NCBI RefSeq assembly: GCF_001612845.1
Contig: NZ_BDBF01000004.1
Span: 81,905-145,904, forward strand
DNA from: Nocardia elegans NBRC 108235
GTDB taxonomy: Bacteria; Actinomycetota; Actinomycetes; Mycobacteriales; Mycobacteriaceae
Reading direction: 5' to 3'
Length of the DNA: 64,000 bases
Part shown: piece after piece, positions 1 through 64,000 of the stretch
Numbering within the stretch: position 1 is the first letter of the stretch
Layout of the letters: each line of letters starts with the position of its first letter
Notes under the pieces: model-generated
Databases searched by the model: none
What the model was told of the DNA's origin: nothing
The model's input: only the letters and a program-made list of their open reading frames with translations
Position numbers and translations under genes: made by a program

Positions 1-3000
1 CAGAGTGTGGCCGCCCTGCTCGCCGGCCGCGGTGGTGCCCAGGAGGGCGCGATGGTGCCGGTCGGCGTGCGCACCGTCCGCCGCCTCGCGCCCCTGCCGG
101 AGGAGGTCACGGCCGTGGCCCGGTTCACCGAGGGCGACCGGCCGCTGGCCGATATCGATCTGCTCGATGCCGAGCGCACCGTGGTCATGCAGATCAGGGG
201 GATGGAATTCGGTTCCCTGACCCCCGGCCGCGGCCCGCTGCAGCGCATGACCGACATGTTCTACGAGGAACGGTGGGAGCTGCGCGATCCGGTCGACACA
301 TCCGCGCTTCCCGGCAACGACGGCCTGTACACCCTGGTCCTCGGCTACGGCGAGAACATCGACTCGCGGATCGAGCGGGTGCGCGATGCCGTCGCGGGCG
401 GTGCCGGATCGGAAGTCCTCCGCCTCGATCCCAGCGACGCCGAGCTGGAACCGGAACTGGCACAACGGCTTCGCGACATCTTCGGCACCGAGGGTGTGCA
501 ACGGCTGCACGTATGCGTGGTCCCCGGACATTCGCCCGACGGTGATGTGGCGGCGCTGTGGACGCTGCGCCGGATCGCGGTGACGCTGGACGGTTACCTC
601 GAGGAACGGGTCACCGAGCACGAGATCGAAATTCCGCTTACCGGCGACGGATCGATATACGTGACCGTGGTCAGCGCCCACGCGTATGCCCACCCCGCGG
701 ATGTGACGGCACCGGACCCCAGCCAGGCGGCCATCGCCGGTGCACGTCGGGTGCTGCTCAACGAGCAGTCCCGGCTGCGGTGGCGACTGGTGGATATCGA
801 TGCCGACACAACGGTCGCGGACCTGTCCGCCGAACTGGCGATCCCCGGCGGCTTCCAGTACGACCTGGTCGACGAGGCTGTCCTGCGCAACGGCCTGCGC
901 TGGACCACGGTCGTGACCCGGACGCTGCCGGAGCGGCTCGACGCCCTCGACACCGCCGAACCGCTCACCGATCCCGAGGCCAATTTCGAACTGGAACTAC
1001 CTCGTTCGCGCACCTTCGCGCGGCTGGGCTGGCGGCGCTGCGATCGGCGCGAACCCGGCCCGGGTGAGGTCGAGGTCCGGATGCGTGCGGTGGGCCTCAA
1101 CTACAAGGACGCGCTGAAGGTGATCGGCGTCCTCGGCGAACGCGAACTGTCGAAGACCTTCTTCGGCTTGGTGCCGGGTATGGAAGGTGGCGGCGAGGTG
1201 GTCCGGGTCGGCCCCGGCGTCACCGACTACGCGGTCGGCGACGCGGTGAGCCTGACCTCCAAGGGCATGGTCGCGCGCTATCACACCACGTCGACCGATT
1301 CGCTCACCCACGTGCATCCCGACACCGATGCCGGCCGGTGCAGCAGCGTTACCGCGTTCACCACCGCCGAGTACTCGTTGCTCGAACTGGCACGGATCCG
1401 TGCCGGTGAGACCGTGCTGGTGCACGGTGCGGCGGGCGGTGTCGGCAGCGCGGCGGTACAGATCGCGAAGTTGCACGGCGCCACCGTGATCGGCACCGCG
1501 AGCAGCGAACAGCGACGCGCCTATGTCCTGGCCGAGGGCGCCGATCACGTGGTCGGCTCGCGGTCGCTGAACTTCGTCGACGAGGTACTCGCCCTTACCG
1601 GCGGACGCGGTGTGGACGTGATCATCAGCTCGGCGCCCGGTGAGATCCTGCGCCAGAACTTCGCGGTGATCGCCGAATTCGGCCGCATCGTGGAGATCGG
1701 CAAGGCCGACATCTACACCGGCGGCATGCTGGATCTGTCGGCGTTCGACAAGAATGTCTCCTACTTTTCCTTCGATCTGGACCGGATGCTGCGGTTGCGG
1801 CACACCGAGGTGATGGAGCTGGGCCGCAAGGTCAACGCCAGCTTCGACGACGGCACCTATCGGCCGCTGCCGTTCCAGAAGTACGGCACGGCGGAGGTGG
1901 CCCAGGCCTTCGAGGAGGTGGCCCGCTCGACCCGGATCGGCCGGGTCGCGCTGGATCTGACCGAGGAAGCACCGCTGGTCCGCCCGCAGCTGCCGGACAT
2001 CGAGATCGACCCGGCGGCGCAATACCTGATCACCGGTGGTTTCGGCGCCTTCGGCCTGGCCACCGGACGGTGGCTGGTGGGCCACGGCGCCCGCCGGCTG
2101 ACCCTGCTCGGCCGCGGCGGTGCCACCACCGAGGCCGCCGTCGCGCAGCTCGCCGCCTGGGAGGCGCAGGGCATCGAGGTCACCGTCGAGCGGGTCGACA
2201 TCACCGATGCCGATGCCGTCGCGGCGGTCGTCGCTCGCGCCCACCGGCCCGAACATCCGCTGCGCGGGGTGTTCCACACAGCCGGCGCCATCGACGACAA
2301 GCGCATCACCGTCATGGATGCCGAGAGTCTGGCCAAGGTGTTCCGCGCGAAGGCCGACGGTGCGCGCGCACTCGTCGCCGGCATCCAGGCGGCCGGGGCG
2401 CGACTGGACCAGTTCGCGCTGTGGTCCTCCGGCAGTGCGATGTTCGGCGGTGTCGGCCAATACGCCTATACCGCGGCCAATATCGCGCTCCAGGCCATCG
2501 GGGATACGGTGGTCCGCGCGGGCGGTACCGCCCTGGTCGTCGGCTGGGGGCATATGTCCGGCGGCGGTATGGCCGACGACGAACACATCGCGCGGTATCT
2601 GCGCAACACCGGCTTCGATTCGATCACCATGGACGAGGGGACCGAATATCTGGAGCAGGCGCTGCGATTGGGCGTCACGCAGGTCTCGATCATTCCGGTC
2701 GACTGGGCCAAGGTGAACGCCACCGCGCCGTTCTTCGCCCAGACCGGACGCACCAAGGAGCTGATCGCCGCTGCGGCACAGGATGATTCGGCCGCCGCGC
2801 GGCTGCGCGTTCAGCTCGCCGAACTCGACGAGGGTAAGCGCAACGAGGTGGTCGCCTTCATGCTGGCCGAGCAACTCGCGCAGGTCATGGGCGTTTCGGC
2901 GGATTCGATCGACCTGACGGTTCCGGTGCCCGAACTCGGATTGGACTCGTTGATGGCGGTCGAATTCGGCGCCCTGGTGACGAAATCGCTGGGCGTGGAA

Positions 3001-3090
3001 CTGATGTCGATGAAGATGGGCCGCTCGTTCAGCCTCGAACAGGCGGGTGCGCGGGTGGCCGAGGCGATCGTGCAGGGGGCGGCGGGATGA
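1..3090 (+). CDS. Type I polyketide synthase, C-terminal part (DH tail-ER-KR-ACP), 5' truncated by window
   Basis: The frame is open from base 1, so the gene begins outside the window. In order: the end of a dehydratase double-hotdog fold (to about nt 260); a linker or structural region; an enoyl reductase (about nt 1000-1960) with the NADPH motif HGAAGGVGSAAVQ near nt 1423; a ketoreductase with TGGFGAFG near nt 2030, a catalytic-region Ser pair (SSGSAMFG) and the Tyr/Asn motif QYAYTAAN near nt 2458; and an acyl carrier protein with GLDSLM, whose Ser at nt 2947-2949 is the phosphopantetheine site. DH+ER+KR make this a fully reducing module producing a saturated acyl chain. There is no thioesterase after the ACP. 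The next gene, 40 bp away, encodes a PLP enzyme of the alpha-oxoamine synthase family, which I infer releases the chain. The product is unknown. Confidence 0.93.
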   Translation, partial: QSVAALLAGRGGAQEGAMVPVGVRTVRRLAPLPEEVTAVARFTEGDRPLADIDLLDAERTVVMQIRGMEFGSLTPGRGPLQRMTDMFYEERWELRDPVDTSALPGNDGLYTLVLGYGENIDSRIERVRDAVAGGAGSEVLRLDPSDAELEPELAQRLRDIFGTEGVQRLHVCVVPGHSPDGDVAALWTLRRIAVTLDGYLEERVTEHEIEIPLTGDGSIYVTVVSAHAYAHPADVTAPDPSQAAIAGARRVLLNEQSRLRWRLVDIDADTTVADLSAELAIPGGFQYDLVDEAVLRNGLRWTTVVTRTLPERLDALDTAEPLTDPEANFELELPRSRTFARLGWRRCDRREPGPGEVEVRMRAVGLNYKDALKVIGVLGERELSKTFFGLVPGMEGGGEVVRVGPGVTDYAVGDAVSLTSKGMVARYHTTSTDSLTHVHPDTDAGRCSSVTAFTTAEYSLLELARIRAGETVLVHGAAGGVGSAAVQIAKLHGATVIGTASSEQRRAYVLAEGADHVVGSRSLNFVDEVLALTGGRGVDVIISSAPGEILRQNFAVIAEFGRIVEIGKADIYTGGMLDLSAFDKNVSYFSFDLDRMLRLRHTEVMELGRKVNASFDDGTYRPLPFQKYGTAEVAQAFEEVARSTRIGRVALDLTEEAPLVRPQLPDIEIDPAAQYLITGGFGAFGLATGRWLVGHGARRLTLLGRGGATTEAAVAQLAAWEAQGIEVTVERVDITDADAVAAVVARAHRPEHPLRGVFHTAGAIDDKRITVMDAESLAKVFRAKADGARALVAGIQAAGARLDQFALWSSGSAMFGGVGQYAYTAANIALQAIGDTVVRAGGTALVVGWGHMSGGGMADDEHIARYLRNTGFDSITMDEGTEYLEQALRLGVTQVSIIPVDWAKVNATAPFFAQTGRTKELIAAAAQDDSAAARLRVQLAELDEGKRNEVVAFMLAEQLAQVMGVSADSIDLTVPVPELGLDSLMAVEFGALVTKSLGVELMSMKMGRSFSLEQAGARVAEAIVQGAAG

Positions 3091-3130
3091 GAAGGCCGCA
3101 GCTGCCTGCTGCGCCGGGAAAGGATGCGGG

Positions 3131-4528
3131 ATGAGTGAGTCGGCGCGGGATCTGGCGCGGAAGTTGTTGTCCGGAACGGCATCTGGTGCCTCCCCGGCGG
3201 CCGCACCCACCGCTGCGACGTCCGGTAGCTCGCGCGGTGCGTTCACCGGCGGCCACAGTAAACCGGCCCGCCCGCGCCGGGGTCCCGGACGCCAATTCGC
3301 CGACCACCCCGAGGTCGCGGCGATGGTGCAGAAACGCGCGGCGATCGCGGCAGTGCACGAGCACAGCGGCACGCCGAATCCGATGTTCCTCGTGCGGGAG
3401 AGCCCGAACGACACCGTCATCCGGTGGCAGGGCCGGGATCTGGTGAATTTCAGCGCCTACAACTATCTCGGCCTGGGCAACCATCCGAAGGTGGTGCAGG
3501 CCGCCAAGGACGCGCTGGACACCTACGGCGCGTCCGCCTCGGCCAGCCGCATCGTCGCCGGGGAGATCCCGATCTACGCCGAACTCGAACAGCGCCTGGC
3601 GGCGATGTACGACGTCGGCGACGCGATGGTCACCACCAGTGGTTATCTCACCAATGCCGGGGTGATCGGCTTCCTGCTGGGCGCAGACGACGTCGCGATC
3701 TGCGATTCGCTCATCCACGGCAGCGTGGTCTCCGGGGTGCAGTGGTCGGGAGCGCGGCGGCTCAACTTCCGCCACAACGATCCGGAGTCGCTGCGTTCGG
3801 TGTTGCGCATGTCGCGCGGGAACTTCGATCGGGCGCTGGTCGTGGTCGAAGGGCATTACAGCATGGACGGCACGGTCGGCCGGGTGAGCGAAATAGCCTC
3901 CATCGCAAGGGAATTCGACTGCGCGGTCATGGTCGACGAGGCGCATTCGCTCGGCGTCTTCGGCGAACGCGGCCACGGCATCCGCGAGCACTACGGCATG
4001 GCAGGCGACGATGTCGACATCTGGATGGGCACCCTGTCGAAGGCGTTGGGCAGCTGCGGCGGTTTCATCGCCGCCGACGCGGACCTGATCGCCGCGATGA
4101 AGGCCGCCGCACCGGGTGTGGCCATGCTGACCGGCGGCCCGGCGCCCTCGACCATCGGCGCCGCGCTGGCCGCACTCGACGTCCTCGAGGCGGAACCGCA
4201 GCGACTGCGCCGGCTGTGGTCCAACGCCGAGCACTTCCGCACCCTGCTCGGCGAGCGCGGCATCGACCTCGGCATCTCCGAAGGCACCCCGATCTGCCCG
4301 GTCATCGTCCCCGGTGAACTGCGCGCCGGCTACGTCGCCACCACACTGCTGCAGAACGGCGTCTACGCGGGCGCGATCTCCTCTCCGGCGGTACCGGCGG
4401 GTCAGGAACGACTGCGCTTCTTCCTGACCTCCGAACACGAACCGGCGCAACTGGAGGCCGCCGCCGATCTGCTGTCCGAGGCCGTCACCGCCGCCGCGCA
4501 GTTGCCGGACCTGGGCGTCACCGGCTGA
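3131..4528 (+). CDS. Alpha-oxoamine synthase family PLP enzyme (AONS/SPT/KBL-like), probable PKS chain-release enzyme
   Basis: 465 aa. The start ATG is preceded by GGGAAAGGA. About 65 N-terminal residues are low-complexity Ala/Pro/Arg; a fold-type I aminotransferase core follows. The PLP-binding DEAHS motif is at residues 269-273, and the Schiff-base Lys is K304 in GTLSKALGS. The family condenses an acyl thioester with an amino acid (Gly, Ala or Ser) with loss of CO2, giving an alpha-amino ketone. Biotin synthesis (BioF) is an alternative role, but the gene directly follows a PKS ending in an ACP and no bio genes are nearby. Offloading of the polyketide as an amino ketone, as known for fumonisin-type and sphingoid-type pathways, is the preferred inference. 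The amino acid substrate is not predictable here. Confidence 0.88.
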   Translation: MSESARDLARKLLSGTASGASPAAAPTAATSGSSRGAFTGGHSKPARPRRGPGRQFADHPEVAAMVQKRAAIAAVHEHSGTPNPMFLVRESPNDTVIRWQGRDLVNFSAYNYLGLGNHPKVVQAAKDALDTYGASASASRIVAGEIPIYAELEQRLAAMYDVGDAMVTTSGYLTNAGVIGFLLGADDVAICDSLIHGSVVSGVQWSGARRLNFRHNDPESLRSVLRMSRGNFDRALVVVEGHYSMDGTVGRVSEIASIAREFDCAVMVDEAHSLGVFGERGHGIREHYGMAGDDVDIWMGTLSKALGSCGGFIAADADLIAAMKAAAPGVAMLTGGPAPSTIGAALAALDVLEAEPQRLRRLWSNAEHFRTLLGERGIDLGISEGTPICPVIVPGELRAGYVATTLLQNGVYAGAISSPAVPAGQERLRFFLTSEHEPAQLEAAADLLSEAVTAAAQLPDLGVTG

Positions 4529-4548
4529 CATGCGCGGCCGACCGCCAC

Positions 4549-4586
4549 GCGAGAGGGCCGTGCCACGACGTGTCCGGTCCTCTCGC
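4549..4586 (+). terminator. Possible hairpin after the PKS/oxoamine synthase genes
   Basis: GCGAGAGG (4549-4556) pairs with CCTCTCGC (4579-4586) across a 22-nt loop, 20 bp after the stop codon. There is no T tract, so it is only a weak terminator candidate. Confidence 0.35.
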
Positions 4587-4715
4587 CGGGCGGTTCGGAA
4601 GGTTCCGACGGGTGGCGCAGCCGGCGGTCTCGTGGCTGGAGGCCGAGCGTGGGCAGGCTCCGGAGCCCGGGCGTGCCGGTGAATCGGCATGTCGCGGCCC
4701 GGTACGTTGGTGCTC

Positions 4716-5651
4716 GTGGAACTACGAATCTTCACCGAGCCCCAGCAAGGGGCTACCTACGACGATCTGCTCCGGGTTGCGAAGGTGACCGAGGAGACGG
4801 GGTTCGACGCATTCTTCCGGTCGGATCACTATCTGAAGATGGGCGGGGTCTCCGGCCTGCCCGGGCCCACCGACGCGTGGATCACGCTGGCCGGGCTCGC
4901 GCGCGAGACCTCCCGGATCCGCCTGGGCACATTGGTCACCGCCGCGACATTCCGGCATCCGTCGGTGCTGGCGATCTCGGTCGCGCAGGTCGACCAGATG
5001 TCGGGCGGCCGGGTCGAACTCGGACTCGGTTCGGGGTGGTTCGCCGATGAGCATCGCGCCTACGGCATCGATCTGCCAGAGCTCGGCGAGCGCTTCGACC
5101 GCTACGCCGAGCAACTGGCCGTCATCACCGGCCTGTGGCAGACCCCGGTGGGCGAGACCTTCGATTTCACGGGCAAACACTATGTGCTGCAGGGCAGTCC
5201 GGCACTGCCGAAGCCGGTGCAGCAGCCCGGCCCGCCCGTGATCATCGGTGGCGCGGGCAAGAAGCGCACACCGGCCCTGGCCGCGCGGTACGCCCACGAG
5301 TTCAATCTGCCGTTCACGGATGCGGAAACGGCTGCGGCGCAATTCGATCGGGTTGCCGCGGCCGCGCGCGACATCGGCCGCGATCCCGGTGAGATCGTCC
5401 GCTCGGCCGCCCAGGTGCTGTGCGTGGGCCGCGACGAGGCCGAGATCGCCCGCCGCGCCGCGGCGATCGGCCGCGAGGTGGACGAACTGCGCACCAACGG
5501 CCTGGCAGGCACCCCGGCCGAGGTGGTCGACAAGATCGGCCGCTACCGCGAGACCACCGGCATCACCCGCCTCTACCTGCAGGTCTTGGATCTGTCCGAC
5601 CTCGACCACGTGGAATTGGTCGCCGGCGAGGTCGCCGCCCAGCTGGGCTGA
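4716..5651 (+). CDS. LLM-class F420-dependent oxidoreductase
   Basis: 311 aa. The GTG at 4716 is preferred over the upstream ATG at 4689 because family members begin near the motif ELRIFTEPQQGA. The protein is a luciferase-like TIM barrel; RSDHYLKMGG, RIRLGTLVTAATFRHP and GGRVELGLGSGWF are typical of F420-dependent members. The role is probably hydride transfer with F420H2 to an unknown substrate. It stands alone between the PKS genes and the convergent MMPL gene, whose stop lies 22 bp downstream. F420 use is inferred from the family, not from a demonstrated binding site. Confidence 0.82.
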   Translation: MELRIFTEPQQGATYDDLLRVAKVTEETGFDAFFRSDHYLKMGGVSGLPGPTDAWITLAGLARETSRIRLGTLVTAATFRHPSVLAISVAQVDQMSGGRVELGLGSGWFADEHRAYGIDLPELGERFDRYAEQLAVITGLWQTPVGETFDFTGKHYVLQGSPALPKPVQQPGPPVIIGGAGKKRTPALAARYAHEFNLPFTDAETAAAQFDRVAAAARDIGRDPGEIVRSAAQVLCVGRDEAEIARRAAAIGREVDELRTNGLAGTPAEVVDKIGRYRETTGITRLYLQVLDLSDLDHVELVAGEVAAQLG

Positions 5652-5673
5652 ACCATCCGGTGCCAGCGTCGGC

Positions 5674-7983
5674 TCAGCCGACCTTCACCGGACTCCTGGG
5701 CTCGTCCGGATTGTCGACGTGGAGCTCGTGCAACCGCGCACCCTCCACGTCGATATCCGGCACGATCCGGCTGAGCCATCCCGGAATCCACCAGGCCGCC
5801 TTACCCATCAGCACCAGCAGCGACGGGATCAGGACCATCCGCACCAGGAAGGCGTCGAACAGGACGCCCGCGGCGAGCGCGAAACCCATCGATTTGGCGG
5901 TCGCATCCGATTCCAGCAGGAACGAACCGAAGACCGAGATCATGATGACGGCGGCCGAGGTCACCACGCGTGCGCCGTGGTGGTAGCCGGAGATCATCGC
6001 CTCGGTGGGTGGTTTCCCGTGCACGTATTCCTCGCGCATGCGGGTGACGAGGAAGACCTGGTAGTCCATGGCGAGGCCGAAGACCAAGCCGATCAACATG
6101 ATCGGCAGGAAGCTCACGATCGGCCGGGGTTCGGAAATGAGGCCGAGGGCGCCCTTCTGGAAGATCAGCACGGTGGCGCCGAACGTCGCCGCCATGGAGA
6201 GCAGGAATCCCAGTGCGGCGGTGAAAGGCACCAGCAGCGAACGGAACACCGCGATCAGCAACAGGAATGCCGCACCCGCCACGATGGCCAGATAGGGCAG
6301 GATCTTGCTGAGCAGCGCATGGTCGACATCGGCGTAAATGGCTGTGGTGCCGGTGATTCCGTAGTCGATGCCGTATCTGTCGTGCAGTGCGGCTTCGGCA
6401 TTGCGCGCGTTGCGCACCAGATCCTTGGTGGCCTGATCGTTGGGCCCGGTGGCGGGTACCGCGGTCATCAACGCGCCGCCGCCGTCCCTGCTCAGCTGCG
6501 GTCGGGTCACATAGTCCATACCCGGATACGCGGCCAGTTCGTCGTGTAGCGCGGTCAGCGCCGCCTGCCGCTGATCGGCGGGCACCTGCGACAGATCGGC
6601 GACGACTTGCAGCTTGCCGTTACTGCCGGCACCGAATCCCTCGGTGCGCAGGTCGTAGGCCTTGCGAATGGTGGTGGTCCTGGGCTGGCTGTCCTCACCG
6701 GGCAGGCCCAGATTCAAGCTCAGCGCGGGCGCGGCCAGCAGACCCAGCACGATGATGCTCGCGATCAGCGTCAGCCACGGCATCTGCCCGATCACCCGCG
6801 CCACCCGCATACCGTTGGTGACCACCGAATCGTCCTCGGGATCGTGTTGCGCGATCACCGGCAGCTTCGGCTCGAACAGATACTTGCCGAAGGCGCCGAG
6901 CAGTGCCGGCATCAGGGTGATGGCGGTGAGCACCGCGAACGCCGCCGCGATCGCCCCGCCCAGCCCCATGAAGGTCAGGAAGCGGATGTTGACGATGGCC
7001 AGGGCGACGAGCGCGATAATCACCGTCGCGCCCGCGAACACGACCGCCGAACCGGCCGTCCCCAGGGCCGTGCCCGCGGCGATCTCCGGCGAATTCTGCA
7101 CCGCGCGTTCGTGTTTGTAGCGCGAGACGATGAACAGCGCGTAGTCGATCGAGAGCGCGATGCCGATCATCGAGGCCAGGAAGGTGGTGAAGCTCGGTAC
7201 CGACATGAACGATGTGCCGAGGAAGATCACCGACGTCGCCAGTCCGAGTCCGACGATCGCGGTGATGATCGGCACGAAGGCGGCCACGATCGCGCCGAAG
7301 GCCACCACCATCACCACCAGCGCCACGGCCATGCCGATCATCTCGGCCCGACCACTGGGCTGTTGTTGTTCCATCGCCAGCGACCCGCTCATCTCCACCT
7401 GAAGTCCGGCGGCCCGCGCCTCGTCACCGACCGCGTAGGCGGCCGCGCGATCGGCGGCGGTGATATCGGTGAACTTCTGGATCGTGAACGGAACGGTCAG
7501 CACCGCAACGGTATCGGGGTTCTCCTTGTTCAACACGTTGACCGGCGCGGCACTGCAGCGCGAGACGAATTCCGGCGAACTGCGATCGGTCGCGAAGCAG
7601 CCCATCTGTTCGGTGGCGGTGATCGGATCCACCAGCGGGGTCTTGTGATCGACGATGTTCAGATCGTTCAGCTTCGAAACCACACCACCGACGGCCGCGC
7701 GCTGGGATGCGTCGGTGAGTTTCTGCCCCGGTGCCGCCCCGAAGACATAGGTGCCGGTGACCGCCTCGAAACTGAACGCCTGCGACATCCCCGGGAAGTG
7801 TTTGTCCATGATCTCGGTGGCGCGTTCCGACGGCAGATTCGGGATCGTGAAGTCGTCGTTCATCGGCTTCTTCAACTGCGTGCCGAGACTGCCGATGATC
7901 AGGAACAGGATCAGCCAGACCGGGAGCACGATCCACTTGTGCCGAAAGGCGAACCTTCCCCACCGATACAGATACACGGACAC
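5674..7983 (-). CDS. MMPL family (RND) transporter, copy 1
   Basis: 769 aa, start ATG. The RND/MMPL layout shows an N-terminal TM helix (VLPVWLILFLIIGSLG), an extracellular domain to about residue 190, a block of TM helices with SIDYALFIVSRYKHE, a second extracellular domain, and a second TM block with GLAMDYQVFLVTRMREE. The paired SIDYA and AMDYQ motifs in the membrane are the usual proton-relay positions. The protein probably exports a lipid or hydrophobic compound across the inner membrane by proton motive force. It is a close paralogue of the next gene (same first 10 residues, same C-terminal blocks), indicating tandem duplication. Confidence 0.9.
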   Translation of the reverse strand: MSVYLYRWGRFAFRHKWIVLPVWLILFLIIGSLGTQLKKPMNDDFTIPNLPSERATEIMDKHFPGMSQAFSFEAVTGTYVFGAAPGQKLTDASQRAAVGGVVSKLNDLNIVDHKTPLVDPITATEQMGCFATDRSSPEFVSRCSAAPVNVLNKENPDTVAVLTVPFTIQKFTDITAADRAAAYAVGDEARAAGLQVEMSGSLAMEQQQPSGRAEMIGMAVALVVMVVAFGAIVAAFVPIITAIVGLGLATSVIFLGTSFMSVPSFTTFLASMIGIALSIDYALFIVSRYKHERAVQNSPEIAAGTALGTAGSAVVFAGATVIIALVALAIVNIRFLTFMGLGGAIAAAFAVLTAITLMPALLGAFGKYLFEPKLPVIAQHDPEDDSVVTNGMRVARVIGQMPWLTLIASIIVLGLLAAPALSLNLGLPGEDSQPRTTTIRKAYDLRTEGFGAGSNGKLQVVADLSQVPADQRQAALTALHDELAAYPGMDYVTRPQLSRDGGGALMTAVPATGPNDQATKDLVRNARNAEAALHDRYGIDYGITGTTAIYADVDHALLSKILPYLAIVAGAAFLLLIAVFRSLLVPFTAALGFLLSMAATFGATVLIFQKGALGLISEPRPIVSFLPIMLIGLVFGLAMDYQVFLVTRMREEYVHGKPPTEAMISGYHHGARVVTSAAVIMISVFGSFLLESDATAKSMGFALAAGVLFDAFLVRMVLIPSLLVLMGKAAWWIPGWLSRIVPDIDVEGARLHELHVDNPDEPRSPVKVG

Positions 7984-8185
7984 GAGGCGCTCCTAGTGGT
8001 CGCGGGCCTCGATTGGCGCTGACTGCGAACCGGGGCCGGTCGCTGATCGAGCTGTGCGGTTGCCGACACACTCGCCGGTACCGTCGGTCCGCCGAGTGGC
8101 CGAGCTGGAGAGCATTAGGTTCGAGTCTGCTGTGTCGTTGCTGCAAGATCAAGATCTGTGCGGTCCGAGATCCCCCGGACCGGAT

Positions 8186-8229
8186 ACGGCACGAGCCCCC
8201 ATCCCTGTTCGGATGAGGGCTCGTGCCGT
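8186..8229. terminator. 13-bp-stem hairpin between the two MMPL genes
   Basis: ACGGCACGAGCCC (8186-8198) pairs with GGGCTCGTGCCGT (8217-8229), with a nested CATCC/GGATG stem. It lies 11 bp beyond the stop of the upstream (minus-strand) MMPL gene, so it probably ends that transcript. There is no clear T tract. The rest of the 256-bp intergenic stretch has no ORF I can support. Confidence 0.55.
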
Positions 8230-8239
8230 GGTTCGCGGA

Positions 8240-10624
8240 TCAGCCGACCGGGACCGGCTCCTTCTCCGCCGCCGCGGTGTCGCGGTCACGCTGCTGCAGC
8301 TCGCGCAGCTTGGTGCCCTCGACATCGATATCGGGCAGGATCCGGTCCAGCCACTTCGGCATCCACCAGGCCCATTCGCCCAGCAGCACCAGCAGCGACG
8401 GGATCAGCACCATCCGGACCAGGAAGGCGTCGAACAGCACGCCGGCCGCCAGCGCGAAGCCCATCGACTTGGCGGTCACATCGGACTCCAACATGAATCC
8501 GCCGAAGACCGAGATCATGATGATGGCCGCGGAGGTGACCACGCGAGCACCGTGGTGATAACCGGATACCATGGCCTCCTTCGGGGATTTGCCATGCACG
8601 TATTCCTCTCGCATCCGCGTCACCAGGAACACCTGGTAGTCCATCGCGAGACCGAATACCAAGCCGATCAACATGATCGGCAGGAAGCTCACTATCGGAT
8701 GCTGATCGCCGATCAGGCCGAGTTTGTCCTGCTGGAAGATCAGCACCGTGGCGCCGAAGGTGGCCGCCATCGACAACAGGAATCCCAATGCGGCGGTCAG
8801 CGGCACCAGAACCGAGCGGAACACGAGCGCCAGCAGGATGAACGCCGCGATCGCCACGATCGTCATGTACGGGACGATCTTGCCGAGCAGGGCGTTGGAC
8901 ACATCGGCGTAGATCGCGGTCGAGCCGGTGATGCCGTACTCCATGCCATATTTCGCTTGCAGGTCCGACTCCGCGTCCCGGGCATGTTTCACCAGGTCCT
9001 GGGTTTCGGAGTTGTTCGGGCCGTGATCGGGCACCGCGGTCAACTGGGCGCCGGTGCTGTTCACATAGTCCGGAGTCTTCTGCGGCGTGAGCTTGTTCGT
9101 CGACGGCATGGTCACGAAGTCCATGCCCTGGTAGCCGGCCAGCTTGTCGTGCAGGGCCATGACGGCCTCCTGACGCTGCTCCGGCTTGACCTTGGTCAGA
9201 TCCGCGACCACCAGCAGGGTGCCGTTGCTGCCCTCGCCGAACCCTTCGGTACGCAGGTCGTAGGCCTTACGAACCGTGGTGGTCTTGGGCTGGCTGTCCT
9301 CGCCGGGGAGGCCGAGGCTCAGATTCACCGCGGGTGCGGCGAGCAGGCCGAGCACGATCACGCTCGCGCCGAGGGTCACCCACGGCGCCTTGGCGATCAG
9401 TTGGGCGAAACGCTTGCCGTTGGTGACGGCGTTGTCGTCCTCGGTATCGGTGCGCGCGACCAGCGGCAGCTTCGGCTTGAACAGGAAGCGGCCGAAGGCG
9501 CCCATCATCGCGGGCAGCAGGGTCAGCGCGACCAGGATCGCGAACAGCGCGGCCAGCGCGCCACCCAGACCCATCCAGGTGAGGAAGCTGACGCCGACGA
9601 TGCTGAGGCCACACAGCGCGATGATGACCGTCATACCGGCGAAGACCACCGCGGAACCGGCGGTGCCGATGGCGACGCCCGCAGCCTCTTCCGGCGAATC
9701 CTGCACGGCGAGTTCATGTTTGTAGCGCGAGACGATGAACAGCGCGTAGTCGATCGACAGCGCGATACCGATCATCGCCGCCAGCACGGTGGTGAAGTTC
9801 GGGATGTTGGCGATCGAGGTGCCGGCCATGATCAGCGAGGACGCCATGCCGACACCCACGATGCCGGTCAGAATCGGCACGAACGCCGCGATCAGCGCGC
9901 CGAAGGCGATCATCATCACGATGAAGGCGACGGCGTAACCGATCATTTCCGACTGTCCACCCGGCGGCGCCTGCTCGGTGGCGATGGTGCCGCTGATTTC
10001 CACATCCAGTCCGGCCGCGCGCGCTTCATCGGCGACCTTGTAGGCCTGGTCCCGATCGGCCTTGGTGATATCGGAGAACGACTTTATCTTGAACGGCACG
10101 CTGAAGTAGGCGACGGTATCGGCATTGTTGTTCTTGCCGAGCACGTTCAGCGGCGCCAGACCACATTTCGCGACGAAGTTCGGGTCGGTGCGATCACCGG
10201 AGGTGCAGCCGATCGCCGTCGTCGCGGCGACCGGATCGGTCAGCACGCCCCGACGTTGCGGGTCGGGGTCCTGCGCATTGATCTTGGACTTGTCGACGAT
10301 GTCGAGGTTGTTGATCTTCTCGACAAGCGCGCTGAGCGCCTTGTGATTGTCCGGATCGGTGAGCTTGCCGTGGGTTGCCGCGGCGACATAAGTGCCGGTC
10401 ACCGCGTCGAATTTGAAGGCTGCCGATTGTCCAGGAAATTCCCTGTCCAGGATGTCGGTGGCCTTCTGCGAGGGCAGATCGGGCATGTTGAAGTCGTCCT
10501 GGCTCTGCTTCTTCAGCCCGACGCCGACGGCGCCCACGATCACGAAGATCAGCAACCAGACCGGTAGCACGATCCATTTTCGGCGGAAGGCGAACTTCCC
10601 CCACCGATAGAGGTACACGGACAC
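8240..10624 (-). CDS. MMPL family (RND) transporter, copy 2
   Basis: 794 aa, start ATG. It has the same architecture as the neighbouring copy: an N-terminal TM helix, a periplasmic-type domain, a TM block with SIDYALFIVSRYKHE, a second soluble domain, and a TM block with GLAMDYQVFLVTRMREE. It is 25 residues longer, mainly in the second extracellular domain (around LTPQKTPDY) and the C-terminus. A divergent TetR gene begins 206 bp upstream, with a palindromic operator between them, so TetR control of this exporter is likely. The substrate is unknown; candidates are a cell-envelope lipid or a drug. Confidence 0.9.
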   Translation of the reverse strand: MSVYLYRWGKFAFRRKWIVLPVWLLIFVIVGAVGVGLKKQSQDDFNMPDLPSQKATDILDREFPGQSAAFKFDAVTGTYVAAATHGKLTDPDNHKALSALVEKINNLDIVDKSKINAQDPDPQRRGVLTDPVAATTAIGCTSGDRTDPNFVAKCGLAPLNVLGKNNNADTVAYFSVPFKIKSFSDITKADRDQAYKVADEARAAGLDVEISGTIATEQAPPGGQSEMIGYAVAFIVMMIAFGALIAAFVPILTGIVGVGMASSLIMAGTSIANIPNFTTVLAAMIGIALSIDYALFIVSRYKHELAVQDSPEEAAGVAIGTAGSAVVFAGMTVIIALCGLSIVGVSFLTWMGLGGALAALFAILVALTLLPAMMGAFGRFLFKPKLPLVARTDTEDDNAVTNGKRFAQLIAKAPWVTLGASVIVLGLLAAPAVNLSLGLPGEDSQPKTTTVRKAYDLRTEGFGEGSNGTLLVVADLTKVKPEQRQEAVMALHDKLAGYQGMDFVTMPSTNKLTPQKTPDYVNSTGAQLTAVPDHGPNNSETQDLVKHARDAESDLQAKYGMEYGITGSTAIYADVSNALLGKIVPYMTIVAIAAFILLALVFRSVLVPLTAALGFLLSMAATFGATVLIFQQDKLGLIGDQHPIVSFLPIMLIGLVFGLAMDYQVFLVTRMREEYVHGKSPKEAMVSGYHHGARVVTSAAIIMISVFGGFMLESDVTAKSMGFALAAGVLFDAFLVRMVLIPSLLVLLGEWAWWMPKWLDRILPDIDVEGTKLRELQQRDRDTAAAEKEPVPVG

Positions 10625-10728
10625 GCGGTATCTCCTAGCGATAGCTGATTTGCGGTGCTGAGTTCAGGCCCCGTAGACAGCACTACTGCGGACGCCGCAC
10701 TGCGATCCGCCTCCATCGACGCTTTCTG

Positions 10729-10753
10729 CCTACCGTGCGGTAGGTAGACTACC
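10729..10753. promoter_or_regulatory. Probable TetR operator: two overlapping palindromes
   Basis: CCTACCG-TG-CGGTAGG (10729-10744) is a perfect 7-bp-arm palindrome. It overlaps GGTAG-A-CTACC (10743-10753). The pair sits in the 206-bp divergent region between the MMPL gene (start 10624) and tetR (start 10831), the usual place for an autoregulatory TetR operator. Confidence 0.7.
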
Positions 10754-10830
10754 CAATCGCTAAGCGGAGGAACAACCTCGATTTTCGGGGCGTGCCCTCC
10801 GCTTCGATCGGTTGATGAGAGGATCATCGC

Positions 10831-11427
10831 ATGAGCGCCCGAAGTACCTCAGGAATCGTTGTCGCAGGTCAGAGCACCAAAGACGCGATTCGTGAGGCGG
10901 CGATCCGGCTTTTTTCGAACAAGGGTTTCGAGCAGACGAGCCTGCGCGAGGTCGCGGATGCGGTGGGAATCACAAAGGCGTCGCTCTACTATCACTACGC
11001 GTCGAAGCTCGATCTGCTGCTCGCGATCATCGAACCGATCTTCGACGACATGAAGCTCGTGGTCGACGAACTCGACGGTGTGCCGTACAGCCCGGCGGGC
11101 GCTCGGGCGGTGCTGAATCGCCAGCTCCGGACCCTGTTACGACATCGCACCGCGGGCGCGATGTGCGTGCGCGACACCGTGGCCATCCTCAACGCGATCG
11201 GAGATCGGCATCCGGACATGTTCGATATGCACCGGCGACTGTGTGTCTGGCTGGCCGGACCCGACCCCTCGCACGAGGCGCAATTGCGTGCCAGTGCCGC
11301 CCTGGAGGTGCTGGGCACGGCGCTGTGGTCGAACGAGCTCGTGCCCGATGCGGGTGACGAGGTGATCGAGCGGGTTTTGATCGAGGCCGCTCTCGGTGTG
11401 CTGAACGGACCGGGTGGACAGCGCTAG
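10831..11427 (+). CDS. TetR/AcrR family transcriptional regulator
   Basis: 198 aa. The N-terminal HTH spans about residues 13-60, with IRLFSNKGFEQTSLREVADAVGITKASLYYHYASK, which closely fits the TetR HTH pattern. The C-terminal ligand domain is unrecognised. The gene is divergent from the MMPL exporter, with a palindromic operator between them, and probably represses the exporter and itself. The stop TAG shares one base with the GTG start of the following Rrf2 gene, so the two regulators are co-transcribed. Confidence 0.9.
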   Translation: MSARSTSGIVVAGQSTKDAIREAAIRLFSNKGFEQTSLREVADAVGITKASLYYHYASKLDLLLAIIEPIFDDMKLVVDELDGVPYSPAGARAVLNRQLRTLLRHRTAGAMCVRDTVAILNAIGDRHPDMFDMHRRLCVWLAGPDPSHEAQLRASAALEVLGTALWSNELVPDAGDEVIERVLIEAALGVLNGPGGQR

Positions 11428-11912
11428 TGCACATCTCGGCGAGGATCGACTACGCGGTCCGCATCCTGTTGGAAATCGCTCGCGCGCAACCGAATTCGGT
11501 GAAGGCGGAGACGATCGCCACGGCACAGGACATTTCCCCGAAGATTCTGGAATCCATTGCGGCGCAACTGCGCCGGGCCGATCTGGTGGTCAGCCGGCGC
11601 GGCCCCGACGGCGGGTACCGGCTGGCCCGTGCGGCCGGTGAGATCAGCATCGCCGACGTGATCCGCGCGGTCGAGGGGCCGCTCGCCTCGGTGCGCGGGC
11701 AGCGTCCCGAGGACGTGGTGTATTCGGGGGTTGCCGAACCACTGCAGCGGGTGTGGATCGCGCTGCGGGTCAATATCCGCGCGGTGCTGGAACAGGTCTC
11801 GATCGCGGATATCGCCACCGACGAACTGCCGGATTTCATCGCGAACCTGGTGTCCGATCCCGGTGCCTGGACGCGGCGGCCCGCGCCCGTCCCGCCCGGC
11901 GTCGACGCCTAG
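11427..11912 (+). CDS. Rrf2 family regulator without Fe-S cysteines
   Basis: 161 aa, GTG start overlapping the preceding stop codon by one base. The N-terminal winged helix (MHISARIDYAVRILLEIA; SPKILESIAAQLRRADLV; GPDGGYRLAR) is the Rrf2 signature. The protein has no cysteine at all, so it cannot bind the Fe-S cluster of IscR, NsrR or RsrR. It is more like the cluster-free members (CymR/YwnA type). The effector is unknown. Co-transcription with tetR suggests a two-regulator unit for the adjacent exporters; the ABC exporter starts 114 bp downstream. Confidence 0.85.
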   Translation: MHISARIDYAVRILLEIARAQPNSVKAETIATAQDISPKILESIAAQLRRADLVVSRRGPDGGYRLARAAGEISIADVIRAVEGPLASVRGQRPEDVVYSGVAEPLQRVWIALRVNIRAVLEQVSIADIATDELPDFIANLVSDPGAWTRRPAPVPPGVDA

Positions 11913-12026
11913 CCCGGAGATGAGGACTGTGCCGGTCGAGCCGGTTTCGCGAGTGTGCGGGCCGGCTTTCGCCGAGCGAAAAATCTTGCCGCCACCGCCC
12001 CGGAATGACGGTAGCCTGCACCCATC

Positions 12027-13763
12027 ATGTTGATCAGGTTGCTGCGCGCCTTTCTCGCCCCCTACCGCACCCAGTTGGTGGGGGTTGTTGTGTTGCAGCT
12101 CATCTCCGTCATCGCGATGCTCTATCTGCCCAGCCTGAACGCCGACATCATCGACAACGGCGTCACCAAGGGTGATATCGGCTACATCTGGACCACCGGT
12201 CTGTGGATGCTGCTGGTGTCGGGCGTGCAGATCATCGCCTCGGCGAGTTCGGTCTATCTGGGCGCACAGGCCGCGATGGGTGCGGGGCGGGAAATGCGCG
12301 CGGCGCTGCTGCACCGGGTGGGCACCTTCTCCGCCCGTGAGGTGGGCATCTTCGGCGCGCCGTCGCTGATCACCCGCAACACCAATGATGTGCAGCAGGT
12401 GCAGCTGCTGGTCGTGATGAGCGTGACCATCCTGGTGATGGCGCCGATCATGTGCATCGGCGGCATCGTGATGGCGCTGCGCCAGGACCTCGGACTATCC
12501 TGGATCCTGCTGGTCGCGGTGCCGGTGCTCGGCCTGACGATGGCGCTGATCATCTCCCGGATGGTGCCCGGATTCCGGCGCGTGCAGGAGCGCATCGACT
12601 CGGTGAACCGAGTGCTGCGCGAGCAGATCACAGGTATCCGCGTGGTGCGGGCGTTCGTGCGCGAGCGCTACGAATCGCAGCGCTTCGGCGTGGCCAACGA
12701 CGAGCTGACCTCGGCCTCGCTGTTCGTGGGCCGGTTGGCCGCGCTGATGTTCCCGGCCGTGATGCTGATCAGCAACGTGACCACGGTCGCGGTGATCTGG
12801 TTCGGCGGGCATGCCATCGACTCCGGCAGTATGCAGATCGGTTCGCTGACCGCGCTGCTGTCCTACATCATGCAGATCCTGATGGCGGTCATGATGGCCT
12901 CCTTCCTGGCGATGATCGCCCCGCGTGCGGCGGTCTCGGCCGAACGCATCGCCGAGGTCCTGGAAACCGACTCCTCGGTGCTGCCGCCGGCACAGCCGCA
13001 GACCTTCGTCGCCGATCCGGGAACGGTCGAGCTGGCCGGCGCCGAATTCGCGTTTCCGGGCGCCGCGGAACCGGTGCTGCGCGATATCAGCTTCCGGGTC
13101 TCGCCCGGGCAGACCACCGCGATCGTCGGTTCCACGGGATCCGGTAAAACCACGCTGATCAATCTGATTCCGCGGCTGATCGACGTCACCTCCGGCGTGG
13201 TGCGGGTCGGCGGCACCGATGTGCGGCAGGTGGATATGGATCTGCTGCGCTCGCAGATCGGGCTGGTGCCGCAGAAGGCCTATCTGTTTTCCGGGACCAT
13301 CGCGGAGAACCTGCGTTACGGCGATCCCGAGGCGACCGACGAACAGCTGTGGCACGCACTGGAAATCGCGCAGGCCGCCGATTTCGTGCGGGCCATGCCC
13401 GAAGGGTTGCGGACCCCGGTCGCCCAGGGTGGCACCACCGTCTCGGGCGGCCAGCGGCAGCGGCTCGCCATCGCGCGCGCCCTGGTGAAGAAGCCCAAGA
13501 TCTATCTGTTCGACGACTGCTTCTCCGCACTCGACGTCGCTACCGACGCCCGGGTGCGCGACGCGCTGCGGCCGGAGACGCGCGAATCCGCGGTGATCAC
13601 CGTGGCCCAGCGCGTGTCGACCATCCGCGACGCCGACCAGATCGTCGTCCTCGAGGACGGTGCCATGGTCGGCCTCGGCACCCACGAACAGCTGTTGCGC
13701 GAATGCGAGGAGTACCGGGAGATCGTGGAATCGCAGTTCAGTCCGGAAGAGGCGGCGCGATGA
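12027..13763 (+). CDS. ABC exporter half-transporter (degenerate-site partner)
   Basis: 578 aa. A six-helix type IV exporter TMD spans about residues 1-310, then an NBD with Walker A GSTGSGKTT, signature VSGGQRQR and Walker B IYLFDDCFSALD. The residue after the Walker B Asp is Asp rather than the catalytic Glu, and the H-loop reads ITVAQRVST, with Gln in place of His. This half therefore supplies a degenerate Walker/H-loop but an intact signature. With the next gene it forms a heterodimeric exporter resembling the mycobacterial Rv1273c/Rv1272c pair. The substrate is unknown; lipid or drug export is possible. Confidence 0.92.
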   Translation: MLIRLLRAFLAPYRTQLVGVVVLQLISVIAMLYLPSLNADIIDNGVTKGDIGYIWTTGLWMLLVSGVQIIASASSVYLGAQAAMGAGREMRAALLHRVGTFSAREVGIFGAPSLITRNTNDVQQVQLLVVMSVTILVMAPIMCIGGIVMALRQDLGLSWILLVAVPVLGLTMALIISRMVPGFRRVQERIDSVNRVLREQITGIRVVRAFVRERYESQRFGVANDELTSASLFVGRLAALMFPAVMLISNVTTVAVIWFGGHAIDSGSMQIGSLTALLSYIMQILMAVMMASFLAMIAPRAAVSAERIAEVLETDSSVLPPAQPQTFVADPGTVELAGAEFAFPGAAEPVLRDISFRVSPGQTTAIVGSTGSGKTTLINLIPRLIDVTSGVVRVGGTDVRQVDMDLLRSQIGLVPQKAYLFSGTIAENLRYGDPEATDEQLWHALEIAQAADFVRAMPEGLRTPVAQGGTTVSGGQRQRLAIARALVKKPKIYLFDDCFSALDVATDARVRDALRPETRESAVITVAQRVSTIRDADQIVVLEDGAMVGLGTHEQLLRECEEYREIVESQFSPEEAAR

Positions 13764-13792
13764 GCCGCAAGACACAGGAGGCGGCGCGATGA
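13760..13792 (+). CDS. 10-codon mini-ORF linking two ABC genes (MSRKTQEAAR)
   Basis: ATG at 13760 overlaps the TGA of the first ABC gene (ATGA). The mini-ORF stop, TGA at 13790, overlaps the ATG of the second (again ATGA). It arises from a 29-bp-offset direct repeat, GAGGCGGCGCGATGAG, at 13749-13764 and 13778-13793, which duplicates the end of the first gene plus the start codon. It could serve as a translational-coupling relay or be a neutral duplication. Translation is not proven. Confidence 0.5.
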   Translation: MSRKTQEAAR

Positions 13793-15735
13793 GGCCCGGG
13801 GCGCCGATGCCGGGTGCTCCCGGGCAGAAAGCGAGATCGTTCGGCCCGACGTTGAAGCGGTTGTTGCGCCGCCTGGCTCCGGACCGGACGGCCGTCGTGG
13901 CCATCCTGGTGCTGGCCGTCGCCTCGGTCGTCATGAACACCCTGGGGCCGCAGATCCTCGGTAAGGCGACCAACCTCATCTTCGACGGCGTCGTCAGCAA
14001 GCAGTTGCCGGCGGGGCTGACCAAGGATCAGGCGGTGGCGTCCCTGCGTGCGCAGGGCCAGGACCGGCTCGCGGACATGATGTCCTCGATGAACATCAAC
14101 CCCGGCCACGGCGTCGACTTCGGCGCGGTGGGTCAGGTGCTGACCCTGGTTCTGGTGCTCTACGTGCTGGCCGCGCTGTTCAACTGGTTGCAGGCGTATC
14201 TGCTGGCCACGGTGATCAACCGCGCGGTGCAGCGGCTGCGCAGCGAAGTAGAGGACAAGATCCACCGGCTGCCGCTGAGCTATTTCGACACCAACGCCCG
14301 CGGCGATGTGCTCTCCCGCGTGACCAACGACGTCGACAATGTGGCGCAGAGCCTGCAGCAGACCATGAGCCAGCTGGTCATGTCGGTGCTGTCGGTGATC
14401 GGCATCCTGATCATGATGTTCTGGATCTCGCCGCTGCTGGCGGTGATCGCGCTGCTCACGGTCCCGGCCGCCGTGGTCGTCACGGCCCAGATCGCGAAGC
14501 GGTCGAAACCGCATTTCGTCGATCAGTGGAAGTACACCGGCCTGGTCAACGCGCAGGTCGAGGAGGCCTTCACCGGCCACGAGGTGGTCACGGCGTTCGG
14601 CCGCATCCGCGAGGTCGGCGAGGAATTCGACAAGCGCAACGACAAGCTCTATCAGGCCAGCTTCAAGGCGCAGTTCATCTCCGGGCTGATCATGCCGGTG
14701 ATGATGTTCATCGGAAACCTGAATTACGTGCTGATCGCCGTGGTCGGTGGTCTGCGCGTGGCCTCGGGCAGCCTGTCGCTGGGTGAGGTGCAGGCCTTCA
14801 TCCAGTACTCGCGCCAGTTCAGCCAGCCGCTCACCCAGATCGGTTCGATGATCAATCTGCTGCAGTCGGGCGTCGCGTCGGCCGAGCGGATCTTCGAAAT
14901 CCTCGATGCCGACGAGCAGGTTCCTGATCCGCGCGAGGAGGATCCGCGCCCGATCGATCGCGGCCGGGTCGAATTCGACGCGGTGTCGTTCCGCTACGAG
15001 CCCGACAAGCCGGTGATCGACGATCTCTCGCTGGTCGCCGAGCCCGGCCACGTGGTCGCCATCGTGGGCCCGACGGGTGCCGGTAAGACGACGCTGGTCA
15101 ATCTGCTCGAGCGGTTCTACGAGCTGGATTCCGGCGCGATCACCATCGACGGGGTCGACATCACCGGCATCGGCCGCGACCGGCTGCGCTCGCGGATCGG
15201 CATGGTGCTGCAGGACACCTGGTTGTTCGGCGGCACGATCCGGGAGAACATCGCCTACGGCAACCCGGAGGCGAGCGAAGAGGAGATCCTCGCGGCCGCC
15301 CGCGCCGCCTACGTGGACCGCTTCGTCCATTCGCTGCCGCTGGGTTACGACACGGTGATCGACGAGGAGGGCTCCGGAGTCAGCGCCGGTGAGAAGCAGC
15401 TGATCACCATCGCCCGCGCCTTCCTGGCCAAGCCGACCATCCTGATCCTCGACGAGGCCACCAGTTCGGTCGATACCCGCACCGAGTTGCTGGTGCAGCA
15501 GGCGATGGCCGCGCTGCGCCGTGACCGCACCAGTTTCGTTATCGCGCACCGTCTTTCGACGATCCGCGATGCCGATCTGATCGTGGTGATGGAGGGTGGC
15601 CACATCGTCGAGCAGGGCACCCACGAGCGGCTGCTGGCCGTCCGCGGCGCCTACTTCCGCCTCTACAACGCGCAGTTCACCGGCGCGGCGGTCGATCAGG
15701 ATCTGGTCGACGAGGAGACGCTGGACGTGGTGTAA
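13789..15735 (+). CDS. ABC exporter half-transporter (catalytic partner)
   Basis: 648 aa from the ATG at 13789; the longer upstream frame overlaps the previous gene and is rejected. The TMD covers about residues 25-370. The NBD has Walker A GPTGAGKTT, Walker B ILILDEATSSVD with catalytic Glu, and H-loop VIAHRLST. The signature is degenerate (VSAGEKQL instead of SGGQ). The NBD defects are thus complementary: this half's Walker site pairs with the intact signature of the upstream partner to form the one canonical ATP site. The family resemblance is to mycobacterial Rv1272c. Confidence 0.92.
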   Translation: MRPGAPMPGAPGQKARSFGPTLKRLLRRLAPDRTAVVAILVLAVASVVMNTLGPQILGKATNLIFDGVVSKQLPAGLTKDQAVASLRAQGQDRLADMMSSMNINPGHGVDFGAVGQVLTLVLVLYVLAALFNWLQAYLLATVINRAVQRLRSEVEDKIHRLPLSYFDTNARGDVLSRVTNDVDNVAQSLQQTMSQLVMSVLSVIGILIMMFWISPLLAVIALLTVPAAVVVTAQIAKRSKPHFVDQWKYTGLVNAQVEEAFTGHEVVTAFGRIREVGEEFDKRNDKLYQASFKAQFISGLIMPVMMFIGNLNYVLIAVVGGLRVASGSLSLGEVQAFIQYSRQFSQPLTQIGSMINLLQSGVASAERIFEILDADEQVPDPREEDPRPIDRGRVEFDAVSFRYEPDKPVIDDLSLVAEPGHVVAIVGPTGAGKTTLVNLLERFYELDSGAITIDGVDITGIGRDRLRSRIGMVLQDTWLFGGTIRENIAYGNPEASEEEILAAARAAYVDRFVHSLPLGYDTVIDEEGSGVSAGEKQLITIARAFLAKPTILILDEATSSVDTRTELLVQQAMAALRRDRTSFVIAHRLSTIRDADLIVVMEGGHIVEQGTHERLLAVRGAYFRLYNAQFTGAAVDQDLVDEETLDVV

Positions 15736-17013
<1,278 letters not shown>

Positions 17014-17046
17014 ACGAAACGGCCCCGCCTCGCGCCCGGTTCCGCG

Positions 17047-17820
17047 TCAGCTGTAGAGCGCCGGCTTGTCCAGCGGTGCGTAGCTGGGTTCGTGCTTCTT
17101 CAGATAGGCGATGCAGCGGTAGCTGATCGGCATGATCAGCACCTCGCACAGCGTCTTCCACACGAAGCCGACGATCACGTAGTTGATGAACGCGCCCCAC
17201 GTGTTGATCCCGATGGCCGTCGCCGCGATCGAGCAGAACACCAGCGTGTCACCGAATTCACCGGCGACGGTCGAGCCCAGCAGCCGCGCCCACAGATGCT
17301 TCTCCTTGGTGCGCTCCTTGATCAGCACCAGCGTCATCGAGTTCAGGAACTGGCCCACCACATAACCGGCGAGCCCGGCCGCGACGAGTTGCGGCGTGGT
17401 CCCGGCGACGGTGCGGAACGCGTCCTGATTGTCGTAGAACCCGGCCGCCGGTAGACCGATCGCGATCCAGAAGCAGACCACCATCAGAATCAGCATGCCG
17501 AAGCCGTAGTAGATGGTGCGGCGGGCGGCCTTGAAGCCGTACACCTCGCTCAGCACGTCGCCGATCACATAGGCGAGGGGGAACAGGAAAAATGCTCCGT
17601 CGGTGGTGATCGGCAGGATTTCGATGGGTCCGAGGGACACCTCGTGGCCGGTGAAGAACTGCACGCCCTTGGTCGCGCAGATGTTGGAAATCATCAGCGT
17701 CGCCGTGAACAAGGTCACGATCAACGTGAAGGGACCCCCCGCGGCCTGCGCGAATGCTGCGTGTTCGACCGCGGGGCGTCCAGACTCCCCGGTCGGTGTC
17801 GTTTCTTGTGTCTCACTCAC
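17047..17820 (-). CDS. yhhQ: Queuosine precursor transporter (YhhQ/QPTR family)
   Basis: 257 aa from the GTG at 17820. The open frame upstream is Cys/Gly-rich, lies antisense to the next gene and is rejected. A polytopic membrane protein with ANICATKGVQFFTGHEV-like and DVLSEVYGFKAARRTIYYGFG blocks, typical of the VUT/YhhQ family. It probably imports preQ0, preQ1 or queuine for the adjacent Tgt. The gene is convergent with tgt (33-bp gap) and divergent from the DUF4190 gene (49-bp gap). Its placement beside tgt and near gluQ supports a salvage role. Confidence 0.87.
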   Translation of the reverse strand: MSETQETTPTGESGRPAVEHAAFAQAAGGPFTLIVTLFTATLMISNICATKGVQFFTGHEVSLGPIEILPITTDGAFFLFPLAYVIGDVLSEVYGFKAARRTIYYGFGMLILMVVCFWIAIGLPAAGFYDNQDAFRTVAGTTPQLVAAGLAGYVVGQFLNSMTLVLIKERTKEKHLWARLLGSTVAGEFGDTLVFCSIAATAIGINTWGAFINYVIVGFVWKTLCEVLIMPISYRCIAYLKKHEPSYAPLDKPALYS

Positions 17821-17869
17821 GACCTGTGCACGATACCGGCAACCCGGCCCGGTGGAATAGGCTGGACCG

Positions 17870-18406
17870 ATGACGAATCCCGGCGATTCCGACGAATGGT
17901 GGAAACAGTACGGCGGCGAAGGTGTCTCGTCCGATTCGGGCGGCCACCAGTCGGTTCCGCCGACCCCGCCGCAGCAGCCCACCCCGCCGCCCAATCCGCA
18001 GGCGGGATACTCCTCGGCCCCGCATCAGCAGTCGTCTCCGTACCAGCAGCCGACCCCGCCGCCGCAACAGCAGCAGTCCTATCCGAGCTATCCGCAGCAG
18101 CAGCCCTACGGTCAGCCCGGTTACGGCTATCCGGCCGCGACGCCGTATCAGCCCTACGGCTACGCGGCGCCGCAACAGGGCACCAACGGCCTGGCGATCG
18201 GTTCGCTGATCGCGTCGATCCTGGGGCTGTGCACCTGTATCGGATCGATCGTCGGGATCATCCTGGGTGTGATCGCGCTGAACCAGATCAAGGAGCGCGG
18301 CGGCCAGGGCCGCGGTATGGCGCTCGGCGGGATCTGGGTCGGCGCCGTCGGCATCGTGCTCACCATCGTGTGGGTGATCGTCAACATCGCGGCGGCGAAC
18401 TGGTAG
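17870..18406 (+). CDS. DUF4190 membrane protein with Pro/Gln/Tyr-rich N-terminus
   Basis: 178 aa. Residues 1-105 are disordered and rich in Pro, Gln and Tyr (repeated QQP, PYQQP, YGYP). Residues about 108-178 hold two TM helices (LAIGSLIASILGLCTCIGSI; MALGGIWVGAVGIVLTIVWV) around the loop NQIKERGGQGRG, the DUF4190 pattern. The function of this common actinobacterial family is unknown. It sits inside the queuosine group without an obvious link, and ends at a strong bidirectional hairpin. Confidence 0.8.
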   Translation: MTNPGDSDEWWKQYGGEGVSSDSGGHQSVPPTPPQQPTPPPNPQAGYSSAPHQQSSPYQQPTPPPQQQQSYPSYPQQQPYGQPGYGYPAATPYQPYGYAAPQQGTNGLAIGSLIASILGLCTCIGSIVGIILGVIALNQIKERGGQGRGMALGGIWVGAVGIVLTIVWVIVNIAAANW

Positions 18407-18423
18407 GAGCCGGTCGGGAGCAG

Positions 18424-18451
18424 CAGTGCGTCCGGATCGCCGGACGCACTG
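18424..18451. terminator. Bidirectional hairpin terminator between DUF4190 gene and gluQ
   Basis: CAGTGCGTCCGG (18424-18435) and CCGGACGCACTG (18440-18451) form a perfect 12-bp stem with an ATCG loop, between two convergent genes. Confidence 0.75.
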
Positions 18452-18459
18452 TAGCCGGA

Positions 18460-19380
18460 TCAGCTGTGGCGCAGCGGATCCGGATGTTCGGGGTCCAGAA
18501 TCCACGGTTCGCGCGGCACCGTCGCCGGAGTGAACTGATCCAGTAGCGCGCGCGGTGTCTCACCCCGCAGGCCGAGCGAGGCCGCGAGCAAGGTGAAAAC
18601 CTGACGCGGCGTCTCACCGAGAGCGGTTCTGTCGCGCAGGGTTACGGCACCGTCGCGCTTGGCCAGCCGCGCGCCCTCGGTGTTGAGCACCAGCGGGACG
18701 TGCGCGTAGGAGGGTACGGCGAGTCCGAGGACCGTGGCCAGGTAGGCCTGCCGCGGTGTCGAGGGCAGCAGATCGTCACCGCGAACGACCTGGTCGAAGC
18801 CCTGGGCCGCATCGTCCACCACAACCGCGAGGTTGTAGGCCGCCGTTCCGTCGCCGCGACGCAGCACGAAATCGTCGACCAGCCCGCGATACCGGCCGTG
18901 GATTTCGTCGACGATCTCGAATTCCGTGGTCTGCGAGCGCAGGCGCAGTGCGGCGGGGCGACCCTCGGCGCGCTTGGCCGCCCGCTGCGCCTCGCTCAGG
19001 TCGCGGCAGGTCCCCGGATAGGCGCCCATCGGGCCGTGCGGTGCGGAGACGGCCTTCTGAATCTCCCTTCGCGTGCAGTAACACTCGTAGGTCATGCCGG
19101 CCACGCCGAGCCGCTCGATCGCCGCCGCATACTGCGGGGTGCGATCCGATTGCCGGACCACCTCGCCGTCCCAGTCCAGCCCGATCGCGGCCAAATCCTC
19201 CAGCTGACGCCGCTCCGCACCCGGCCGCACCCGGTCCAGGTCCTCGATCCGCAGCCGGAAATTGCGTGCGGTGCTGCGGGCGAACAACCACGCCAGCAGG
19301 GCGGTGCGGAGATTGCCCAGGTGCAGGTCACCGGAGGGGCTGGGGGCGAAGCGACCCGCCCCGGCGGTATGCGGGATCAT
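18460..19380 (-). CDS. gluQ: Glutamyl-Q tRNA(Asp) synthetase
   Basis: 306 aa, ATG at 19380. A truncated class I glutamyl-tRNA synthetase without an anticodon-binding domain. The HIGH-type motif is HLGN (residues 20-23) after RFAPSPSGDL; zinc-site residues are C100, C102, Y121 and C125; the KMSKS-like motif is RLAKRDGA. The enzyme attaches glutamate to the cyclopentenediol of queuosine-34 in tRNA-Asp, so it implies that this organism carries Q. Its start overlaps the stop of the upstream DUF309 gene (ATGA), forming a two-gene operon. Together with tgt and yhhQ it makes a compact Q-tRNA locus. Confidence 0.9.
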   Translation of the reverse strand: MIPHTAGAGRFAPSPSGDLHLGNLRTALLAWLFARSTARNFRLRIEDLDRVRPGAERRQLEDLAAIGLDWDGEVVRQSDRTPQYAAAIERLGVAGMTYECYCTRREIQKAVSAPHGPMGAYPGTCRDLSEAQRAAKRAEGRPAALRLRSQTTEFEIVDEIHGRYRGLVDDFVLRRGDGTAAYNLAVVVDDAAQGFDQVVRGDDLLPSTPRQAYLATVLGLAVPSYAHVPLVLNTEGARLAKRDGAVTLRDRTALGETPRQVFTLLAASLGLRGETPRALLDQFTPATVPREPWILDPEHPDPLRHS

Positions 19381-19844
19381 CCGCGCAGCCGGGGGCACAG
19401 CGCGTCCTCCGGAATGTCGCGGCCGGCATCCAGATCCGCCAGCAGACCCTCGGCATGTGCGACGAGCCCGGTCGAATCGATGCCGTACGGCGGGGACGGC
19501 GCGGCCGACAACCGGCCGATCGCCCGCTCGAGCAGGGTGCGAGCACCCTTCGGATTGCCGCGCTGGATGTGGGTGATGCCGACGGCGTACTGCGCCAGCC
19601 CCTGCCACAGCATCCTTTCCGCGAACGGTCCGTTCTTCCATGCGGCCTCCAGCACCTCGTGTGCGTTGAAGGCCAGTCCCTCGTTCAGGAGGCGCTGGGC
19701 ATAGTCCAGGGTTTCGTCCGGTGGGAGGTCGAGATCATCCGGAATCCGGGCGACGCCGACGCTACCGGGCGGTAGTGGTCGCCCGAACCGGTCTCGAGGA
19801 CGGGCATTTCGGGCGTGTCCGGCATCGTCGCGATCTCGTTCCAC
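19377..19844 (-). CDS. DUF309 family protein
   Basis: 155 aa from the GTG at 19844, which has GGAGG four bases upstream; an ATG at 19862 would add six residues. The DUF309 core includes FNAHEVLEAAWKNGP, LWQGLAQYAVGITHIQRGNPKGA and LLERAIGRL. It is a small all-helical protein of unknown biochemical function. The 4-bp ATGA overlap with gluQ shows translational coupling, so a role connected to that enzyme is possible but unproven. Confidence 0.8.
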   Translation of the reverse strand: MERDRDDAGHARNARPRDRFGRPLPPGSVGVARIPDDLDLPPDETLDYAQRLLNEGLAFNAHEVLEAAWKNGPFAERMLWQGLAQYAVGITHIQRGNPKGARTLLERAIGRLSAAPSPPYGIDSTGLVAHAEGLLADLDAGRDIPEDALCPRLRG

Positions 19845-20244
19845 CACTCCTCCATGATCCATACCGAGCAACCGCACGGTTTATCCGGGGCGTAGTGCAG
19901 CCGTGCCCGAGCGAATTTCGCGGCCCGGTTTTGTTTAGCGGATCATTCTCCTGTCATTTGGCAATTCCCCCGCTATTAGTGAACGGGAATTATTTATCGC
20001 AATTCGAGTGGTTGAAAGTGAAAAGACGCGGGACATGGATTGTGGGTGCTGCTAGGGTGCTCTCCCGGGGTCAACGCGAGCGCGCACCATGGCGGTGTGT
20101 ACCTCGTGGCCCATTCCGTTCATCGAGTAGTTCGTGCGCTATGACCAGGCGCATCGTGGAGCCGTCGAGTCTCGAGAAACCCGGGTCCGGCGACGAGGGA
20201 AGCATGATTGTCGCGTTATCTACGGTGGTAAAGGAGAGGTTGAG
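19845..20244. other. Gene-free stretch with an AT-rich core
   Basis: No ORF is supported. Bases about 19,930-20,035 are visibly AT-rich against the background. They contain an inverted repeat AATTCCC (19963-19969)/GGGAATT (19985-19991), a candidate operator or promoter region for the DUF397 gene or for the divergent DUF309 gene. Confidence 0.5.
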
Positions 20245-20454
20245 GTGAAGGTTGATTCGGCCGGTGCGGTGTGGCGCAAGAGTAAATACAGCGGCCCCGA
20301 CGGAAACTGTGTCGAGGTCGCTTTTCTGAGTGACGGCAATGTCGGGGTTCGCGATACCAAAGACTGCGGCAGCGGGCCGATTCTGGCTTTCACACCCGGC
20401 GAGTGGGATGCGTTCGTCTCGGGCGTGACCGACGGGAAGTTACGTCCCGCCTGA
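20245..20454 (+). CDS. DUF397 domain protein
   Basis: 69 aa from the GTG at 20245, preceded by AAGGAGAGG at 5-nt spacing. DUF397 blocks are VWRKSKYSGPDGNCVEVAF, VGVRDTKD and FTPGEWDAFVSGV. Family members are usually small partners of an adjacent XRE/HTH_31 regulator and act as antagonists or toxin-antitoxin-like components. No such regulator lies next to it here, so it is an orphan copy. A canonical terminator follows. Confidence 0.85.
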   Translation: MKVDSAGAVWRKSKYSGPDGNCVEVAFLSDGNVGVRDTKDCGSGPILAFTPGEWDAFVSGVTDGKLRPA

Positions 20455-20474
20455 CCCCGGGCGATCAGGTGATG

Positions 20475-20508
20475 GGCCCCGAGTCGATGCGACTCGGGGC
20501 CTTGTTGT
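20475..20508 (+). terminator. Rho-independent terminator after the DUF397 gene
   Basis: GGCCCCGAGTCG (20475-20486) pairs with CGACTCGGGGCC (20490-20501) over an ATG loop, followed by TTGTTGT. Confidence 0.85.
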
Positions 20509-20626
20509 GCCGGTCGGTGCGGCCGATCGCGGGCCCAGCCGGTTGATCTTCCCCGCCACCGAAATACCGTGTCGATGGATCTCGGTCGGTGCGGGATATG
20601 TGGACGGTTGTGGATATCGTCGGCGG

Positions 20627-22054
20627 GTGGATCTACTGACCCCGCAGGATGCCACCAGGTTCTGGCTGTCGCGCCGGGCCTGCAACGACCTGTTCCTGCT
20701 CTACTGCTTCGACGACGCCGGATGGTCCGCCGACGCGCTGCGGGCGGCGGTGATCGCGCGCAGCGCCGAAATCCCGGAGTTGAACGTCCGTATCCGGGAG
20801 CACCGTTTCGCTTATCCGGCCTGGGAGCCTGCGGATTTCGACGAGGCGCAGGTCGTCGTCCACACGTCCGAGGAGCCGCTGTGGACGACTGTGGAAGCCT
20901 CGCTGGGGGAGATTCTGGCGCACTCGGTACCGGCGCGGCGATACACCTGGCGGATCCATCTGTATCGCGGCGTCCCGGACGCGCCGGGCGGATCGGGGCC
21001 CGCACTCGTTGTGGTGCTGCAGCTTTCGCATGCGCTGGCGGACGGAAAACGGGCCGCGCATATCGCGCGCGAGTTGTTGCGAGGCTTGGACGCGGCAGCT
21101 CGCAGGGTCGCCGAACCGGGTGACGGTTCGGATCGCGTCGGATCGTCCACCGGCGCGATGGTCGATCGGCATCACGGCCGCCGGGCGCGAGCCCGGTTCG
21201 CGTCATCTGTGGAAACTCTTGCGGTCGAAGCCCTAGCGCTTCTTTCATTCCTGCCCGGCGTGGCCCGCACGGTGCGGCGCGGATTCGTCGCGGCACATGC
21301 GGACAAGGAATTGAACAGCCTCGCCGAGGCGGGTGAGATTCCCCCCGCGGCAACGAATTTCGCGCCGACCCGGCTGAACCGCCCGCCGGCGCCGGAGCAT
21401 CGGGCCGTCCGCGTGATCGCGGGGGAGAGCCTGCACGTTCCCGGCTATACGGTCACGGTCGTCGCGCTGACCGCGATCTCCGTCGCGATGAGTCGATATC
21501 TCGCCGCCCACGGCGAATCCGCCGACCCGTTGGGTGCGCAGGTCTCGATGGCCCTGCCTGTGGTGACCGATCGAAAAGCTGTCCCGCACAACAACTATCG
21601 CGACCTCGGTGTCGATCTGTGCGTCGCGGAACCGGACCTGCGGCTGCGGGCGCGCCGCATCGCCGGGGCGCTGGCCGAACGACGGATCCGCGCCACCCAT
21701 CCGCTGCAGTGCGCGCGTGACCGCGTCACCGACGCGATCCCGGCCCCGGTTCTCCGTCGCGATATCGCCGGCTATCCCTTGGATCTGGTTCCCGACCGAA
21801 TCTCGGGCCACACCGTGGTCTCCAGCGTCCACCGCGGCGAGGCGGATCTGTCGATCGCCGGCGGCGCGGTCCGCTTCACCGCCGGTTTCCCCGCCCTCGG
21901 CGCGGTGATGCATCTGACCCACGGCCTGCACGGACTCGGAACGACGGTGACCCTGTCGGTCCACGCCGATCCCCAGGTGGTGGATGTGGACGATTACGCC
22001 CGCCGCTTGCGTGGCGCGGTCCGTGAGGTCGGTGCGCGGCTGACCGCCGACTGA
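20627..22054 (+). CDS. WS/DGAT-like acyltransferase-fold protein with altered active-site motif
   Basis: 475 aa from the GTG at 20627, since LLTPQDATRFW is a usual N-terminus. The two-lobed acyltransferase/condensation fold of wax ester synthase/diacylglycerol acyltransferases is suggested by LQLSHALADGKRA (about residues 131-143) and by the C-terminal NNYRDLGVDL and GHTVVSSVHRG blocks. The catalytic HHxxxDG motif reads SHALADG (residues 134-140): the first His is Ser, while the second His (H135) and Asp-Gly remain. It may be an active acyltransferase, since the second His is the catalytic one, or a specialised relative. It stands alone, upstream of helR. Confidence 0.65.
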   Translation: MDLLTPQDATRFWLSRRACNDLFLLYCFDDAGWSADALRAAVIARSAEIPELNVRIREHRFAYPAWEPADFDEAQVVVHTSEEPLWTTVEASLGEILAHSVPARRYTWRIHLYRGVPDAPGGSGPALVVVLQLSHALADGKRAAHIARELLRGLDAAARRVAEPGDGSDRVGSSTGAMVDRHHGRRARARFASSVETLAVEALALLSFLPGVARTVRRGFVAAHADKELNSLAEAGEIPPAATNFAPTRLNRPPAPEHRAVRVIAGESLHVPGYTVTVVALTAISVAMSRYLAAHGESADPLGAQVSMALPVVTDRKAVPHNNYRDLGVDLCVAEPDLRLRARRIAGALAERRIRATHPLQCARDRVTDAIPAPVLRRDIAGYPLDLVPDRISGHTVVSSVHRGEADLSIAGGAVRFTAGFPALGAVMHLTHGLHGLGTTVTLSVHADPQVVDVDDYARRLRGAVREVGARLTAD

Positions 22055-22060
22055 TCGCGG

Positions 22061-22080
22061 AAGAGGTTGGTGCACCTCTT
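22061..22080 (+). repeat. 7-bp inverted repeat upstream of helR
   Basis: AAGAGGT (22061-22067) and ACCTCTT (22074-22080) are separated by 6 nt and lie just after the preceding gene. It could be a weak terminator for that gene or an operator near the helR promoter region. Confidence 0.45.
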
Positions 22081-22106
22081 TCCATATTCAATATATAGCG
22101 GAGTGG

Positions 22107-22126
22107 GGGGCTTGCGGCAAGGCCCC
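22107..22126 (+). promoter_or_regulatory. Rifamycin-associated element (RAE)
   Basis: GGGGCTTGC-GGCAAGGCCCC is an imperfect palindrome that matches, from memory, the rifamycin-associated element described upstream of rifamycin-inactivating and helR genes in actinomycetes. It lies 121 bp upstream of the helR start. An AT-rich stretch, 22083-22098 (containing TATATAG), precedes it and is a possible -10 region. Confidence 0.82.
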
Positions 22127-22247
22127 GGTCGTGCCGCACAATGGCCCGCCGAGGCCGTGTACCTGCGAAAACGGGAGGAGAAGCGCAGCGGCCGAGACGG
22201 ACACGGGTGTCCACATGAACCATGTCGAGCCAGGGAATGAGGGACAC

Positions 22248-24449
22248 ATGTCGGAACCGGGGTATCAGGACGAGTTGCGGGCTGAACAGGACTACGTGTC
22301 CGGGCTCTACGCACGCCTCGACGGCGAGCGCGGCGAGGCGAAGGGCCGCTACAGCGCGGCGTTGCGCGGCAACGGCGGTGCGCTGGTGGACCGCGATGTG
22401 GAGGTGCGCACGCTGGCGCGTGAGGTGAAGCGCTTGGACGTGGCCGACAACGGCCTGTGTTTCGGCCGATTGGACAGCGATTCCGGCGAGCGGTCCTATA
22501 TCGGCCGGATCGGGCTGTTCGACCGGAGCAACGACTTCGAGCCGTTGCTGCTGGACTGGCGGGCTCCGGCGGCACGGGCCTTCTACACCGCCACCGCCGC
22601 CAGCCCGGAGCGGATGCGGCGGCGCCGGCAGTTCCATTCCCGCGGCCGCCGCGTCGTCGACTACACCGACGAGATCTTCGGCCGTCCGGGCGCCGGGGAA
22701 CGCGGGGATGCGGCGCTGCTCGCGGCCGTCGACGCGCCTCGTGGCGAGGGCATGCGCGACATCGTGGCCACCATCCAGGCCGAACAGGACGAGATCATCC
22801 GGCTCGATCATCCCGGCGTGCTGGTGATCGAGGGCGGACCCGGTACCGGCAAGACGGTGGTGGCGCTGCATCGTGTCGCCTATCTGCTCTACACCCAGCG
22901 CGAGCAGATGGAGCGCCACGGCGTTCTCGTGGTCGGACCCAATCCGGCCTTTCTGCGTCATATCGACCGGGTGCTGCCGTCGCTCGGCGAAACCAACGTC
23001 GTCTTCACCACCACGGGCGATCTGGTGCCGGGCCTGCACGTGACCACCGAGGACACTCCGGATGCGGTGCGCATCAAGGGTTCGCTGCGCATGCTGGATG
23101 TGCTCGCCGCCGCGGTCGCGGACCGGCAGTGCTTGCCGGCGGAACCGCTGACCATCGAATTGACCGATGTCACCGCGCGTATCGATGCGGCGACCGCGGA
23201 ATGGGCGCGCGAGGAGGCGCGCACGAGCGGTCTGCCGCACAACGAGGCGCGTGCGGTGTTCCGCGAGATCGTCACCTACGTGATCACCGAGCGCGCGATT
23301 GCGCGGATCGGCAAGGGCTGGATCACCCGCGACGACCGGGAGGCGTGGGAGAACCTGCGGGCCGACCTCGTCGCCGAACTCGCCGAGAGTGAGCAGTTCG
23401 CTGCCGCGCTCGACCAGCTCTGGCCCGTGCTCACCCCGGAAACGCTGCTCGCCGAGCTGTATTCGTCGCCCGAGCGGTTGCGAGCGGCAGGCGCCGACCC
23501 GGCCCTCCGGCGTGCCGACGGCGCGGCGTGGACGGTGTCGGACGTACCGCTGCTCGACGAACTGGTCGATCTGCTGGGCCGGGAGAAGCCGGCGGAGCAC
23601 ACCGCGGAACGCGAACGTGCGGCCGAAGCCCGATATGCCGCAGGCGTTTTGGAGCTCATGACGGGCCGCGAGGATTCGATGGACGACGAGGACCACCTCT
23701 TCGCCACCGACCTGCTCTACGCCGAGGACCTCGCCGACCGATTCGCCGATCGCGATACCCGTGATCTGGCCGAACGCGCCGCCGCCGACCGGGATTGGAC
23801 CTATCGCCATATCGTGGTCGACGAGGCGCAGGAGCTCTCCGAGATGGATTGGCGGGTGCTGATGCGGCGGTGTCCGGGCCGCTCCTTCACCGTGGTCGGC
23901 GACCTCGCCCAGCGTCGTTCGACCGCCGGCGCGACTTCGTGGGACGCCATGCTCGAGCCCTATGTTCCCGGCCGGTGGCGCTATCGCTCCCTGACGGTGA
24001 ACTACCGTACGCCGGCCGAGATCATGGCGGTCGCGGCGGCGGTGCTCGCCGAATTCGCGCCGGATGTGCGGCCACCCGAGTCGGTGCGTGCGTGTGGCGT
24101 ACCGCCGTGGTCGCGCCGGGTCGACGAGAGCGAATTGGCCTCCGCCATCGCGGATTTCGTTCGTGACGAGGAGGGTCGCGAGGGCACCGCCGTCGTGATC
24201 GGTCCGCCCGGCGTGCCCGGCACGGTTCCGGCATCGGAAACGAAGGGCCTCGAGTTCGATGCCGTACTCGTCGTCGAACCGGAGCACATCCTCGCCGACG
24301 GGCCGCGTGGCGCGGCCGAACTCTACGTGGCCCTCACCCGCGCCACCCAGCGCCTCGGAGTTCTGCACCGAGCCCCGCTGCCCGCGGCACTCACCGGTCT
24401 GGTCCCGGTCGCCGAGCCCGCGGCGGCCGGAAATCGCCGCTCCGCGTAG
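22248..24449 (+). CDS. helR: HelD/HelR-type RNA polymerase-recycling ATPase
   Basis: 733 aa from the ATG at 22248 (GAGGGA upstream); an ATG at 22215 is less likely. A UvrD-like superfamily 1 ATPase with a charged N-terminal arm (residues 1-60), Walker A GGPGTGKT (196-203, K202), Walker B VVDEAQELS, and C-terminal motifs KGLEFDAVLVVEPE and YVALTRATQ. HelD/HelR proteins pry stalled RNA polymerase off DNA. HelR members also displace rifamycins from the polymerase and give tolerance. The upstream RAE supports the HelR assignment and rifamycin-inducible expression; without it the general name would be HelD. Confidence 0.88.
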   Translation: MSEPGYQDELRAEQDYVSGLYARLDGERGEAKGRYSAALRGNGGALVDRDVEVRTLAREVKRLDVADNGLCFGRLDSDSGERSYIGRIGLFDRSNDFEPLLLDWRAPAARAFYTATAASPERMRRRRQFHSRGRRVVDYTDEIFGRPGAGERGDAALLAAVDAPRGEGMRDIVATIQAEQDEIIRLDHPGVLVIEGGPGTGKTVVALHRVAYLLYTQREQMERHGVLVVGPNPAFLRHIDRVLPSLGETNVVFTTTGDLVPGLHVTTEDTPDAVRIKGSLRMLDVLAAAVADRQCLPAEPLTIELTDVTARIDAATAEWAREEARTSGLPHNEARAVFREIVTYVITERAIARIGKGWITRDDREAWENLRADLVAELAESEQFAAALDQLWPVLTPETLLAELYSSPERLRAAGADPALRRADGAAWTVSDVPLLDELVDLLGREKPAEHTAERERAAEARYAAGVLELMTGREDSMDDEDHLFATDLLYAEDLADRFADRDTRDLAERAAADRDWTYRHIVVDEAQELSEMDWRVLMRRCPGRSFTVVGDLAQRRSTAGATSWDAMLEPYVPGRWRYRSLTVNYRTPAEIMAVAAAVLAEFAPDVRPPESVRACGVPPWSRRVDESELASAIADFVRDEEGREGTAVVIGPPGVPGTVPASETKGLEFDAVLVVEPEHILADGPRGAAELYVALTRATQRLGVLHRAPLPAALTGLVPVAEPAAAGNRRSA

Positions 24450-24464
24450 CGATGTGGCGGGCCG

Positions 24465-24812
24465 CTAATCGGGCGGCCCGCATCCGCCGCGCATGATCAA
24501 CGCATGTGCCGGACACCACTGGGTCACCGGCAGGCGACTGCGTCCGTTCCCGGTGCGCAACTCGAATTCCACCAGCCCCAGCCACGTTCCGTCCGCCGCC
24601 CGCGCCCAGACGTGCAATCGCCCCGGAATTCGCCCGGTGATCTCGAGCCCGCCCGCCCGCACCTGCCCCGCCACCGCTTCGTGATCGGCCATCCGTGGAT
24701 ACGTGGGGATAGCGGCAGCCACGTCCACCAGCACCGGCATCGGCGGAACCACCACCCGATGCAGCGCGAACTCCCCCTTCTCCGGCCAATGTTCGAACAT
24801 GTGTTCGATCAT
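24465..24812 (-). CDS. Conserved-looking protein of unknown function
   Basis: 115 aa from the ATG at 24812 (TTG at 24830 and ATG at 24800 are alternatives; no clear ribosome site). It has no TM helix and no motif I recognise. The sequence alternates short hydrophobic strands (HRVVVPPMPVLVDVAA; GLEITGRIPGRLHVWAR; GLVEFELRT), suggesting a small beta-rich domain, and ends with two Cys. It follows the O-methyltransferase on the same strand after a 51-bp gap and may belong to the ECF41 transcript. Confidence 0.55.
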   Translation of the reverse strand: MIEHMFEHWPEKGEFALHRVVVPPMPVLVDVAAAIPTYPRMADHEAVAGQVRAGGLEITGRIPGRLHVWARAADGTWLGLVEFELRTGNGRSRLPVTQWCPAHALIMRGGCGPPD

Positions 24813-24863
24813 AAACCGAAGCGCCGACAAATAGCTCGCGGATTCGCCGGCCGCGTCGCAGTG

Positions 24864-25868
24864 TCATCGACTCCGGAACTCCAGTGCGGTCCGCCCGTCC
24901 GCCACCGGTCTCACGGCACGCAGCATCAGACCGCATGTCTCACCCAGCGCCCCCAACTCGGTCACCGTCCGCTCCCGCCCGCCGAAGCACATCGACATGA
25001 ACAGGTCGATCGCCGTATCGGCCCCCCGCCCCCGAATCGGCTCGATCACCACAACCGCCCCGTAAGCCCCTGCGGCGCGGGCGCATTCGGCGAGGATGGC
25101 TGCGGCGAGTTCGTCGTCCCAGTCGTGCAGGATGTCGGACAGAAGGTAGGCATCGGCCCCGGTGGGGAGCGGATCGAAGAAGCTGCCCGCAACGGCGGAC
25201 GCTCGGTGCCTCAGTCCGGACGCCGTGAATCGCTCGGTGGCAGCGGCGGCCGTGGGCGCCAGGTCCAGCACTCGTCCGCGCACGCCGGGATGCGCGCGGA
25301 GGATCGCCGTCAGTAGGGTGCCGTCGCCCCCGCCGACGTCGAGAAAGTCGGGGAAGCGACTCCAGTCGAACCGCGCCGCGATCTGGTCCGCGTAAACCCC
25401 GAAGCGGCAATTCATCTGGGCGTCGAAGGACGTGCGCAGCGCGGGCTCGGCTTCCAGATCGGCCCAGAAATCACGTCCGTACCTGCGCGGATAGGCGGGC
25501 AGGCCGGAAGTGATCGTGCTCAGCAGTTCCACGAAGGCCAGTTCGGCGCGCCCGCCCGCGCTGCCGATATCGAGCAGCAGCAGCGCGAACGGGTCGGGGG
25601 AGTCCGCGCTCATCTGGTTGCCGAGGCTGGTGGGCCGGTAGCGGCCGGACGTCGCTTCGTCGTCGAAGACGCCGACGGTGACCAGATGGTCGAGCAGTCG
25701 ACGGAGCGCGGGAGCGGAGGTGCCGGTGCGAGCCGCCAGTTCGTCGGCGGTCGCGCCCGTGCCGCCCGCATGGTCCACCAGCCGCAGCGTCGCGGCCACG
25801 CGGACGGCCATCGGTGTGGCCAGATCGGCCAGGGCGAGGATCGAGGCGGGTTGCTCCAGCGAATTCAC
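24864..25868 (-). CDS. SAM-dependent O-methyltransferase (small-molecule, DnrK/ASMT-like)
   Basis: 334 aa, GTG start. The N-terminal winged-helix dimerisation domain (ELAARTGTSAPALRRLLDHLVTVGVF) is followed by a Rossmann methyltransferase domain. SAM motif I is FLDVGGGDGTL, with LLSDILHDWDD and VVVIEPIRG downstream, the pattern of plant-type and polyketide O-methyltransferases. The His in ILHDWDD corresponds to the usual catalytic position. The substrate is unknown. It lies 73 bp downstream of the ECF41 sigma gene on the same strand, so it is a candidate member of that regulon. Confidence 0.82.
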   Translation of the reverse strand: MNSLEQPASILALADLATPMAVRVAATLRLVDHAGGTGATADELAARTGTSAPALRRLLDHLVTVGVFDDEATSGRYRPTSLGNQMSADSPDPFALLLLDIGSAGGRAELAFVELLSTITSGLPAYPRRYGRDFWADLEAEPALRTSFDAQMNCRFGVYADQIAARFDWSRFPDFLDVGGGDGTLLTAILRAHPGVRGRVLDLAPTAAAATERFTASGLRHRASAVAGSFFDPLPTGADAYLLSDILHDWDDELAAAILAECARAAGAYGAVVVIEPIRGRGADTAIDLFMSMCFGGRERTVTELGALGETCGLMLRAVRPVADGRTALEFRSR

Positions 25869-25941
25869 CGGCCCAGACTATCCGGCACGCCTACAGCGGC
25901 ATCGAATATTGTTGTGGCGCAGTGGTTGTGGGCCTCGTCGT

Positions 25942-26832
25942 TCAGCGGCTGACGGTGGTCTGCCGTTCGACGCGGGAGAGTTTCTCCGGGTTGCGGACCA
26001 CGTAGAGGCCGGTGATCAGGCCGTCGTCCAGGCGCATTGCCACCACGTCGTCGATTCGTCCGTCGATCCGGACGATCAGTGCGGGGCAGCCGTTGATCTG
26101 GACCGCTTCGACCGTTGCCTCGGTGCGCAGTCGGGGCAGACCGGTACGCAGGGCGCGGGCGACCCGGTCGGCGCCCGCGATCGGCCGCAGGACCGCCTGG
26201 ACCACACCGCCGCCGTCGCCGAGCAGCACCACGTCGGGAGCCAGCATGTCGACCAGATGCTGCAGGTCGCCGGTTTCGATGGCTTGCTGGAAGGCTTCGA
26301 CGGCGCGGCGGGATTCGTCGGCGGACACCACGCCGCGGGGTCGGCGCGCGGCGACGTGAGCCCGTGCGCGATGGGCGATCTGGCGTACCGCGGCGGGCGT
26401 CTTGTCGACGGCCGCGGCGATCTCGTCGTAGCTCAGGTCGAACACCTCGCGCAGCACGAATACCGCTCGTTCCGTCGGTGCGAGCGTTTCCAGCACCAGG
26501 AGCATCGCCATCGATACGCTGTCGGCCAGTTCGACGTCCTCGGCCACATCGGGCGCGGTCAGCAGCGGTTCCGGCAGCCACGGACCGACGTAGGACTCCT
26601 TGCGGCGGCCGAGTGTGCGGAGCCGGGTCAGCGCCTGGCGGGTGACGATCCGGACCAGGTAGGCGCGCTGATCACGGACGTCGTCGAGGTCCACGTCCAC
26701 CCAGCGCAACCAGGTCTCCTGCAGGACGTCCTCGGCGTCGGCGGCCGAACCGAGCATCTCGTAGGCAACCGTGAACAGCAGATTGCGATGGGTGACGAAC
26801 GCTTCGGTGGCGCCGTCGATGCGCTCGCTCAT
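25942..26832 (-). CDS. sigJ: ECF41-family RNA polymerase sigma factor (SigJ-like) with C-terminal SnoaL-like domain
   Basis: 296 aa, ATG at 26832 with AGGAG upstream. Sigma region 2 spans about residues 10-80; the linker has WLPEP (85-89); region 4 spans about 112-165. A SnoaL/NTF2-like extension carries DGGG (206-209) and ends with NPEKL (281-285). WLPEP, DGGG and NPDKL-type motifs define ECF41, in which the fused C-terminal domain regulates activity in place of a separate anti-sigma factor. An exact ECF41-type promoter lies 41 bp upstream. The usual ECF41 partner (carboxymuconolactone decarboxylase, oxidoreductase or epimerase) is absent; an O-methyltransferase follows instead. Confidence 0.9.
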   Translation of the reverse strand: MSERIDGATEAFVTHRNLLFTVAYEMLGSAADAEDVLQETWLRWVDVDLDDVRDQRAYLVRIVTRQALTRLRTLGRRKESYVGPWLPEPLLTAPDVAEDVELADSVSMAMLLVLETLAPTERAVFVLREVFDLSYDEIAAAVDKTPAAVRQIAHRARAHVAARRPRGVVSADESRRAVEAFQQAIETGDLQHLVDMLAPDVVLLGDGGGVVQAVLRPIAGADRVARALRTGLPRLRTEATVEAVQINGCPALIVRIDGRIDDVVAMRLDDGLITGLYVVRNPEKLSRVERQTTVSR

Positions 26833-26873
26833 GGGGGCTCCTGTCCGTGCTGTCTCGACTCCGGCACACACGA

Positions 26874-26900
26874 GACGCTCGCCGGATCCGCCGTGTGACA
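26874..26900 (-). promoter_or_regulatory. ECF41 autoregulated promoter
   Basis: On the minus strand TGTCACA (26900-26894), a 16-nt spacer and CGTC (26877-26874) match the ECF41 promoter pattern TGTCACA-N16-CGTC exactly. It points into the ECF41 sigma gene starting at 26832, so autoregulation is the natural reading. Confidence 0.85.
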
Positions 26901-26920
26901 CCTCCTGCAAGTGATACGCG

Positions 26921-27529
26921 TCACTGCAGCGGTGATCTCGCGGCGATGGCCGGCGCGACCCACGCCGTGAGGTAGCGGCGCAGTTCCGGGCCACGCCGAG
27001 GCGGACGGCCCGGATCGACGACGAACGATTGCACGATGCGAAGCATATGTTCGACGAGTTCGTCCAGATCGGCGCCGGACAATCCGGCCGCGGTCCAGTC
27101 GACGGCGAAGCGTTGCAGGATCGATCGTCCGAATGCCAGTGCGGTGTCGGAGGTTACGCCGGCGGAGAAGGCCCCGGCCCGCCCCGAAGTGAGCAGTAGG
27201 TTGAGGTACCGCTCGTGCGGCAGCCGCTCGAGGGTGTAAGCGATGCCCTCGACGACCGCCGTGGCGGGGTCGCGGATCCCGCTCAGATGTTCGGCCAGAA
27301 CGTCGAGGAACTGCCCGGTCTGCGCGACGGCGGTCGCGGTCAGCAGGCTCTCGGCACTGGGAAAGTAGCGGTACACGGTCTGACGGGTGACGCCGAGGTC
27401 CCGGGCGACCTCGGCGATGCTGAAATCGCTGCCGGACCGGTCGATCGCGGTGCGGGCGGCGGCGAGAATCCGCGCGACGGCTTCCTCGTCATCCGCGGGC
27501 GTCGCCCCCGCCCAGCCATGCGTGCGCAC
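26921..27529 (-). CDS. TetR family regulator divergent from the Ddn-like gene
   Basis: About 202 aa if it starts at the GTG at 27529; the frame stays open upstream, so the start is uncertain. The HTH is DFSIAEVARDLGVTRQTVYRYFPSAESLL, and the C-terminal domain fits the TetR pattern with LSGADLDELVEHMLRIVQSF. The gene is divergent from the deazaflavin-dependent reductase (130 bp), with a long inverted repeat between them, so it probably represses that gene. Confidence 0.85.
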   Translation of the reverse strand: MRTHGWAGATPADDEEAVARILAAARTAIDRSGSDFSIAEVARDLGVTRQTVYRYFPSAESLLTATAVAQTGQFLDVLAEHLSGIRDPATAVVEGIAYTLERLPHERYLNLLLTSGRAGAFSAGVTSDTALAFGRSILQRFAVDWTAAGLSGADLDELVEHMLRIVQSFVVDPGRPPRRGPELRRYLTAWVAPAIAARSPLQ

Positions 27530-27599
27530 CGAATGCCCAATCCCTTCCTCGAAGCGTCGACGGTACCGATCCTGCCGAGAGGGCAGCACTCGGTCTCTT

Positions 27600-27629
27600 G
27601 ACCATACATATGTAACCAACTGTATGGTC
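27600..27629. promoter_or_regulatory. TetR operator candidate with nested palindromes
   Basis: GACCATACA (27600-27608) and TGTATGGTC (27621-27629) are perfect 9-bp arms, 12 nt apart. A second palindrome, TACATATGTA (27605-27614), overlaps the left arm. The site lies 29 bp before the Ddn-like gene start and inside the divergent promoter region. Confidence 0.72.
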
Positions 27630-27658
27630 GACCGGAAGTACCGGAGAGAAGGAAGACC

Positions 27659-28156
27659 ATGCCAGCCACGACGCCGCCCCGTCCGAAACAACTCGATTCC
27701 CCGCTGCTGCCCAAGATCTTCAAGATCGTGGGCCGTGCGCAGGTGTGGACCTATCGGCGCACCGGCGGCCGCGTCGGCGGTAAGTGGCGCATCGGGGCCG
27801 GCTTCCGCAAACCGGTGCCGACCCTGCTGCTCGAACATCGCGGCCGGAAGTCGGGTGTGGTCTACACGACGCCGCTGCTCTACATCACCGACGGTCCGAA
27901 CACGGTCATCGTCGCCTCGCAGGGCGGCCTTCCCAGACATCCGCAGTGGTATCTCAATCTGCGCGCCGAGCCCGACACGCACATCCAGATCGGGCGGGAC
28001 CGCCGTCCGGTTCACGCCGTCACCGCAGACCCGCAGGAACGGGCCCGCCTGTGGCCGTTGCTCGTCGACGCCTATGCCGACTTCGACACCTATCAAGCGT
28101 GGACCGAACGCGAAATCCCCGTGGTCGTCCTGCGTCCCCGCCCGGACGGCCGCTGA
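27659..28156 (+). CDS. Deazaflavin (F420)-dependent nitroreductase family protein (Ddn-like)
   Basis: 165 aa with AGAAGGAAG before the ATG. The split-barrel fold of F420-dependent reductases is shown by LLLEHRGRKSGVVYTTPLLY, VIVASQGGLPRHPQWYLNL and ARLWPLLVDAYADFDTYQAWTEREIPVVVL. The family reduces quinones or nitro compounds with F420H2. The substrate is unknown; a divergent TetR gene suggests induction by a small molecule. A strong bidirectional terminator separates it from the tRNA gene. Confidence 0.88.
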   Translation: MPATTPPRPKQLDSPLLPKIFKIVGRAQVWTYRRTGGRVGGKWRIGAGFRKPVPTLLLEHRGRKSGVVYTTPLLYITDGPNTVIVASQGGLPRHPQWYLNLRAEPDTHIQIGRDRRPVHAVTADPQERARLWPLLVDAYADFDTYQAWTEREIPVVVLRPRPDGR

Positions 28157-28178
28157 CGAGAAGTACGACGGACGAACA

Positions 28179-28213
28179 GAAACGCCCGCTACCACTGGGG
28201 TAGCGGGCGTTTC
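28179..28213. terminator. Bidirectional terminator between Ddn-like gene and tRNA-Ser
   Basis: GAAACGCCCGCTACC (28179-28193) and GGTAGCGGGCGTTTC (28199-28213) form a perfect 15-bp stem with a 5-nt loop. Confidence 0.85.
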
Positions 28214-28217
28214 GCGG

Positions 28218-28302
28218 CGGAGGATAGGGGATTTGAACCCCTGAGGGCGTTAACCCAACCCGCGTTCCAGGCGAGCGCCATAGGCCACTAGGCGAATCCT
28301 CC
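28218..28302 (-). tRNA. tRNA-Ser(GGA)
   Basis: 85 nt on the minus strand. The acceptor stem GGAGGAT/ATCCTCC closes the molecule; the anticodon arm CTCGC-CTGGAAC-GCGGG carries GGA (complement of 28266-28268). A long variable arm and a GGTTCAAATCC T-loop follow. The 3' CCA is not encoded. In mycobacteria a tRNA-Ser lies near the SRP RNA gene, as here. Confidence 0.93.
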
Positions 28303-28346
28303 GCAGAGCAATATACCGGGTGGACCCCCCGGAACGGCAAACCGGG

Positions 28347-29318
28347 CTATTTGTGCAGGCCGGCGAGGGCCTTCTTCAATTGGTCCTTGCAGGTGGTGCC
28401 GACGTCGGCGCTGTCGATGCTGCCCTCGGCCTGGATCCGCAGTTCCACCTTCACCGAGACGTTGGAGTCCAGGGCCGCGCAGGTGTAGTCGAGGGTCACG
28501 AAGCTCGAGTAGTTCTGCTGGTAGGCGGCGTAGTAGGCCTGGCTGCCGATGCCCGCGATATCGCCGGAGGTACGGCCGCTGCCGGTGGTCTTGGTGTCGT
28601 AGTTCTTCCAGCTGTTGAACTGCGGATCGCTGTACTTGCTCTGGAAGTCGGCCTCGAGGTCGATATCGGAACCGTCGGTGCCGTACTTGCCGGCGCCGTC
28701 GTACCGGGCGCGGCAGGTCAGGTTGCCACCACCGAAGCTGGAGTCGGGTGCGCGTTCGGTGTGCTCGGGCGCGTCCTTGGGTGTGGGCGCCCACTTGCGC
28801 AGCACCGTGGCATCGATCAGCGAGCAGGCGTCGCTGACATTGGCCATCGAATAGTTGCCGTCGACACCCTTTTTGTCGCCGAGCGGTCCCTTACTTCCGC
28901 CCCCGCCACCGCCGGTGAGCGCGATCACGCCGATCACGATGCCGATCACCACGACCAGGCCGACCACACCGCCGACGATCCACGGTGTGTTGTTCTTCTT
29001 GGGCGGCTGTGGATAGGCCGGCTGTTGCGCATAAGGCGGCGGGAACTGCTGCTGTGGATAACTCGGCACGGACGGTGGTGGCTGCGGTGCGTAGGGCTGC
29101 TGTGGGGCGCCGCCGTGATAGGCGTCGAAACCCGCCCCCAGAACGGTCGGATCCGTGCCGGTCACCGGCCCGGGACGCCCACCCATGACGGTCGGATCGG
29201 TACCGGTGAGCGGCTGCTCCGGAGCCGCCGGCGTCGACCACCAGTGCACGGTTTCGTTGGGCGGATTGCCTTGCCCCGGATACTCGGGCCCACCGTGCGG
29301 TGGATTACTGCCTGTCAC
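28347..29318 (-). CDS. Single-pass membrane protein with Pro-rich cytoplasmic arm and cell-surface domain
   Basis: 323 aa from the GTG at 29318, which has GGAGGAAA upstream. Residues about 1-105 are Pro/Gln/Tyr-rich and contain two copies of the motif TGTDPTV(M/L)G. A TM helix (WIVGGVVGLVVVIGIVIGVIAL) and a Gly linker follow. An external domain of about 160 residues has four Cys (DACSLID, NLTCRA, DYTCAA, TTCKDQ), suggesting two disulfides. The function is unknown. The duplicated threonine motif in the cytoplasmic arm resembles Ser/Thr kinase target sites; that is inference only. Confidence 0.75.
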   Translation of the reverse strand: MTGSNPPHGGPEYPGQGNPPNETVHWWSTPAAPEQPLTGTDPTVMGGRPGPVTGTDPTVLGAGFDAYHGGAPQQPYAPQPPPSVPSYPQQQFPPPYAQQPAYPQPPKKNNTPWIVGGVVGLVVVIGIVIGVIALTGGGGGGSKGPLGDKKGVDGNYSMANVSDACSLIDATVLRKWAPTPKDAPEHTERAPDSSFGGGNLTCRARYDGAGKYGTDGSDIDLEADFQSKYSDPQFNSWKNYDTKTTGSGRTSGDIAGIGSQAYYAAYQQNYSSFVTLDYTCAALDSNVSVKVELRIQAEGSIDSADVGTTCKDQLKKALAGLHK

Positions 29319-29428
29319 GTCTTTCCTCCGGTCCTGGCGCGGAAGCCCCCTCGAAAAATGTCGCAGGTGATCGTATCGACTCCGCCCGGATTCCACTCGA
29401 GTGGACAGTTGTGACTACACTGGCCGAC

Positions 29429-29514
29429 GGATCCCGCGCGGCGCGCATCCTGTGAACTCCCCCAGGGCCGGAAGGCAGCAAGGGTCAACGGGCTCTGCCG
29501 GGTGCGCGGGGTCC
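29429..29514 (+). ncRNA. ffs: Signal recognition particle RNA, small bacterial (4.5S) type
   Basis: The apical domain, with GGGCCGGAAGGCAGCAAGGG and the ...GGGCTCTGCCGG partner strand, is the highly conserved SRP RNA tip. The ends pair as GGATCCCGCGC with GCGCGGGGTCC. It is an 86-nt hairpin RNA that binds Ffh. It precedes the aspartate aminotransferase gene, as in mycobacteria. Confidence 0.93.
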
Positions 29515-29570
29515 CCTTTCTTTCCCGGGGGAAATATTCTTATCTGCCACGGGGCGCATCCGGCGAGTAA

Positions 29571-30932
<1,362 letters not shown>

Positions 30933-30959
30933 GGTCGGCGCGACCCGCCACGGATTCGA

Positions 30960-31004
30960 AAGACCGGTTCGCGGGCCCCTGTTCGGGGACCGCGAACCGG
31001 TCTT
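30960..31004. terminator. Bidirectional terminator
   Basis: AAGACCGGTTCGCGG (30960-30974) and CCGCGAACCGGTCTT (30990-31004) form a 15-bp stem with a nested CCCC/GGGG hairpin. It separates the convergent aminotransferase and methyltransferase genes. Confidence 0.85.
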
Positions 31005-31032
31005 CGCCTCGCGGTTGTCCGGTCGGAACCGG

Positions 31033-31908
31033 TTACTGCGGCTTGTGCGCCAGTACCGCGAACATCGTCACCGAGAGGTGGATGTCACCCGTGCGCGCGC
31101 CGGCTTCCAGTTCCGCCAGCAACTCCCGCCGCTGCGCCTCGGTGATCGCCCCTCGTGCCTCCGCCATCTCGGCGATGCGGGCCACCAGCGCACCCGCGCC
31201 GGCGCTCGCGTCCTGGACCAGCGCATGCGAGCCGATATCGTCGACGACCAGTCCGGCCCCGGCGAGCAGGCCCGGCAGCCGCCGTCCCGAGAACGGGTTG
31301 GTGGTGTTGGTGATGAGGGTTTCGATCACCTCGTGCACGACCCGCCGGTCGCCGGGGTGCACGATGGCGGTGCCCCAGTCGCTGTCCATGACGACGACGC
31401 GGCCGCCCGGTTTCAATACCCGGGCGATCTCCCGCGCGGCGCGCGCCGGGGCGGTCAAATGCTGAAAGACCCGCTCGCACAGCGCGACATCGAAGGTGTC
31501 GCCGCCGAACGGCAGTCCGTAGGCATCGCCGGGTACGAAGCGAGCCGGCGAATTGTGCTGGGCGGCACGGCGTTCCGCCCCGGCCAGCAGATTCGGATCG
31601 GGTTCGACGCCGACCGCGTCACCGGTCGGGCCGACCGCGTCGGCGAAGACCAGCACCTCCGAGCCGGTGCCGGAGCCGATGTCGACCGCACTTTCGCCCG
31701 GAGCGACGGCCAGGGCGTCGTGCGCCCAGCGGCGTAGTCCGCGAATTCCGGGAAGTGCAGCCTGCAGATCGTTGACGTCGATGAGTTGGTCCCGGCCCGC
31801 GCGATCGAAACGGTCCGGCCTCAGCCCCGAGGCCGAGGAATTGTCTGCCGAGGAGCTGTGTGTGGGCGCCATATCTTCCACCGTGGGTGTTGCCAAAGTG
31901 TCGGGCAT
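31033..31908 (-). CDS. Class I SAM-dependent methyltransferase
   Basis: 291 aa. The N-terminal 35 residues are Ser/Ala-rich. The Methyltransf_11-type Rossmann core follows: AVDIGSGTGSEVLVFA (motif I), VGVEPDPNLL (acidic residue for ribose), PFGGDTFDVALCERVFQHL (motif II) and VLKPGGRVVVMDSDWGT (motif III). The substrate is unknown; UbiE/Coq5-like small-molecule methylation is plausible. It is divergent from the HhH-GPD glycosylase gene, with 104 bp between. Confidence 0.82.
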   Translation of the reverse strand: MPDTLATPTVEDMAPTHSSSADNSSASGLRPDRFDRAGRDQLIDVNDLQAALPGIRGLRRWAHDALAVAPGESAVDIGSGTGSEVLVFADAVGPTGDAVGVEPDPNLLAGAERRAAQHNSPARFVPGDAYGLPFGGDTFDVALCERVFQHLTAPARAAREIARVLKPGGRVVVMDSDWGTAIVHPGDRRVVHEVIETLITNTTNPFSGRRLPGLLAGAGLVVDDIGSHALVQDASAGAGALVARIAEMAEARGAITEAQRRELLAELEAGARTGDIHLSVTMFAVLAHKPQ

Positions 31909-32012
31909 GAAGATTCACCCTACGCGCGCAGAAAAGCTACGGGTGGGTAGGCATGTGAGTCCGGTCACGTCGGTCGGTAGGCGGATATCCGGCCGTCTGC
32001 CATGATCGATAC

Positions 32013-32600
32013 ATGGTGAGCCGCAAAGTGTGCCTCGCGCAGGAACCGGAGGCGGACAAGCTGTTGTCGGAGGACGACTTCGCCCTCTTGACCGGGATGC
32101 TGCTGGATCAGCAGTTTCCCCTCGAACACGCTTTCCGCGGTCCGAAGAAGATCGCCGACCGCATGAACGGTTTCGATATCCACCGGATCGCCGAGGCCGA
32201 TCCGGAGGAATTCGAGGAATTGGGCGCGACCCCGCCCGCCATTCACCGCTACGGCCGGTCGATGGCCCGGCGCACCCAGGAACTGGCCCGATACGTCGTC
32301 GAACACTACGACGGCACCACCTCCGAGATCTGGACCCGCGACGATCCCGACGGCAAGGAAGTGCTGCGCCGGCTGAAGGAGCTGCCCGGCTACGGGGACC
32401 AGAAGGCACGCATTTTCCTGGCGTTGCTGGGCAAACAACTCGGTGTGCGCCCGGCCGGGTGGGAGAAGGCGGCCGGCGCCTACTCGGAGCCGAATTCGCG
32501 CCGCTCCGCCGCCGATATCGTCGACAACGAATCACTGCTCGAGGTGCGGGCCTTCAAGAAGCAGATGAAGGCCGCCACGAAGGAAGCCAAGGCGAAATAG
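32013..32600 (+). CDS. HhH-GPD superfamily base-excision repair protein
   Basis: 195 aa. The helix-hairpin-helix is LKELPGYGDQKARIFLALLGKQLGV. The N-terminal MLLDQQFPLEHAFRGP and PPAIHRYGRSMARRTQELARYV fit the HhH-GPD glycosylase fold. The C-terminal tail is Lys-rich (KKQMKAATKEAKAK). No Cys cluster is present, so there is no Fe-S loop like that of endonuclease III. The damaged base it recognises is unknown. Confidence 0.83.
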   Translation: MVSRKVCLAQEPEADKLLSEDDFALLTGMLLDQQFPLEHAFRGPKKIADRMNGFDIHRIAEADPEEFEELGATPPAIHRYGRSMARRTQELARYVVEHYDGTTSEIWTRDDPDGKEVLRRLKELPGYGDQKARIFLALLGKQLGVRPAGWEKAAGAYSEPNSRRSAADIVDNESLLEVRAFKKQMKAATKEAKAK

Positions 32601-32621
32601 CGCGGGCCTGCGGCGATCCGG

Positions 32622-33377
32622 CTACTGCGCGGTGTAGCCGCCGTCGACCAGGTGGTAGCTCCCGGTGATGAACGTGGCCGCATCGCTGGCCAGGAATGCG
32701 ACCAGCCCCGCGACCTCCTCGGGTGTACCGAGCCTGCCCAGAGCGTGTTTCTGGGCCAGGAAGGCCTGTGTTTCCTCGTCGAGGTTGGCGCCGAGCAGCG
32801 GAGTGTGGATGAAGCCGGGTCCCACGGCGGTGACCCGCACGCCCTGGGCCGCGTATTCCAGGGCCGCGTTCTGGGTGAGGCCGAGCAGGCCGTGTTTGGC
32901 CGTGACGTACGCCGAGGAATTTGCGAATCCCACGCTGCCGAGGATCGACGCCATATTCACGATGGCGCCGCCGCCGGCGGCCGCGACCGCCGGAAGCTGT
33001 TCGCGCAGTGCGTAGAACACGCCGTCGAGGTTCACCGACAAGACCTTGCGCCAGCCCTCCAGCGAATAGTCGCCGATCAGCGCGCTCTCCCCGCTGATGC
33101 CGGCATTGTTGACCGCGATCCGCAGCGGTCCGAGTTCAGCGGCCGCCGCGACGCTGCGCTGGACGGTCTCCGGATCGGAGGCGTCGCCGGCGAAGGCGGC
33201 CGCCTGTCCGCCCGCCCCGCGAATTTCCTCGACCACCGTATTCGCGTTGTCCTCGTCGAGATCGAACACCAGGACCGCGGCGCCGCTGCGCGCGAGTTCG
33301 TGCGCGACCGCACGTCCGATCCCGGAACCGCCGCCGCTGACTATTGCCGCACGGTTGCTTACGTCATAAACGGCCAT
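32622..33377 (-). CDS. Short-chain dehydrogenase/reductase (SDR)
   Basis: 251 aa, ATG at 33377 after GGAGAGGG. A classical SDR: cofactor motif GGGSGIGRAVA, a following Asp in VFDLDED that favours NAD(H), NNAGIS, Ser in NMASILGS, and YVTAK as the catalytic Tyr/Lys. It ends with ITGSYHLVDGGYTAQ. Probably an NAD-dependent alcohol/ketone oxidoreductase of unknown substrate. The sulfonate monooxygenase gene upstream on the same strand ends 152 bp away, so shared transcription is uncertain. Confidence 0.87.
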   Translation of the reverse strand: MAVYDVSNRAAIVSGGGSGIGRAVAHELARSGAAVLVFDLDEDNANTVVEEIRGAGGQAAAFAGDASDPETVQRSVAAAAELGPLRIAVNNAGISGESALIGDYSLEGWRKVLSVNLDGVFYALREQLPAVAAAGGGAIVNMASILGSVGFANSSAYVTAKHGLLGLTQNAALEYAAQGVRVTAVGPGFIHTPLLGANLDEETQAFLAQKHALGRLGTPEEVAGLVAFLASDAATFITGSYHLVDGGYTAQ

Positions 33378-33529
33378 GATCGACACCCTCTCCGAGACAT
33401 CGGTTAGGTCATTTACTGGGTCCTGATCGCTCGAAGCCGAGTGTAGCTGTGAGTTAGCGAATATGGGCGGGCGGTCCGAACCGGTGCTGTCCGCACCGCG
33501 GCGGTGCGTACGCCGGACTGCGCGGCCGG

Positions 33530-34690
33530 TCAGCTGCTGCTCGCCGCCGCGGTGGCGAACGGCGTTGTGGTGACGCGGTTTTCGCGATGGGCGGGCGGCT
33601 GCCACAGTCCGCGACGCTGCAGGATCGGCAGGACTCCCTCACCGAACCAGTACGCCTCCTCCACATGCGGATAACCGGAGAGAATGAACTGCGTGATGCC
33701 GAGGCGGGAGTATTCGATCAGCCGCTCGGCCACCTCTTCGTGCGAGCCGACCAGTGCCGTTCCCGCGCCGCCGCGCACCAGTCCGACACCCGCCCACAGG
33801 TTGGGCGCGATCTCGAGCCGATCGGTGTTGCCGCCGTGCAGTTCCAGCATGCGCCGCTGGCCCTCGGATTCGCTCTGTGCCAGATTCGCCTGCACCCGTT
33901 CGATATCCGCCGGATCGACCGCCGACAGCAACCGGTCCGCCTCGGCCCAGGCCTGTTCGGAGGTGTCGCGGGAGATGACGTGGATGCGCAGGCCGTAGTC
34001 GAGAATCCGCCCCTGATCGACCGCGAGGCGGCGGATCCACTCCAGCTTCTTGCTCACCGCGAACAGCGGCTCGCCCCAGGTGAGATAGGTGTCGGCATAG
34101 CTGGCGGCCACCGGTCCGGCGGCGGTCGAGGAGCCACCGAAGAACACCGGCGGAATCGGATCGGGCCGATTGTTCAGTTGCGCGTTGCGCACCCGCAGGT
34201 GCTTGCCCTCGAACGTCACCGGAGCCTCGGACGCCCACAGCTCCCGCACGATGTGCAGGAATTCGCCGGTGCGCTCGTACCGCTGTTCCTTGTCCAGGAA
34301 GTCGCCGTAGGCCTGCTGTTCGTGCGGTTCGCCGCCGGTCACGACGTTGAGGAGCAGACGTCCCCGCGAATGCCGCTGGAAGGTTCCGGCCATTTGCGCG
34401 GCGAGCGTGGGACTCACCACCCCGGGGCGGAACGCGACCAGGAATTTGAGGGTTTCGGTGGTCTCCACCAGCATCGCCGTCGTCAGCCAGGCGTCCTCAC
34501 ACCATGCCCCCGTCGGCGTCAGCACCGCCTCGAAGCCGTTCTCCTCCGCGGCACCCGCGATCTGATTCAGATAACGCAGCGACGCCGGACGGTCGCCCGA
34601 CATCGAGGTGCCGTGACCGCCCGCGACCAGATTGCGGGAATCGCCATAGGTGGGAAGAAACCAGTGGAACGAAAGGCTCATTTCGGACAT
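33530..34690 (-). CDS. ssuD: FMNH2-dependent alkanesulfonate monooxygenase (SsuD-like)
   Basis: About 386 aa from the ATG at 34690; GTG at 34717 and ATG at 34681 are alternatives. A luciferase-like TIM barrel with SsuD-type blocks: SFHWFLPTYGDSR, KFLVAFRPGVVSPTLAAQMAGT, LLLNVVTGGEPHEQQAYGDFL and GLVRGGAGTALVGSHEEVAERL. SsuD splits alkanesulfonates with O2 and FMNH2 to an aldehyde plus sulfite. It may act on methanesulfonate or methanesulfinate from the SfnG/DmoA-like enzymes encoded about 6-10 kb away. A flavin reductase candidate is encoded at 46270. No ssuABC genes adjoin it. Confidence 0.87.
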   Translation of the reverse strand: MSEMSLSFHWFLPTYGDSRNLVAGGHGTSMSGDRPASLRYLNQIAGAAEENGFEAVLTPTGAWCEDAWLTTAMLVETTETLKFLVAFRPGVVSPTLAAQMAGTFQRHSRGRLLLNVVTGGEPHEQQAYGDFLDKEQRYERTGEFLHIVRELWASEAPVTFEGKHLRVRNAQLNNRPDPIPPVFFGGSSTAAGPVAASYADTYLTWGEPLFAVSKKLEWIRRLAVDQGRILDYGLRIHVISRDTSEQAWAEADRLLSAVDPADIERVQANLAQSESEGQRRMLELHGGNTDRLEIAPNLWAGVGLVRGGAGTALVGSHEEVAERLIEYSRLGITQFILSGYPHVEEAYWFGEGVLPILQRRGLWQPPAHRENRVTTTPFATAAASSS

Positions 34691-34855
34691 GATGGCCGAC
34701 GGCCGGATGTGTGTCACCGGTTGTAATCGGGCTGGTTCTTAATCTGGCCCATCCGCATCGAACGCCCGCAAACTCCACCGATGCCGTGTGTCTGTGCCGG
34801 ACACGGCAACCTGTGCTGCCGCGTGCCGGCAGTCGGAAAGTCGAGGAATCAAGCA

Positions 34856-35551
34856 GTGAAGATGAGGAAATTCGCCGTGCTCACGGCGCTGGTCGCGACG
34901 ACGTTGGGTGCGCTGGCGGGGACGGTTCAGGCCGCTCCGGCCGCCGACGACGGTGTGGTGAACTACCAGGCGAGGTCCACCGAGAACGCGGCCGTCATTT
35001 CGACCGATGCCGGGTCGATGGATGTCGAGGACGGCGTATTCAAGATCAAGGCCGCCGATGGGACCACCGTGGCCGGAACGCAATTGACGTTCCGGGTCGA
35101 CGATTTCGAGTTCCCGATCGCCGCCGACATCTCCGGTCGTACCGCGACGCTGACTCCGCAGTTCGATCTGCAGCATGCGGTCTACAAGCCGGTCGCGCTC
35201 CCGTTCGAGGACAGCGCGCCGTGGAAGACCCCGTATGAGCGCGAGGTCGCCGCCTTCACTCGTCTCAAGGACACCATCGCTACCGGCGCTGCCATCGGCA
35301 CCGCGGCCGGTGGTATCGGCGGTGCGGTCATCGGCTGCATCGCGGGCGCTGCCCTCGGTGTCGTCGCCACCGGCGCGCTGGCCACCCTGTTCGGCCTCGG
35401 CCCGCTCGGCGGCTGTGTCGCCGGTGCCGCCGCCGTCGGCTTCCTGGGCGTGCTCGCCGGCCAGATCTTCGTGACCGCTCCGGTCGCCATCGCCGCCGTG
35501 ATCCAGTACTTCTCCACCATCAACGAGCCGTTCAAGGCCCCGGCCAAATGA
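34856..35551 (+). CDS. Secreted protein with Gly-rich hydrophobic hairpin, paralogue 1 (DUF8020-like)
   Basis: 231 aa from the GTG at 34856 (GAGGAA upstream). The signal peptide ends near residue 26 (GTVQA-AP). A beta-rich domain follows (about 30-135; VNYQARSTENAAVIST, LTFRVDDFEFPIAADISGRT). Residues about 140-215 form two long Gly/Ala hydrophobic segments (TAAGGIGGAVIGCIAGAALG; AGAAAVGFLGVLAGQIFVTA). The family resembles what is annotated as DUF8020 in Nocardia, recalled with moderate certainty. A near-duplicate follows 225 bp downstream and a diverged third copy lies at 47555. The function is unknown. Confidence 0.75.
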   Translation: MKMRKFAVLTALVATTLGALAGTVQAAPAADDGVVNYQARSTENAAVISTDAGSMDVEDGVFKIKAADGTTVAGTQLTFRVDDFEFPIAADISGRTATLTPQFDLQHAVYKPVALPFEDSAPWKTPYEREVAAFTRLKDTIATGAAIGTAAGGIGGAVIGCIAGAALGVVATGALATLFGLGPLGGCVAGAAAVGFLGVLAGQIFVTAPVAIAAVIQYFSTINEPFKAPAK

Positions 35552-35606
35552 AGCGGTTGCCGGCCCCACCCCTGAGCCGGTAATTATTCAGTGGTCGAAT
35601 TGAAGG

Positions 35607-35640
35607 ACCCCCGCACTTTCGAGTGCGGGGGTTCTTTTTT
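35607..35640 (+). terminator. Canonical rho-independent terminator
   Basis: ACCCCCGCACT (35607-35617), loop TTCG, AGTGCGGGGGT (35622-35632), then TCTTTTTT. It ends the first secreted-paralogue transcript. Confidence 0.95.
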
Positions 35641-35776
35641 AATTTGTGAGATTCGATTTATTTTCCCTTTGGCGCTATTCGAATCGACCTGGTTATTAAC
35701 CTCGTCGCTTTTTCGCATTCACCACAAACTGGATAAAGCCGATCCGGCCGAATGCAATGAGTGATGAGGAAAAGCA

Positions 35777-36496
35777 GTGAAGATGAGGAACTTTGCCGTG
35801 GTCGCGGCCACGGTGGCCGCCGCCGTCGGCGTGACGGCCGGCACCGTGAATGCCGCGCCCGACACACCCGACGAGGGTGTCGTCAATTATCGGGCATCGA
35901 CGAACGAGAAGTCGACGATCATATCCACCGATGCCGGTTCGCTGGGCGTGGAAAATGGTGTCTTCAAGATCAAGGCCGCCAGTGGGGCCACTCTCGCCGG
36001 AACCGAATTGACGTTCCGGGTCGACGATTTCGAATTCCCGATCGCGGCCGATATCGCAGGTCGCACCGCCACCCTGACGCCGCAGTTCGATCTGCAGCAC
36101 GCGGTCTACAAGCCGGTCGCGCTCCCGTTCGAGGACCAGGCGCCGTGGAAGACGCCCTATGACCGGGAAGTAGCGGCGTGGACCCGCCTGACCAGCACCA
36201 TCACCGCGGGGGCCACGATCGGCACGCTGGTCGGTGGCATCACCGGCGGAGCCGTGGGCTGCTTGCTCGGCGGTATCGCGGGTGCGACCGTCGCCGCGGC
36301 CGCGATCGTCGGACTGTTCGGCGCCTTCCTGCCCGCGGCCGTGATCGGCTGCTTCGGCGGCATCATCGCGGTCGGTGCGCTGGGCACGCTGGCGGGCCAG
36401 TTGCTGGTCACCGCACCGGTGGCGATTCTGGCGGTCGCCCAGTACTTCACCACCGTCAATGCGCCGTTCAACCCTGCTCCGGCTCCGGCCAAGTAG
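35777..36496 (+). CDS. Secreted protein with Gly-rich hydrophobic hairpin, paralogue 2 (DUF8020-like)
   Basis: 239 aa from the GTG at 35777 (MKMRNFAVV...). The signal peptide is cleaved after GTVNA. The mature domain shares long blocks with the preceding gene (DAGSLGVENGVFKIKAA; TPQFDLQHAVYKPVALPFED), then carries a Gly-zipper hydrophobic pair (GGITGGAVGCLLGGIAG; GCFGGIIAVGALGTLAG) and a Pro/Ala/Lys tail. It has its own AT-rich upstream region and its own terminator, so the duplicates are separately transcribed. Confidence 0.75.
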   Translation: MKMRNFAVVAATVAAAVGVTAGTVNAAPDTPDEGVVNYRASTNEKSTIISTDAGSLGVENGVFKIKAASGATLAGTELTFRVDDFEFPIAADIAGRTATLTPQFDLQHAVYKPVALPFEDQAPWKTPYDREVAAWTRLTSTITAGATIGTLVGGITGGAVGCLLGGIAGATVAAAAIVGLFGAFLPAAVIGCFGGIIAVGALGTLAGQLLVTAPVAILAVAQYFTTVNAPFNPAPAPAK

Positions 36497-36513
36497 GGCA
36501 GAGCGGTATCCCG

Positions 36514-36560
36514 CCGGGTACCCCGGGTCGATCGGCACCGACCCGGGGTACCCGGTTCTT
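36514..36560 (+). terminator. 17-bp-stem terminator
   Basis: A perfect inverted repeat has arms 36514-36530 (CCGGGTACCCCGGGTCG) and 36539-36555, an 8-nt loop, then TTCTT. It separates the secreted paralogue from the convergent beta-lactamase gene. Confidence 0.88.
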
Positions 36561-36596
36561 GCGAACAACCTTGTAGTACAGGGTAATTCGGCACAA

Positions 36597-37550
36597 TCAG
36601 CGTGGAACAGGGGTGCCGTCCAAGGTGGCGATCGCGATCGTGGCGGCACGGGTGATCGCCGCATTGTCGTATTCGGCGTCCGGCCGGTCGCGGGTGGACA
36701 GGATCGTCAGCACGATCGGCGCACGTCCCGGCGGCCACGCCACGGCGATATCGTTGCGCGTTCCGTAGTCGCCCGCGCCGGTCTTGTCGCCGACCTGCCA
36801 GCCCGCCGGCACCCCGGCCCGGATCAGCGCACCGCCGGTGGTGTTGGCCCGCAGCAGTCCGGTGAGCACGTCGCGATCATCGGCGGCGACCGCCGGGTCG
36901 AGCACGTAGTGCCGCAGATCGGCGGCCAGCGCGCGCGGCGTACTGGTGTCGCGCTCGTCGCCGGGCAGGGCCTCGTTCAGCGTGGTCTCGGTGCGGTCCA
37001 TCCGCGTGGTGGTATCGCCGATGGTGCGCAGCCGCTGCTGCAACCCCTGTGGGCCGCCGAGTTCGGCGAACATCAGATTGCCGGCGGTGTTGTCGCTGAA
37101 CCGCACCGCGGCGTCCATGATCTCGCGCACGGTCAGGCCCTGGTCGACATGTTGTTCGGTGACCGGGGAATTGGGCACCAGATCGGCCCGGGTGTAGGTG
37201 ATGCGACGGTCGAGTTCGGCGGGTGGGAGGGTGCTCAGCAGCGCTCCCGCGGCCAGCGCCTTGAACGTCGAGCAATACGGAAACCGCTCGTCCGAGCGGT
37301 ATTCCACGACCCGTCCGGTGCCGGTGTCGAGCGCGTAGACGCCGAGCCGGCCGTGCAGGCGAGCCTCCAGATCGTGGAATTCGGCCAGCGATTCGGCGGC
37401 GAGCGGAACCGTCGATGTGGGCGCCGCGGTCGATAGGGGCGCGCTCGATACGGGCGCGGCGCTTCGATCGGCACCGCAGGCGCTCAGCGGGATGAGCGTG
37501 GCAGCGGCCGCGACCAGCACGGCCGAGCGGGTGAAGCGAGGGGGCATCAT
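36597..37550 (-). CDS. Class A beta-lactamase, lipoprotein form
   Basis: 317 aa from the first of two ATGs (37550), with AGGAA upstream. The lipobox LSAC places the lipidated Cys at C25. Catalytic set: S94-T-F-K97 preceded by C93, SDN 152-154, E187/N191 (ETTLN, the E166/N170 pair) and KTG 255-257. All class A residues are present, so it should be active. The Cys before the catalytic Ser is a feature of many class A carbapenemases but is not sufficient for that activity. It is related to Nocardia FAR-1/AST-1-type enzymes by pattern and is divergent from a LysR gene. Confidence 0.92.
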
Positions 37551-37668
37551 ATGCGTTCCTTGTGGATGGATGGCTGTGAGCGCTCGCAGCAAGAGTGGCA
37601 GCCCTCGCGCATGCTGTCCAAGACACCTGTGGCGGTATCCATGCTGTTTCGGCATAGACTGCGCGATC

Positions 37669-38571
37669 GTGGACATGGTCGCCGCCTGCAAGGCGTTCGT
37701 CGCGGTGAGCGGGCTCGGTAGCTTCACCGCGGGTGCGGCCGCCGCGCAGATCCCGCAGTCGGTCGCGAGTCGCCGGATCGCGGCGCTGGAACGGCACTTC
37801 GGCGCGCGATTGCTCGAACGAACCTCGCGCACGGCCACATTGACCTCGTTCGGCCGCGATATGTTGCCGTCGGCGCGGCGGCTGGTCGAGGCCGCCGAGG
37901 CTCTGGCGGAACATGCCGAGCGGGCCCGGCAACGCCCGTTCCGGTTGGCGCTGCCCGCCACCTGCGGGCCGGTGCCGCTGGCCGCGCTGATCGCCGAATG
38001 CCGCGCTGCGCAACTTCGGCTCGAACCGGAGCCGGCCGATCCGGCGCGGCGCGCGGAACTCACCCGCACCCACGAGGTGCGTGCGGCGATCCTGGCTGTC
38101 CCCGCCGATCGCGGCGTCTGGCGCGTACCGTTGGGCCTGGCCGACATCACCGGCCCGCACAGCGCGCCGATCTTTCTGGAAACCCTTCGCGTACTGCGCC
38201 TTTCGGGGCAGCAACGTCGGCGCGGCGTCTGGATACAGCCGGAGGACGATGTGCCGCACATCCGCGATCGGATCACCCGGCTGCGCGATTCGCTCGGCTT
38301 GCGCCCGGCCCAGGTGGAGGTCGCGCCGTCGCTGGTCACCGCGGTCGCCGAGGTGCTCGACGGCACCGATCTGCTGTTGTGCTCGCCAGCCCAGGCCGCC
38401 GAACTGGGCCTGCACTGGCGGCCGATCGGGGAGGTGGAGCTCGCCCGGGGCTACGACATCGCGGCCGGATCGCGCGAGGACGCGGAACGCGTGCGCGCCC
38501 TGGGCGCCGAACCGATCGGCCGCTGTCTCGGCGTGCCGGACAACGACGTCGCACGCGACGAGCAGAGCTGA
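37669..38571 (+). CDS. LysR family regulator divergent from beta-lactamase
   Basis: 300 aa from the GTG at 37669 (ATG at 37675 possible). The N-terminal LysR HTH is [44 protein letters not shown], and a periplasmic-binding-like effector domain follows. It is 118 bp from the beta-lactamase start, the AmpR-like arrangement in which LysR controls the lactamase and itself. A second penicillin-binding-fold gene begins 2 bp after its stop, so it is co-transcribed. I found no unambiguous T-N11-A box pair in the intergenic region by eye. Confidence 0.88.
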
Positions 38572-38573
38572 AC

Positions 38574-39482
38574 ATGGGCGTTTCGACCGCACTGCGCCGC
38601 GCGCGCACGGAACTGCACGACGCCGGACTGGACGGCTCGATTCTGGTGCGCGATCTCGACACCGGCGACGAGCTGGGCCTCGACGCCGAACTGGAATTGC
38701 CGATCGCTTCGCTGGTGAAGGTGCCGCTCGTACTGGCGACGATGGAACGGGTGATGCGCGGCGAGATCGATCCGGCGGCTCCGATCCGGGTGCTGCCCGG
38801 CCGCAGCACGGTGGCCGGCCCGACCGGGTTGAGCAGATTTCGCCATCCGGCCACGGTCGCGGTCGAGGATCTGATGTATCTGAGCATCGCGATCAGCGAC
38901 GGCGGGGCCACCGACGCGCTGTTCGAGCTGACTCCGCCCGCCGCGGTGACCGCCGAATTGCGCCGCCTGGGCCACGAGGGCATCGCGGTGCGGCATCTGG
39001 CCGACGATCTGGTGCGGACCCCGGCCGAGCAGTTCGCCCCGGCCGACGGCCACCTCGCCCATGCCCTGGCCATCGAGGCCGCCACGGCCGGCCGCGGGCA
39101 TCCGGTCACGCAACTCGACATCAGCCATGCGAACACCGGCACCGCGCGAGCGTTCGTCGATCTGCTCGCCGAAATGTGGCGGCCGGTGCGGGCCCACCGC
39201 GACGCCGCCGCGAGAGTGCGAGAGTTCCTGTCGGGCAACCTGTTACGTCAACGCCTCGCCCCCGATTTCAGCTCCGACGCCACCCGCTGGTCGTCGAAGA
39301 CCGGCACGCTGCTGAATCTGCGGCACGAGGCGGGCGTAGCCGAACACGCCGACGGGCAAACCCTGGCCGTAGCCGTGCTGACCCGATCGCGGGTACCCGC
39401 CGTGGTGCAGCCCGGCGCGGAGGCCGCGATGGCTACGGCCGCGCGGATCCTCCACGACGAACTGCGGATGCGACCCTCCTGA
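38574..39482 (+). CDS. Class A beta-lactamase-fold serine hydrolase lacking the Glu166 motif
   Basis: 302 aa with no signal peptide, so cytoplasmic. The SxxK is S46-L-V-K49, the SDN-like motif is SDG (in AISDGGATD), and KTG is in SSKTGTLLNLR. I see no ExxLN omega-loop motif, so deacylation of beta-lactams as in true class A enzymes is doubtful. It may sense or bind a cell-wall fragment, or hydrolyse another amide or ester. It starts 2 bp after the LysR stop, implying a joint role with that regulator. Confidence 0.8.
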   Translation: MGVSTALRRARTELHDAGLDGSILVRDLDTGDELGLDAELELPIASLVKVPLVLATMERVMRGEIDPAAPIRVLPGRSTVAGPTGLSRFRHPATVAVEDLMYLSIAISDGGATDALFELTPPAAVTAELRRLGHEGIAVRHLADDLVRTPAEQFAPADGHLAHALAIEAATAGRGHPVTQLDISHANTGTARAFVDLLAEMWRPVRAHRDAAARVREFLSGNLLRQRLAPDFSSDATRWSSKTGTLLNLRHEAGVAEHADGQTLAVAVLTRSRVPAVVQPGAEAAMATAARILHDELRMRPS

Positions 39483-39555
39483 GCATGTGACGGATAGTTA
39501 TGTTCCCGCTGCGTGTAATGGGTGAGCGAATCGCGCTGCCGGGTCATCGTCGGGT

Positions 39556-40776
39556 ATGGCCTCCACAGCACCGCAGCAGATCTCCGATCGCGACCTCGAC
39601 GACATCTTCGGCCCCGTATTCGACCGCATCGCCGCCGGGGCGGTGGCGCGCGAGATCGATCGCCGCCTGGCCTACGAGGAGGTCGACTGGCTGCGGCAAG
39701 CCGGATTCGGGGCGCTCCGGGTGCCGGCCGAATACGGCGGCTTCGGCGTCAGCGTGCGACAGCTGTTCCGGCTGCTGATCGACCTCGCCGCCGCGGAATC
39801 CAATCTGCCGCAGGCACTTCGGGTGCACTTCTCGTTCGTCGAGGATCAGCTGCTGGCCGAGCCCGGTCCCGCGCGCGAGCACTGGCTGCGCGCGGCCGGC
39901 TCCGGTGTGCTGGTCGGTAACGCCATCACCGAACCGGGCGTCGGCGCGGTAGACCGCTACCGCACCCGGCTGACTCGTGGCACCGACAACGACTGGCTGC
40001 TGAACGGCACCAAGTACTACAGCACCGGTTCGCTGTACGCCGACCATATTCTGGTCGCGGCAGACCGTGACGGGGAACGGGTGTCGGTGCTGGTCGACGC
40101 GAATGCCGACGGTGTGCGGCAGAGCGACGACTGGGACGGCTTCGGGCAGCGGCTGACCGCCAGCGGCACAACGGAATTCAACGATGTGCGGATCCCCGAA
40201 GAGCGAGTGCTCGGCCCGGGTTACGGAGCGCCCGGCCGTACCTACGCCACCTCGTATCTGCAGTTGGTGCAGTTGGCGGTGCTGGCCGGTATCGCCCAGC
40301 GGGCGGAATCCGACGTTCGGGCCTGGGTCGCCGACCGCACCCGCAGCTACAGCCATTCGGTCGCCGATCTACCCCGCCACGACCCGCTGGTACAGCACGT
40401 GATCGGGAAGTTGTCGGCCGCGGCGTTCGGAGCGCGAGCCAGTGTGCTGGCCGTGGCCGACCTGCTGGACGGCGTGCTGGCCGCCGGAGCACAGGACGAG
40501 GCCGCGCTGGACGCGGTCGAATTGGCCTCGGCCCAGGCGCAACTCGGTGTGATCGACACCGTCCTGACCGCCACCACTCAGCTGTTCGAGGTCGGTGGCG
40601 CCTCGATCACCTCCGAAGATCTGCGGCTGGACCGGCATTGGCGCAACGCCCGCACCATCTCGGTGCACAATCCCGCGGTTCAGAAGGCGCGAGCCATCGG
40701 CGACCACCTGCTCAACGGATCCGAACTCCCGTACGCGTGGAGCGCGGGTAGCCGCGAGGGCCAGGTGCGGCGATGA
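39556..40776 (+). CDS. Acyl-CoA dehydrogenase-fold flavin monooxygenase (DszC/SfnB-like)
   Basis: 406 aa. The N-terminal helical domain (ALRVPAEYGGFGVSVRQLFRLL), middle beta domain (GNAITEPGVGAVDRYRTRL; LNGTKYYSTGSLYADHILVAA) and C-terminal helical domain (RLDRHWRNARTISVHNPAVQKARAIGDHLLNG) fit the DszC branch of the acyl-CoA dehydrogenase fold. That branch uses reduced FMN and O2 for S- or N-oxidation and lacks a CoA substrate. The start of the next monooxygenase overlaps its stop (ATGA), so the two form a unit for oxidative attack on an organosulfur compound. Confidence 0.85.
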   Translation: MASTAPQQISDRDLDDIFGPVFDRIAAGAVAREIDRRLAYEEVDWLRQAGFGALRVPAEYGGFGVSVRQLFRLLIDLAAAESNLPQALRVHFSFVEDQLLAEPGPAREHWLRAAGSGVLVGNAITEPGVGAVDRYRTRLTRGTDNDWLLNGTKYYSTGSLYADHILVAADRDGERVSVLVDANADGVRQSDDWDGFGQRLTASGTTEFNDVRIPEERVLGPGYGAPGRTYATSYLQLVQLAVLAGIAQRAESDVRAWVADRTRSYSHSVADLPRHDPLVQHVIGKLSAAAFGARASVLAVADLLDGVLAAGAQDEAALDAVELASAQAQLGVIDTVLTATTQLFEVGGASITSEDLRLDRHWRNARTISVHNPAVQKARAIGDHLLNGSELPYAWSAGSREGQVRR

Positions 40777-42203
40777 CCCGGCGCATCCGTTTCAACGCCT
40801 TCGATATGAACTGTGTGGCGCACCAGTCCCCGGGGCTGTGGCGCCACCCCGAGGACCAGTCGCATCGCTACAAGGAGTTGAGCTACTGGACCGAATTGGC
40901 GAAACTGCTGGAACGCGGCCGTTTCGACGGCATCTTCATCGCCGACGTGCTGGGTATCTACGACGTATACGGCGGCAACGACATCGCCGCGTTGCGGCAG
41001 GGCGCGCAGGTACCGGTCGCCGATCCGCTGCTGCTGGTCTCGGCGATGGCGGCGGTGACCGAACATCTGGGGTTCGGCATCACGACCGGCACCGGGTTCG
41101 AGCATCCCTTCCCGTTCGCCCGGCGGCTGTCGACCCTGGACCATCTGACCAACGGCCGGTTGGGCTGGAACGTGGTCACCGGATATCTACCGTCGGCCGC
41201 CGCCAATATGGGTGAGTCCGAGCACCTCGACCACGACGAACGCTACAACCACGCCGACGAATATCTCGAGGTGCTGTACAAGCTCTGGGAAGGTTCCTGG
41301 GAGGACGACGCGGTCGTGCGCGACCGGGCGCAGGGCATCTACGTCGATCCGGCGAAGGTGCATCACATCGGGCACGCCGGAAAGCACTTCACGGTGCCGG
41401 GTATCCACCTGTCGGAGCCCTCGCCGCAGCGGACCCCGGTGATCTACCAGGCGGGCGCCTCACCCCGCGGCGTGGCCTTCGCCGCCGAGAACGCCGAGGC
41501 GATTTTCGTCGCCGCGCCGTCGAAACGGGTTCTGGCACAGACGGTTACCCGGATCCGCGATGCGCTGGAGGCGGCCGGTCGCGACCGCTACGCCGCCCGA
41601 GTCTACGCGCTCGCCACCATCATCACCGACGCCACCGACGAAGCGGCGCAACGCAAATACGACGAATACCGCTCGTATGCCAGCGTCGAGGGCGGCCTGG
41701 TGTTCATGTCCGGCTGGATGGGTATCGACCTGTCCCGGTACGACCTCGACGACCCGATCGGCGAGGTGAACAGCAATGCGATCCTGTCCGCCGTGGCCGC
41801 GTTCCAGGAATTCGACGACGACGGCCGGGAATGGACCGTGCGGGATATCGCGGCCTGGGCCGGCATCGGCGGAATGGGGCCCGTATTCGTCGGATCGGGT
41901 ACGTCGGTGGCGGACCGGCTCCAGGAATGGGTCGACGAGACCGATATCGACGGCTACAACCTGGCCTACGCGATTACCCCGGGAACATTCGAAGATATTG
42001 TGCGGCATGTGATTCCGGTGCTCACTGAGCGCGGCGCCTATCCGCGGGAGTATGTCCCGGGCACGCTGCGCAACGCGCTGTTCGGCGCGGGCGACCGGTT
42101 GCCGGCCGACCATCGCGGCGCCCGCTATCGGCTCGGCGGGCCGGGTTCGACGGCGCTGCCGGACGAACAGGTGCGACCGCAGGCGGGCATCACGGCGACG
42201 TGA
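40773..42203 (+). CDS. NtaA/DmoA/DszA-type FMN-dependent monooxygenase
   Basis: 476 aa. The luciferase-like barrel has the long-form features of the NtaA/SnaA/DszA/DmoA group: RIRFNAFDMNCVAHQSPGLWRHP, GRFDGIFIADVLGIYDVYGG, FPFARRLSTLDHLTNGRLGWNVVTGYLPSAAANMG and PVIYQAGASPRGVAFAAENAEAIF. Members cleave dimethyl sulfide, dibenzothiophene sulfone, nitrilotriacetate and similar compounds using FMNH2. Coupling to a DszC-like gene and nearby sfnG argues for a sulfur substrate. The exact compound is not assignable. Confidence 0.87.
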   Translation: MTRRIRFNAFDMNCVAHQSPGLWRHPEDQSHRYKELSYWTELAKLLERGRFDGIFIADVLGIYDVYGGNDIAALRQGAQVPVADPLLLVSAMAAVTEHLGFGITTGTGFEHPFPFARRLSTLDHLTNGRLGWNVVTGYLPSAAANMGESEHLDHDERYNHADEYLEVLYKLWEGSWEDDAVVRDRAQGIYVDPAKVHHIGHAGKHFTVPGIHLSEPSPQRTPVIYQAGASPRGVAFAAENAEAIFVAAPSKRVLAQTVTRIRDALEAAGRDRYAARVYALATIITDATDEAAQRKYDEYRSYASVEGGLVFMSGWMGIDLSRYDLDDPIGEVNSNAILSAVAAFQEFDDDGREWTVRDIAAWAGIGGMGPVFVGSGTSVADRLQEWVDETDIDGYNLAYAITPGTFEDIVRHVIPVLTERGAYPREYVPGTLRNALFGAGDRLPADHRGARYRLGGPGSTALPDEQVRPQAGITAT

Positions 42204-42283
42204 CCGATCGGCGGTGCGGGTACATCGATTCCCGGTGATTGCAACTGTCAACGAAAGCCGCTGGCAAGCGCAGTATTTCGTCT

Positions 42284-43663
42284 ATGACGAACCAGAATTC
42301 GAAACGCACCGCCGCCATCGTCGGCGCCGGCATCGCCGGTGTCACCGCCGCTCTCGGACTGCAGCAAGCCGGGTTCGACGTCACGATCCACAGCGATCGC
42401 GACCAACGCGGGCTGCGTGACGACATCCCCGCCACCGGAACCGCGCTCATCTTCGGTGAGGCCCAGGCCGCCGAAACCGCCCTCGGACTCGACACCTATG
42501 TGAATCGGGCCCCGCAGCACACCGGACTCAGCGTGCGCATCGCGGGTCCCGGGCCGGAACGGCCCGAATTGATCGGATTCGACGGTGATTTCGACGGGTT
42601 CGTCGGCATCGCGGTCGACACCCGGCTCAAGGTCGACGAGCGACTGACAGCGTTCGTCGAGGCCGGTGGTCGCTTCGTGGTCGAGAAGGTGACCCCCGAG
42701 CGCCTGGACGCCATCGCCGCCGCGAACGATCTGGTACTGGTCGCGACCGGTAAGGCGGGTTTGGCGGAGCTGTTCCCGATCGACACCGAACGGACCGTCT
42801 ACGACGCGCCGCAGCGCAGTCTGCTCACCGTCACCGTGACCGGATTGGGGTACGACCCCGAGGTTTTCGCGCACCGCAGCACCTCCGGCGGCCAGCACAG
42901 CGGATTCTCCATCTTCGCCGAGCAGGGCGAGGCGTGGTGGGGTCCGTATCTGCACAAGGACGCCGGGCCGAGCTGGGCCTTCCTCGGCTGGGCGCGGCCG
43001 GGCAGTGAATGGGAGAGCCGGTTCGCCGCCGCGGATTCCGCCGAGTCGGCGCACCGCATCGTGACCGAGCTCTACCGCGACTACATCGACTGGGATCTGC
43101 CGGAGGTGCTGGCCACCAAGGTAATCGCCGAGGACCCGCACTCCTGGCTGAAGGGCGCGGTGCGGCCGGTGGTTCGGCACGGTGTCGGCCGCACGGCGGG
43201 CGGGCACGTCGTGGCAGCGCTCGGGGACACCGCGGTCGCCTACGACCCGATCGCCGGCCAGGGCGCGCAGAGCGGACTCATTCAGGCGCAGCGGCTCGTC
43301 GCGGCCGCCTCCGCGCACGAGGGCCCCTTCGACGCCGAGTGGATCGAGGAGCAGTACACCGCGTTCCTGCTGGCCCGCTCCGATGCCGCCGCCAAGGTGA
43401 CCCGCCTGTTCCTCGGCGATCCGGAGCTGGCCGAGATCGGCAACCGGTTCTTCGCCGCCGCGGCCGTCGACCAGCGCGTCGCCTCGGTGCTGGTGAGCAC
43501 GCTGCACAAGCCACAACCCCTGCTGCAGATCAACTCGCTCGCCGATGCCGACGCGCTGCTCGAGCAGATCACCGGTGAGGGCGCCGACGAGTTGGTGGCG
43601 CGACTCCAGCCGGCGGGCCGGTTCGAACGCTCGCGGTACGGCTCGGCGGTCGCTCCGGCGTAA
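42284..43663 (+). CDS. Styrene/indole monooxygenase-type FAD-dependent oxygenase (StyA-like)
   Basis: 459 aa from the ATG at 42284. The N-terminal FAD-binding GAGIAG is in AAIVGAGIAGVTAALGLQQ. The StyA-type middle has GFSIFAEQGEAWWGPYLHKD, and the C-terminal FAD site is HVVAALGDTAVAYDPIAGQGAQSGL. StyA proteins receive FADH2 from a separate reductase and epoxidise or sulfoxidise substrates. Its location among sulfur oxygenases suggests sulfoxidation, which is inference. A flavin reductase gene 2.6 kb downstream could serve it. Confidence 0.78.
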   Translation: MTNQNSKRTAAIVGAGIAGVTAALGLQQAGFDVTIHSDRDQRGLRDDIPATGTALIFGEAQAAETALGLDTYVNRAPQHTGLSVRIAGPGPERPELIGFDGDFDGFVGIAVDTRLKVDERLTAFVEAGGRFVVEKVTPERLDAIAAANDLVLVATGKAGLAELFPIDTERTVYDAPQRSLLTVTVTGLGYDPEVFAHRSTSGGQHSGFSIFAEQGEAWWGPYLHKDAGPSWAFLGWARPGSEWESRFAAADSAESAHRIVTELYRDYIDWDLPEVLATKVIAEDPHSWLKGAVRPVVRHGVGRTAGGHVVAALGDTAVAYDPIAGQGAQSGLIQAQRLVAAASAHEGPFDAEWIEEQYTAFLLARSDAAAKVTRLFLGDPELAEIGNRFFAAAAVDQRVASVLVSTLHKPQPLLQINSLADADALLEQITGEGADELVARLQPAGRFERSRYGSAVAPA

Positions 43664-43760
43664 CGGCGGGCCGTTGATCGGAGCACAGCGGCTGATCCGA
43701 TCCTGAGGATTCAAACCCTCGTCCGGGCGGTTCGGCGGTGTTGAAGTGGAGGTGCGTCGG

Positions 43761-43880
43761 GTGCACGGTTGCCGCACTCGGCGCACTGACCACGGTTGTA
43801 CCGACCACGGTTCGCGCACCGAACAGCCCGGCCGTCGGCGCGACCGGGTGCGGATGTCCCCATCACAGGAGTGTCGATGA
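43761..43880 (+). CDS. Candidate 39-aa upstream ORF coupled to sfnG
   Basis: GTG at 43761 has GGAGG at 8-nt spacing. The frame runs to TGA 43878-43880, overlapping the sfnG ATG (ATGA). The peptide is Arg-rich with three Cys and ends ECR-stop. The design resembles cysteine-responsive upstream ORFs that couple translation to sulfur genes in mycobacteria, but lacks a consecutive Cys run. Translation is unproven. Confidence 0.4.
   Translation: MHGCRTRRTDHGCTDHGSRTEQPGRRRDRVRMSPSQECR
43788..43812 (+). repeat. Two direct repeats upstream of sfnG
   Basis: GACCACGGTT occurs at 43788-43797 and 43803-43812, a 15-bp period, 65-90 bp before the sfnG start. It is a candidate regulator-binding site, or a product of the upstream ORF's repeated TDHG codons. 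Confidence 0.45.
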
Positions 43881-44995
43881 CCACCGAGAAGATCGCCGAG
43901 CAGACCCGGTTCGCCTACTGGGTGCCCAACGTCAGCGGCGGGCTGGTGACCAGCACGATCGATCAGCGCACCGGCTGGGATTTCGAATACAACAAGAAGC
44001 TGGCGCGCACGGCCGAGAACAACGGCTTCGACTACGCCCTCTCGCAGGTGCGCTACACAGCCTCCTACGGCGCGGAATACCAGCACGAGTCGACGTCGTT
44101 CAGCCTCGCGCTGCTGGGCGCAACCGAGCGGCTGAAGGTGATCGCGGCCGTGCACCCGGGGCTGTGGCATCCGGCGGTACTGGCGAAATTCGGGGTCACC
44201 GCCGACCATCTGTCCGGCGGACGCTTCGCGATCAATGTCGTATCCGGTTGGTTCGGCGGGGAGTTCACCGCGCTCGGGGAGCCGTGGCTCGAGCACGACG
44301 AGCGGTACCGGCGCAGCGCCGAATTCCTCGAGGTCATCCGCAAGCTGTGGACCGAGGACGAGGTGAACTACGCCGGCGACTTCTACCGGATTCGAGACCT
44401 GACACTGAAGCCCAAGCCGCTCAACACGGCGGAGCGGCCGAATCCCGAGCTCTTCCAGGGCGGTAACTCGACCGCCGCGCGGCGCAACGGCGGCCGCTAT
44501 GCCGACTGGTACTTCTCCAACGGCAAGGATTTCGACGGCGTCACCGAACAGATCGAGGACGTCCGTGCGGTCGCGCGCGAGCACAACCGTGAGGTCAAGT
44601 TCGGCCTGAACGGGTTCATCATCGCGCGCGACACCGAGGCCGAGGCCCGCGACACCCTGCGCGAGATCATCGAGAAGGCCAACCGGCCCGCCGTGGAGGG
44701 TTTCCGCGACGCGGTGCAGCAGGCCGGCGCTTCCACGCGCGACGGCAAGGGCATGTGGGCGGATTCCACCTACGAAGATCTGGTCCAGTACAACGACGGC
44801 TTCCGCACCCAGCTGATCGGCACTCCCGAGCAGATCGCCGAGCGGATCGTCGCCTACCGCGACCTGGGGGTCGACCTCATCCTCGCGGGCTTCCTGCACT
44901 TCCAGGAGGAGATCGAGTACTTCGGCGCCAAGGTGCTGCCGCTGGTCCGGGAGTTGGAGGCCCAGCGCGAACCCGAATTGGCGGCGAGTCGATGA
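43877..44995 (+). CDS. sfnG: Dimethylsulfone monooxygenase-type LLM protein (SfnG-like)
   Basis: 372 aa, ATG at 43877 after CAGGAG. Luciferase-like barrel with SfnG-type blocks: RFAYWVPNVSGGLVTSTIDQRT, YALSQVRYTASYGAEYQHES, INVVSGWFGGEFTALGEPWLEHDERY and ELFQGGNSTAARRNGGRYADWYFSNG. SfnG oxidises dimethylsulfone to methanesulfinate and formaldehyde using FMNH2. Translational coupling (ATGA) to the SfnB-like gene and a nearby flavin reductase complete a dimethylsulfone module; an SsuD-like enzyme is encoded 9 kb upstream. Confidence 0.87.
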   Translation: MTTEKIAEQTRFAYWVPNVSGGLVTSTIDQRTGWDFEYNKKLARTAENNGFDYALSQVRYTASYGAEYQHESTSFSLALLGATERLKVIAAVHPGLWHPAVLAKFGVTADHLSGGRFAINVVSGWFGGEFTALGEPWLEHDERYRRSAEFLEVIRKLWTEDEVNYAGDFYRIRDLTLKPKPLNTAERPNPELFQGGNSTAARRNGGRYADWYFSNGKDFDGVTEQIEDVRAVAREHNREVKFGLNGFIIARDTEAEARDTLREIIEKANRPAVEGFRDAVQQAGASTRDGKGMWADSTYEDLVQYNDGFRTQLIGTPEQIAERIVAYRDLGVDLILAGFLHFQEEIEYFGAKVLPLVRELEAQREPELAASR

Positions 44996-46233
44996 CTGCC
45001 GTCGCCGCCGCGCGGATCATCTCCGCCGCCCAGGCTCACGAGACGGCGGTACGTCTGGCCGCGCAATTCGCGGTCGATGCGGCCCGGCGCGACAGTGCCC
45101 GCGAGTTGCCGCATCGGGAACTGGACCAGCTCTCGGCCAGTGGGCTGCTGGCCGTCACCGTGCCGGCCGAATTCGGTGGTGCGGATCTGGCGCCCGCCCA
45201 GGTGGCGGAGGTGTTCCGGCTGCTGGCGGCGGCGGACCCGAATATCGCGCAGATTCCGCACAGCCATTTCGTCTATCTGAATCTGTTGCGACTGGCGGGA
45301 ACTCGGGCTCAGCGGGAACGCTATTTCGGCCGGGTGCTCGCCGGCGCGCGGATAGCGAACGCGCAATCCGAGCGCAGCAGCGCGACCATCGCCGAAATCG
45401 GCACCACACTGCGTCCCGCCGAAGGCGGGTTGAGAATCGACGGAACCAAATTCTATTGTACGGGTTCGCTTTTCGCGGATCTGCTGGCCGTACTGACCCG
45501 TCTGGACGATCCCGACGGGCGCAGCGGCCTGGACCCCGGCGAATACATCGCCTTCCTGCCCGCCGATACCACGGGTGTGACGATCGTCGACGACTGGAAC
45601 GGCATCGGCCAGCGCACGACGGGTAGCGGGACCGTGACACTCGAGGCGGTGCGGGTCACGGGTGACCAACTGATCCCACGGGCGGCGGCGGTGCGTGCCC
45701 CCACCGGCTACGGAGCCTTCGCGCAGTTGCTGCACGTCGCGATCGACGTGGGCATCGCCCGTGGCGCGCTGGACGCGGCCGCGGAGTTCGTGCGCACCGA
45801 GAGCCGCCCGTGGTTCGAGGCCGGGGTCGATCGGGCGAGTGAGGATCCGCTGGTGATCCAGCGCATCGGCGAGTTGGCGGTCACCGTGGCCGCCGCCGAG
45901 GCGACCTTCGAGGTGGCCGGGCGAGCCGTGGATCATGTTGTCGCACAGACGAACAGCGGCGAACTCGACACCGATACGGCCACCGCGCTCGCGGCGGAGG
46001 CGTCGATCGCGGTCGCTACCGCCAAGATCACCTCCGACCGCGCCGCGAACGAGGTATCGGCCGCACTGTTCGAGGTGAGCGGAACCCGCAGTGCCGCAGC
46101 CGATCTGGGTTTGGACCGGTTCTGGCGCAACGCCCGCACGCATACGCTGCACGATCCGGTGCGGTGGAAGTACCAGCACATCGGGCGTGCGGTGCTCAAC
46201 GGCACCGCACCCCCGTTGCACGGCGTCATCTGA
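44992..46233 (+). CDS. sfnB: SfnB family sulfur-acquisition oxidoreductase
   Basis: 413 aa; start overlaps the sfnG stop by 4 bp. Acyl-CoA dehydrogenase-like fold: LLAVTVPAEFGGADLAPAQVAEVFRLL, FAQSERSSATI-like middle (ANAQSERSS), IDGTKFYCTGSLFADLLAVL, and C-terminal DRFWRNARTHTLHDPVRWKYQHIG. SfnB is required with SfnG for dimethylsulfone use in pseudomonads, but its reaction is not settled. It is a distant paralogue of the DszC-like protein at 39556. Confidence 0.85.
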   Translation: MTAVAAARIISAAQAHETAVRLAAQFAVDAARRDSARELPHRELDQLSASGLLAVTVPAEFGGADLAPAQVAEVFRLLAAADPNIAQIPHSHFVYLNLLRLAGTRAQRERYFGRVLAGARIANAQSERSSATIAEIGTTLRPAEGGLRIDGTKFYCTGSLFADLLAVLTRLDDPDGRSGLDPGEYIAFLPADTTGVTIVDDWNGIGQRTTGSGTVTLEAVRVTGDQLIPRAAAVRAPTGYGAFAQLLHVAIDVGIARGALDAAAEFVRTESRPWFEAGVDRASEDPLVIQRIGELAVTVAAAEATFEVAGRAVDHVVAQTNSGELDTDTATALAAEASIAVATAKITSDRAANEVSAALFEVSGTRSAAADLGLDRFWRNARTHTLHDPVRWKYQHIGRAVLNGTAPPLHGVI

Positions 46234-46269
46234 ACAGACGTCCGCGAGTGAGTCGAGAAGTGGGTAATC

Positions 46270-46794
46270 ATGTCTGATCTGAGCGAAATACCCTCCGACA
46301 GTGCGGGTTTGCGTCGCGCCTTCGCGCATTTTCCGAGCGGTGTGGTCGCGGTCTGCGCGGAATTCGACGGTGTTCCGGCCGGTTTGGTGGTGAGCACCTT
46401 CGTGCCCGTATCCCTGGATCCGCCGCTGGTGTCCTTCTGCGTGCAGAACAGCTCGACCACCTGGCCCAAACTGGTCGGCGCCCAGCGATTGGGTCTGAGT
46501 CTGCTCAGCGCCCACCAGGACGAGGCGGCGCAGCGAATGAGCAGCCGCAACGGCGACCGGTTCGGCGATGTCGAAGTGCAGCGGGGAGAGGGCGGTTCCC
46601 TCTTCGTCGGCGGCGCGGCGGCCTGGCTGGAGGGCACGGTGCACACGCAGGTGTCGGCCGGCGACCATCAGGTCGTCCTGGTGCAGATCACCCGCCTGGC
46701 GACGCGCTCACAGCACGAACCGCTGGTCTTTCACGGCAGCCGATTCCGCCGCCTGCATCCCGGCGCCGATCCGGCCTCAGCCGAGGTCGCGTAA
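46270..46794 (+). CDS. Flavin reductase family protein
   Basis: 174 aa. HpaC/DszD-type split barrel: RRAFAHFPSGVVAVCAEFDGVPAGLVVSTFVPVSLDPPLVSFCVQ (flavin-binding loop), then GLSLLSAHQDEAAQRMS and DHQVVLVQI. It reduces free FMN or FAD with NAD(P)H and supplies reduced flavin to the monooxygenases encoded upstream. It follows sfnB by 36 bp on the same strand. It overlaps the convergent hypothetical gene by 18 bp. Confidence 0.88.
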   Translation: MSDLSEIPSDSAGLRRAFAHFPSGVVAVCAEFDGVPAGLVVSTFVPVSLDPPLVSFCVQNSSTTWPKLVGAQRLGLSLLSAHQDEAAQRMSSRNGDRFGDVEVQRGEGGSLFVGGAAAWLEGTVHTQVSAGDHQVVLVQITRLATRSQHEPLVFHGSRFRRLHPGADPASAEVA

Positions 46795-47448
46795 CCCGTC
46801 CGGTCCCGGCCGCGAGGGCCGGAAACAGAGCCGCCGCCGCGGTCCGGGATCGGGAGCGGTGTGATCGAGCACCGCGGAGGCGAGCCCGCGCGCTCGCATG
46901 CCGGCACGGTCCATATCCTGGCTCAGCGCGTCCAGATGAATCAGCGTGTGCCGCAGCAGAATCGGGCCGATGTCGGCCGGTTCGACGCAGGCGTCGTGAT
47001 AGGCCCGCACCGCCCGCGGATCCTCGGTGAGCGCGGCGATGCCGCCCAGCCGCACCCGTTGCGTCAATCCGGTCCAGACCCGCTCGTCCTCGGCGTTGCG
47101 CAGATCCCGCCAGCCCCCGCGGTAATCCAGGTCGCGGATGATCGCATCGGCCGGTTTGCCGGTCCGGGTCTCACCGACGACCGCCCAGAGCGCCAGCAGC
47201 CAACTCAGGGCCCAGAGAACGGTGTCCGGCTCGCGGCGGTACAGCGTGTGCAGATCCGACCACGCCTCGTACTGGGTGAGCAGATTGGCCCAGTCGAAGA
47301 CCAGCGTCTCGACCTCGCGCAGCAGTGGAGCGGGCAGGTCCTCGTCCGAGGGCCGCACGATCTCGACCGCGCGGCCGGAAACCGGATCGCGCAGTTCGAC
47401 CATGTCGGTCTCGGCTGTCGCGACCCATCTATACGGTTCCCCGGCCAT
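46777..47448 (-). CDS. Unrecognised helical protein
   Basis: 223 aa from the ATG at 47448. No domain recognised. The sequence is mostly helical and Trp-rich in the middle (VFDWANLLTQYEAWSDLHTLY; WALSWLLALWAVVGE). No signal peptide is visible; LSWLLALWAVV is hydrophobic but short for a TM helix. A C-terminal Arg/Pro tail contains one Cys. It is convergent with the flavin reductase gene (18-bp overlap). It looks like a real gene from frame length and codon pattern, but its role is unknown. Confidence 0.6.
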   Translation of the reverse strand: MAGEPYRWVATAETDMVELRDPVSGRAVEIVRPSDEDLPAPLLREVETLVFDWANLLTQYEAWSDLHTLYRREPDTVLWALSWLLALWAVVGETRTGKPADAIIRDLDYRGGWRDLRNAEDERVWTGLTQRVRLGGIAALTEDPRAVRAYHDACVEPADIGPILLRHTLIHLDALSQDMDRAGMRARGLASAVLDHTAPDPGPRRRLCFRPSRPGPDGLRDLG

Positions 47449-47554
47449 CCTTCGGATTGAGCCACGAATTCGCCGGGGGTGCAAGCAGAACGCCCGTGAT
47501 GTCCGAAACCGGTGTCGCGGCGCGGCGCGGTCCGCCCCGCGACACCGGCCCGGA

Positions 47555-48175
47555 TCAGGGCTGTCCGCTCACGACCGCGTTGACGGCGTCCAGGAAAGGC
47601 TGGCCGCCCATCGCGTATCCGCCCGCGATGGCGCCGACCACCATGCCGATCGGCCCGGTGATGATGCTGAAGAAGCCCATCCCGAGGACGGCGCCGATCA
47701 GGCCGCCGAGCACGCCACCGGCCACCAGGCCGACAACGTTCTGATTGATTTCGTTGGTCAGCCGCGCCATCGAATTGATCGGCTGCATCTCGCCGATCTC
47801 GGTGGCGGTGGCCTTGGGCTCGAGCACGACCTTGTGCCCGTCGTCGCTGATGTGTTGCGCGACATGGACCGTGCTGCCGGCCATCCGGTACGTCAGCGGC
47901 ACCGTGACGAGGTCGGCGCCGTTGTCGGACTTCAGGGCCACTGCGGTCGCGTCCTTGTCGACCTCGAATCGCCCGTGCTCGACGACAGCGGTCAGGACCC
48001 GCGAAAAGTCGCTGAGTACAGCGTGATAGGTGACTCCGCGGTCGGTTCCGGAGGTGGTGATCTCTTTGGCGGCGGCCGGTGGTGCGGCCGGGGGACTGGC
48101 GTTCACGGTTCCCGCGGTGATCCCGACCGTGGCCACCGCCAGGATCGAGGTTGCGGCGAACGTGCCGAACTTCAT
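47555..48175 (-). CDS. Secreted protein with Gly-rich hydrophobic hairpin, paralogue 3
   Basis: 206 aa, ATG at 48175 after AAGGAAT. The signal peptide ends TAGTVNA-SP, the same as paralogue 2. The mature part has a beta-rich domain (GVTYHAVLSDFSRVL; ADLVTVPLTYRMAGSTVHVAQ) and a C-terminal Gly-rich hydrophobic pair (GLVAGGVLGGLIGAVLGMGF; GMVVGAIAGGYAMGG). It is diverged but has the same architecture as the two genes near 35-36 kb, 11 kb away. The function is unknown. Confidence 0.72.
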   Translation of the reverse strand: MKFGTFAATSILAVATVGITAGTVNASPPAAPPAAAKEITTSGTDRGVTYHAVLSDFSRVLTAVVEHGRFEVDKDATAVALKSDNGADLVTVPLTYRMAGSTVHVAQHISDDGHKVVLEPKATATEIGEMQPINSMARLTNEINQNVVGLVAGGVLGGLIGAVLGMGFFSIITGPIGMVVGAIAGGYAMGGQPFLDAVNAVVSGQP

Positions 48176-48476
48176 TCAGGATTCCTTCTCACGAGACTTC
48201 CGGCCGAACGGTCCGGACGAAAGCTGACAATAACGCGTCGAACGCTAATTGCCAGACTTGGTAATTCCGGAACCCGAACGGCGGCATTGTTGCGCGATCG
48301 TGATCAAGTAATTTAGTGAAAAAGAAACCTTTTTATTTTCGATGCGTCGGGCCCCGCCGCCGCCTCGACGTGAACGCCCGGATGGTGTATGCATTTGCGA
48401 GGTCTGCAAATTCGCAAGTGTTCTTCGATCATCGTTCGGGGTGGTTCGAAGCGTTACCGCTCTGGAGGACGAGTAC
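48176..48476. other. Divergent intergenic region, AT-rich
   Basis: 301 bp between divergent secreted-protein genes. A possible plus-strand promoter has TTGTTG near 48289, a 16-nt spacer and TAATTT. Further on, TTTGC...GCAAA near 48394-48413 forms a small inverted repeat. No ORF is supported. Confidence 0.4.
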
Positions 48477-49157
48477 GTGTCGCGCCGACGTGTTCAAGCC
48501 GGTGTCACCCTGACGGGCTTCGTGATTGCCGCCGCGCTGTCGGCGGCATGTCTGATCGCCGCCGCGCTGTCGTTCACCGCCGGCCGGCATCATTCGGACG
48601 AAACGCGTGCCGCGGCAGCGGTATCACCCACCACCACGGTCGCGCCCGTGGCCGCCGAGGCGCCCGCCCAGCCGACCGCCACCGGTGTCACCTCCTCGGC
48701 GTCGGACGAGCCGCTGGTGCTGAACAAGGGTGCCGATCAGAAGCATCCGGGCGAGACGGTGGCCGTCGGCGATTGTGTGGCCGCGGTGGTCGCCACGCCC
48801 GACGCCGGCGCGCCGGTGCAGAAAACCGCCTGCGCCGGTACGGATTCGCGCTACAAGGTCACCGCGAAGGCCGTCGCGGGCGCGCACTGCCCGGCCGATG
48901 CCGACCGCTCGGTGGCCGAGACGCTGCCCGGCGGTGCCACCGACACTCTCTGCCTCGACTTCAACTGGGTCACCGGCGCTTGCATGAGTATCGCCGACGG
49001 CAGCCCCACTCCCGTCGACTGTGCCACCGCCGCCCCGGGCCGGGTGCGCGTGGTGGAAATCAAGAACGGCACCACCGACGTCAACAGCTGCTCCGACGGT
49101 GATCGCGGATTCGTCTACAACGAAAGGCGTTTCGTGGTCTGCGTGACGCACTACTGA
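48477..49157 (+). CDS. LppU/SCO3897-like secreted or anchored protein
   Basis: 226 aa from the GTG at 48477, preceded by TGGAGGAC. An N-terminal TM/signal anchor (VIAAALSAACLIAAALSFTAG) and a Thr/Ala/Pro linker precede a domain with six Cys arranged as in LppU-type proteins: VGDCVAAVVAT, KTACAGTDSRYKVTAK, AHCPADAD, TLCLDFNWVTGACMS, and a final FVVCVTHY. Probably extracytoplasmic with disulfides. The function of this family is unknown. It overlaps the convergent SDR gene by 7 bp. Confidence 0.68.
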   Translation: MSRRRVQAGVTLTGFVIAAALSAACLIAAALSFTAGRHHSDETRAAAAVSPTTTVAPVAAEAPAQPTATGVTSSASDEPLVLNKGADQKHPGETVAVGDCVAAVVATPDAGAPVQKTACAGTDSRYKVTAKAVAGAHCPADADRSVAETLPGGATDTLCLDFNWVTGACMSIADGSPTPVDCATAAPGRVRVVEIKNGTTDVNSCSDGDRGFVYNERRFVVCVTHY

Positions 49158-50008
49158 GTGCCGCGCGCCGGGGCCGGCAGCAGTTTGCTGAACTCGCGGT
49201 TGGCAATTCGCGTCACCAGTTCGTACGGCCACGCGAACTTGCGGGCGAACCAGTAGCCGACGCGGATATCGGGCGAGGTGTGCACCAGGAAGCGGTTGTG
49301 CCGGACGCCGGCGATGATCCGGTCGGCGACCTTCTCCGGCGTCACCGCATGCCCCTCGAACAGTTTCACCATCCGCCGCACCCGCGGATCGTCGCGATCC
49401 ACGCCGACGATCTGCACGGTGCCCACCAGCGGCGTGCGCACCGCGCCGGGCACCACCAGGCTCACGCCGATGTCGTGGCGCTCCAAGTCGAATCGCAGCA
49501 CCTCCGACACTCCGCGCAGCCCGAACTTCGCGGCGCTGTAGGCCGCATGCCACGGCAGCGCGAGCAGCCCCGCGGCCGAGGAGACGTTGACCAGATGTCC
49601 GCCGCGCCCCGCCGCCACCATCGGCGGCACGAAGTTCTCGATGATGTGGATCGGGCCCATCAGGTTCACATCGACCATCGACTTCCAGTGGCGGTGCTCG
49701 AGATTCTCGACCGTGCCCCAGGTGGCGATGCCGGCGATATTCATGACCACGTCGAGGCTGCCGTACTCGTCGTGCACCCGCTTCGCCCACGAGGTCACCG
49801 CCTCGTAATCGGAGACGTCGAGCACCTGCGCCTCCAGCACCTCACCCCCGCCGGCGCGGATCCGCGCCGCCGTCTCGGCCAGCCCCTCGGCATCGATATC
49901 GGTCAGCACCAGCCGCATCCGCGCCGCGGCGGCGGCGACCGCGGTCGCCCGGCCGATCCCGCTGGCCGCGCCGGTGATCAGGCACTTCCGGCCGGTCAGA
50001 TCTTTCAT
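49151..50008 (-). CDS. Short-chain dehydrogenase/reductase (SDR)
   Basis: 285 aa, ATG at 50008. Classical SDR: GAASGIGRATA cofactor motif, TDIDAEGL with Asp favouring NAD(H), DVVMNIAGIATWG, Ser in NVSSAAG, and YSAAK as Tyr/Lys. The C-terminal 50 residues (HTSPDIRVGYWFARKFAWPYELVTRIANREFSKLLP) are amphipathic and resemble mycobacterial lipid-metabolism SDRs that sit on membranes. The substrate is unknown. An operator-like palindrome lies 26 bp upstream. Confidence 0.86.
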   Translation of the reverse strand: MKDLTGRKCLITGAASGIGRATAVAAAAARMRLVLTDIDAEGLAETAARIRAGGGEVLEAQVLDVSDYEAVTSWAKRVHDEYGSLDVVMNIAGIATWGTVENLEHRHWKSMVDVNLMGPIHIIENFVPPMVAAGRGGHLVNVSSAAGLLALPWHAAYSAAKFGLRGVSEVLRFDLERHDIGVSLVVPGAVRTPLVGTVQIVGVDRDDPRVRRMVKLFEGHAVTPEKVADRIIAGVRHNRFLVHTSPDIRVGYWFARKFAWPYELVTRIANREFSKLLPAPARGTQ

Positions 50009-50033
50009 CGTGGTCTCCCCTTATTTACGAACA

Positions 50034-50049
50034 CTATTGTTCACAATAG
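50034..50049. promoter_or_regulatory. Operator-like palindrome upstream of the SDR gene
   Basis: CTATTGT-TC-ACAATAG has perfect 7-bp arms and lies 26 bp upstream of the SDR start in an otherwise AT-richer stretch. This is a typical TetR-family operator size and position; no regulator gene adjoins it. Confidence 0.6.
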
Positions 50050-50272
50050 AGTTTTCCGGGCGGAGCGCTAGACACCCTAGGTGGTTGTCGCGCCGGCGCA
50101 CGTCGGTGTGACGTACCGCGGCTGCGCTCGGCCGCGTGCACGGGTCGGTGGAACCATCCGGCCGCGGTAGCCGCCGGTTGTCTTGCGCGTTACGGGATGG
50201 TGGGACCGGTCTCGACTCCGGACGGATCGGCTAGTGTGCTCTCGAGAACTCGATCAGGTGGGGGGTAATCGA

Positions 50273-50587
50273 ATGGCGCTGTTGCAGGCCGATATCGATG
50301 AGTTGCAGAAGTTGGCGGGCACGGTGACTCTGGCGGCCACGAACATCGCGAAGGTCGATATCGGAACGGCGGCAGCCGGTCTCGCTGCCGCACTGCCGGG
50401 CAGCGGGCTCGACGGTGTGTGCACCCAGGCGGGACAGTTCGTCGACGGCGCCTATCAGCGGGTTGCCGGCAAGTTCACGCAGGTGGCCGGGAAGATCATG
50501 ACCGCCTCCCAGTGGTATCTGGAAACCGATGAGAGCTTCGCCGACGATATGCGTAAGTTCGACGTCCACCACGCGGGAGGTCAGTGA
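50273..50587 (+). CDS. Small ESX/type VII secretion-type protein
   Basis: 104 aa, ATG at 50273. An EspC/WXG100-like helical protein with Gly/Ala-rich heptads and a C-terminal helix containing Y82-LET-D86, the YxxxD general type VII secretion signal. It overlaps the next gene, which carries a W-x-G turn; such pairs typically form heterodimers for secretion. No ESX machinery (EccC and others) lies in this window. Confidence 0.72.
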   Translation: MALLQADIDELQKLAGTVTLAATNIAKVDIGTAAAGLAAALPGSGLDGVCTQAGQFVDGAYQRVAGKFTQVAGKIMTASQWYLETDESFADDMRKFDVHHAGGQ

Positions 50588-52983
50588 TGGTCGCGCCGGG
50601 CACGACATCGCTGCTGCGGCCGAACGTCGAGAAGTGGAACACGGCCGCTCTCACCGACTTCGCCACCGCGATCAGCACCGCGAACAACGACACCTTCCAG
50701 GTCAACATCGACAATACGAAGAAGTTCTTCACCGACGCCGGAAATTCATGGCAAGGTGCGGCCTACAACGCGGCGTATGACCGTATCGGCGAGGATCACG
50801 ACCAGGCGCGCAAAGTGTGGGCCTATGTCGACGACCTCTGCACGGCGATCAAGACGGGCGCCGCCGACATCGATTCGCACCGCACGGTGCTGATGAACAA
50901 GGTTGCCGACGCGACAGCGGCCGGTCTGCGAGTTGCGGACAACTGGGTGGTCTGTGAGAAGGACGGCGTCGCCGCGGACGTCATCACCACGCATCAGGAC
51001 GCCATCAACGCGGCGTTCCACCCGTTCTCCGATGCGGTCGCCGGCGCCTGTACGAAAATTGCCGAGGCCGCGGAGTTGGTGCGTTCTGCCGGTGACCTGT
51101 TCGGTTCGGATCTCGACGTGAACGACGCCGGCACCCAGGGCGGGCGGCTCGGTGACGAGGACGGTAGAGAAGCTGCCGACGCGGCCAGGAATGGCGACCA
51201 GGCCAAATTGGACGAGGTTGCCGCCCATCTGCCGACTTACGTGCTGACGCCCGACCAAATCCAGGCCCTGTCCGAAGGCAAAGATGTGCCGACGCTCCCC
51301 GCCGAGGTGCAGGACTATTACCGCCACTTCTTCAACGCGGCCGGTAAGGACGGCCTGCTGGCGCTGAACGACCATCTGCAGGAACAGGCCACCGCCACCC
51401 CCGACCACCCGGCCAGCACGGTCGCGGCGGCTCAGCAGCGCGCCCTGGCGGACGGCATGATGGCGATCACCAACGAACATCTGGGTACCGGTACGGGCCC
51501 GGACGGCAAGCTCACCTCACCTGGCGCATACACCAACCTGCCGTCCGACATCCGCCAGGTGCTCTCCGGCCGCGCGGAAGAACGCAACAGTGAGGGAACG
51601 CCGAGTCCGGGCGCGAACCGTCAGGCCATGATGGACAAAGCCCGGCTCGCGAATCTGCTCTCCAAATCCGATCCGAACATGGTGGGCGGCACCACATTCA
51701 GCATGGAAGCCGCGCGCCAGGGCGCCAGTTTGGCCAACTACGTCGACAATGTCGACAAGAATATGGGCGGCGTCATGCCGCCCGGATTCCAGGACAGCGA
51801 CAAGGATGCGCTCCGGAAAGCGGCCTCCCAGTTCTTGGGAACCGGAGTTCGCAACCACGTTGCCGACTACCAGTTGATGACCGGACTCGATGCCACCACC
51901 GGCGCCAAGATCCCGGACGACCTGTCCTTCGGTGCCCAGGGCGACAAGTACCTCGCCCACGGCGATTACGACCCGCAGAAGTTCAACAGCGTTGTCTTCG
52001 GCCACGACTGGGGCGACCAAGGAAAAATGGCGTCCAACCTCTACGGCTGGACCGCCGACCACGCCCACGAACAGGGCCCCGAGGGCGATCTGGCCCGCAA
52101 GACGATGAGCGCCCTCCCCAGCGTCTTCGCGCCACACGACGGCGACAAGCTCATCACCGACAAAGACGGAAAACAGCTGTTCCAGCAGACGGTGGAGAAC
52201 TTCAACAAGAACCCGGAACTAGCGAATGCTCTTGCGCGCGTGGACGCTTCGAACATCGACGCGTTCTCGCAGGTCGGCTCCGACCCGCATGCGCCGAAGC
52301 CCGCGGCGCCGATGGAGGTTCGCGATGCCCAGCGCATGGCATTCCTCGCCAGCCAGACTCGAGAGGGGCGCGAGACCATAGATTTGGCCCGCCAAACCTA
52401 TGACAACGCCACGTTGTACTCGATCACCCATGGTGGTACGGCCGGAGACGTGAGCGCCCAGGACGCGATCCAGAAAATGGCCAGCCTCGACGGAATCGTC
52501 GACGACGCACAGCGAAACGCGCTGATCTACCAAGATCACAGCCACGTCGCCGACGAGAACGACCAGGCGCAGAAATCGCATGACGACAAGCAGGAGATCG
52601 GCGACAATGTGAAGAAGGTCGTCGATATGATTCCGGTGCCCGGTGGAAAAGTGGTAGGCACGGTCAAGGATTTTGCCGAGGACCCAGCGTATAAGGCATT
52701 GATGGAGGGTGTGAATCCGAAGCCGACTCCGCAAACTGTCCAGTATCCGTCGGTTCTACAGGTGGAGAAGGATGGCCAACAAGAATTCAGGGACAGGCTG
52801 AACACCTTTACCAATGCTGATGGCGGAAAGCTGGACCAGCATTCTGTGGATGAGTACATAAAAGCTTACAACCTCGAGTACAACGACACCGTTTCAGCTG
52901 ACCAGGTGCATGACAACAACTCCTTGGACGATTTGGCGAAGGGCGGCGCGCAAGCGCCGGACAATCCTGGCGCCGCCAAGTAG
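50587..52983 (+). CDS. Large WXG-type protein, probable type VII secretion substrate
   Basis: 798 aa from the ATG at 50587, with GGGAGG 6 nt upstream; a GTG at 50584 adds one residue. The N-terminal helical hairpin has W55-Q-G57. A long mostly helical, Asp/Asn/Gln-rich body follows (for example QVLSGRAEERNSEGTPSP; SFGAQGDKYLAHGDYDPQ; NVVFGHDWGDQG-like blocks). No signal peptide, and no recognised toxin or enzyme motif at the C-terminus. The body resembles mycobacterial proteins annotated as containing a TPR-repeat region (Rv3899c/Rv2082 type), a tentative comparison. The last 400 bp are visibly less GC-rich than neighbours. Confidence 0.75.
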   Translation: MVAPGTTSLLRPNVEKWNTAALTDFATAISTANNDTFQVNIDNTKKFFTDAGNSWQGAAYNAAYDRIGEDHDQARKVWAYVDDLCTAIKTGAADIDSHRTVLMNKVADATAAGLRVADNWVVCEKDGVAADVITTHQDAINAAFHPFSDAVAGACTKIAEAAELVRSAGDLFGSDLDVNDAGTQGGRLGDEDGREAADAARNGDQAKLDEVAAHLPTYVLTPDQIQALSEGKDVPTLPAEVQDYYRHFFNAAGKDGLLALNDHLQEQATATPDHPASTVAAAQQRALADGMMAITNEHLGTGTGPDGKLTSPGAYTNLPSDIRQVLSGRAEERNSEGTPSPGANRQAMMDKARLANLLSKSDPNMVGGTTFSMEAARQGASLANYVDNVDKNMGGVMPPGFQDSDKDALRKAASQFLGTGVRNHVADYQLMTGLDATTGAKIPDDLSFGAQGDKYLAHGDYDPQKFNSVVFGHDWGDQGKMASNLYGWTADHAHEQGPEGDLARKTMSALPSVFAPHDGDKLITDKDGKQLFQQTVENFNKNPELANALARVDASNIDAFSQVGSDPHAPKPAAPMEVRDAQRMAFLASQTREGRETIDLARQTYDNATLYSITHGGTAGDVSAQDAIQKMASLDGIVDDAQRNALIYQDHSHVADENDQAQKSHDDKQEIGDNVKKVVDMIPVPGGKVVGTVKDFAEDPAYKALMEGVNPKPTPQTVQYPSVLQVEKDGQQEFRDRLNTFTNADGGKLDQHSVDEYIKAYNLEYNDTVSADQVHDNNSLDDLAKGGAQAPDNPGAAK

Positions 52984-52990
52984 GAGAATT

Positions 52991-53554
52991 GTGAAACTAT
53001 ACTCTTCGCGCAGGAAAGCTCTAAGCATATCGGTATGTGTTATCGGATCGGCTGCATCTCTGATGCTCGGCGGGTGCGGCACCGGAGCTGGGAACTCTCA
53101 ATCCAGTACGGCATTGCCGACCACGTTGTCCAGTGCATTCGATCCGTGTATCAGTATCCCTGGTGACGTGCTCGAGTCAGTGAAGTTGCAGCCGGAGGGG
53201 CGACCGATACCGGCTAGAGTTGGCGGTGCCGGCGAGCAGTACAAGGGTTGTGAATTCCGAACGCGGGAGGATGCGGATCCGGACCGCGGGCCCGACGTCC
53301 ATATTCAGGTAACCAATATGACGATGAGTTATTACGAGGCCAACTTTCGGCCGGGCCGGCAATTCAGAGCGTTCCGGATCGACGGGCGAGATGTGGCGAC
53401 GGCAGGGGAGCAGGGCGGTACTTACTGCTCGATGCTGATCGGCCTTCGAAGCGGTGGTGTGAAACTTTCCACCACAACGTCCAAGAATGACTCATGCCAG
53501 GTGCTGACCGACGTCGCAACGGCCGTCATTCCGCACATTCCCCAAGACGCGTAA
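52991..53554 (+). CDS. DUF3558 lipoprotein
   Basis: 187 aa from the GTG at 52991, with AGGAG just upstream and 7 bp after the preceding stop. Lipobox LGGC places the lipidated Cys at C29. The DUF3558 pattern includes FDPCISIPGDVLESVKLQPEG, YKGCEFRT and TYCSMLIGLRSGG. An extracytoplasmic lipoprotein of unknown function, common next to ESX-type substrates in Nocardia. Codon use is visibly more AT-tolerant than the window average. Confidence 0.85.
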   Translation: MKLYSSRRKALSISVCVIGSAASLMLGGCGTGAGNSQSSTALPTTLSSAFDPCISIPGDVLESVKLQPEGRPIPARVGGAGEQYKGCEFRTREDADPDRGPDVHIQVTNMTMSYYEANFRPGRQFRAFRIDGRDVATAGEQGGTYCSMLIGLRSGGVKLSTTTSKNDSCQVLTDVATAVIPHIPQDA

Positions 53555-53662
53555 GCTCGATGCGGTTTGCCTCATGAAGTCTCCTCGGACGCGGATGTAA
53601 CGGCTTGTTTGCTCGCGGCGATCGAAACATATCATCACAACAGCGAGCGAGGGGTAATTTTT

Positions 53663-53913
53663 GTGAGCATCATCCGATTGCCTTCTCTGCCTTTGCCGCT
53701 GCCGCGCTAATCGGTGCCGGAGTGGGCGCAGCCCAGGCTGCCGCACCCGCGGTCACGCCCGCCGCTGTCGCCGTCGCCGATACGACGCCTACCGAACCGT
53801 CGACCGGTACCGGTAGCGCGGCGCTGCTGCCGTCGCTACTACAGGCGCTGGCATCCGGGAGCGCCCAGGCGGGCGGCACCACCACCACGTCGCCGGGAGG
53901 CACCACCAGCTAG
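53663..53913 (+). pseudogene. Small secreted Ala/Thr-rich peptide gene with apparent frameshift in the signal peptide
   Basis: GTG at 53663 has GAGGGG upstream and begins like a signal peptide (SIIRLPS), but its frame stops at TAA 53708-53710. The +2 frame from about 53670 onward reads IAFSAFAAAALIGAGVGAAQA-AP, a proper signal-peptide core, followed by an Ala/Pro/Thr/Ser-rich tail to 53913. A one- or two-base indel near 53670-53680 would join them. Either a pseudogene or a sequence error; an alternative TTG start at 53605 in the second frame is less convincing. Confidence 0.45.
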
Positions 53914-53964
53914 TTCTGGTTGATCGGAATGCGAAATTCTAGGCAGAGAGGGGCGATGTCGTCC

Positions 53965-55185
53965 TCAGTTCGGGGTCGGTGCCCAGTCGCCGGGGAAGGC
54001 TCGGTAGGTGCCCAGCGGCAACCGGGCGTCGTAGACCATGTCGCCGGTCGGGGTGAATTCCGAAATATGCGGTGCCATACCCCAGCCCACCAGGGTGTTG
54101 CCGTTGGGGAGCGGCTGGGCGTCGCCCATCGCGAAGGCGGTCAGGCCGTCGGGGTGGGTTTGGTTGCGCACCAATGTGGCTCGGTGATTGTCGAGGTCCA
54201 GGTGGATCCACTGCACACTCGACACACCCAGTGTCTCGAAGCCGCTGGAGTTGTTGTTGAACAGGCGCAGAGTATTCGGGTCGGCGAATTCCGCATCGTG
54301 CTGGAACGCGAATTCGACGCCGGGGCCGAGATCGAAAGTCGAATGCCTGCCGCCGAGTTGCCACTTGATCGCACCGGTGTGGACGTCGACGTCGTAGACG
54401 GTGGAGGTATCGCGCATCGAGATCACCAGATCGCCGTCGGGATCCAGCGCGATCGAATTCATGTGGTACGGGTCGTAGGTGTCGCTGCCGGGAAGTTTGC
54501 CGGGAGTGGTGGTGTCGGTGAGCGGGACGTGCTCGGCGGCGCTCCAGCGCAACAGAACTCGCTTGCTCGCCACGTCGACCACCGTGGCGACGGTGTCGTA
54601 CATCTTGCCGTTCTTCGGGCCGCCGATCGCGGACAGATCGGCGTCCACCTCCTGGTACGACGTGATCAGCGCTCGGCCGTCGGGAGTCAGGCGGAATTCG
54701 TGCACATCGCTGGGAGCGCCACCGGCATCGAGGGTTTCGATGACGTTGCCGTGTTCGTCGGCGATGTAGTCGGCACCCGAGCCGTGCCCGCCGACGGTGC
54801 CGCCCTGCCACCACGTCAGCACCCGTTTGCCCTGGTACGTCTGGGTGCGGAAGTTCGAGACGTCCTGTCCGGTGGGAGGCGCGTAGCGCCAGACCTCATG
54901 CCCGGCCTTGTCCACCACGATATTCGCCGGAGCGGTAGCCGGAACGGCCGACAGCGCCTTACCCGCCCCCGGAACCAGCGCCGCCGCACTGACACCGTTG
55001 CTGTAGTAGATGTAGCCGGGCGCCGCGGCCGGGGTGTTCACATCCACGGTGTATTCGGGTGCGCCTACCGGGAAGCTCGGTAGCGGAGCCGCGTGCGCCG
55101 TGAACGGGATGGATGCGGCGCCTACCCCGACCGATGCTGCGATCAGCGTGGCGGTGTGGCGAAGGTTCCTGGCAATCCTGGCCAT
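53965..55185 (-). CDS. Secreted arylsulfotransferase-family (ASST) protein
   Basis: 406 aa. The signal peptide ends near residue 32 (FTAHA-AP). Six-bladed propeller-type repeats have ASST-family blocks: VDKAGHEVWRYAPPTG, SDVHEFRLTPDGRALITSYQE, DPYHMNSIALDPDGDLVISMRDTSTVYDV, FAFQHDAEFADP and ALPNGNTLVGWG-like (QPLPNGNTLVGWG). The His residues in DVHEF, PYHMN and FQHDAEF are candidates for the sulfated active-site His. The family moves sulfate between phenolic esters outside the cell. It lies 115 bp downstream of the AprA-like operon on the same strand. Confidence 0.8.
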   Translation of the reverse strand: MARIARNLRHTATLIAASVGVGAASIPFTAHAAPLPSFPVGAPEYTVDVNTPAAAPGYIYYSNGVSAAALVPGAGKALSAVPATAPANIVVDKAGHEVWRYAPPTGQDVSNFRTQTYQGKRVLTWWQGGTVGGHGSGADYIADEHGNVIETLDAGGAPSDVHEFRLTPDGRALITSYQEVDADLSAIGGPKNGKMYDTVATVVDVASKRVLLRWSAAEHVPLTDTTTPGKLPGSDTYDPYHMNSIALDPDGDLVISMRDTSTVYDVDVHTGAIKWQLGGRHSTFDLGPGVEFAFQHDAEFADPNTLRLFNNNSSGFETLGVSSVQWIHLDLDNHRATLVRNQTHPDGLTAFAMGDAQPLPNGNTLVGWGMAPHISEFTPTGDMVYDARLPLGTYRAFPGDWAPTPN

Positions 55186-55300
55186 CAGTTTCCTTCAGCT
55201 GAGTCGACCGATAATTGCGCAGAGCGTAGACCGGCTTTCTGAGGGAACTGTGAAGGCAGGCCGAGTCCCCGCGCGGCGCGACGAATCGCTGCCCTCCGCC

Positions 55301-58003
55301 TCACGCCGCCTCCAGGGTGCGGCGGGCGTAGGCGCGGACGTCGGCGTCGGTATCCGCGAGTACCACCCGGAGGGCGGTTCGGACGGCCGCGTGGTCGGGC
55401 CAATGCGAGAGGGTCAGGACGGCGGCTTTGCGGACGTCCGGATGAGGGTCGGTCAGGGCGGATTCCAGCGCCTCGGACGCGGCGTGCGGGCCCAGTCCGG
55501 CCCAGCCGCGGGCGCCGCCTTCGCGGACCTGCCATGCCGAATCCTCCAGCGCCGCGGTCAGAATCGCCGCATCGGACGAATCGCCGAGTCGCGCCAGGGC
55601 GGCGAGGGCGGCGGCGCGGACCAGGGGATCGCGGTCGCCGACCAGCGCGCGGATCGTGTCGGCGCCGCCGGCGCCGACCTCGGCCAGGCCGCGGGCGACG
55701 GCCACCCGGACCTCCCGGTTCTCGTCGAATGCGGCGGCGGTGAGGGCCGACCAGTCGTCGAGGGAGACCAGGGCGCGCACACCTTCGATGCGCACGCGGT
55801 GGTCGCTGTCCACCACGGCCTTGCCGAACAGGTCCGCCGAGCCGCGGCGCTGGGCGCGCAGCAGATCCACCACCGCGGCTCGCACCAGCGGGTCGGGCGA
55901 TTCGGCGTGTGCGGTCAATTGCTCTGCTGGCGGCAGGATTTCGATCAGCTCGCGCAGGCCGGAGACGGCCGCGGCGCGAACGCCGGCGTCGTGGTCGCCG
56001 AGCGCGGCGATCAGGGCATCGGCGAATCCGTCCGGAGTGCCCTCGGTCAGCACCGAGAGCGCGGTGGCTCGCACCCGGGGGTCGCTGTCGTCCAGATAGT
56101 CACGCAGCTCGGCGACGGCCGGGCCGTCCAGCCCGAGCAGGAGCGCGATCCGGGGTGCGGCGGAGTCGTCGGCGGGGACGGGGATCGTGATTCCGGGACG
56201 GGGTGCGGCGCCGGTCGCCGATGCTCCGGTCCGGGGTGGGCCGGCGATCAGTTCCGGCTGCGCCACCGCGACCGGCTCGAGCTCGGCGCGCGGCAGATCC
56301 TCCCATTCCGGCACCGGCACGAAATACGGGGCGACCGGGCGCTTCAGGAATTCCATCTCGCCGTCGGCGCCCTTGCGCAGGTTCAGGTGGTAGCGCCACT
56401 CCTCGTCGTTGCGTTCGGGCAGGTCGGCGCGGTCGTGGTACAGACCCCACCGCGATTCGGTGCGGGTCAGCGAGGACCGGGCCGCCATCTCGGCGCAGTC
56501 GCGGATGAAATCGACCTCGGCGCACCGCATCAGCTGGTGCGGGGTGTCCGCGCCCATCTCGGCGATCTCCTGCCGCATCCGCTCGAAGGTCTCCACCGCC
56601 AGCGACAGTTTGGTCTGCGTCTTCGGCGGTGCGACGTAGTCGTTGACGAAACGACGCAACTTGTATTCGACCTGCTGCTGCGGCGGGCCGTCGGGATGGC
56701 GCAGCGGACGGTAGATCAGCTCGTGCGCCGCGGCCAGCTGATCGTCCGGAAGAGTCTGCGGCGCAGGCACTTCCGTAAGCGTCGACGACGCGTGCTCGCC
56801 CGCCAGATCCCCGTAGACGAACGCGCCGATCATGTAGTTGTGCGGTACGCACGCGAGATCGCCCGCCGCGTACAACCCCGGGGCCGTGGTGCGCGCGTGT
56901 TCGTCCACCCACACTCCGGAGGCGGAATGCCCACTGCACAAACCGATTTCGGAGATGTGCATCTCGATGTCGTGGGTGCGGTAGTCGTGGCCGCGGTTGG
57001 CGTGGAAGGTGCCCCGGGTGGGCCGCTCGGTGGTGTGCAGGATGCCCTCGAGCGCGTCGAGCGTCTCCTCGGGCAGGTGCGAGACCTTCAGATAGATGGG
57101 CCCGCGCGCGGACTCGATCTCCCGCTTCACCTCCGCCATCATCTGCCCGGACCAGTAGTCCGAGTCGACGAAACGCTCACCGGCGGCGTTCACCTGATAT
57201 CCGCCGAACGGGTTCGCGACATAGGCGCAGGCCGGCCCGTTGTAGTCCTTGATCAGCGGATTGATCTGGAAGCATTCGATACCCGACAACTCCGCGCCGG
57301 CGTGATACGCCATCGCGTACCCGTCGCCGGCGTTGGTCGGATTCTCGTAGGTGCCGTACAGATAACCCGACGCCGGCAGCCCGAGCCGGCCGCACGGTCC
57401 GGTCGCCAGGATCACCGCCTTCGCGCCGACCGCCACGAACTCCCCGGTCCGGGTGTTGAGCGCGGCCGCACCGACCGCGCGACCGCCGTCGGTGAGGACC
57501 CGCACCGGCATGAGCCGGTTCTCGATCCGGATCCGTTCCCGCATCTTGCGTTGCCGCAGGACGCGGTAGAGCGCCTTCTTGACGTCCTTGCCCTCCGGCA
57601 TCGGCAGCACATAGGAGCCCGAGCGGTGCACGCGGCGCACGGCGTACTCGCCGTAGGCGTCCTTCTCGAACTTCACGCCGTAGCGTTCCAGCCGCTGCAC
57701 CATGGCGAAACCGCGGGTCGCGGTCTGATACACCGTGCGCTGGTCGACGATTCCGTCGTTCGCGCGGGTGATCTCGGCGACGTAGTTCTCCGGCTCCGCC
57801 TTACCCGGGATGACGGCGTTGTTCACGCCGTCCATGCCCATGGCCAGCGCGCCGGAGTGACGCACGTGCGCCTTCTCCAGCAGCAGCACGTTCGCGCCGT
57901 TCTCCGCGGCGGTGAGCGCGGCCATGGTGCCGGCGGTTCCGCCGCCGATCACCAGCACATCGCAGTCCAGGCGCACGGTGTCGGACAGCTCGGGAATCTT
58001 CAT
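55301..58003 (-). CDS. AprA-like FAD flavoprotein fused to C-terminal HEAT repeats
   Basis: 900 aa. Residues 1 to about 600 are a fumarate-reductase/AprA-type flavoprotein. They show an FAD motif GGGTAG (20-25), the AprA-like block HVRHSGALAMGMDGVNN (47-63), LYGTYENPTNAGDGYAMAYHAGAEL, RPTRGTFHANRG and a second FAD-contact region GLYAAGDLACVPHNYMIGAF. Residues about 620-900 contain nine short HEAT-like repeats of the form DxDPxVRxAALxAL. AprA carries the APS-reducing FAD in APS reductase; the matching ferredoxin is encoded in the same operon. The fusion to HEAT repeats is unusual. Substrate unknown. Confidence 0.83.
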   Translation of the reverse strand: MKIPELSDTVRLDCDVLVIGGGTAGTMAALTAAENGANVLLLEKAHVRHSGALAMGMDGVNNAVIPGKAEPENYVAEITRANDGIVDQRTVYQTATRGFAMVQRLERYGVKFEKDAYGEYAVRRVHRSGSYVLPMPEGKDVKKALYRVLRQRKMRERIRIENRLMPVRVLTDGGRAVGAAALNTRTGEFVAVGAKAVILATGPCGRLGLPASGYLYGTYENPTNAGDGYAMAYHAGAELSGIECFQINPLIKDYNGPACAYVANPFGGYQVNAAGERFVDSDYWSGQMMAEVKREIESARGPIYLKVSHLPEETLDALEGILHTTERPTRGTFHANRGHDYRTHDIEMHISEIGLCSGHSASGVWVDEHARTTAPGLYAAGDLACVPHNYMIGAFVYGDLAGEHASSTLTEVPAPQTLPDDQLAAAHELIYRPLRHPDGPPQQQVEYKLRRFVNDYVAPPKTQTKLSLAVETFERMRQEIAEMGADTPHQLMRCAEVDFIRDCAEMAARSSLTRTESRWGLYHDRADLPERNDEEWRYHLNLRKGADGEMEFLKRPVAPYFVPVPEWEDLPRAELEPVAVAQPELIAGPPRTGASATGAAPRPGITIPVPADDSAAPRIALLLGLDGPAVAELRDYLDDSDPRVRATALSVLTEGTPDGFADALIAALGDHDAGVRAAAVSGLRELIEILPPAEQLTAHAESPDPLVRAAVVDLLRAQRRGSADLFGKAVVDSDHRVRIEGVRALVSLDDWSALTAAAFDENREVRVAVARGLAEVGAGGADTIRALVGDRDPLVRAAALAALARLGDSSDAAILTAALEDSAWQVREGGARGWAGLGPHAASEALESALTDPHPDVRKAAVLTLSHWPDHAAVRTALRVVLADTDADVRAYARRTLEAA

Positions 58004-58038
58004 CAGCGCACTCCAGGGAGGTGAATAGTCGGGGCGGC

Positions 58039-58794
58039 TCAGGCAGCGGCCGACCGCGGCGAACGATCGAGAGCGGCAAGGATTTCGGCACGCTCGGCAC
58101 TGCGATCGACGTCCTTGCCGCGCGGGTTCGGCACCGCGATCAGCGAATGCAGGGCCCGGTCGGTGCCGCCGAGCACCGCGACCCGGTCCCCGATAGTCAG
58201 CGCCTCGTCCACGTCGTGGGTGACGAAGACGACCGTGGTGGGATGGGTCTGCCAGGTTTGAATCAGAAGTCGTTGCATGGTGATTCGCGTCGGAGTGTCC
58301 AGAGCACCGAACGGCTCGTCCATCAGTACCGCGCGCGGCGCCCCGGCCAGCCCGCGCGCGAGTTGTACGCGCTGGCGCATACCGCCCGACAGGCTCTTGG
58401 GCAGATAGTCGCCGAAACCGGTGAGCCCGACCTCCTCGATCCAGCGCTCGGCCTGCGCTCGACGGGTAGCCCGCGGCTCCCCGCGCAGCTTCAACGCCAG
58501 TTCGATATTGGAACGCACAGTGCGCCAGGGCAGCAGCGCATTGTCCTGAAACACCATCGCCCGATCGCGGGAGGGCCCGGTGATCTTGTCGCCGTCCGCG
58601 AGCGCGTGTCCGGAGCGGGGCGGCAGCAGGCCGGCCAGGGCGCGCAGCACCGTGGACTTCCCGCAGCCGGACGGTCCGGTCAGGACGAGGATCTCGCCCG
58701 CGCGGATATCGAGTGTCAGCCCGTCCAGCACAGGTGCGCCACCGTAGCGAAGGTCCACCTGATCGAGTCGCAAGCCCATTGCGGTCGAGCTCAT
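58039..58794 (-). CDS. ABC transporter ATPase, TauB/SsuB type
   Basis: 251 aa; its ATG overlaps the permease stop (ATGA). Walker A GPSGCGKST, Q-loop VFQDNALLPW, signature LSGGMRQR, Walker B RAVLMDEPFGALD and H-loop VFVTHDVDEAL, all intact. The NALLPW Q-loop and overall size are typical of the nitrate/sulfonate/taurine importer subfamily. It powers the permease and binding protein encoded upstream in the same operon. Confidence 0.92.
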   Translation of the reverse strand: MSSTAMGLRLDQVDLRYGGAPVLDGLTLDIRAGEILVLTGPSGCGKSTVLRALAGLLPPRSGHALADGDKITGPSRDRAMVFQDNALLPWRTVRSNIELALKLRGEPRATRRAQAERWIEEVGLTGFGDYLPKSLSGGMRQRVQLARGLAGAPRAVLMDEPFGALDTPTRITMQRLLIQTWQTHPTTVVFVTHDVDEALTIGDRVAVLGGTDRALHSLIAVPNPRGKDVDRSAERAEILAALDRSPRSAAA

Positions 58795-59672
58795 TTCGTC
58801 ACCTCTCCGGCACGTGGCAGCCAGCGGGTGGCGCGCCGTCCCAGCAATTCGATGGCCGCCGAGGTGGCGAAGCCCAGCACGCCGATGGTGATGATGCCGA
58901 CGAACACACCGGGATAGTCGACGATCGTGTATGCCTGCCAGGTGCGGTAGCCGACGCCGAGGCGCCCGGAGATCATTTCGGCCGAAACCACACAGATCCA
59001 CGCCACGCCGATCCCGACCGACAGCCCGCTGAACACGCCCGGCAGGCTGCCCGGCAACACCACCCGCACCAGGACGTCCCAGCGGTTACCGCCCAGCGTG
59101 CGCACCGATTCCTCCCAGATGGTCGGCAGTGCCCGCACCGCGTGCCGGGTGCTTACCATGATCGGGAAGTAGGCGGCGAGGAAGGTGATGAACACGATGC
59201 CGGCCTCGTCGGTGGGAAACAGCAGGATGGCCACCGGCACGATCGCGACCGCCGGAATCGGGCGGGCCAACTCGGTCAGCGGTCCGAAGATGTCGGCGAA
59301 CCAGCGTGAACGCCCCGGCGCCACCCCGGTCGCGACACCGATCACCGCGGCCAGCCCGAAGCCGCTGAGAATGCGGATCAATGATTGGCCGAGGTCCAGC
59401 CAGAAGGTGTCGGTCTGCACCTGCACCCGCAGCCGGTGCAGGATCTGGGTGACCGTCGGCAGCGTATCGAAGCGGACCCACAGCCGAATATGGTTGGCGG
59501 TCAGCACTTGCCAGGCGATCAGCGCGACGACGATGGAGGCCACCCGAACCAGCCGCGAGCCCCACAACCCTGCGGTGCCGTGGTGTCCGGCGGCCGCCGC
59601 GGGCGCAGTGGTTTCCCGTGCCGTGGTGATGTCCGCAGCGCTGGCGTCGACCGGGATGGTGGTGGCGCTCAC
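58791..59672 (-). CDS. ABC transporter permease, TauC/SsuC type
   Basis: 293 aa; the GTG start overlaps the binding-protein stop. About six TM helices; the EAA-like loop is STRHAVRALPTIWEESVRTLGG, and RVVLPGSLPGVFSGLSVGIGVAW follows, as in sulfonate/taurine permeases. The first 40 residues are Ala/Thr-rich and precede the first helix (VASIVVALIAWQVLTAN). It forms the inner-membrane channel with the ATPase encoded next. Confidence 0.9.
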   Translation of the reverse strand: MSATTIPVDASAADITTARETTAPAAAAGHHGTAGLWGSRLVRVASIVVALIAWQVLTANHIRLWVRFDTLPTVTQILHRLRVQVQTDTFWLDLGQSLIRILSGFGLAAVIGVATGVAPGRSRWFADIFGPLTELARPIPAVAIVPVAILLFPTDEAGIVFITFLAAYFPIMVSTRHAVRALPTIWEESVRTLGGNRWDVLVRVVLPGSLPGVFSGLSVGIGVAWICVVSAEMISGRLGVGYRTWQAYTIVDYPGVFVGIITIGVLGFATSAAIELLGRRATRWLPRAGEVTK

Positions 59673-61096
59673 GACCGCACCTCACCGATGGCCTGGTCGT
59701 AACTCACCGCGACCGCACCGGGGTGGCGGGCCTGATACCGCTGCACCGCGCCGGGGGTGATGAAGGGCAGGTAGGTATCGCCCTCGCGCACCCACTGCGC
59801 CTTGTCCGCGAACCAGCGAGTGCCGAGTTCCGCATCCGGCACGTAGGCGGCGCGGATCTTCTTCCCCTGCGCCCGTGCGGCTTTCACCGCGCGCAGCAGG
59901 TCGATGGGGTTGCCCGCGGGCTGTGCGGCAGCCTGGCCGTCGAACCAGATCTCGCCGGCGAGGGCCGCATCGGAGACCGATTTACCGGTGCTCGGATCGG
60001 TGCCCGTGATCGGCGCGGGATTGGCGAAGTTCGCCACGGCCGCATCGTAATTCGCACCGCGTTCGGCGAAGGCCTTCCGCAACGGGGCATCGTCGACGAA
60101 TGTGTCGATATCGAAATCGGCGAAGTCGCCGATCGACTTCAGATACGGAACATCCCCCTTGAACGCCTGGACGAGCTGCGGCTTCAGGGGCGTGTCGAAC
60201 GAGGTTCCCCCGGGTCCGTTGTAGAGGTAGACGACCTCCGCCGGCAGTCCGGAGTTGTCAGCGACCAGCTGCGCGGCTTCGAGCGGTTTCGCGTGCAGGA
60301 AATCGGTGGCGTCAAGTTGCGCCTGCAGGAATGCATCGAGCACCTCGGGATGGGATTTCGAATAATCACGACGTGCCACCACACCGTGGAATGTCGGCAC
60401 GTTCAACTCGGCGCCATCGTAGAGCAGCTTGGCCTTGTCCTGGAAAACGAGCAGGCCGGGCCAAGCCACGAATTGCGAAAGCGCCTGCACCTGACCGGAT
60501 TCCAATGCGGACGCGCCGATCTGCGGCTGCTGGTTGAGCACGTCCACACCGTGCGCGGGGTCGATGTTCGCGCGGCTCAGGGCCTGGCGCAGAGTGCCGT
60601 CACCGGCGGAGCCGACGCTCGCGGACACCTTCTTGCCCGCCAGATCCGACAGCGACGTCGCCGTCGAATTCGGCGCGGTGACAACCATATTCAGGGAACC
60701 CCGTGGCTGGTAACCGGTGATCGAGACCAACTCGGTGGCCGAACGCTCACTGGCGGAGGTTCGGGAACCGTTGATCAGCAGGGGGTAATCGCCCATCGAA
60801 CCGATATCGATCTTCTCCGCGATCATCTGCGCGGTGATCGGCGCGCCGGTGTCGTAGTCCTGCCATTCGACCTGATATTTCGGCCCGCCCTTCGCGGTCA
60901 GGTCGTTCAGGCGCTTCTCCAGGAAACCCCTGGCGCGCAGCAGCGTTCCGGCGGTGACGGTATTGATGGTCTTGGACTGATAGCCGACGACCACCCGGAC
61001 GGTGTCCCCGGATCCGGTCTGCTCGAGCGAGCATCCGGCGGCCAGGGTGGCGATCAGGGCGGCGGCGGCCAGTATGCGGGCACGACGGTACTTCAT
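59669..61096 (-). CDS. SsuA/TauA-like substrate-binding lipoprotein with extra C-terminal domain
   Basis: 475 aa, ATG at 61096 after GAGGAAAA. Lipobox LAAGC, lipidated C22. Residues 30 to about 340 form a NitT/TauT-type binding protein (RVVVGYQSKTINTVTAGTLL; AEKIDIGSMGDYPLLING; DLAGKKVSASVGSAGDGTL). The family is usually about 320-350 aa; here about 95 further residues (381-475) contain GEIWFDGQ, AAYVPDAELGTRWFADKAQWV and FITPGAVQRYQARHPGAVAVSY. That order resembles a NosL-type metal-binding fold, a tentative call. The ligand is probably an organosulfonate or related anion. Confidence 0.82.
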   Translation of the reverse strand: MKYRRARILAAAALIATLAAGCSLEQTGSGDTVRVVVGYQSKTINTVTAGTLLRARGFLEKRLNDLTAKGGPKYQVEWQDYDTGAPITAQMIAEKIDIGSMGDYPLLINGSRTSASERSATELVSITGYQPRGSLNMVVTAPNSTATSLSDLAGKKVSASVGSAGDGTLRQALSRANIDPAHGVDVLNQQPQIGASALESGQVQALSQFVAWPGLLVFQDKAKLLYDGAELNVPTFHGVVARRDYSKSHPEVLDAFLQAQLDATDFLHAKPLEAAQLVADNSGLPAEVVYLYNGPGGTSFDTPLKPQLVQAFKGDVPYLKSIGDFADFDIDTFVDDAPLRKAFAERGANYDAAVANFANPAPITGTDPSTGKSVSDAALAGEIWFDGQAAAQPAGNPIDLLRAVKAARAQGKKIRAAYVPDAELGTRWFADKAQWVREGDTYLPFITPGAVQRYQARHPGAVAVSYDQAIGEVRS

Positions 61097-61151
61097 GGTT
61101 TTTCCTCGAAATCGGGCCGAGGGCGGCCACTGAAAGATTCCGCTGCGCGAT

Positions 61152-61379
61152 TCAGCGCAGCAGATACGGCATATTGACGGTGACGGCGCCGGTGGGACAG
61201 CGCGCCGCGCACGGCCCGCAGTACCAGCACTCGTCGACGTGCATGAACGCCTTGCCGTTGTCCGGATTGATCGCCAGCGAATCGAGCGGGCAGATCTCCA
61301 CACACAGCGTGCACCCCTCGATGCACAGCGATTCGTCGATGGTTACCGGGACATCAGCCCGCTGATTGACCGACGCCAT
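61152..61379 (-). CDS. AprB-like 2x[4Fe-4S] ferredoxin
   Basis: 75 aa. Two cluster motifs: C19-x3-C23-x2-C26-x3-C30-P and C51-x2-C54-x2-C57-x3-C61-P, the second starting ECWYCGPC, close to the CWECYSC region of APS reductase beta subunits. It lacks the long C-terminal tail of true AprB. It should pass electrons to the AprA-like flavoprotein encoded four genes downstream. Its ATG lies inside the end of the GntR gene (26-bp overlap), so the operon begins with the regulator. Confidence 0.86.
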   Translation of the reverse strand: MASVNQRADVPVTIDESLCIEGCTLCVEICPLDSLAINPDNGKAFMHVDECWYCGPCAARCPTGAVTVNMPYLLR

Positions 61380-62217
61380 GGCGGCTCAGCCTCCAATCGT
61401 TGCTTTCCGTGGTGCGAATCAGGCTGTCGCGCAGAGTGATCCGATCGCCACGCATGCGTATGTACTCGAGATCCACCGGTCGCCCGTCGGCGAGATAGGT
61501 GAGACGTTCCAGCAGCAGCAGTGCGCTGCCCTCGGGAGCCTGCAGGGTGGCGGCGCTGTGGATGTCGGCGGTGATGGCCTCCACCGCCAGATCGGCCGAA
61601 CCGAGCGACTGGCCGCTGATCTGTTCGATGAGTCCGAAGATGTCCTCCGACCGCAGATCGCAGTCGAGTACCTTTTCGCCGATGTCCGGGGCCAGATATG
61701 TGTGGTCCAGGCTGAGGGGCAGATCACCCAGGTAGCGCAGCCGCTCCAGGTAGACCGCGGATTCGCCGGGTTCCAGGCCGAGCCGGTTGGCAACCGCGGG
61801 CGGTGGCGTGAGGCGCACCGCCGCGCGCACCTCGTTGCGCACCTCGCCGTGCCCGCGCAGCGTTTCCTTCAGGCCGCGCAGGCTGTCCAGTCCGTGATCG
61901 TATTTGCGTTGCGCCACATAGGTTCCCACTCGCGGGACCCGGCCGATGAGGCCCTCGTCGCGCAGCAGTGCCAGTGCCTCGCGCACCGCGTTGCGGGAGA
62001 CGGCGAATTCCGCGGCGAGTTCGGATTCGGTGGGCAGCGGGTCGGAGCACTGGCCGGTGTGGATCTGCTGGCGCAGCACATCGGCCACCTGCCGGGCCCG
62101 ATCCGCCTTGCGGATGGTGCGGGCGCCGGCGGCGGCCGTCGTCGTCTCCGCCCCGGATGCCGGGTGGTCGGCAGCGGACCCGTGCTGCTGACGCAGGGGT
62201 ACCGGATCGGCTGTCAT
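61354..62217 (-). CDS. GntR/HutC family regulator of the AprBA-like operon
   Basis: 287 aa from the ATG at 62217, with AGGAGG 6 nt upstream; a GTG at 62223 is in frame. A Pro/Ala-rich leader of about 38 residues precedes the GntR winged helix (LPTESELAAEFAVSRNAVREALALLRDEGLIGRVPRVGTYV). The C-terminal UTRA effector domain has LGLEPGESAVYLERLRYLGDLPLSLDHTYL and LLLLERLTYLADGRPVDLEYIRMRGDR. It is the first gene of the operon, so it is probably an autoregulator that senses the imported compound or a metabolite. Confidence 0.9.
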   Translation of the reverse strand: MTADPVPLRQQHGSAADHPASGAETTTAAAGARTIRKADRARQVADVLRQQIHTGQCSDPLPTESELAAEFAVSRNAVREALALLRDEGLIGRVPRVGTYVAQRKYDHGLDSLRGLKETLRGHGEVRNEVRAAVRLTPPPAVANRLGLEPGESAVYLERLRYLGDLPLSLDHTYLAPDIGEKVLDCDLRSEDIFGLIEQISGQSLGSADLAVEAITADIHSAATLQAPEGSALLLLERLTYLADGRPVDLEYIRMRGDRITLRDSLIRTTESNDWRLSRHGVGQSAG

Positions 62218-62466
62218 CTCCACCTCCTCACGCTTGTGACCTGCGGTTTCCGAGCGTAACGGCGGGGCCCGGGCGGGAGTGCCCGGCCGCGCCGGCGGCG
62301 CCTGCCGGGCGTGCGGTTATCCGCCGCCCGCCCGAGCGGCGGACCTGCTGAAATCCGGGCGATCGAAGGTAATGCGCCACCTGCGGCGATGCGGGCCCGC
62401 ATTCGAATCAGTGTGAGCGCAATATGTGCCGTGACCGTTCGCTGGCGCGGCGCGGAATCGGGGTGT

Positions 62467-62472
62467 TACCGT
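62467..62472 (+). promoter_or_regulatory. -10 element (TANNNT) for a leaderless small ORF
   Basis: TACCGT fits the actinobacterial TANNNT -10 pattern and ends 7 nt before the ATG at 62480, the spacing expected if the transcript starts at that A (leaderless mRNA). Confidence 0.5.
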
Positions 62473-62479
62473 TTTACAC

Positions 62480-62587
62480 ATGTCCACCAGCCGTTCGAAC
62501 CGCGCACGGGTCACCTATGTGACCGTGGCGCTCGGTGTGCGGCTGCCGCGGCAGCGGGAACTGTGTTGTTCCCGGCCGCGCAGCTGA
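62480..62587 (+). CDS. Candidate cysteine-codon leader peptide (35 aa) upstream of the ROK gene
   Basis: ATG 62480 to TGA 62587, probably leaderless. The peptide is basic and ends ELCCSRPRS. The two adjacent TGT codons (62564-62569) lie in the loop and 3' arm of a hairpin, GGGAAC (62556-62561)/GTTCCC (62568-62573), so a ribosome stalled on them would disrupt it. Actinobacteria use such cysteine leader ORFs to sense cysteine supply. It lies 104 bp before the ROK start. Expression is unproven. Confidence 0.5.
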   Translation: MSTSRSNRARVTYVTVALGVRLPRQRELCCSRPRS

Positions 62588-62655
62588 GACCGCTCCAGTC
62601 GTCCGTCTGTCGACCCTTTTCGGGCCCTTCTCGCTGCCTTGTTGCCGATGTAGTC

Positions 62656-62670
62656 GTCTCTTCACGAGAC
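62656..62670. repeat. Small inverted repeat before the ROK gene
   Basis: GTCTC (62656-62660) and GAGAC (62666-62670), spaced 5 nt, sit 21 bp before the ROK start codon: a possible operator or mRNA hairpin. Confidence 0.4.
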
Positions 62671-62691
62671 TTTCGACAAGGACTTCGCCCC

Positions 62692-63972
62692 ATGACGAGC
62701 CCCATCCTCGAACGACAGTCTTCCCCTTCTCGTCCGCGGCCGGTACGCAGTGTGCCGCGGCCGGTGGTGCCGCCGGAATTGCGGATCACCGACAACCCGG
62801 CGGCCGCTGTCCTGCGTGCCGCCACCCGCGGACCCATCTTCCGCGACAACGCCGCTCAGACAACTGGTTTGAGCATCGCGACCGTGAATCGTCAAGTGTC
62901 GGCGCTACTTTCGTCCGGACTGCTGCGAGAGCGCGCCGACCTCACCGCATCCGGTGCGGTCGGACGCCCGCGCGTGCCGTTCGAGGTCGATACCGACCGC
63001 TTCGCCACGCTGGGCATCCATATCGGTGCGAATCTCACCCGGATCGTGGCCGCCGATCTGTCCGGCCGCATCCTCGGCGGGTTGGAGATCGCCACCCCGC
63101 AGGCCGCGCAGGAGGCGGCCATCACCATCATCGCGCGCAGCGCCAAGGCCTTCCTGGACCGATTACCGCGGCGGCGGCCGTTGTGGGTCGGTGTGGCGCT
63201 GGCCGGACGGGTCGATCCCGTCGCCGGCGTCGTGGATCATCCCCGCCTGGATTGGCAGTCGGCGCCGGTCGGCCCGCTCTTCGCCACCGTGCTGGACCTG
63301 CCGGTTTCGGTCGCCGCCCACGTGGAGGCGATGGCCGCGGCCGAACTGCTGCTCACCACCGGTGCGCCGGATCGTTCCGGCGCCCAGGACCGGCCCGGCA
63401 GCAGCCTCTACATCTACGGCCGGGAGACAGTCGGTGTCGCGGTCACGCTGCACGATCGCGTCTATACCCCGGCGAACGGCCCGGGTTCGATCGCGCATCT
63501 GCCGACCGGATCCGACATCGATTGCTCGTGCGGCCGGCGGGGCTGCTTGGAGGCCACGGTCGGCGAGGCGGCCGTGCTGGCTCGCGCCGTCCGCGCCGGC
63601 ATCGTGCCGAAGCGGGAGGCGCCGCGGAAACCGGTGATCGCCGAGCTGTACCGTGCCGCCGAACAGGGTTCCGCCCCGGCTCGCGACATGCTGTTCGAGC
63701 GGGCCGAAATCCTCGGCAACACTGCGGCTCTGGTGCGCGACATGTTCAATCCCGATCGGGTGGTGCTGGGTGGACAGGCCTTCACCGGTTACCGGCCGGG
63801 ACTCGAACGAGTCGTGCAGGCCTTCGGTCGCGCCACCACTCTCGCCCCGGCGGATCTGCGGATCAGCCGATTCGGCGGGCGGGTTCAGGAGCATGCCGCG
63901 GCCGTCACCTCACTCAGCGTCTGCTACGCCGATCCGCTGTCGGCGCTGCGCCGGGCCACGCGCTCGCGCTGA
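62692..63972 (+). CDS. ROK family transcriptional regulator
   Basis: 426 aa from the ATG at 62692. The N-terminal winged helix (NAAQTTGLSIATVNRQVSALLSSGLL) precedes a sugar-kinase-like ROK domain with the zinc motif DCSCGRRGCLEA. The kinase ATP-binding Gly-rich loop is not obvious, so it is a regulator rather than a sugar kinase. The family resembles mycobacterial Rv0485. It is divergent from the gntR-aprBA-like operon by 474 bp, and a cysteine-codon leader ORF precedes it, so a sulfur-linked role is possible. Confidence 0.87.
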   Translation: MTSPILERQSSPSRPRPVRSVPRPVVPPELRITDNPAAAVLRAATRGPIFRDNAAQTTGLSIATVNRQVSALLSSGLLRERADLTASGAVGRPRVPFEVDTDRFATLGIHIGANLTRIVAADLSGRILGGLEIATPQAAQEAAITIIARSAKAFLDRLPRRRPLWVGVALAGRVDPVAGVVDHPRLDWQSAPVGPLFATVLDLPVSVAAHVEAMAAAELLLTTGAPDRSGAQDRPGSSLYIYGRETVGVAVTLHDRVYTPANGPGSIAHLPTGSDIDCSCGRRGCLEATVGEAAVLARAVRAGIVPKREAPRKPVIAELYRAAEQGSAPARDMLFERAEILGNTAALVRDMFNPDRVVLGGQAFTGYRPGLERVVQAFGRATTLAPADLRISRFGGRVQEHAAAVTSLSVCYADPLSALRRATRSR

Positions 63973-63998
63973 GGACCCGGGCGCTCGCGCTGAGGACC
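63960..63998 (+). repeat. Tandem 18-bp repeat across the ROK stop codon
   Basis: GCGCTCGCGCTGAGGACC occurs at 63960-63977, including the ROK stop codon, and again at 63981-63998, a 21-bp period, at the very end of the window. It looks like a local tandem duplication; further copies may lie beyond the edge. Confidence 0.7.
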
Positions 63999-64000
63999 GG

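Follow-up and report, generated by a model that had tools for sequence, protein, structure and literature searches.

The window analysed here, a stretch of 64,000 nucleotides of Nocardia elegans NBRC 108235, carries on its minus strand a cluster of six genes running from 62217 to 55301 (Table 1). All six are present as open reading frames and their domains are backed by Pfam and NCBIfam scans, in agreement with the original prediction of six overlapping or closely spaced genes. The first gene starts with an ATG at 62217 that is preceded by AGGAGG, and it overlaps the ferredoxin gene by 26 bp. A gap of 55 bp separates the latter from the gene for the substrate-binding protein (SBP), which overlaps the permease gene by 4 bp. 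The permease and ATPase genes overlap by 4 bp as well, the checked start codon of the ATPase being the ATG at 58794 (the Pfam/NCBIfam scan of this protein began at 58809, five codons 5' of its ATG), and 35 bp further the flavoprotein gene follows.

Table 1. Features of the minus-strand cluster: positions in the window and models or comparisons behind each assignment
Feature	Position	Strand	Support
GntR/UTRA transcriptional regulator, cluster gene 1	61354..62217	-	PF00392, PF07702
2[4Fe-4S] ferredoxin, 75 aa, AprB-like core, Trp52 in CWYC	61152..61379	-	Fer4 models
Lipoprotein SBP, SsuA/TauA-like, 475 aa, extra C-terminal part	59669..61096	-	
ABC importer permease, SsuC/TauC/NtrB-like	58791..59672	-	BPD_transp_1; NCBIfam matches under equivalog cut-offs
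ABC importer ATPase, SsuB/TauB-like, 251 aa	58039..58794	-	ABC_tran
Whole flavoprotein, 900 aa	55301..58003	-	
Flavoprotein core, residues 1-570, APS/PAPS-reductase superfamily	56294..58003	-	PF00890, PF02910, NF010374, 8a8o_A, tree
Flavoprotein HEAT-repeat domain, about residues 615-900	55304..56161	-	PF13646

Within the flavoprotein, FAD_binding_2 covers residues 15-386 and the fumarate-reductase C-terminal domain residues 448-562. The HEAT part, which was absent from the original prediction, has HEAT repeats over about residues 630-897 and forms helical repeats in the structure model, with a pLDDT of at least 85 in most of its 10-residue blocks. An arylsulfotransferase-like gene lying just downstream (53965-55185) was considered as a seventh member and rejected; among the loci searched, it has matches only in the window and in the window's own genome, and we treat it as a local neighbour.

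A survey of gene neighbourhoods for conservation of the whole set, proposed together with the original prediction, found all six genes, in unchanged order, in 16 of the 20 other actinobacterial loci fetched; because both genes and order are shared by so many loci, the arrangement is far beyond chance. As for the four exceptions, one locus is reordered and has a separate HEAT gene, with all parts present, in two no permease and ATPase genes lie next to the rest, and one is truncated where its contig ends. The flavoprotein family recurs in three bacterial phyla, where it is labelled 'fumarate reductase', a doubtful name. Among 89 loci spread over three phyla, 85 pair the flavoprotein with the ferredoxin and 80 have a separate HEAT gene, and in most non-actinobacterial loci the HEAT part is a separate gene. 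Matches of the SBP type occur at 74 of these 89 loci, of the ATPase type at 67 and of the permease type at 61, some of which may belong to neighbouring importers.

By the tree and by its closest structures, the flavoprotein belongs with the APS and PAPS reductases, and not with SdhA or NadB. In the tree (25 rows, with eight rows of the family and four rows of a second flavoprotein left out), AprA, the PAPS reductase MtPAPSR and the flavoprotein family are parted from SdhA, Frd-like proteins and NadB with a split support of 100/100. The nearest solved structure, by sequence as well as by fold, is the PAPS reductase 8a8o (8a8o_A, E 1.7e-54); absent matches in the fold searches were given no weight as evidence. 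With 1689.4 bits over residues 1-899, the flavoprotein passes the cut-off of NF010374 (PRK13800; 1196), and it is well over that of NF006131 (PRK08275) too. It is thus a member of families named 'fumarate reductase/succinate dehydrogenase flavoprotein subunit', but this name implies a function that its active-site motifs do not support. The cut-offs of TIGR01812 (153.7 of 567.3 bits) and TIGR00551 (116.8 of 452.75 bits) are both missed, and the SdhA/NadB motifs EAVRGEGG (Arg) and HxxxGG (His), which we take to be the active-site motifs of succinate dehydrogenase, fumarate reductase and L-aspartate oxidase, are absent from the family alignment. Motifs and tree rule out these three activities as the function of the protein.

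Compared with AprA, the active site is partly kept and partly altered. In the alignment, AprA Arg265, Trp234 and Gln145 (numbered by our own count) are replaced by Leu250, Tyr219 and Val132, respectively, in 61 of 61 distinct members, the column of Gln145 sitting in a gapped loop; for Arg265 and Trp234 we rely on the roles that they presumably have in AprA. His359 and Asn61, the counterparts of what we take to be AprA His398 and Asn74, with roles likewise assumed, are kept in all 61, and His and Asn stand at these positions in 4 of 4 AprA/PAPS reductase rows. The equivalents of Lys267-Asp268 are kept throughout the 61 members as well, and an invariant VLPMP stands in place of the AprA nucleotide loop. 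According to the accessible part of one paper, Gln145 is a named residue of AprA and the PAPS loop of 8a8o consists of Lys120/Arg121/Ser122 (PMC10322725). These loop residues are absent from the flavoprotein, where the window has Ser130/Tyr131/Val132, with Tyr and Val invariant in 61/61. In the structure model, the active-site loops have pLDDT values below 50.

The ferredoxin keeps its eight Cys and Trp52 in 9 of 9 aligned sequences, and this Trp aligns with that of the AprB CWEC in 3 of 3 genuine AprBs. By alignment, it thus has both AprB hallmarks, namely two [4Fe-4S] sites and a Trp between cluster and FAD. Its score with the aprB model is 29.8 bits, under the cut-off of 135.65, and at 75 aa, versus 150 and 166 aa in the solved AprB chains, it is missing the C-terminal tail. 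The original prediction had seen the pair as AprAB-like and not fumarate-reductase-like, and tree, nearest structure and Trp alignment all uphold this. Its proposed check of the APS-binding residues and Trp gave a divided answer, as the ferredoxin Trp and the His398 equivalent persist, while Arg265 is replaced in every member. Neither grouping with SdhA or NadB, nor loss of every AprA position, nor an unconserved gene set, the outcomes set against the original prediction from the start, was found.

With dissimilatory AprAB, the cluster therefore shares an FAD alpha and a 2[4Fe-4S] beta component, the electron-transfer Trp and the retained active-site positions named above, whereas it differs by the replaced residues, the longer invariant VLPMP loop, the tail-less ferredoxin, the HEAT partner and the importer. 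One might suppose that the pair is nonetheless an AprAB-type APS reductase or sulfite oxidase, acting on APS or on AMP and sulfite, and that the importer takes up a precursor of sulfite. AprA and PAPS reductase being the nearest kin, and His398, Asn74 and the ferredoxin Trp being retained, would fit such a role. However, the three replacements, the different nucleotide loop, the short ferredoxin and the aprA model (TIGR02061), with only 125.6 bits of a required 641.75, all speak against it, as does a Thiobacillus genome with two AprAs over the cut-off besides its member of the family, and we consider this reading very improbable. An APS reductase proper is ruled out by the replacements and the missed cut-off, and on the same grounds the handling of APS as such, which the original prediction had allowed for, finds no support. 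A further likeness is the PAPS reductase of Methanothermococcus thermolithotrophicus (8a8o), in which an AprAB-like pair is used for assimilation; its Arg237 and PAPS loop are missing from the flavoprotein, and the accessible part of its literature mentions neither an importer nor a HEAT protein alongside it.

In profile comparison, the SBP comes closest to TauA and SsuA; its fold is of the SsuA type and nearest to SsuA, and it scores 118.1 bits with TIGR01728 (SsuA; cut-off 163.5); the importer ATPase scores 211.8 bits with the taurine ATPase model (cut-off 357). At least one of YeiH, TauE, SsuD-type, LLM, SfnB, TauD, SrpI, cysteine desulfurase and CysP is encoded at 48 of 109 loci, a count with no background rate. 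Across 15 cyanobacterial genomes there are 10 PF03601 (YeiH) genes, held by 9 genomes, each of which has one YeiH inside the flavoprotein locus. The SrpI encapsulin is single-copy in 8 of 11 genomes and adjoins the flavoprotein in 7 of those 8. As the 15 and 11 genomes were picked partly for loci already showing YeiH or SrpI, these counts gauge copy number and linkage, not frequency. In the parts of the sources available, YeiH confers sulfite resistance in Salmonella (PMC12880088) and Synechococcus SrpI goes up on sulfate starvation (PMC8049743). In the window itself, proteins that pass the SfnG and SfnB cut-offs are encoded at a distance of about 9-11 kb from the flavoprotein end. Neighbours such as YeiH, TauE, SsuD/SfnB-type oxygenases and single-copy SrpI point to sulfur economy. 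A non-sulfur anion taken up by an importer of the nitrate/bicarbonate/sulfonate class, with the enzyme reducing either this ligand or some nitrogen compound to supply nitrogen or cofactors, is unlikely in view of the YeiH linkage, the single-copy SrpI and the TauE neighbours, which point to sulfite and sulfur, and of the TauA/SsuA matches of the SBP.

Oxygenases of the SsuD, LLM, SfnB or TauD type occur as neighbours in 27 of the 109 loci and could carry out desulfonation, which bears on another alternative. On one hand, the enzyme might be a dehydrogenase or reductase that modifies the carbon skeleton of a sulfonate, or of another organic anion, brought in by the importer, using hydride chemistry of the fumarate reductase type, with the sulfur freed later by other enzymes or never; its fold is common to the fumarate reductase superfamily and AprA Arg265 is lost. 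On the other hand, the SdhA/NadB Arg and HxxxGG motifs are missing too, the tree places the family with AprA, and no such oxygenase was found in the fetched stretches of 82 loci, many of them short (four queries, E 1e-20). This alternative seems rather unlikely to us.

Our tentative explanation, which we regard as plausible though short of probable, is that the cluster combines an importer of a sulfonate-like anion with an APS-reductase-like enzyme predicted to free sulfite reductively and independently of O2. Substrate, reaction direction and product of the flavoprotein are what we infer here. A reductive reaction is favoured because eight loci add a pyridine-nucleotide (NAD(P)H-type) oxidoreductase of roughly 1190 aa, like NfnAB fusions; an FdxA-type ferredoxin, present in 9 loci, favours it as well. 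The lipoprotein, permease and ATPase would import the intact R-SO3(-) compound, and electrons might pass from NAD(P)H, by way of dedicated or general-purpose reductases, to the 2[4Fe-4S] ferredoxin, whose conserved Trp would hand them on to FAD. Reduced FAD could then attack the sulfur, much as has been put forward for APS reductase, to yield R-H and sulfite; in the pocket where this would happen, the residues that bind the nucleotide appear replaced by the invariant VLPMP loop, Tyr/Glu/Asn and several Arg/His. The sulfite would either enter assimilation or leave the cell through YeiH/TauE, the latter in some hosts. The ligand may be sensed by GntR/UTRA, a task that would fall to a LysR-SBP fusion in cyanobacteria, the HEAT part likely keeps the complex together, and the [4Fe-4S] clusters are likely loaded by DUF971 or Mrp/NBP35.

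In the known aerobic routes that supply sulfur from aliphatic sulfonates, desulfonation is the work of oxygenases such as SsuD and TauD. The SsuABC/TauABC systems that work with them resemble the cluster in importer type and, at some of the loci, in sulfur-gene neighbourhood, but the enzyme of the present cluster is a non-oxygenase and its SBP carries about 115 extra C-terminal residues. The broader idea of a widespread unrecognised O2-independent desulfonase is doubtful, if conceivable: an APS-reductase-derived FAD/2[4Fe-4S]/HEAT enzyme would occur in aerobes, cyanobacteria and chemolithotrophs, be served by an importer, a regulator and an Fe-S loader of its own, and release sulfite from imported sulfonates by reductive cleavage. 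If true, bacteria would have a way to release organic sulfur without oxygen, and a conserved reductive route coupled to an importer in three phyla would alter the way in which genome sequences are interpreted for organic sulfur use. Many proteins now called fumarate reductase would gain a function, and the substrates of APS-reductase chemistry would extend to a new class. The statement in the original prediction that no characterised system has this exact set stands uncontradicted by searches of an open-access full-text library. The cassette is compact and found in genera suited to laboratory work, such as Pseudomonas and Rhodococcus, and it is therefore directly testable; in P. putida, we take PP_0205-0211 to be the same cassette. 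The accessible part of a published study gives the 'ferredoxin' PP_0206 of P. putida as up 7.5- to 8.5-fold under zinc (PMC6066579).

The cassette is a real, conserved system, and the name under which it is filed is probably a misassignment. As first noted, all six genes are present in close packing on the minus strand of the window; the row begins at 62217 and ends at 55301, and neighbours overlap or lie 55 bp apart at most (see the table). The flavoprotein is a fusion, in which an FAD core and a C-terminal domain reach to about residue 570 and are followed by HEAT repeats. It matches NF010374, the NCBIfam family named "fumarate reductase/succinate dehydrogenase flavoprotein subunit", with 1689.4 bits (cut-off 1196). 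The genome measures 7.5 Mb, and residues 1-570 of the flavoprotein share 99% identity with a protein listed under Nocardia nova. Downstream of it by 115 bp lies an arylsulfotransferase-like gene (PF14269), without a match in the other loci searched.

Features of the cassette, its surroundings and related loci
Feature	Location	Strand	Basis or remark
GntR/UTRA regulator	cassette gene 1	-	domain profiles
Dicluster ferredoxin, 75 aa	cassette gene 2	-	domain profiles
Lipoprotein binding protein	cassette gene 3	-	domain profiles
Permease	cassette gene 4	-	domain profiles
ATPase	cassette gene 5	-	domain profiles
Flavoprotein, 900 aa	cassette gene 6	-	domain profiles
C-terminal part of binding protein	window 59672-60019		probable site of the NosL matches seen in relatives
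Arylsulfotransferase-like gene	window 53965-55185	-	PF14269
SfnG and SfnB	window 43868-46233	+	both above cut-offs
LysR-SBP-type fusion	L075 7665-9677	-	also L068, L069, L071, L090
Second, more distant flavoprotein	L080 319-2403		~550 aa

NF010374 members were found in 33 of 298 genomes of the order (profile search, E up to 1e-100), and NF006131 matches in 12 of 396 genomes in a phylum-level search (E up to 1e-120). The neighbourhood survey proposed with the original prediction recovered all six genes in the order GntR-ferredoxin-binding protein-permease-ATPase-flavoprotein in 16 of 20 fetched actinobacterial loci. The HEAT fusion rests on a full-length NF010374 match in 12 of these 16; the other four (L152-L155) come from the NF006131 search only and have an open frame long enough for it. 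As to the remaining loci, L151 has all cassette genes in a different order with a separate HEAT protein, L149 and L150 have neither permease nor ATPase next to the other genes, L149 lacking the binding protein as well, and L141 is cut by a contig edge.

Relatives with about 55-62% identity occur in Pseudomonadota and Cyanobacteriota. Among 89 loci with a flavoprotein above 600 bits (plasmid records, genome contigs and the window), the ferredoxin is present in 85 and a separate HEAT gene in 80. The four loci without ferredoxin (L059, L083, L092, L101) are short stretches, and so are six of the nine without a separate full-length HEAT gene (those four, L091 and L128); in the others HEAT is fused (window, L056) or split over two frames (L055). 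Flavoprotein, ferredoxin and HEAT therefore make up the stable core, to which importer, regulator and Fe-S loader are additions. Importer-type matches, some of which may belong to neighbouring systems, number 74 for the binding protein, 67 for the ATPase and 61 for the permease; GntR occurs in 44 loci and DUF971 in 32, none cyanobacterial, and Mrp/NBP35 in 30, all cyanobacterial. On plasmid pTcM1 of Acidithiobacillus caldus (L054), typed mobilizable, the cassette has no importer directly attached.

By sequence, 8a8o, the alpha subunit of the Methanothermococcus PAPS reductase, is the closest solved structure (E 1.7e-54), followed by AprA; fold comparison gave the same ranking, with fumarate reductases close behind (model mean pLDDT 77.1). 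Grouping with fumarate reductases or NadB would have spoken against the original prediction, and a tree of 25 rows instead separated {AprA, 8a8o, this family} from SdhA/Frd-like/NadB with 100/100 support. Besides the family it took in 8a8o, three genuine AprAs of Thiobacillus-type genomes and, as outgroups, three proteins encoded in the window's own genome: SdhA, NadB and a second Frd-like protein. Support is 100/99 for {AprA, 8a8o} and 92/95, under the program's star threshold, for this family, in a tree with few outgroups and long branches, as the program's own output warns.

We numbered Arg265, Trp234, Gln145 and Lys267-Asp268 of A. fulgidus AprA from alignment rows; His398 and Asn74 are two further AprA residues taken into the comparison. 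All 61 of the 61 distinct family members carry Leu250 in place of Arg265, Tyr219 in place of Trp234 (with Glu220 and Asn221 alongside) and Val132 in place of Gln145; Val132 belongs to a Tyr-Val-Leu-Pro-Met-Pro loop that is invariant in the family and lies where the alignment has gaps. Asn61, Lys252-Asp253, Glu352 and His359 are kept in all 61, His359 aligning with the AprA His in 4/4 AprA/PAPS reductase rows. His359 and Asn61 stand at the positions of His398 and Asn74 of AprA. Equally invariant are Cys244, Gln246, Asn248, Tyr254, Asn255, Cys259, His309, Arg327, Arg330, His334, Arg337, Arg342, Cys356, His388 and Asn389; the His388 column is His in the three AprAs too, and Gln246 and Asn389 are common to this family and the SdhA/NadB rows. 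We rejected APS reductase identity on the three replacements, and fumarate reductase identity on the absence from the family alignment of the SdhA/NadB motifs EAVRGEGG and HxxxGG. Taken together, these features place the flavoprotein, by its predicted active site, on a third branch beside AprA, neither APS reductase nor fumarate reductase. The ferredoxin keeps eight Cys and one Trp in 9/9 aligned sequences, and this Trp aligns with that of genuine AprBs (3/3); in PMC10322725 a part in electron transfer is proposed for Trp42 of the PAPS reductase.

As for direction, we favour a soluble, reductive reaction rather than reverse flow, because an FdxA ferredoxin lies in the cluster in nine loci, a ~1190-aa GltD/FNR-like oxidoreductase resembling NfnAB fusions does so in eight, and the recurrent neighbour clusters scanned (a subset, one without a Pfam match) showed no membrane electron acceptor. 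Of the eight oxidoreductase loci, four belong to sulfur chemolithotroph groups (Acidithiobacillus, Hydrogenophilales, Halothiobacillus, Thiobacillus); the other four are in metagenome bins whose names go no further than Proteobacteria or Burkholderiales. Most likely, the cassette imports a sulfonate-like anion from which the AprAB-derived enzyme frees sulfite, where we infer substrate, direction and product.

At least one listed sulfur gene lies near the cassette in 48 of 109 loci, a raw count without random-window control (23/35 cyanobacterial, 20/52 proteobacterial and other, 5/22 actinobacterial). Recurrent are SsuD-type monooxygenases (15 loci), TauD (7), a sulfate/thiosulfate-binding protein (7), SfnB (6) and TauE (6), and the window itself carries the dimethylsulfone monooxygenase SfnG with SfnB. 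NosL matches, probably in the additional C-terminal stretch, were obtained in 20 of 29 relatives of the cassette binding protein (E up to 1; best 4.6e-6), and this apparent fusion sits on a sulfonate-type importer.

The cyanobacterial operon in L075 reads flavoprotein-ferredoxin-HEAT-Mrp-YeiH-TauE, and divergent to such operons stands a LysR regulator whose fusion partner, a further domain, scores with the cassette's own binding-protein profile. YeiH (PF03601) is needed for sulfite resistance in Salmonella, according to PMC12880088. In genomes partly picked for already showing such genes, PF03601 accounts for 10 genes in 9 of 15 cyanobacterial genomes, one of them in the flavoprotein locus of each of the nine, and the SrpI encapsulin is single-copy in 8 of 11, lying within the flavoprotein locus in seven of these eight. 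PMC8049743 describes SrpI, a type 2A encapsulin, and its cysteine desulfurase as upregulated on sulfate starvation in Synechococcus. SrpI genes were seen in the fetched flanks of L102, L107, L109, L110, L114, L117, L119 and L124, and in L102, L109, L110 and L114, the four loci viewed at full length, its cysteine desulfurase adjoins SrpI. A second, more distant flavoprotein lies near the cassette in L079, L080, L062 and L115, and in L080 an HgcB-like ferredoxin adjoins it.
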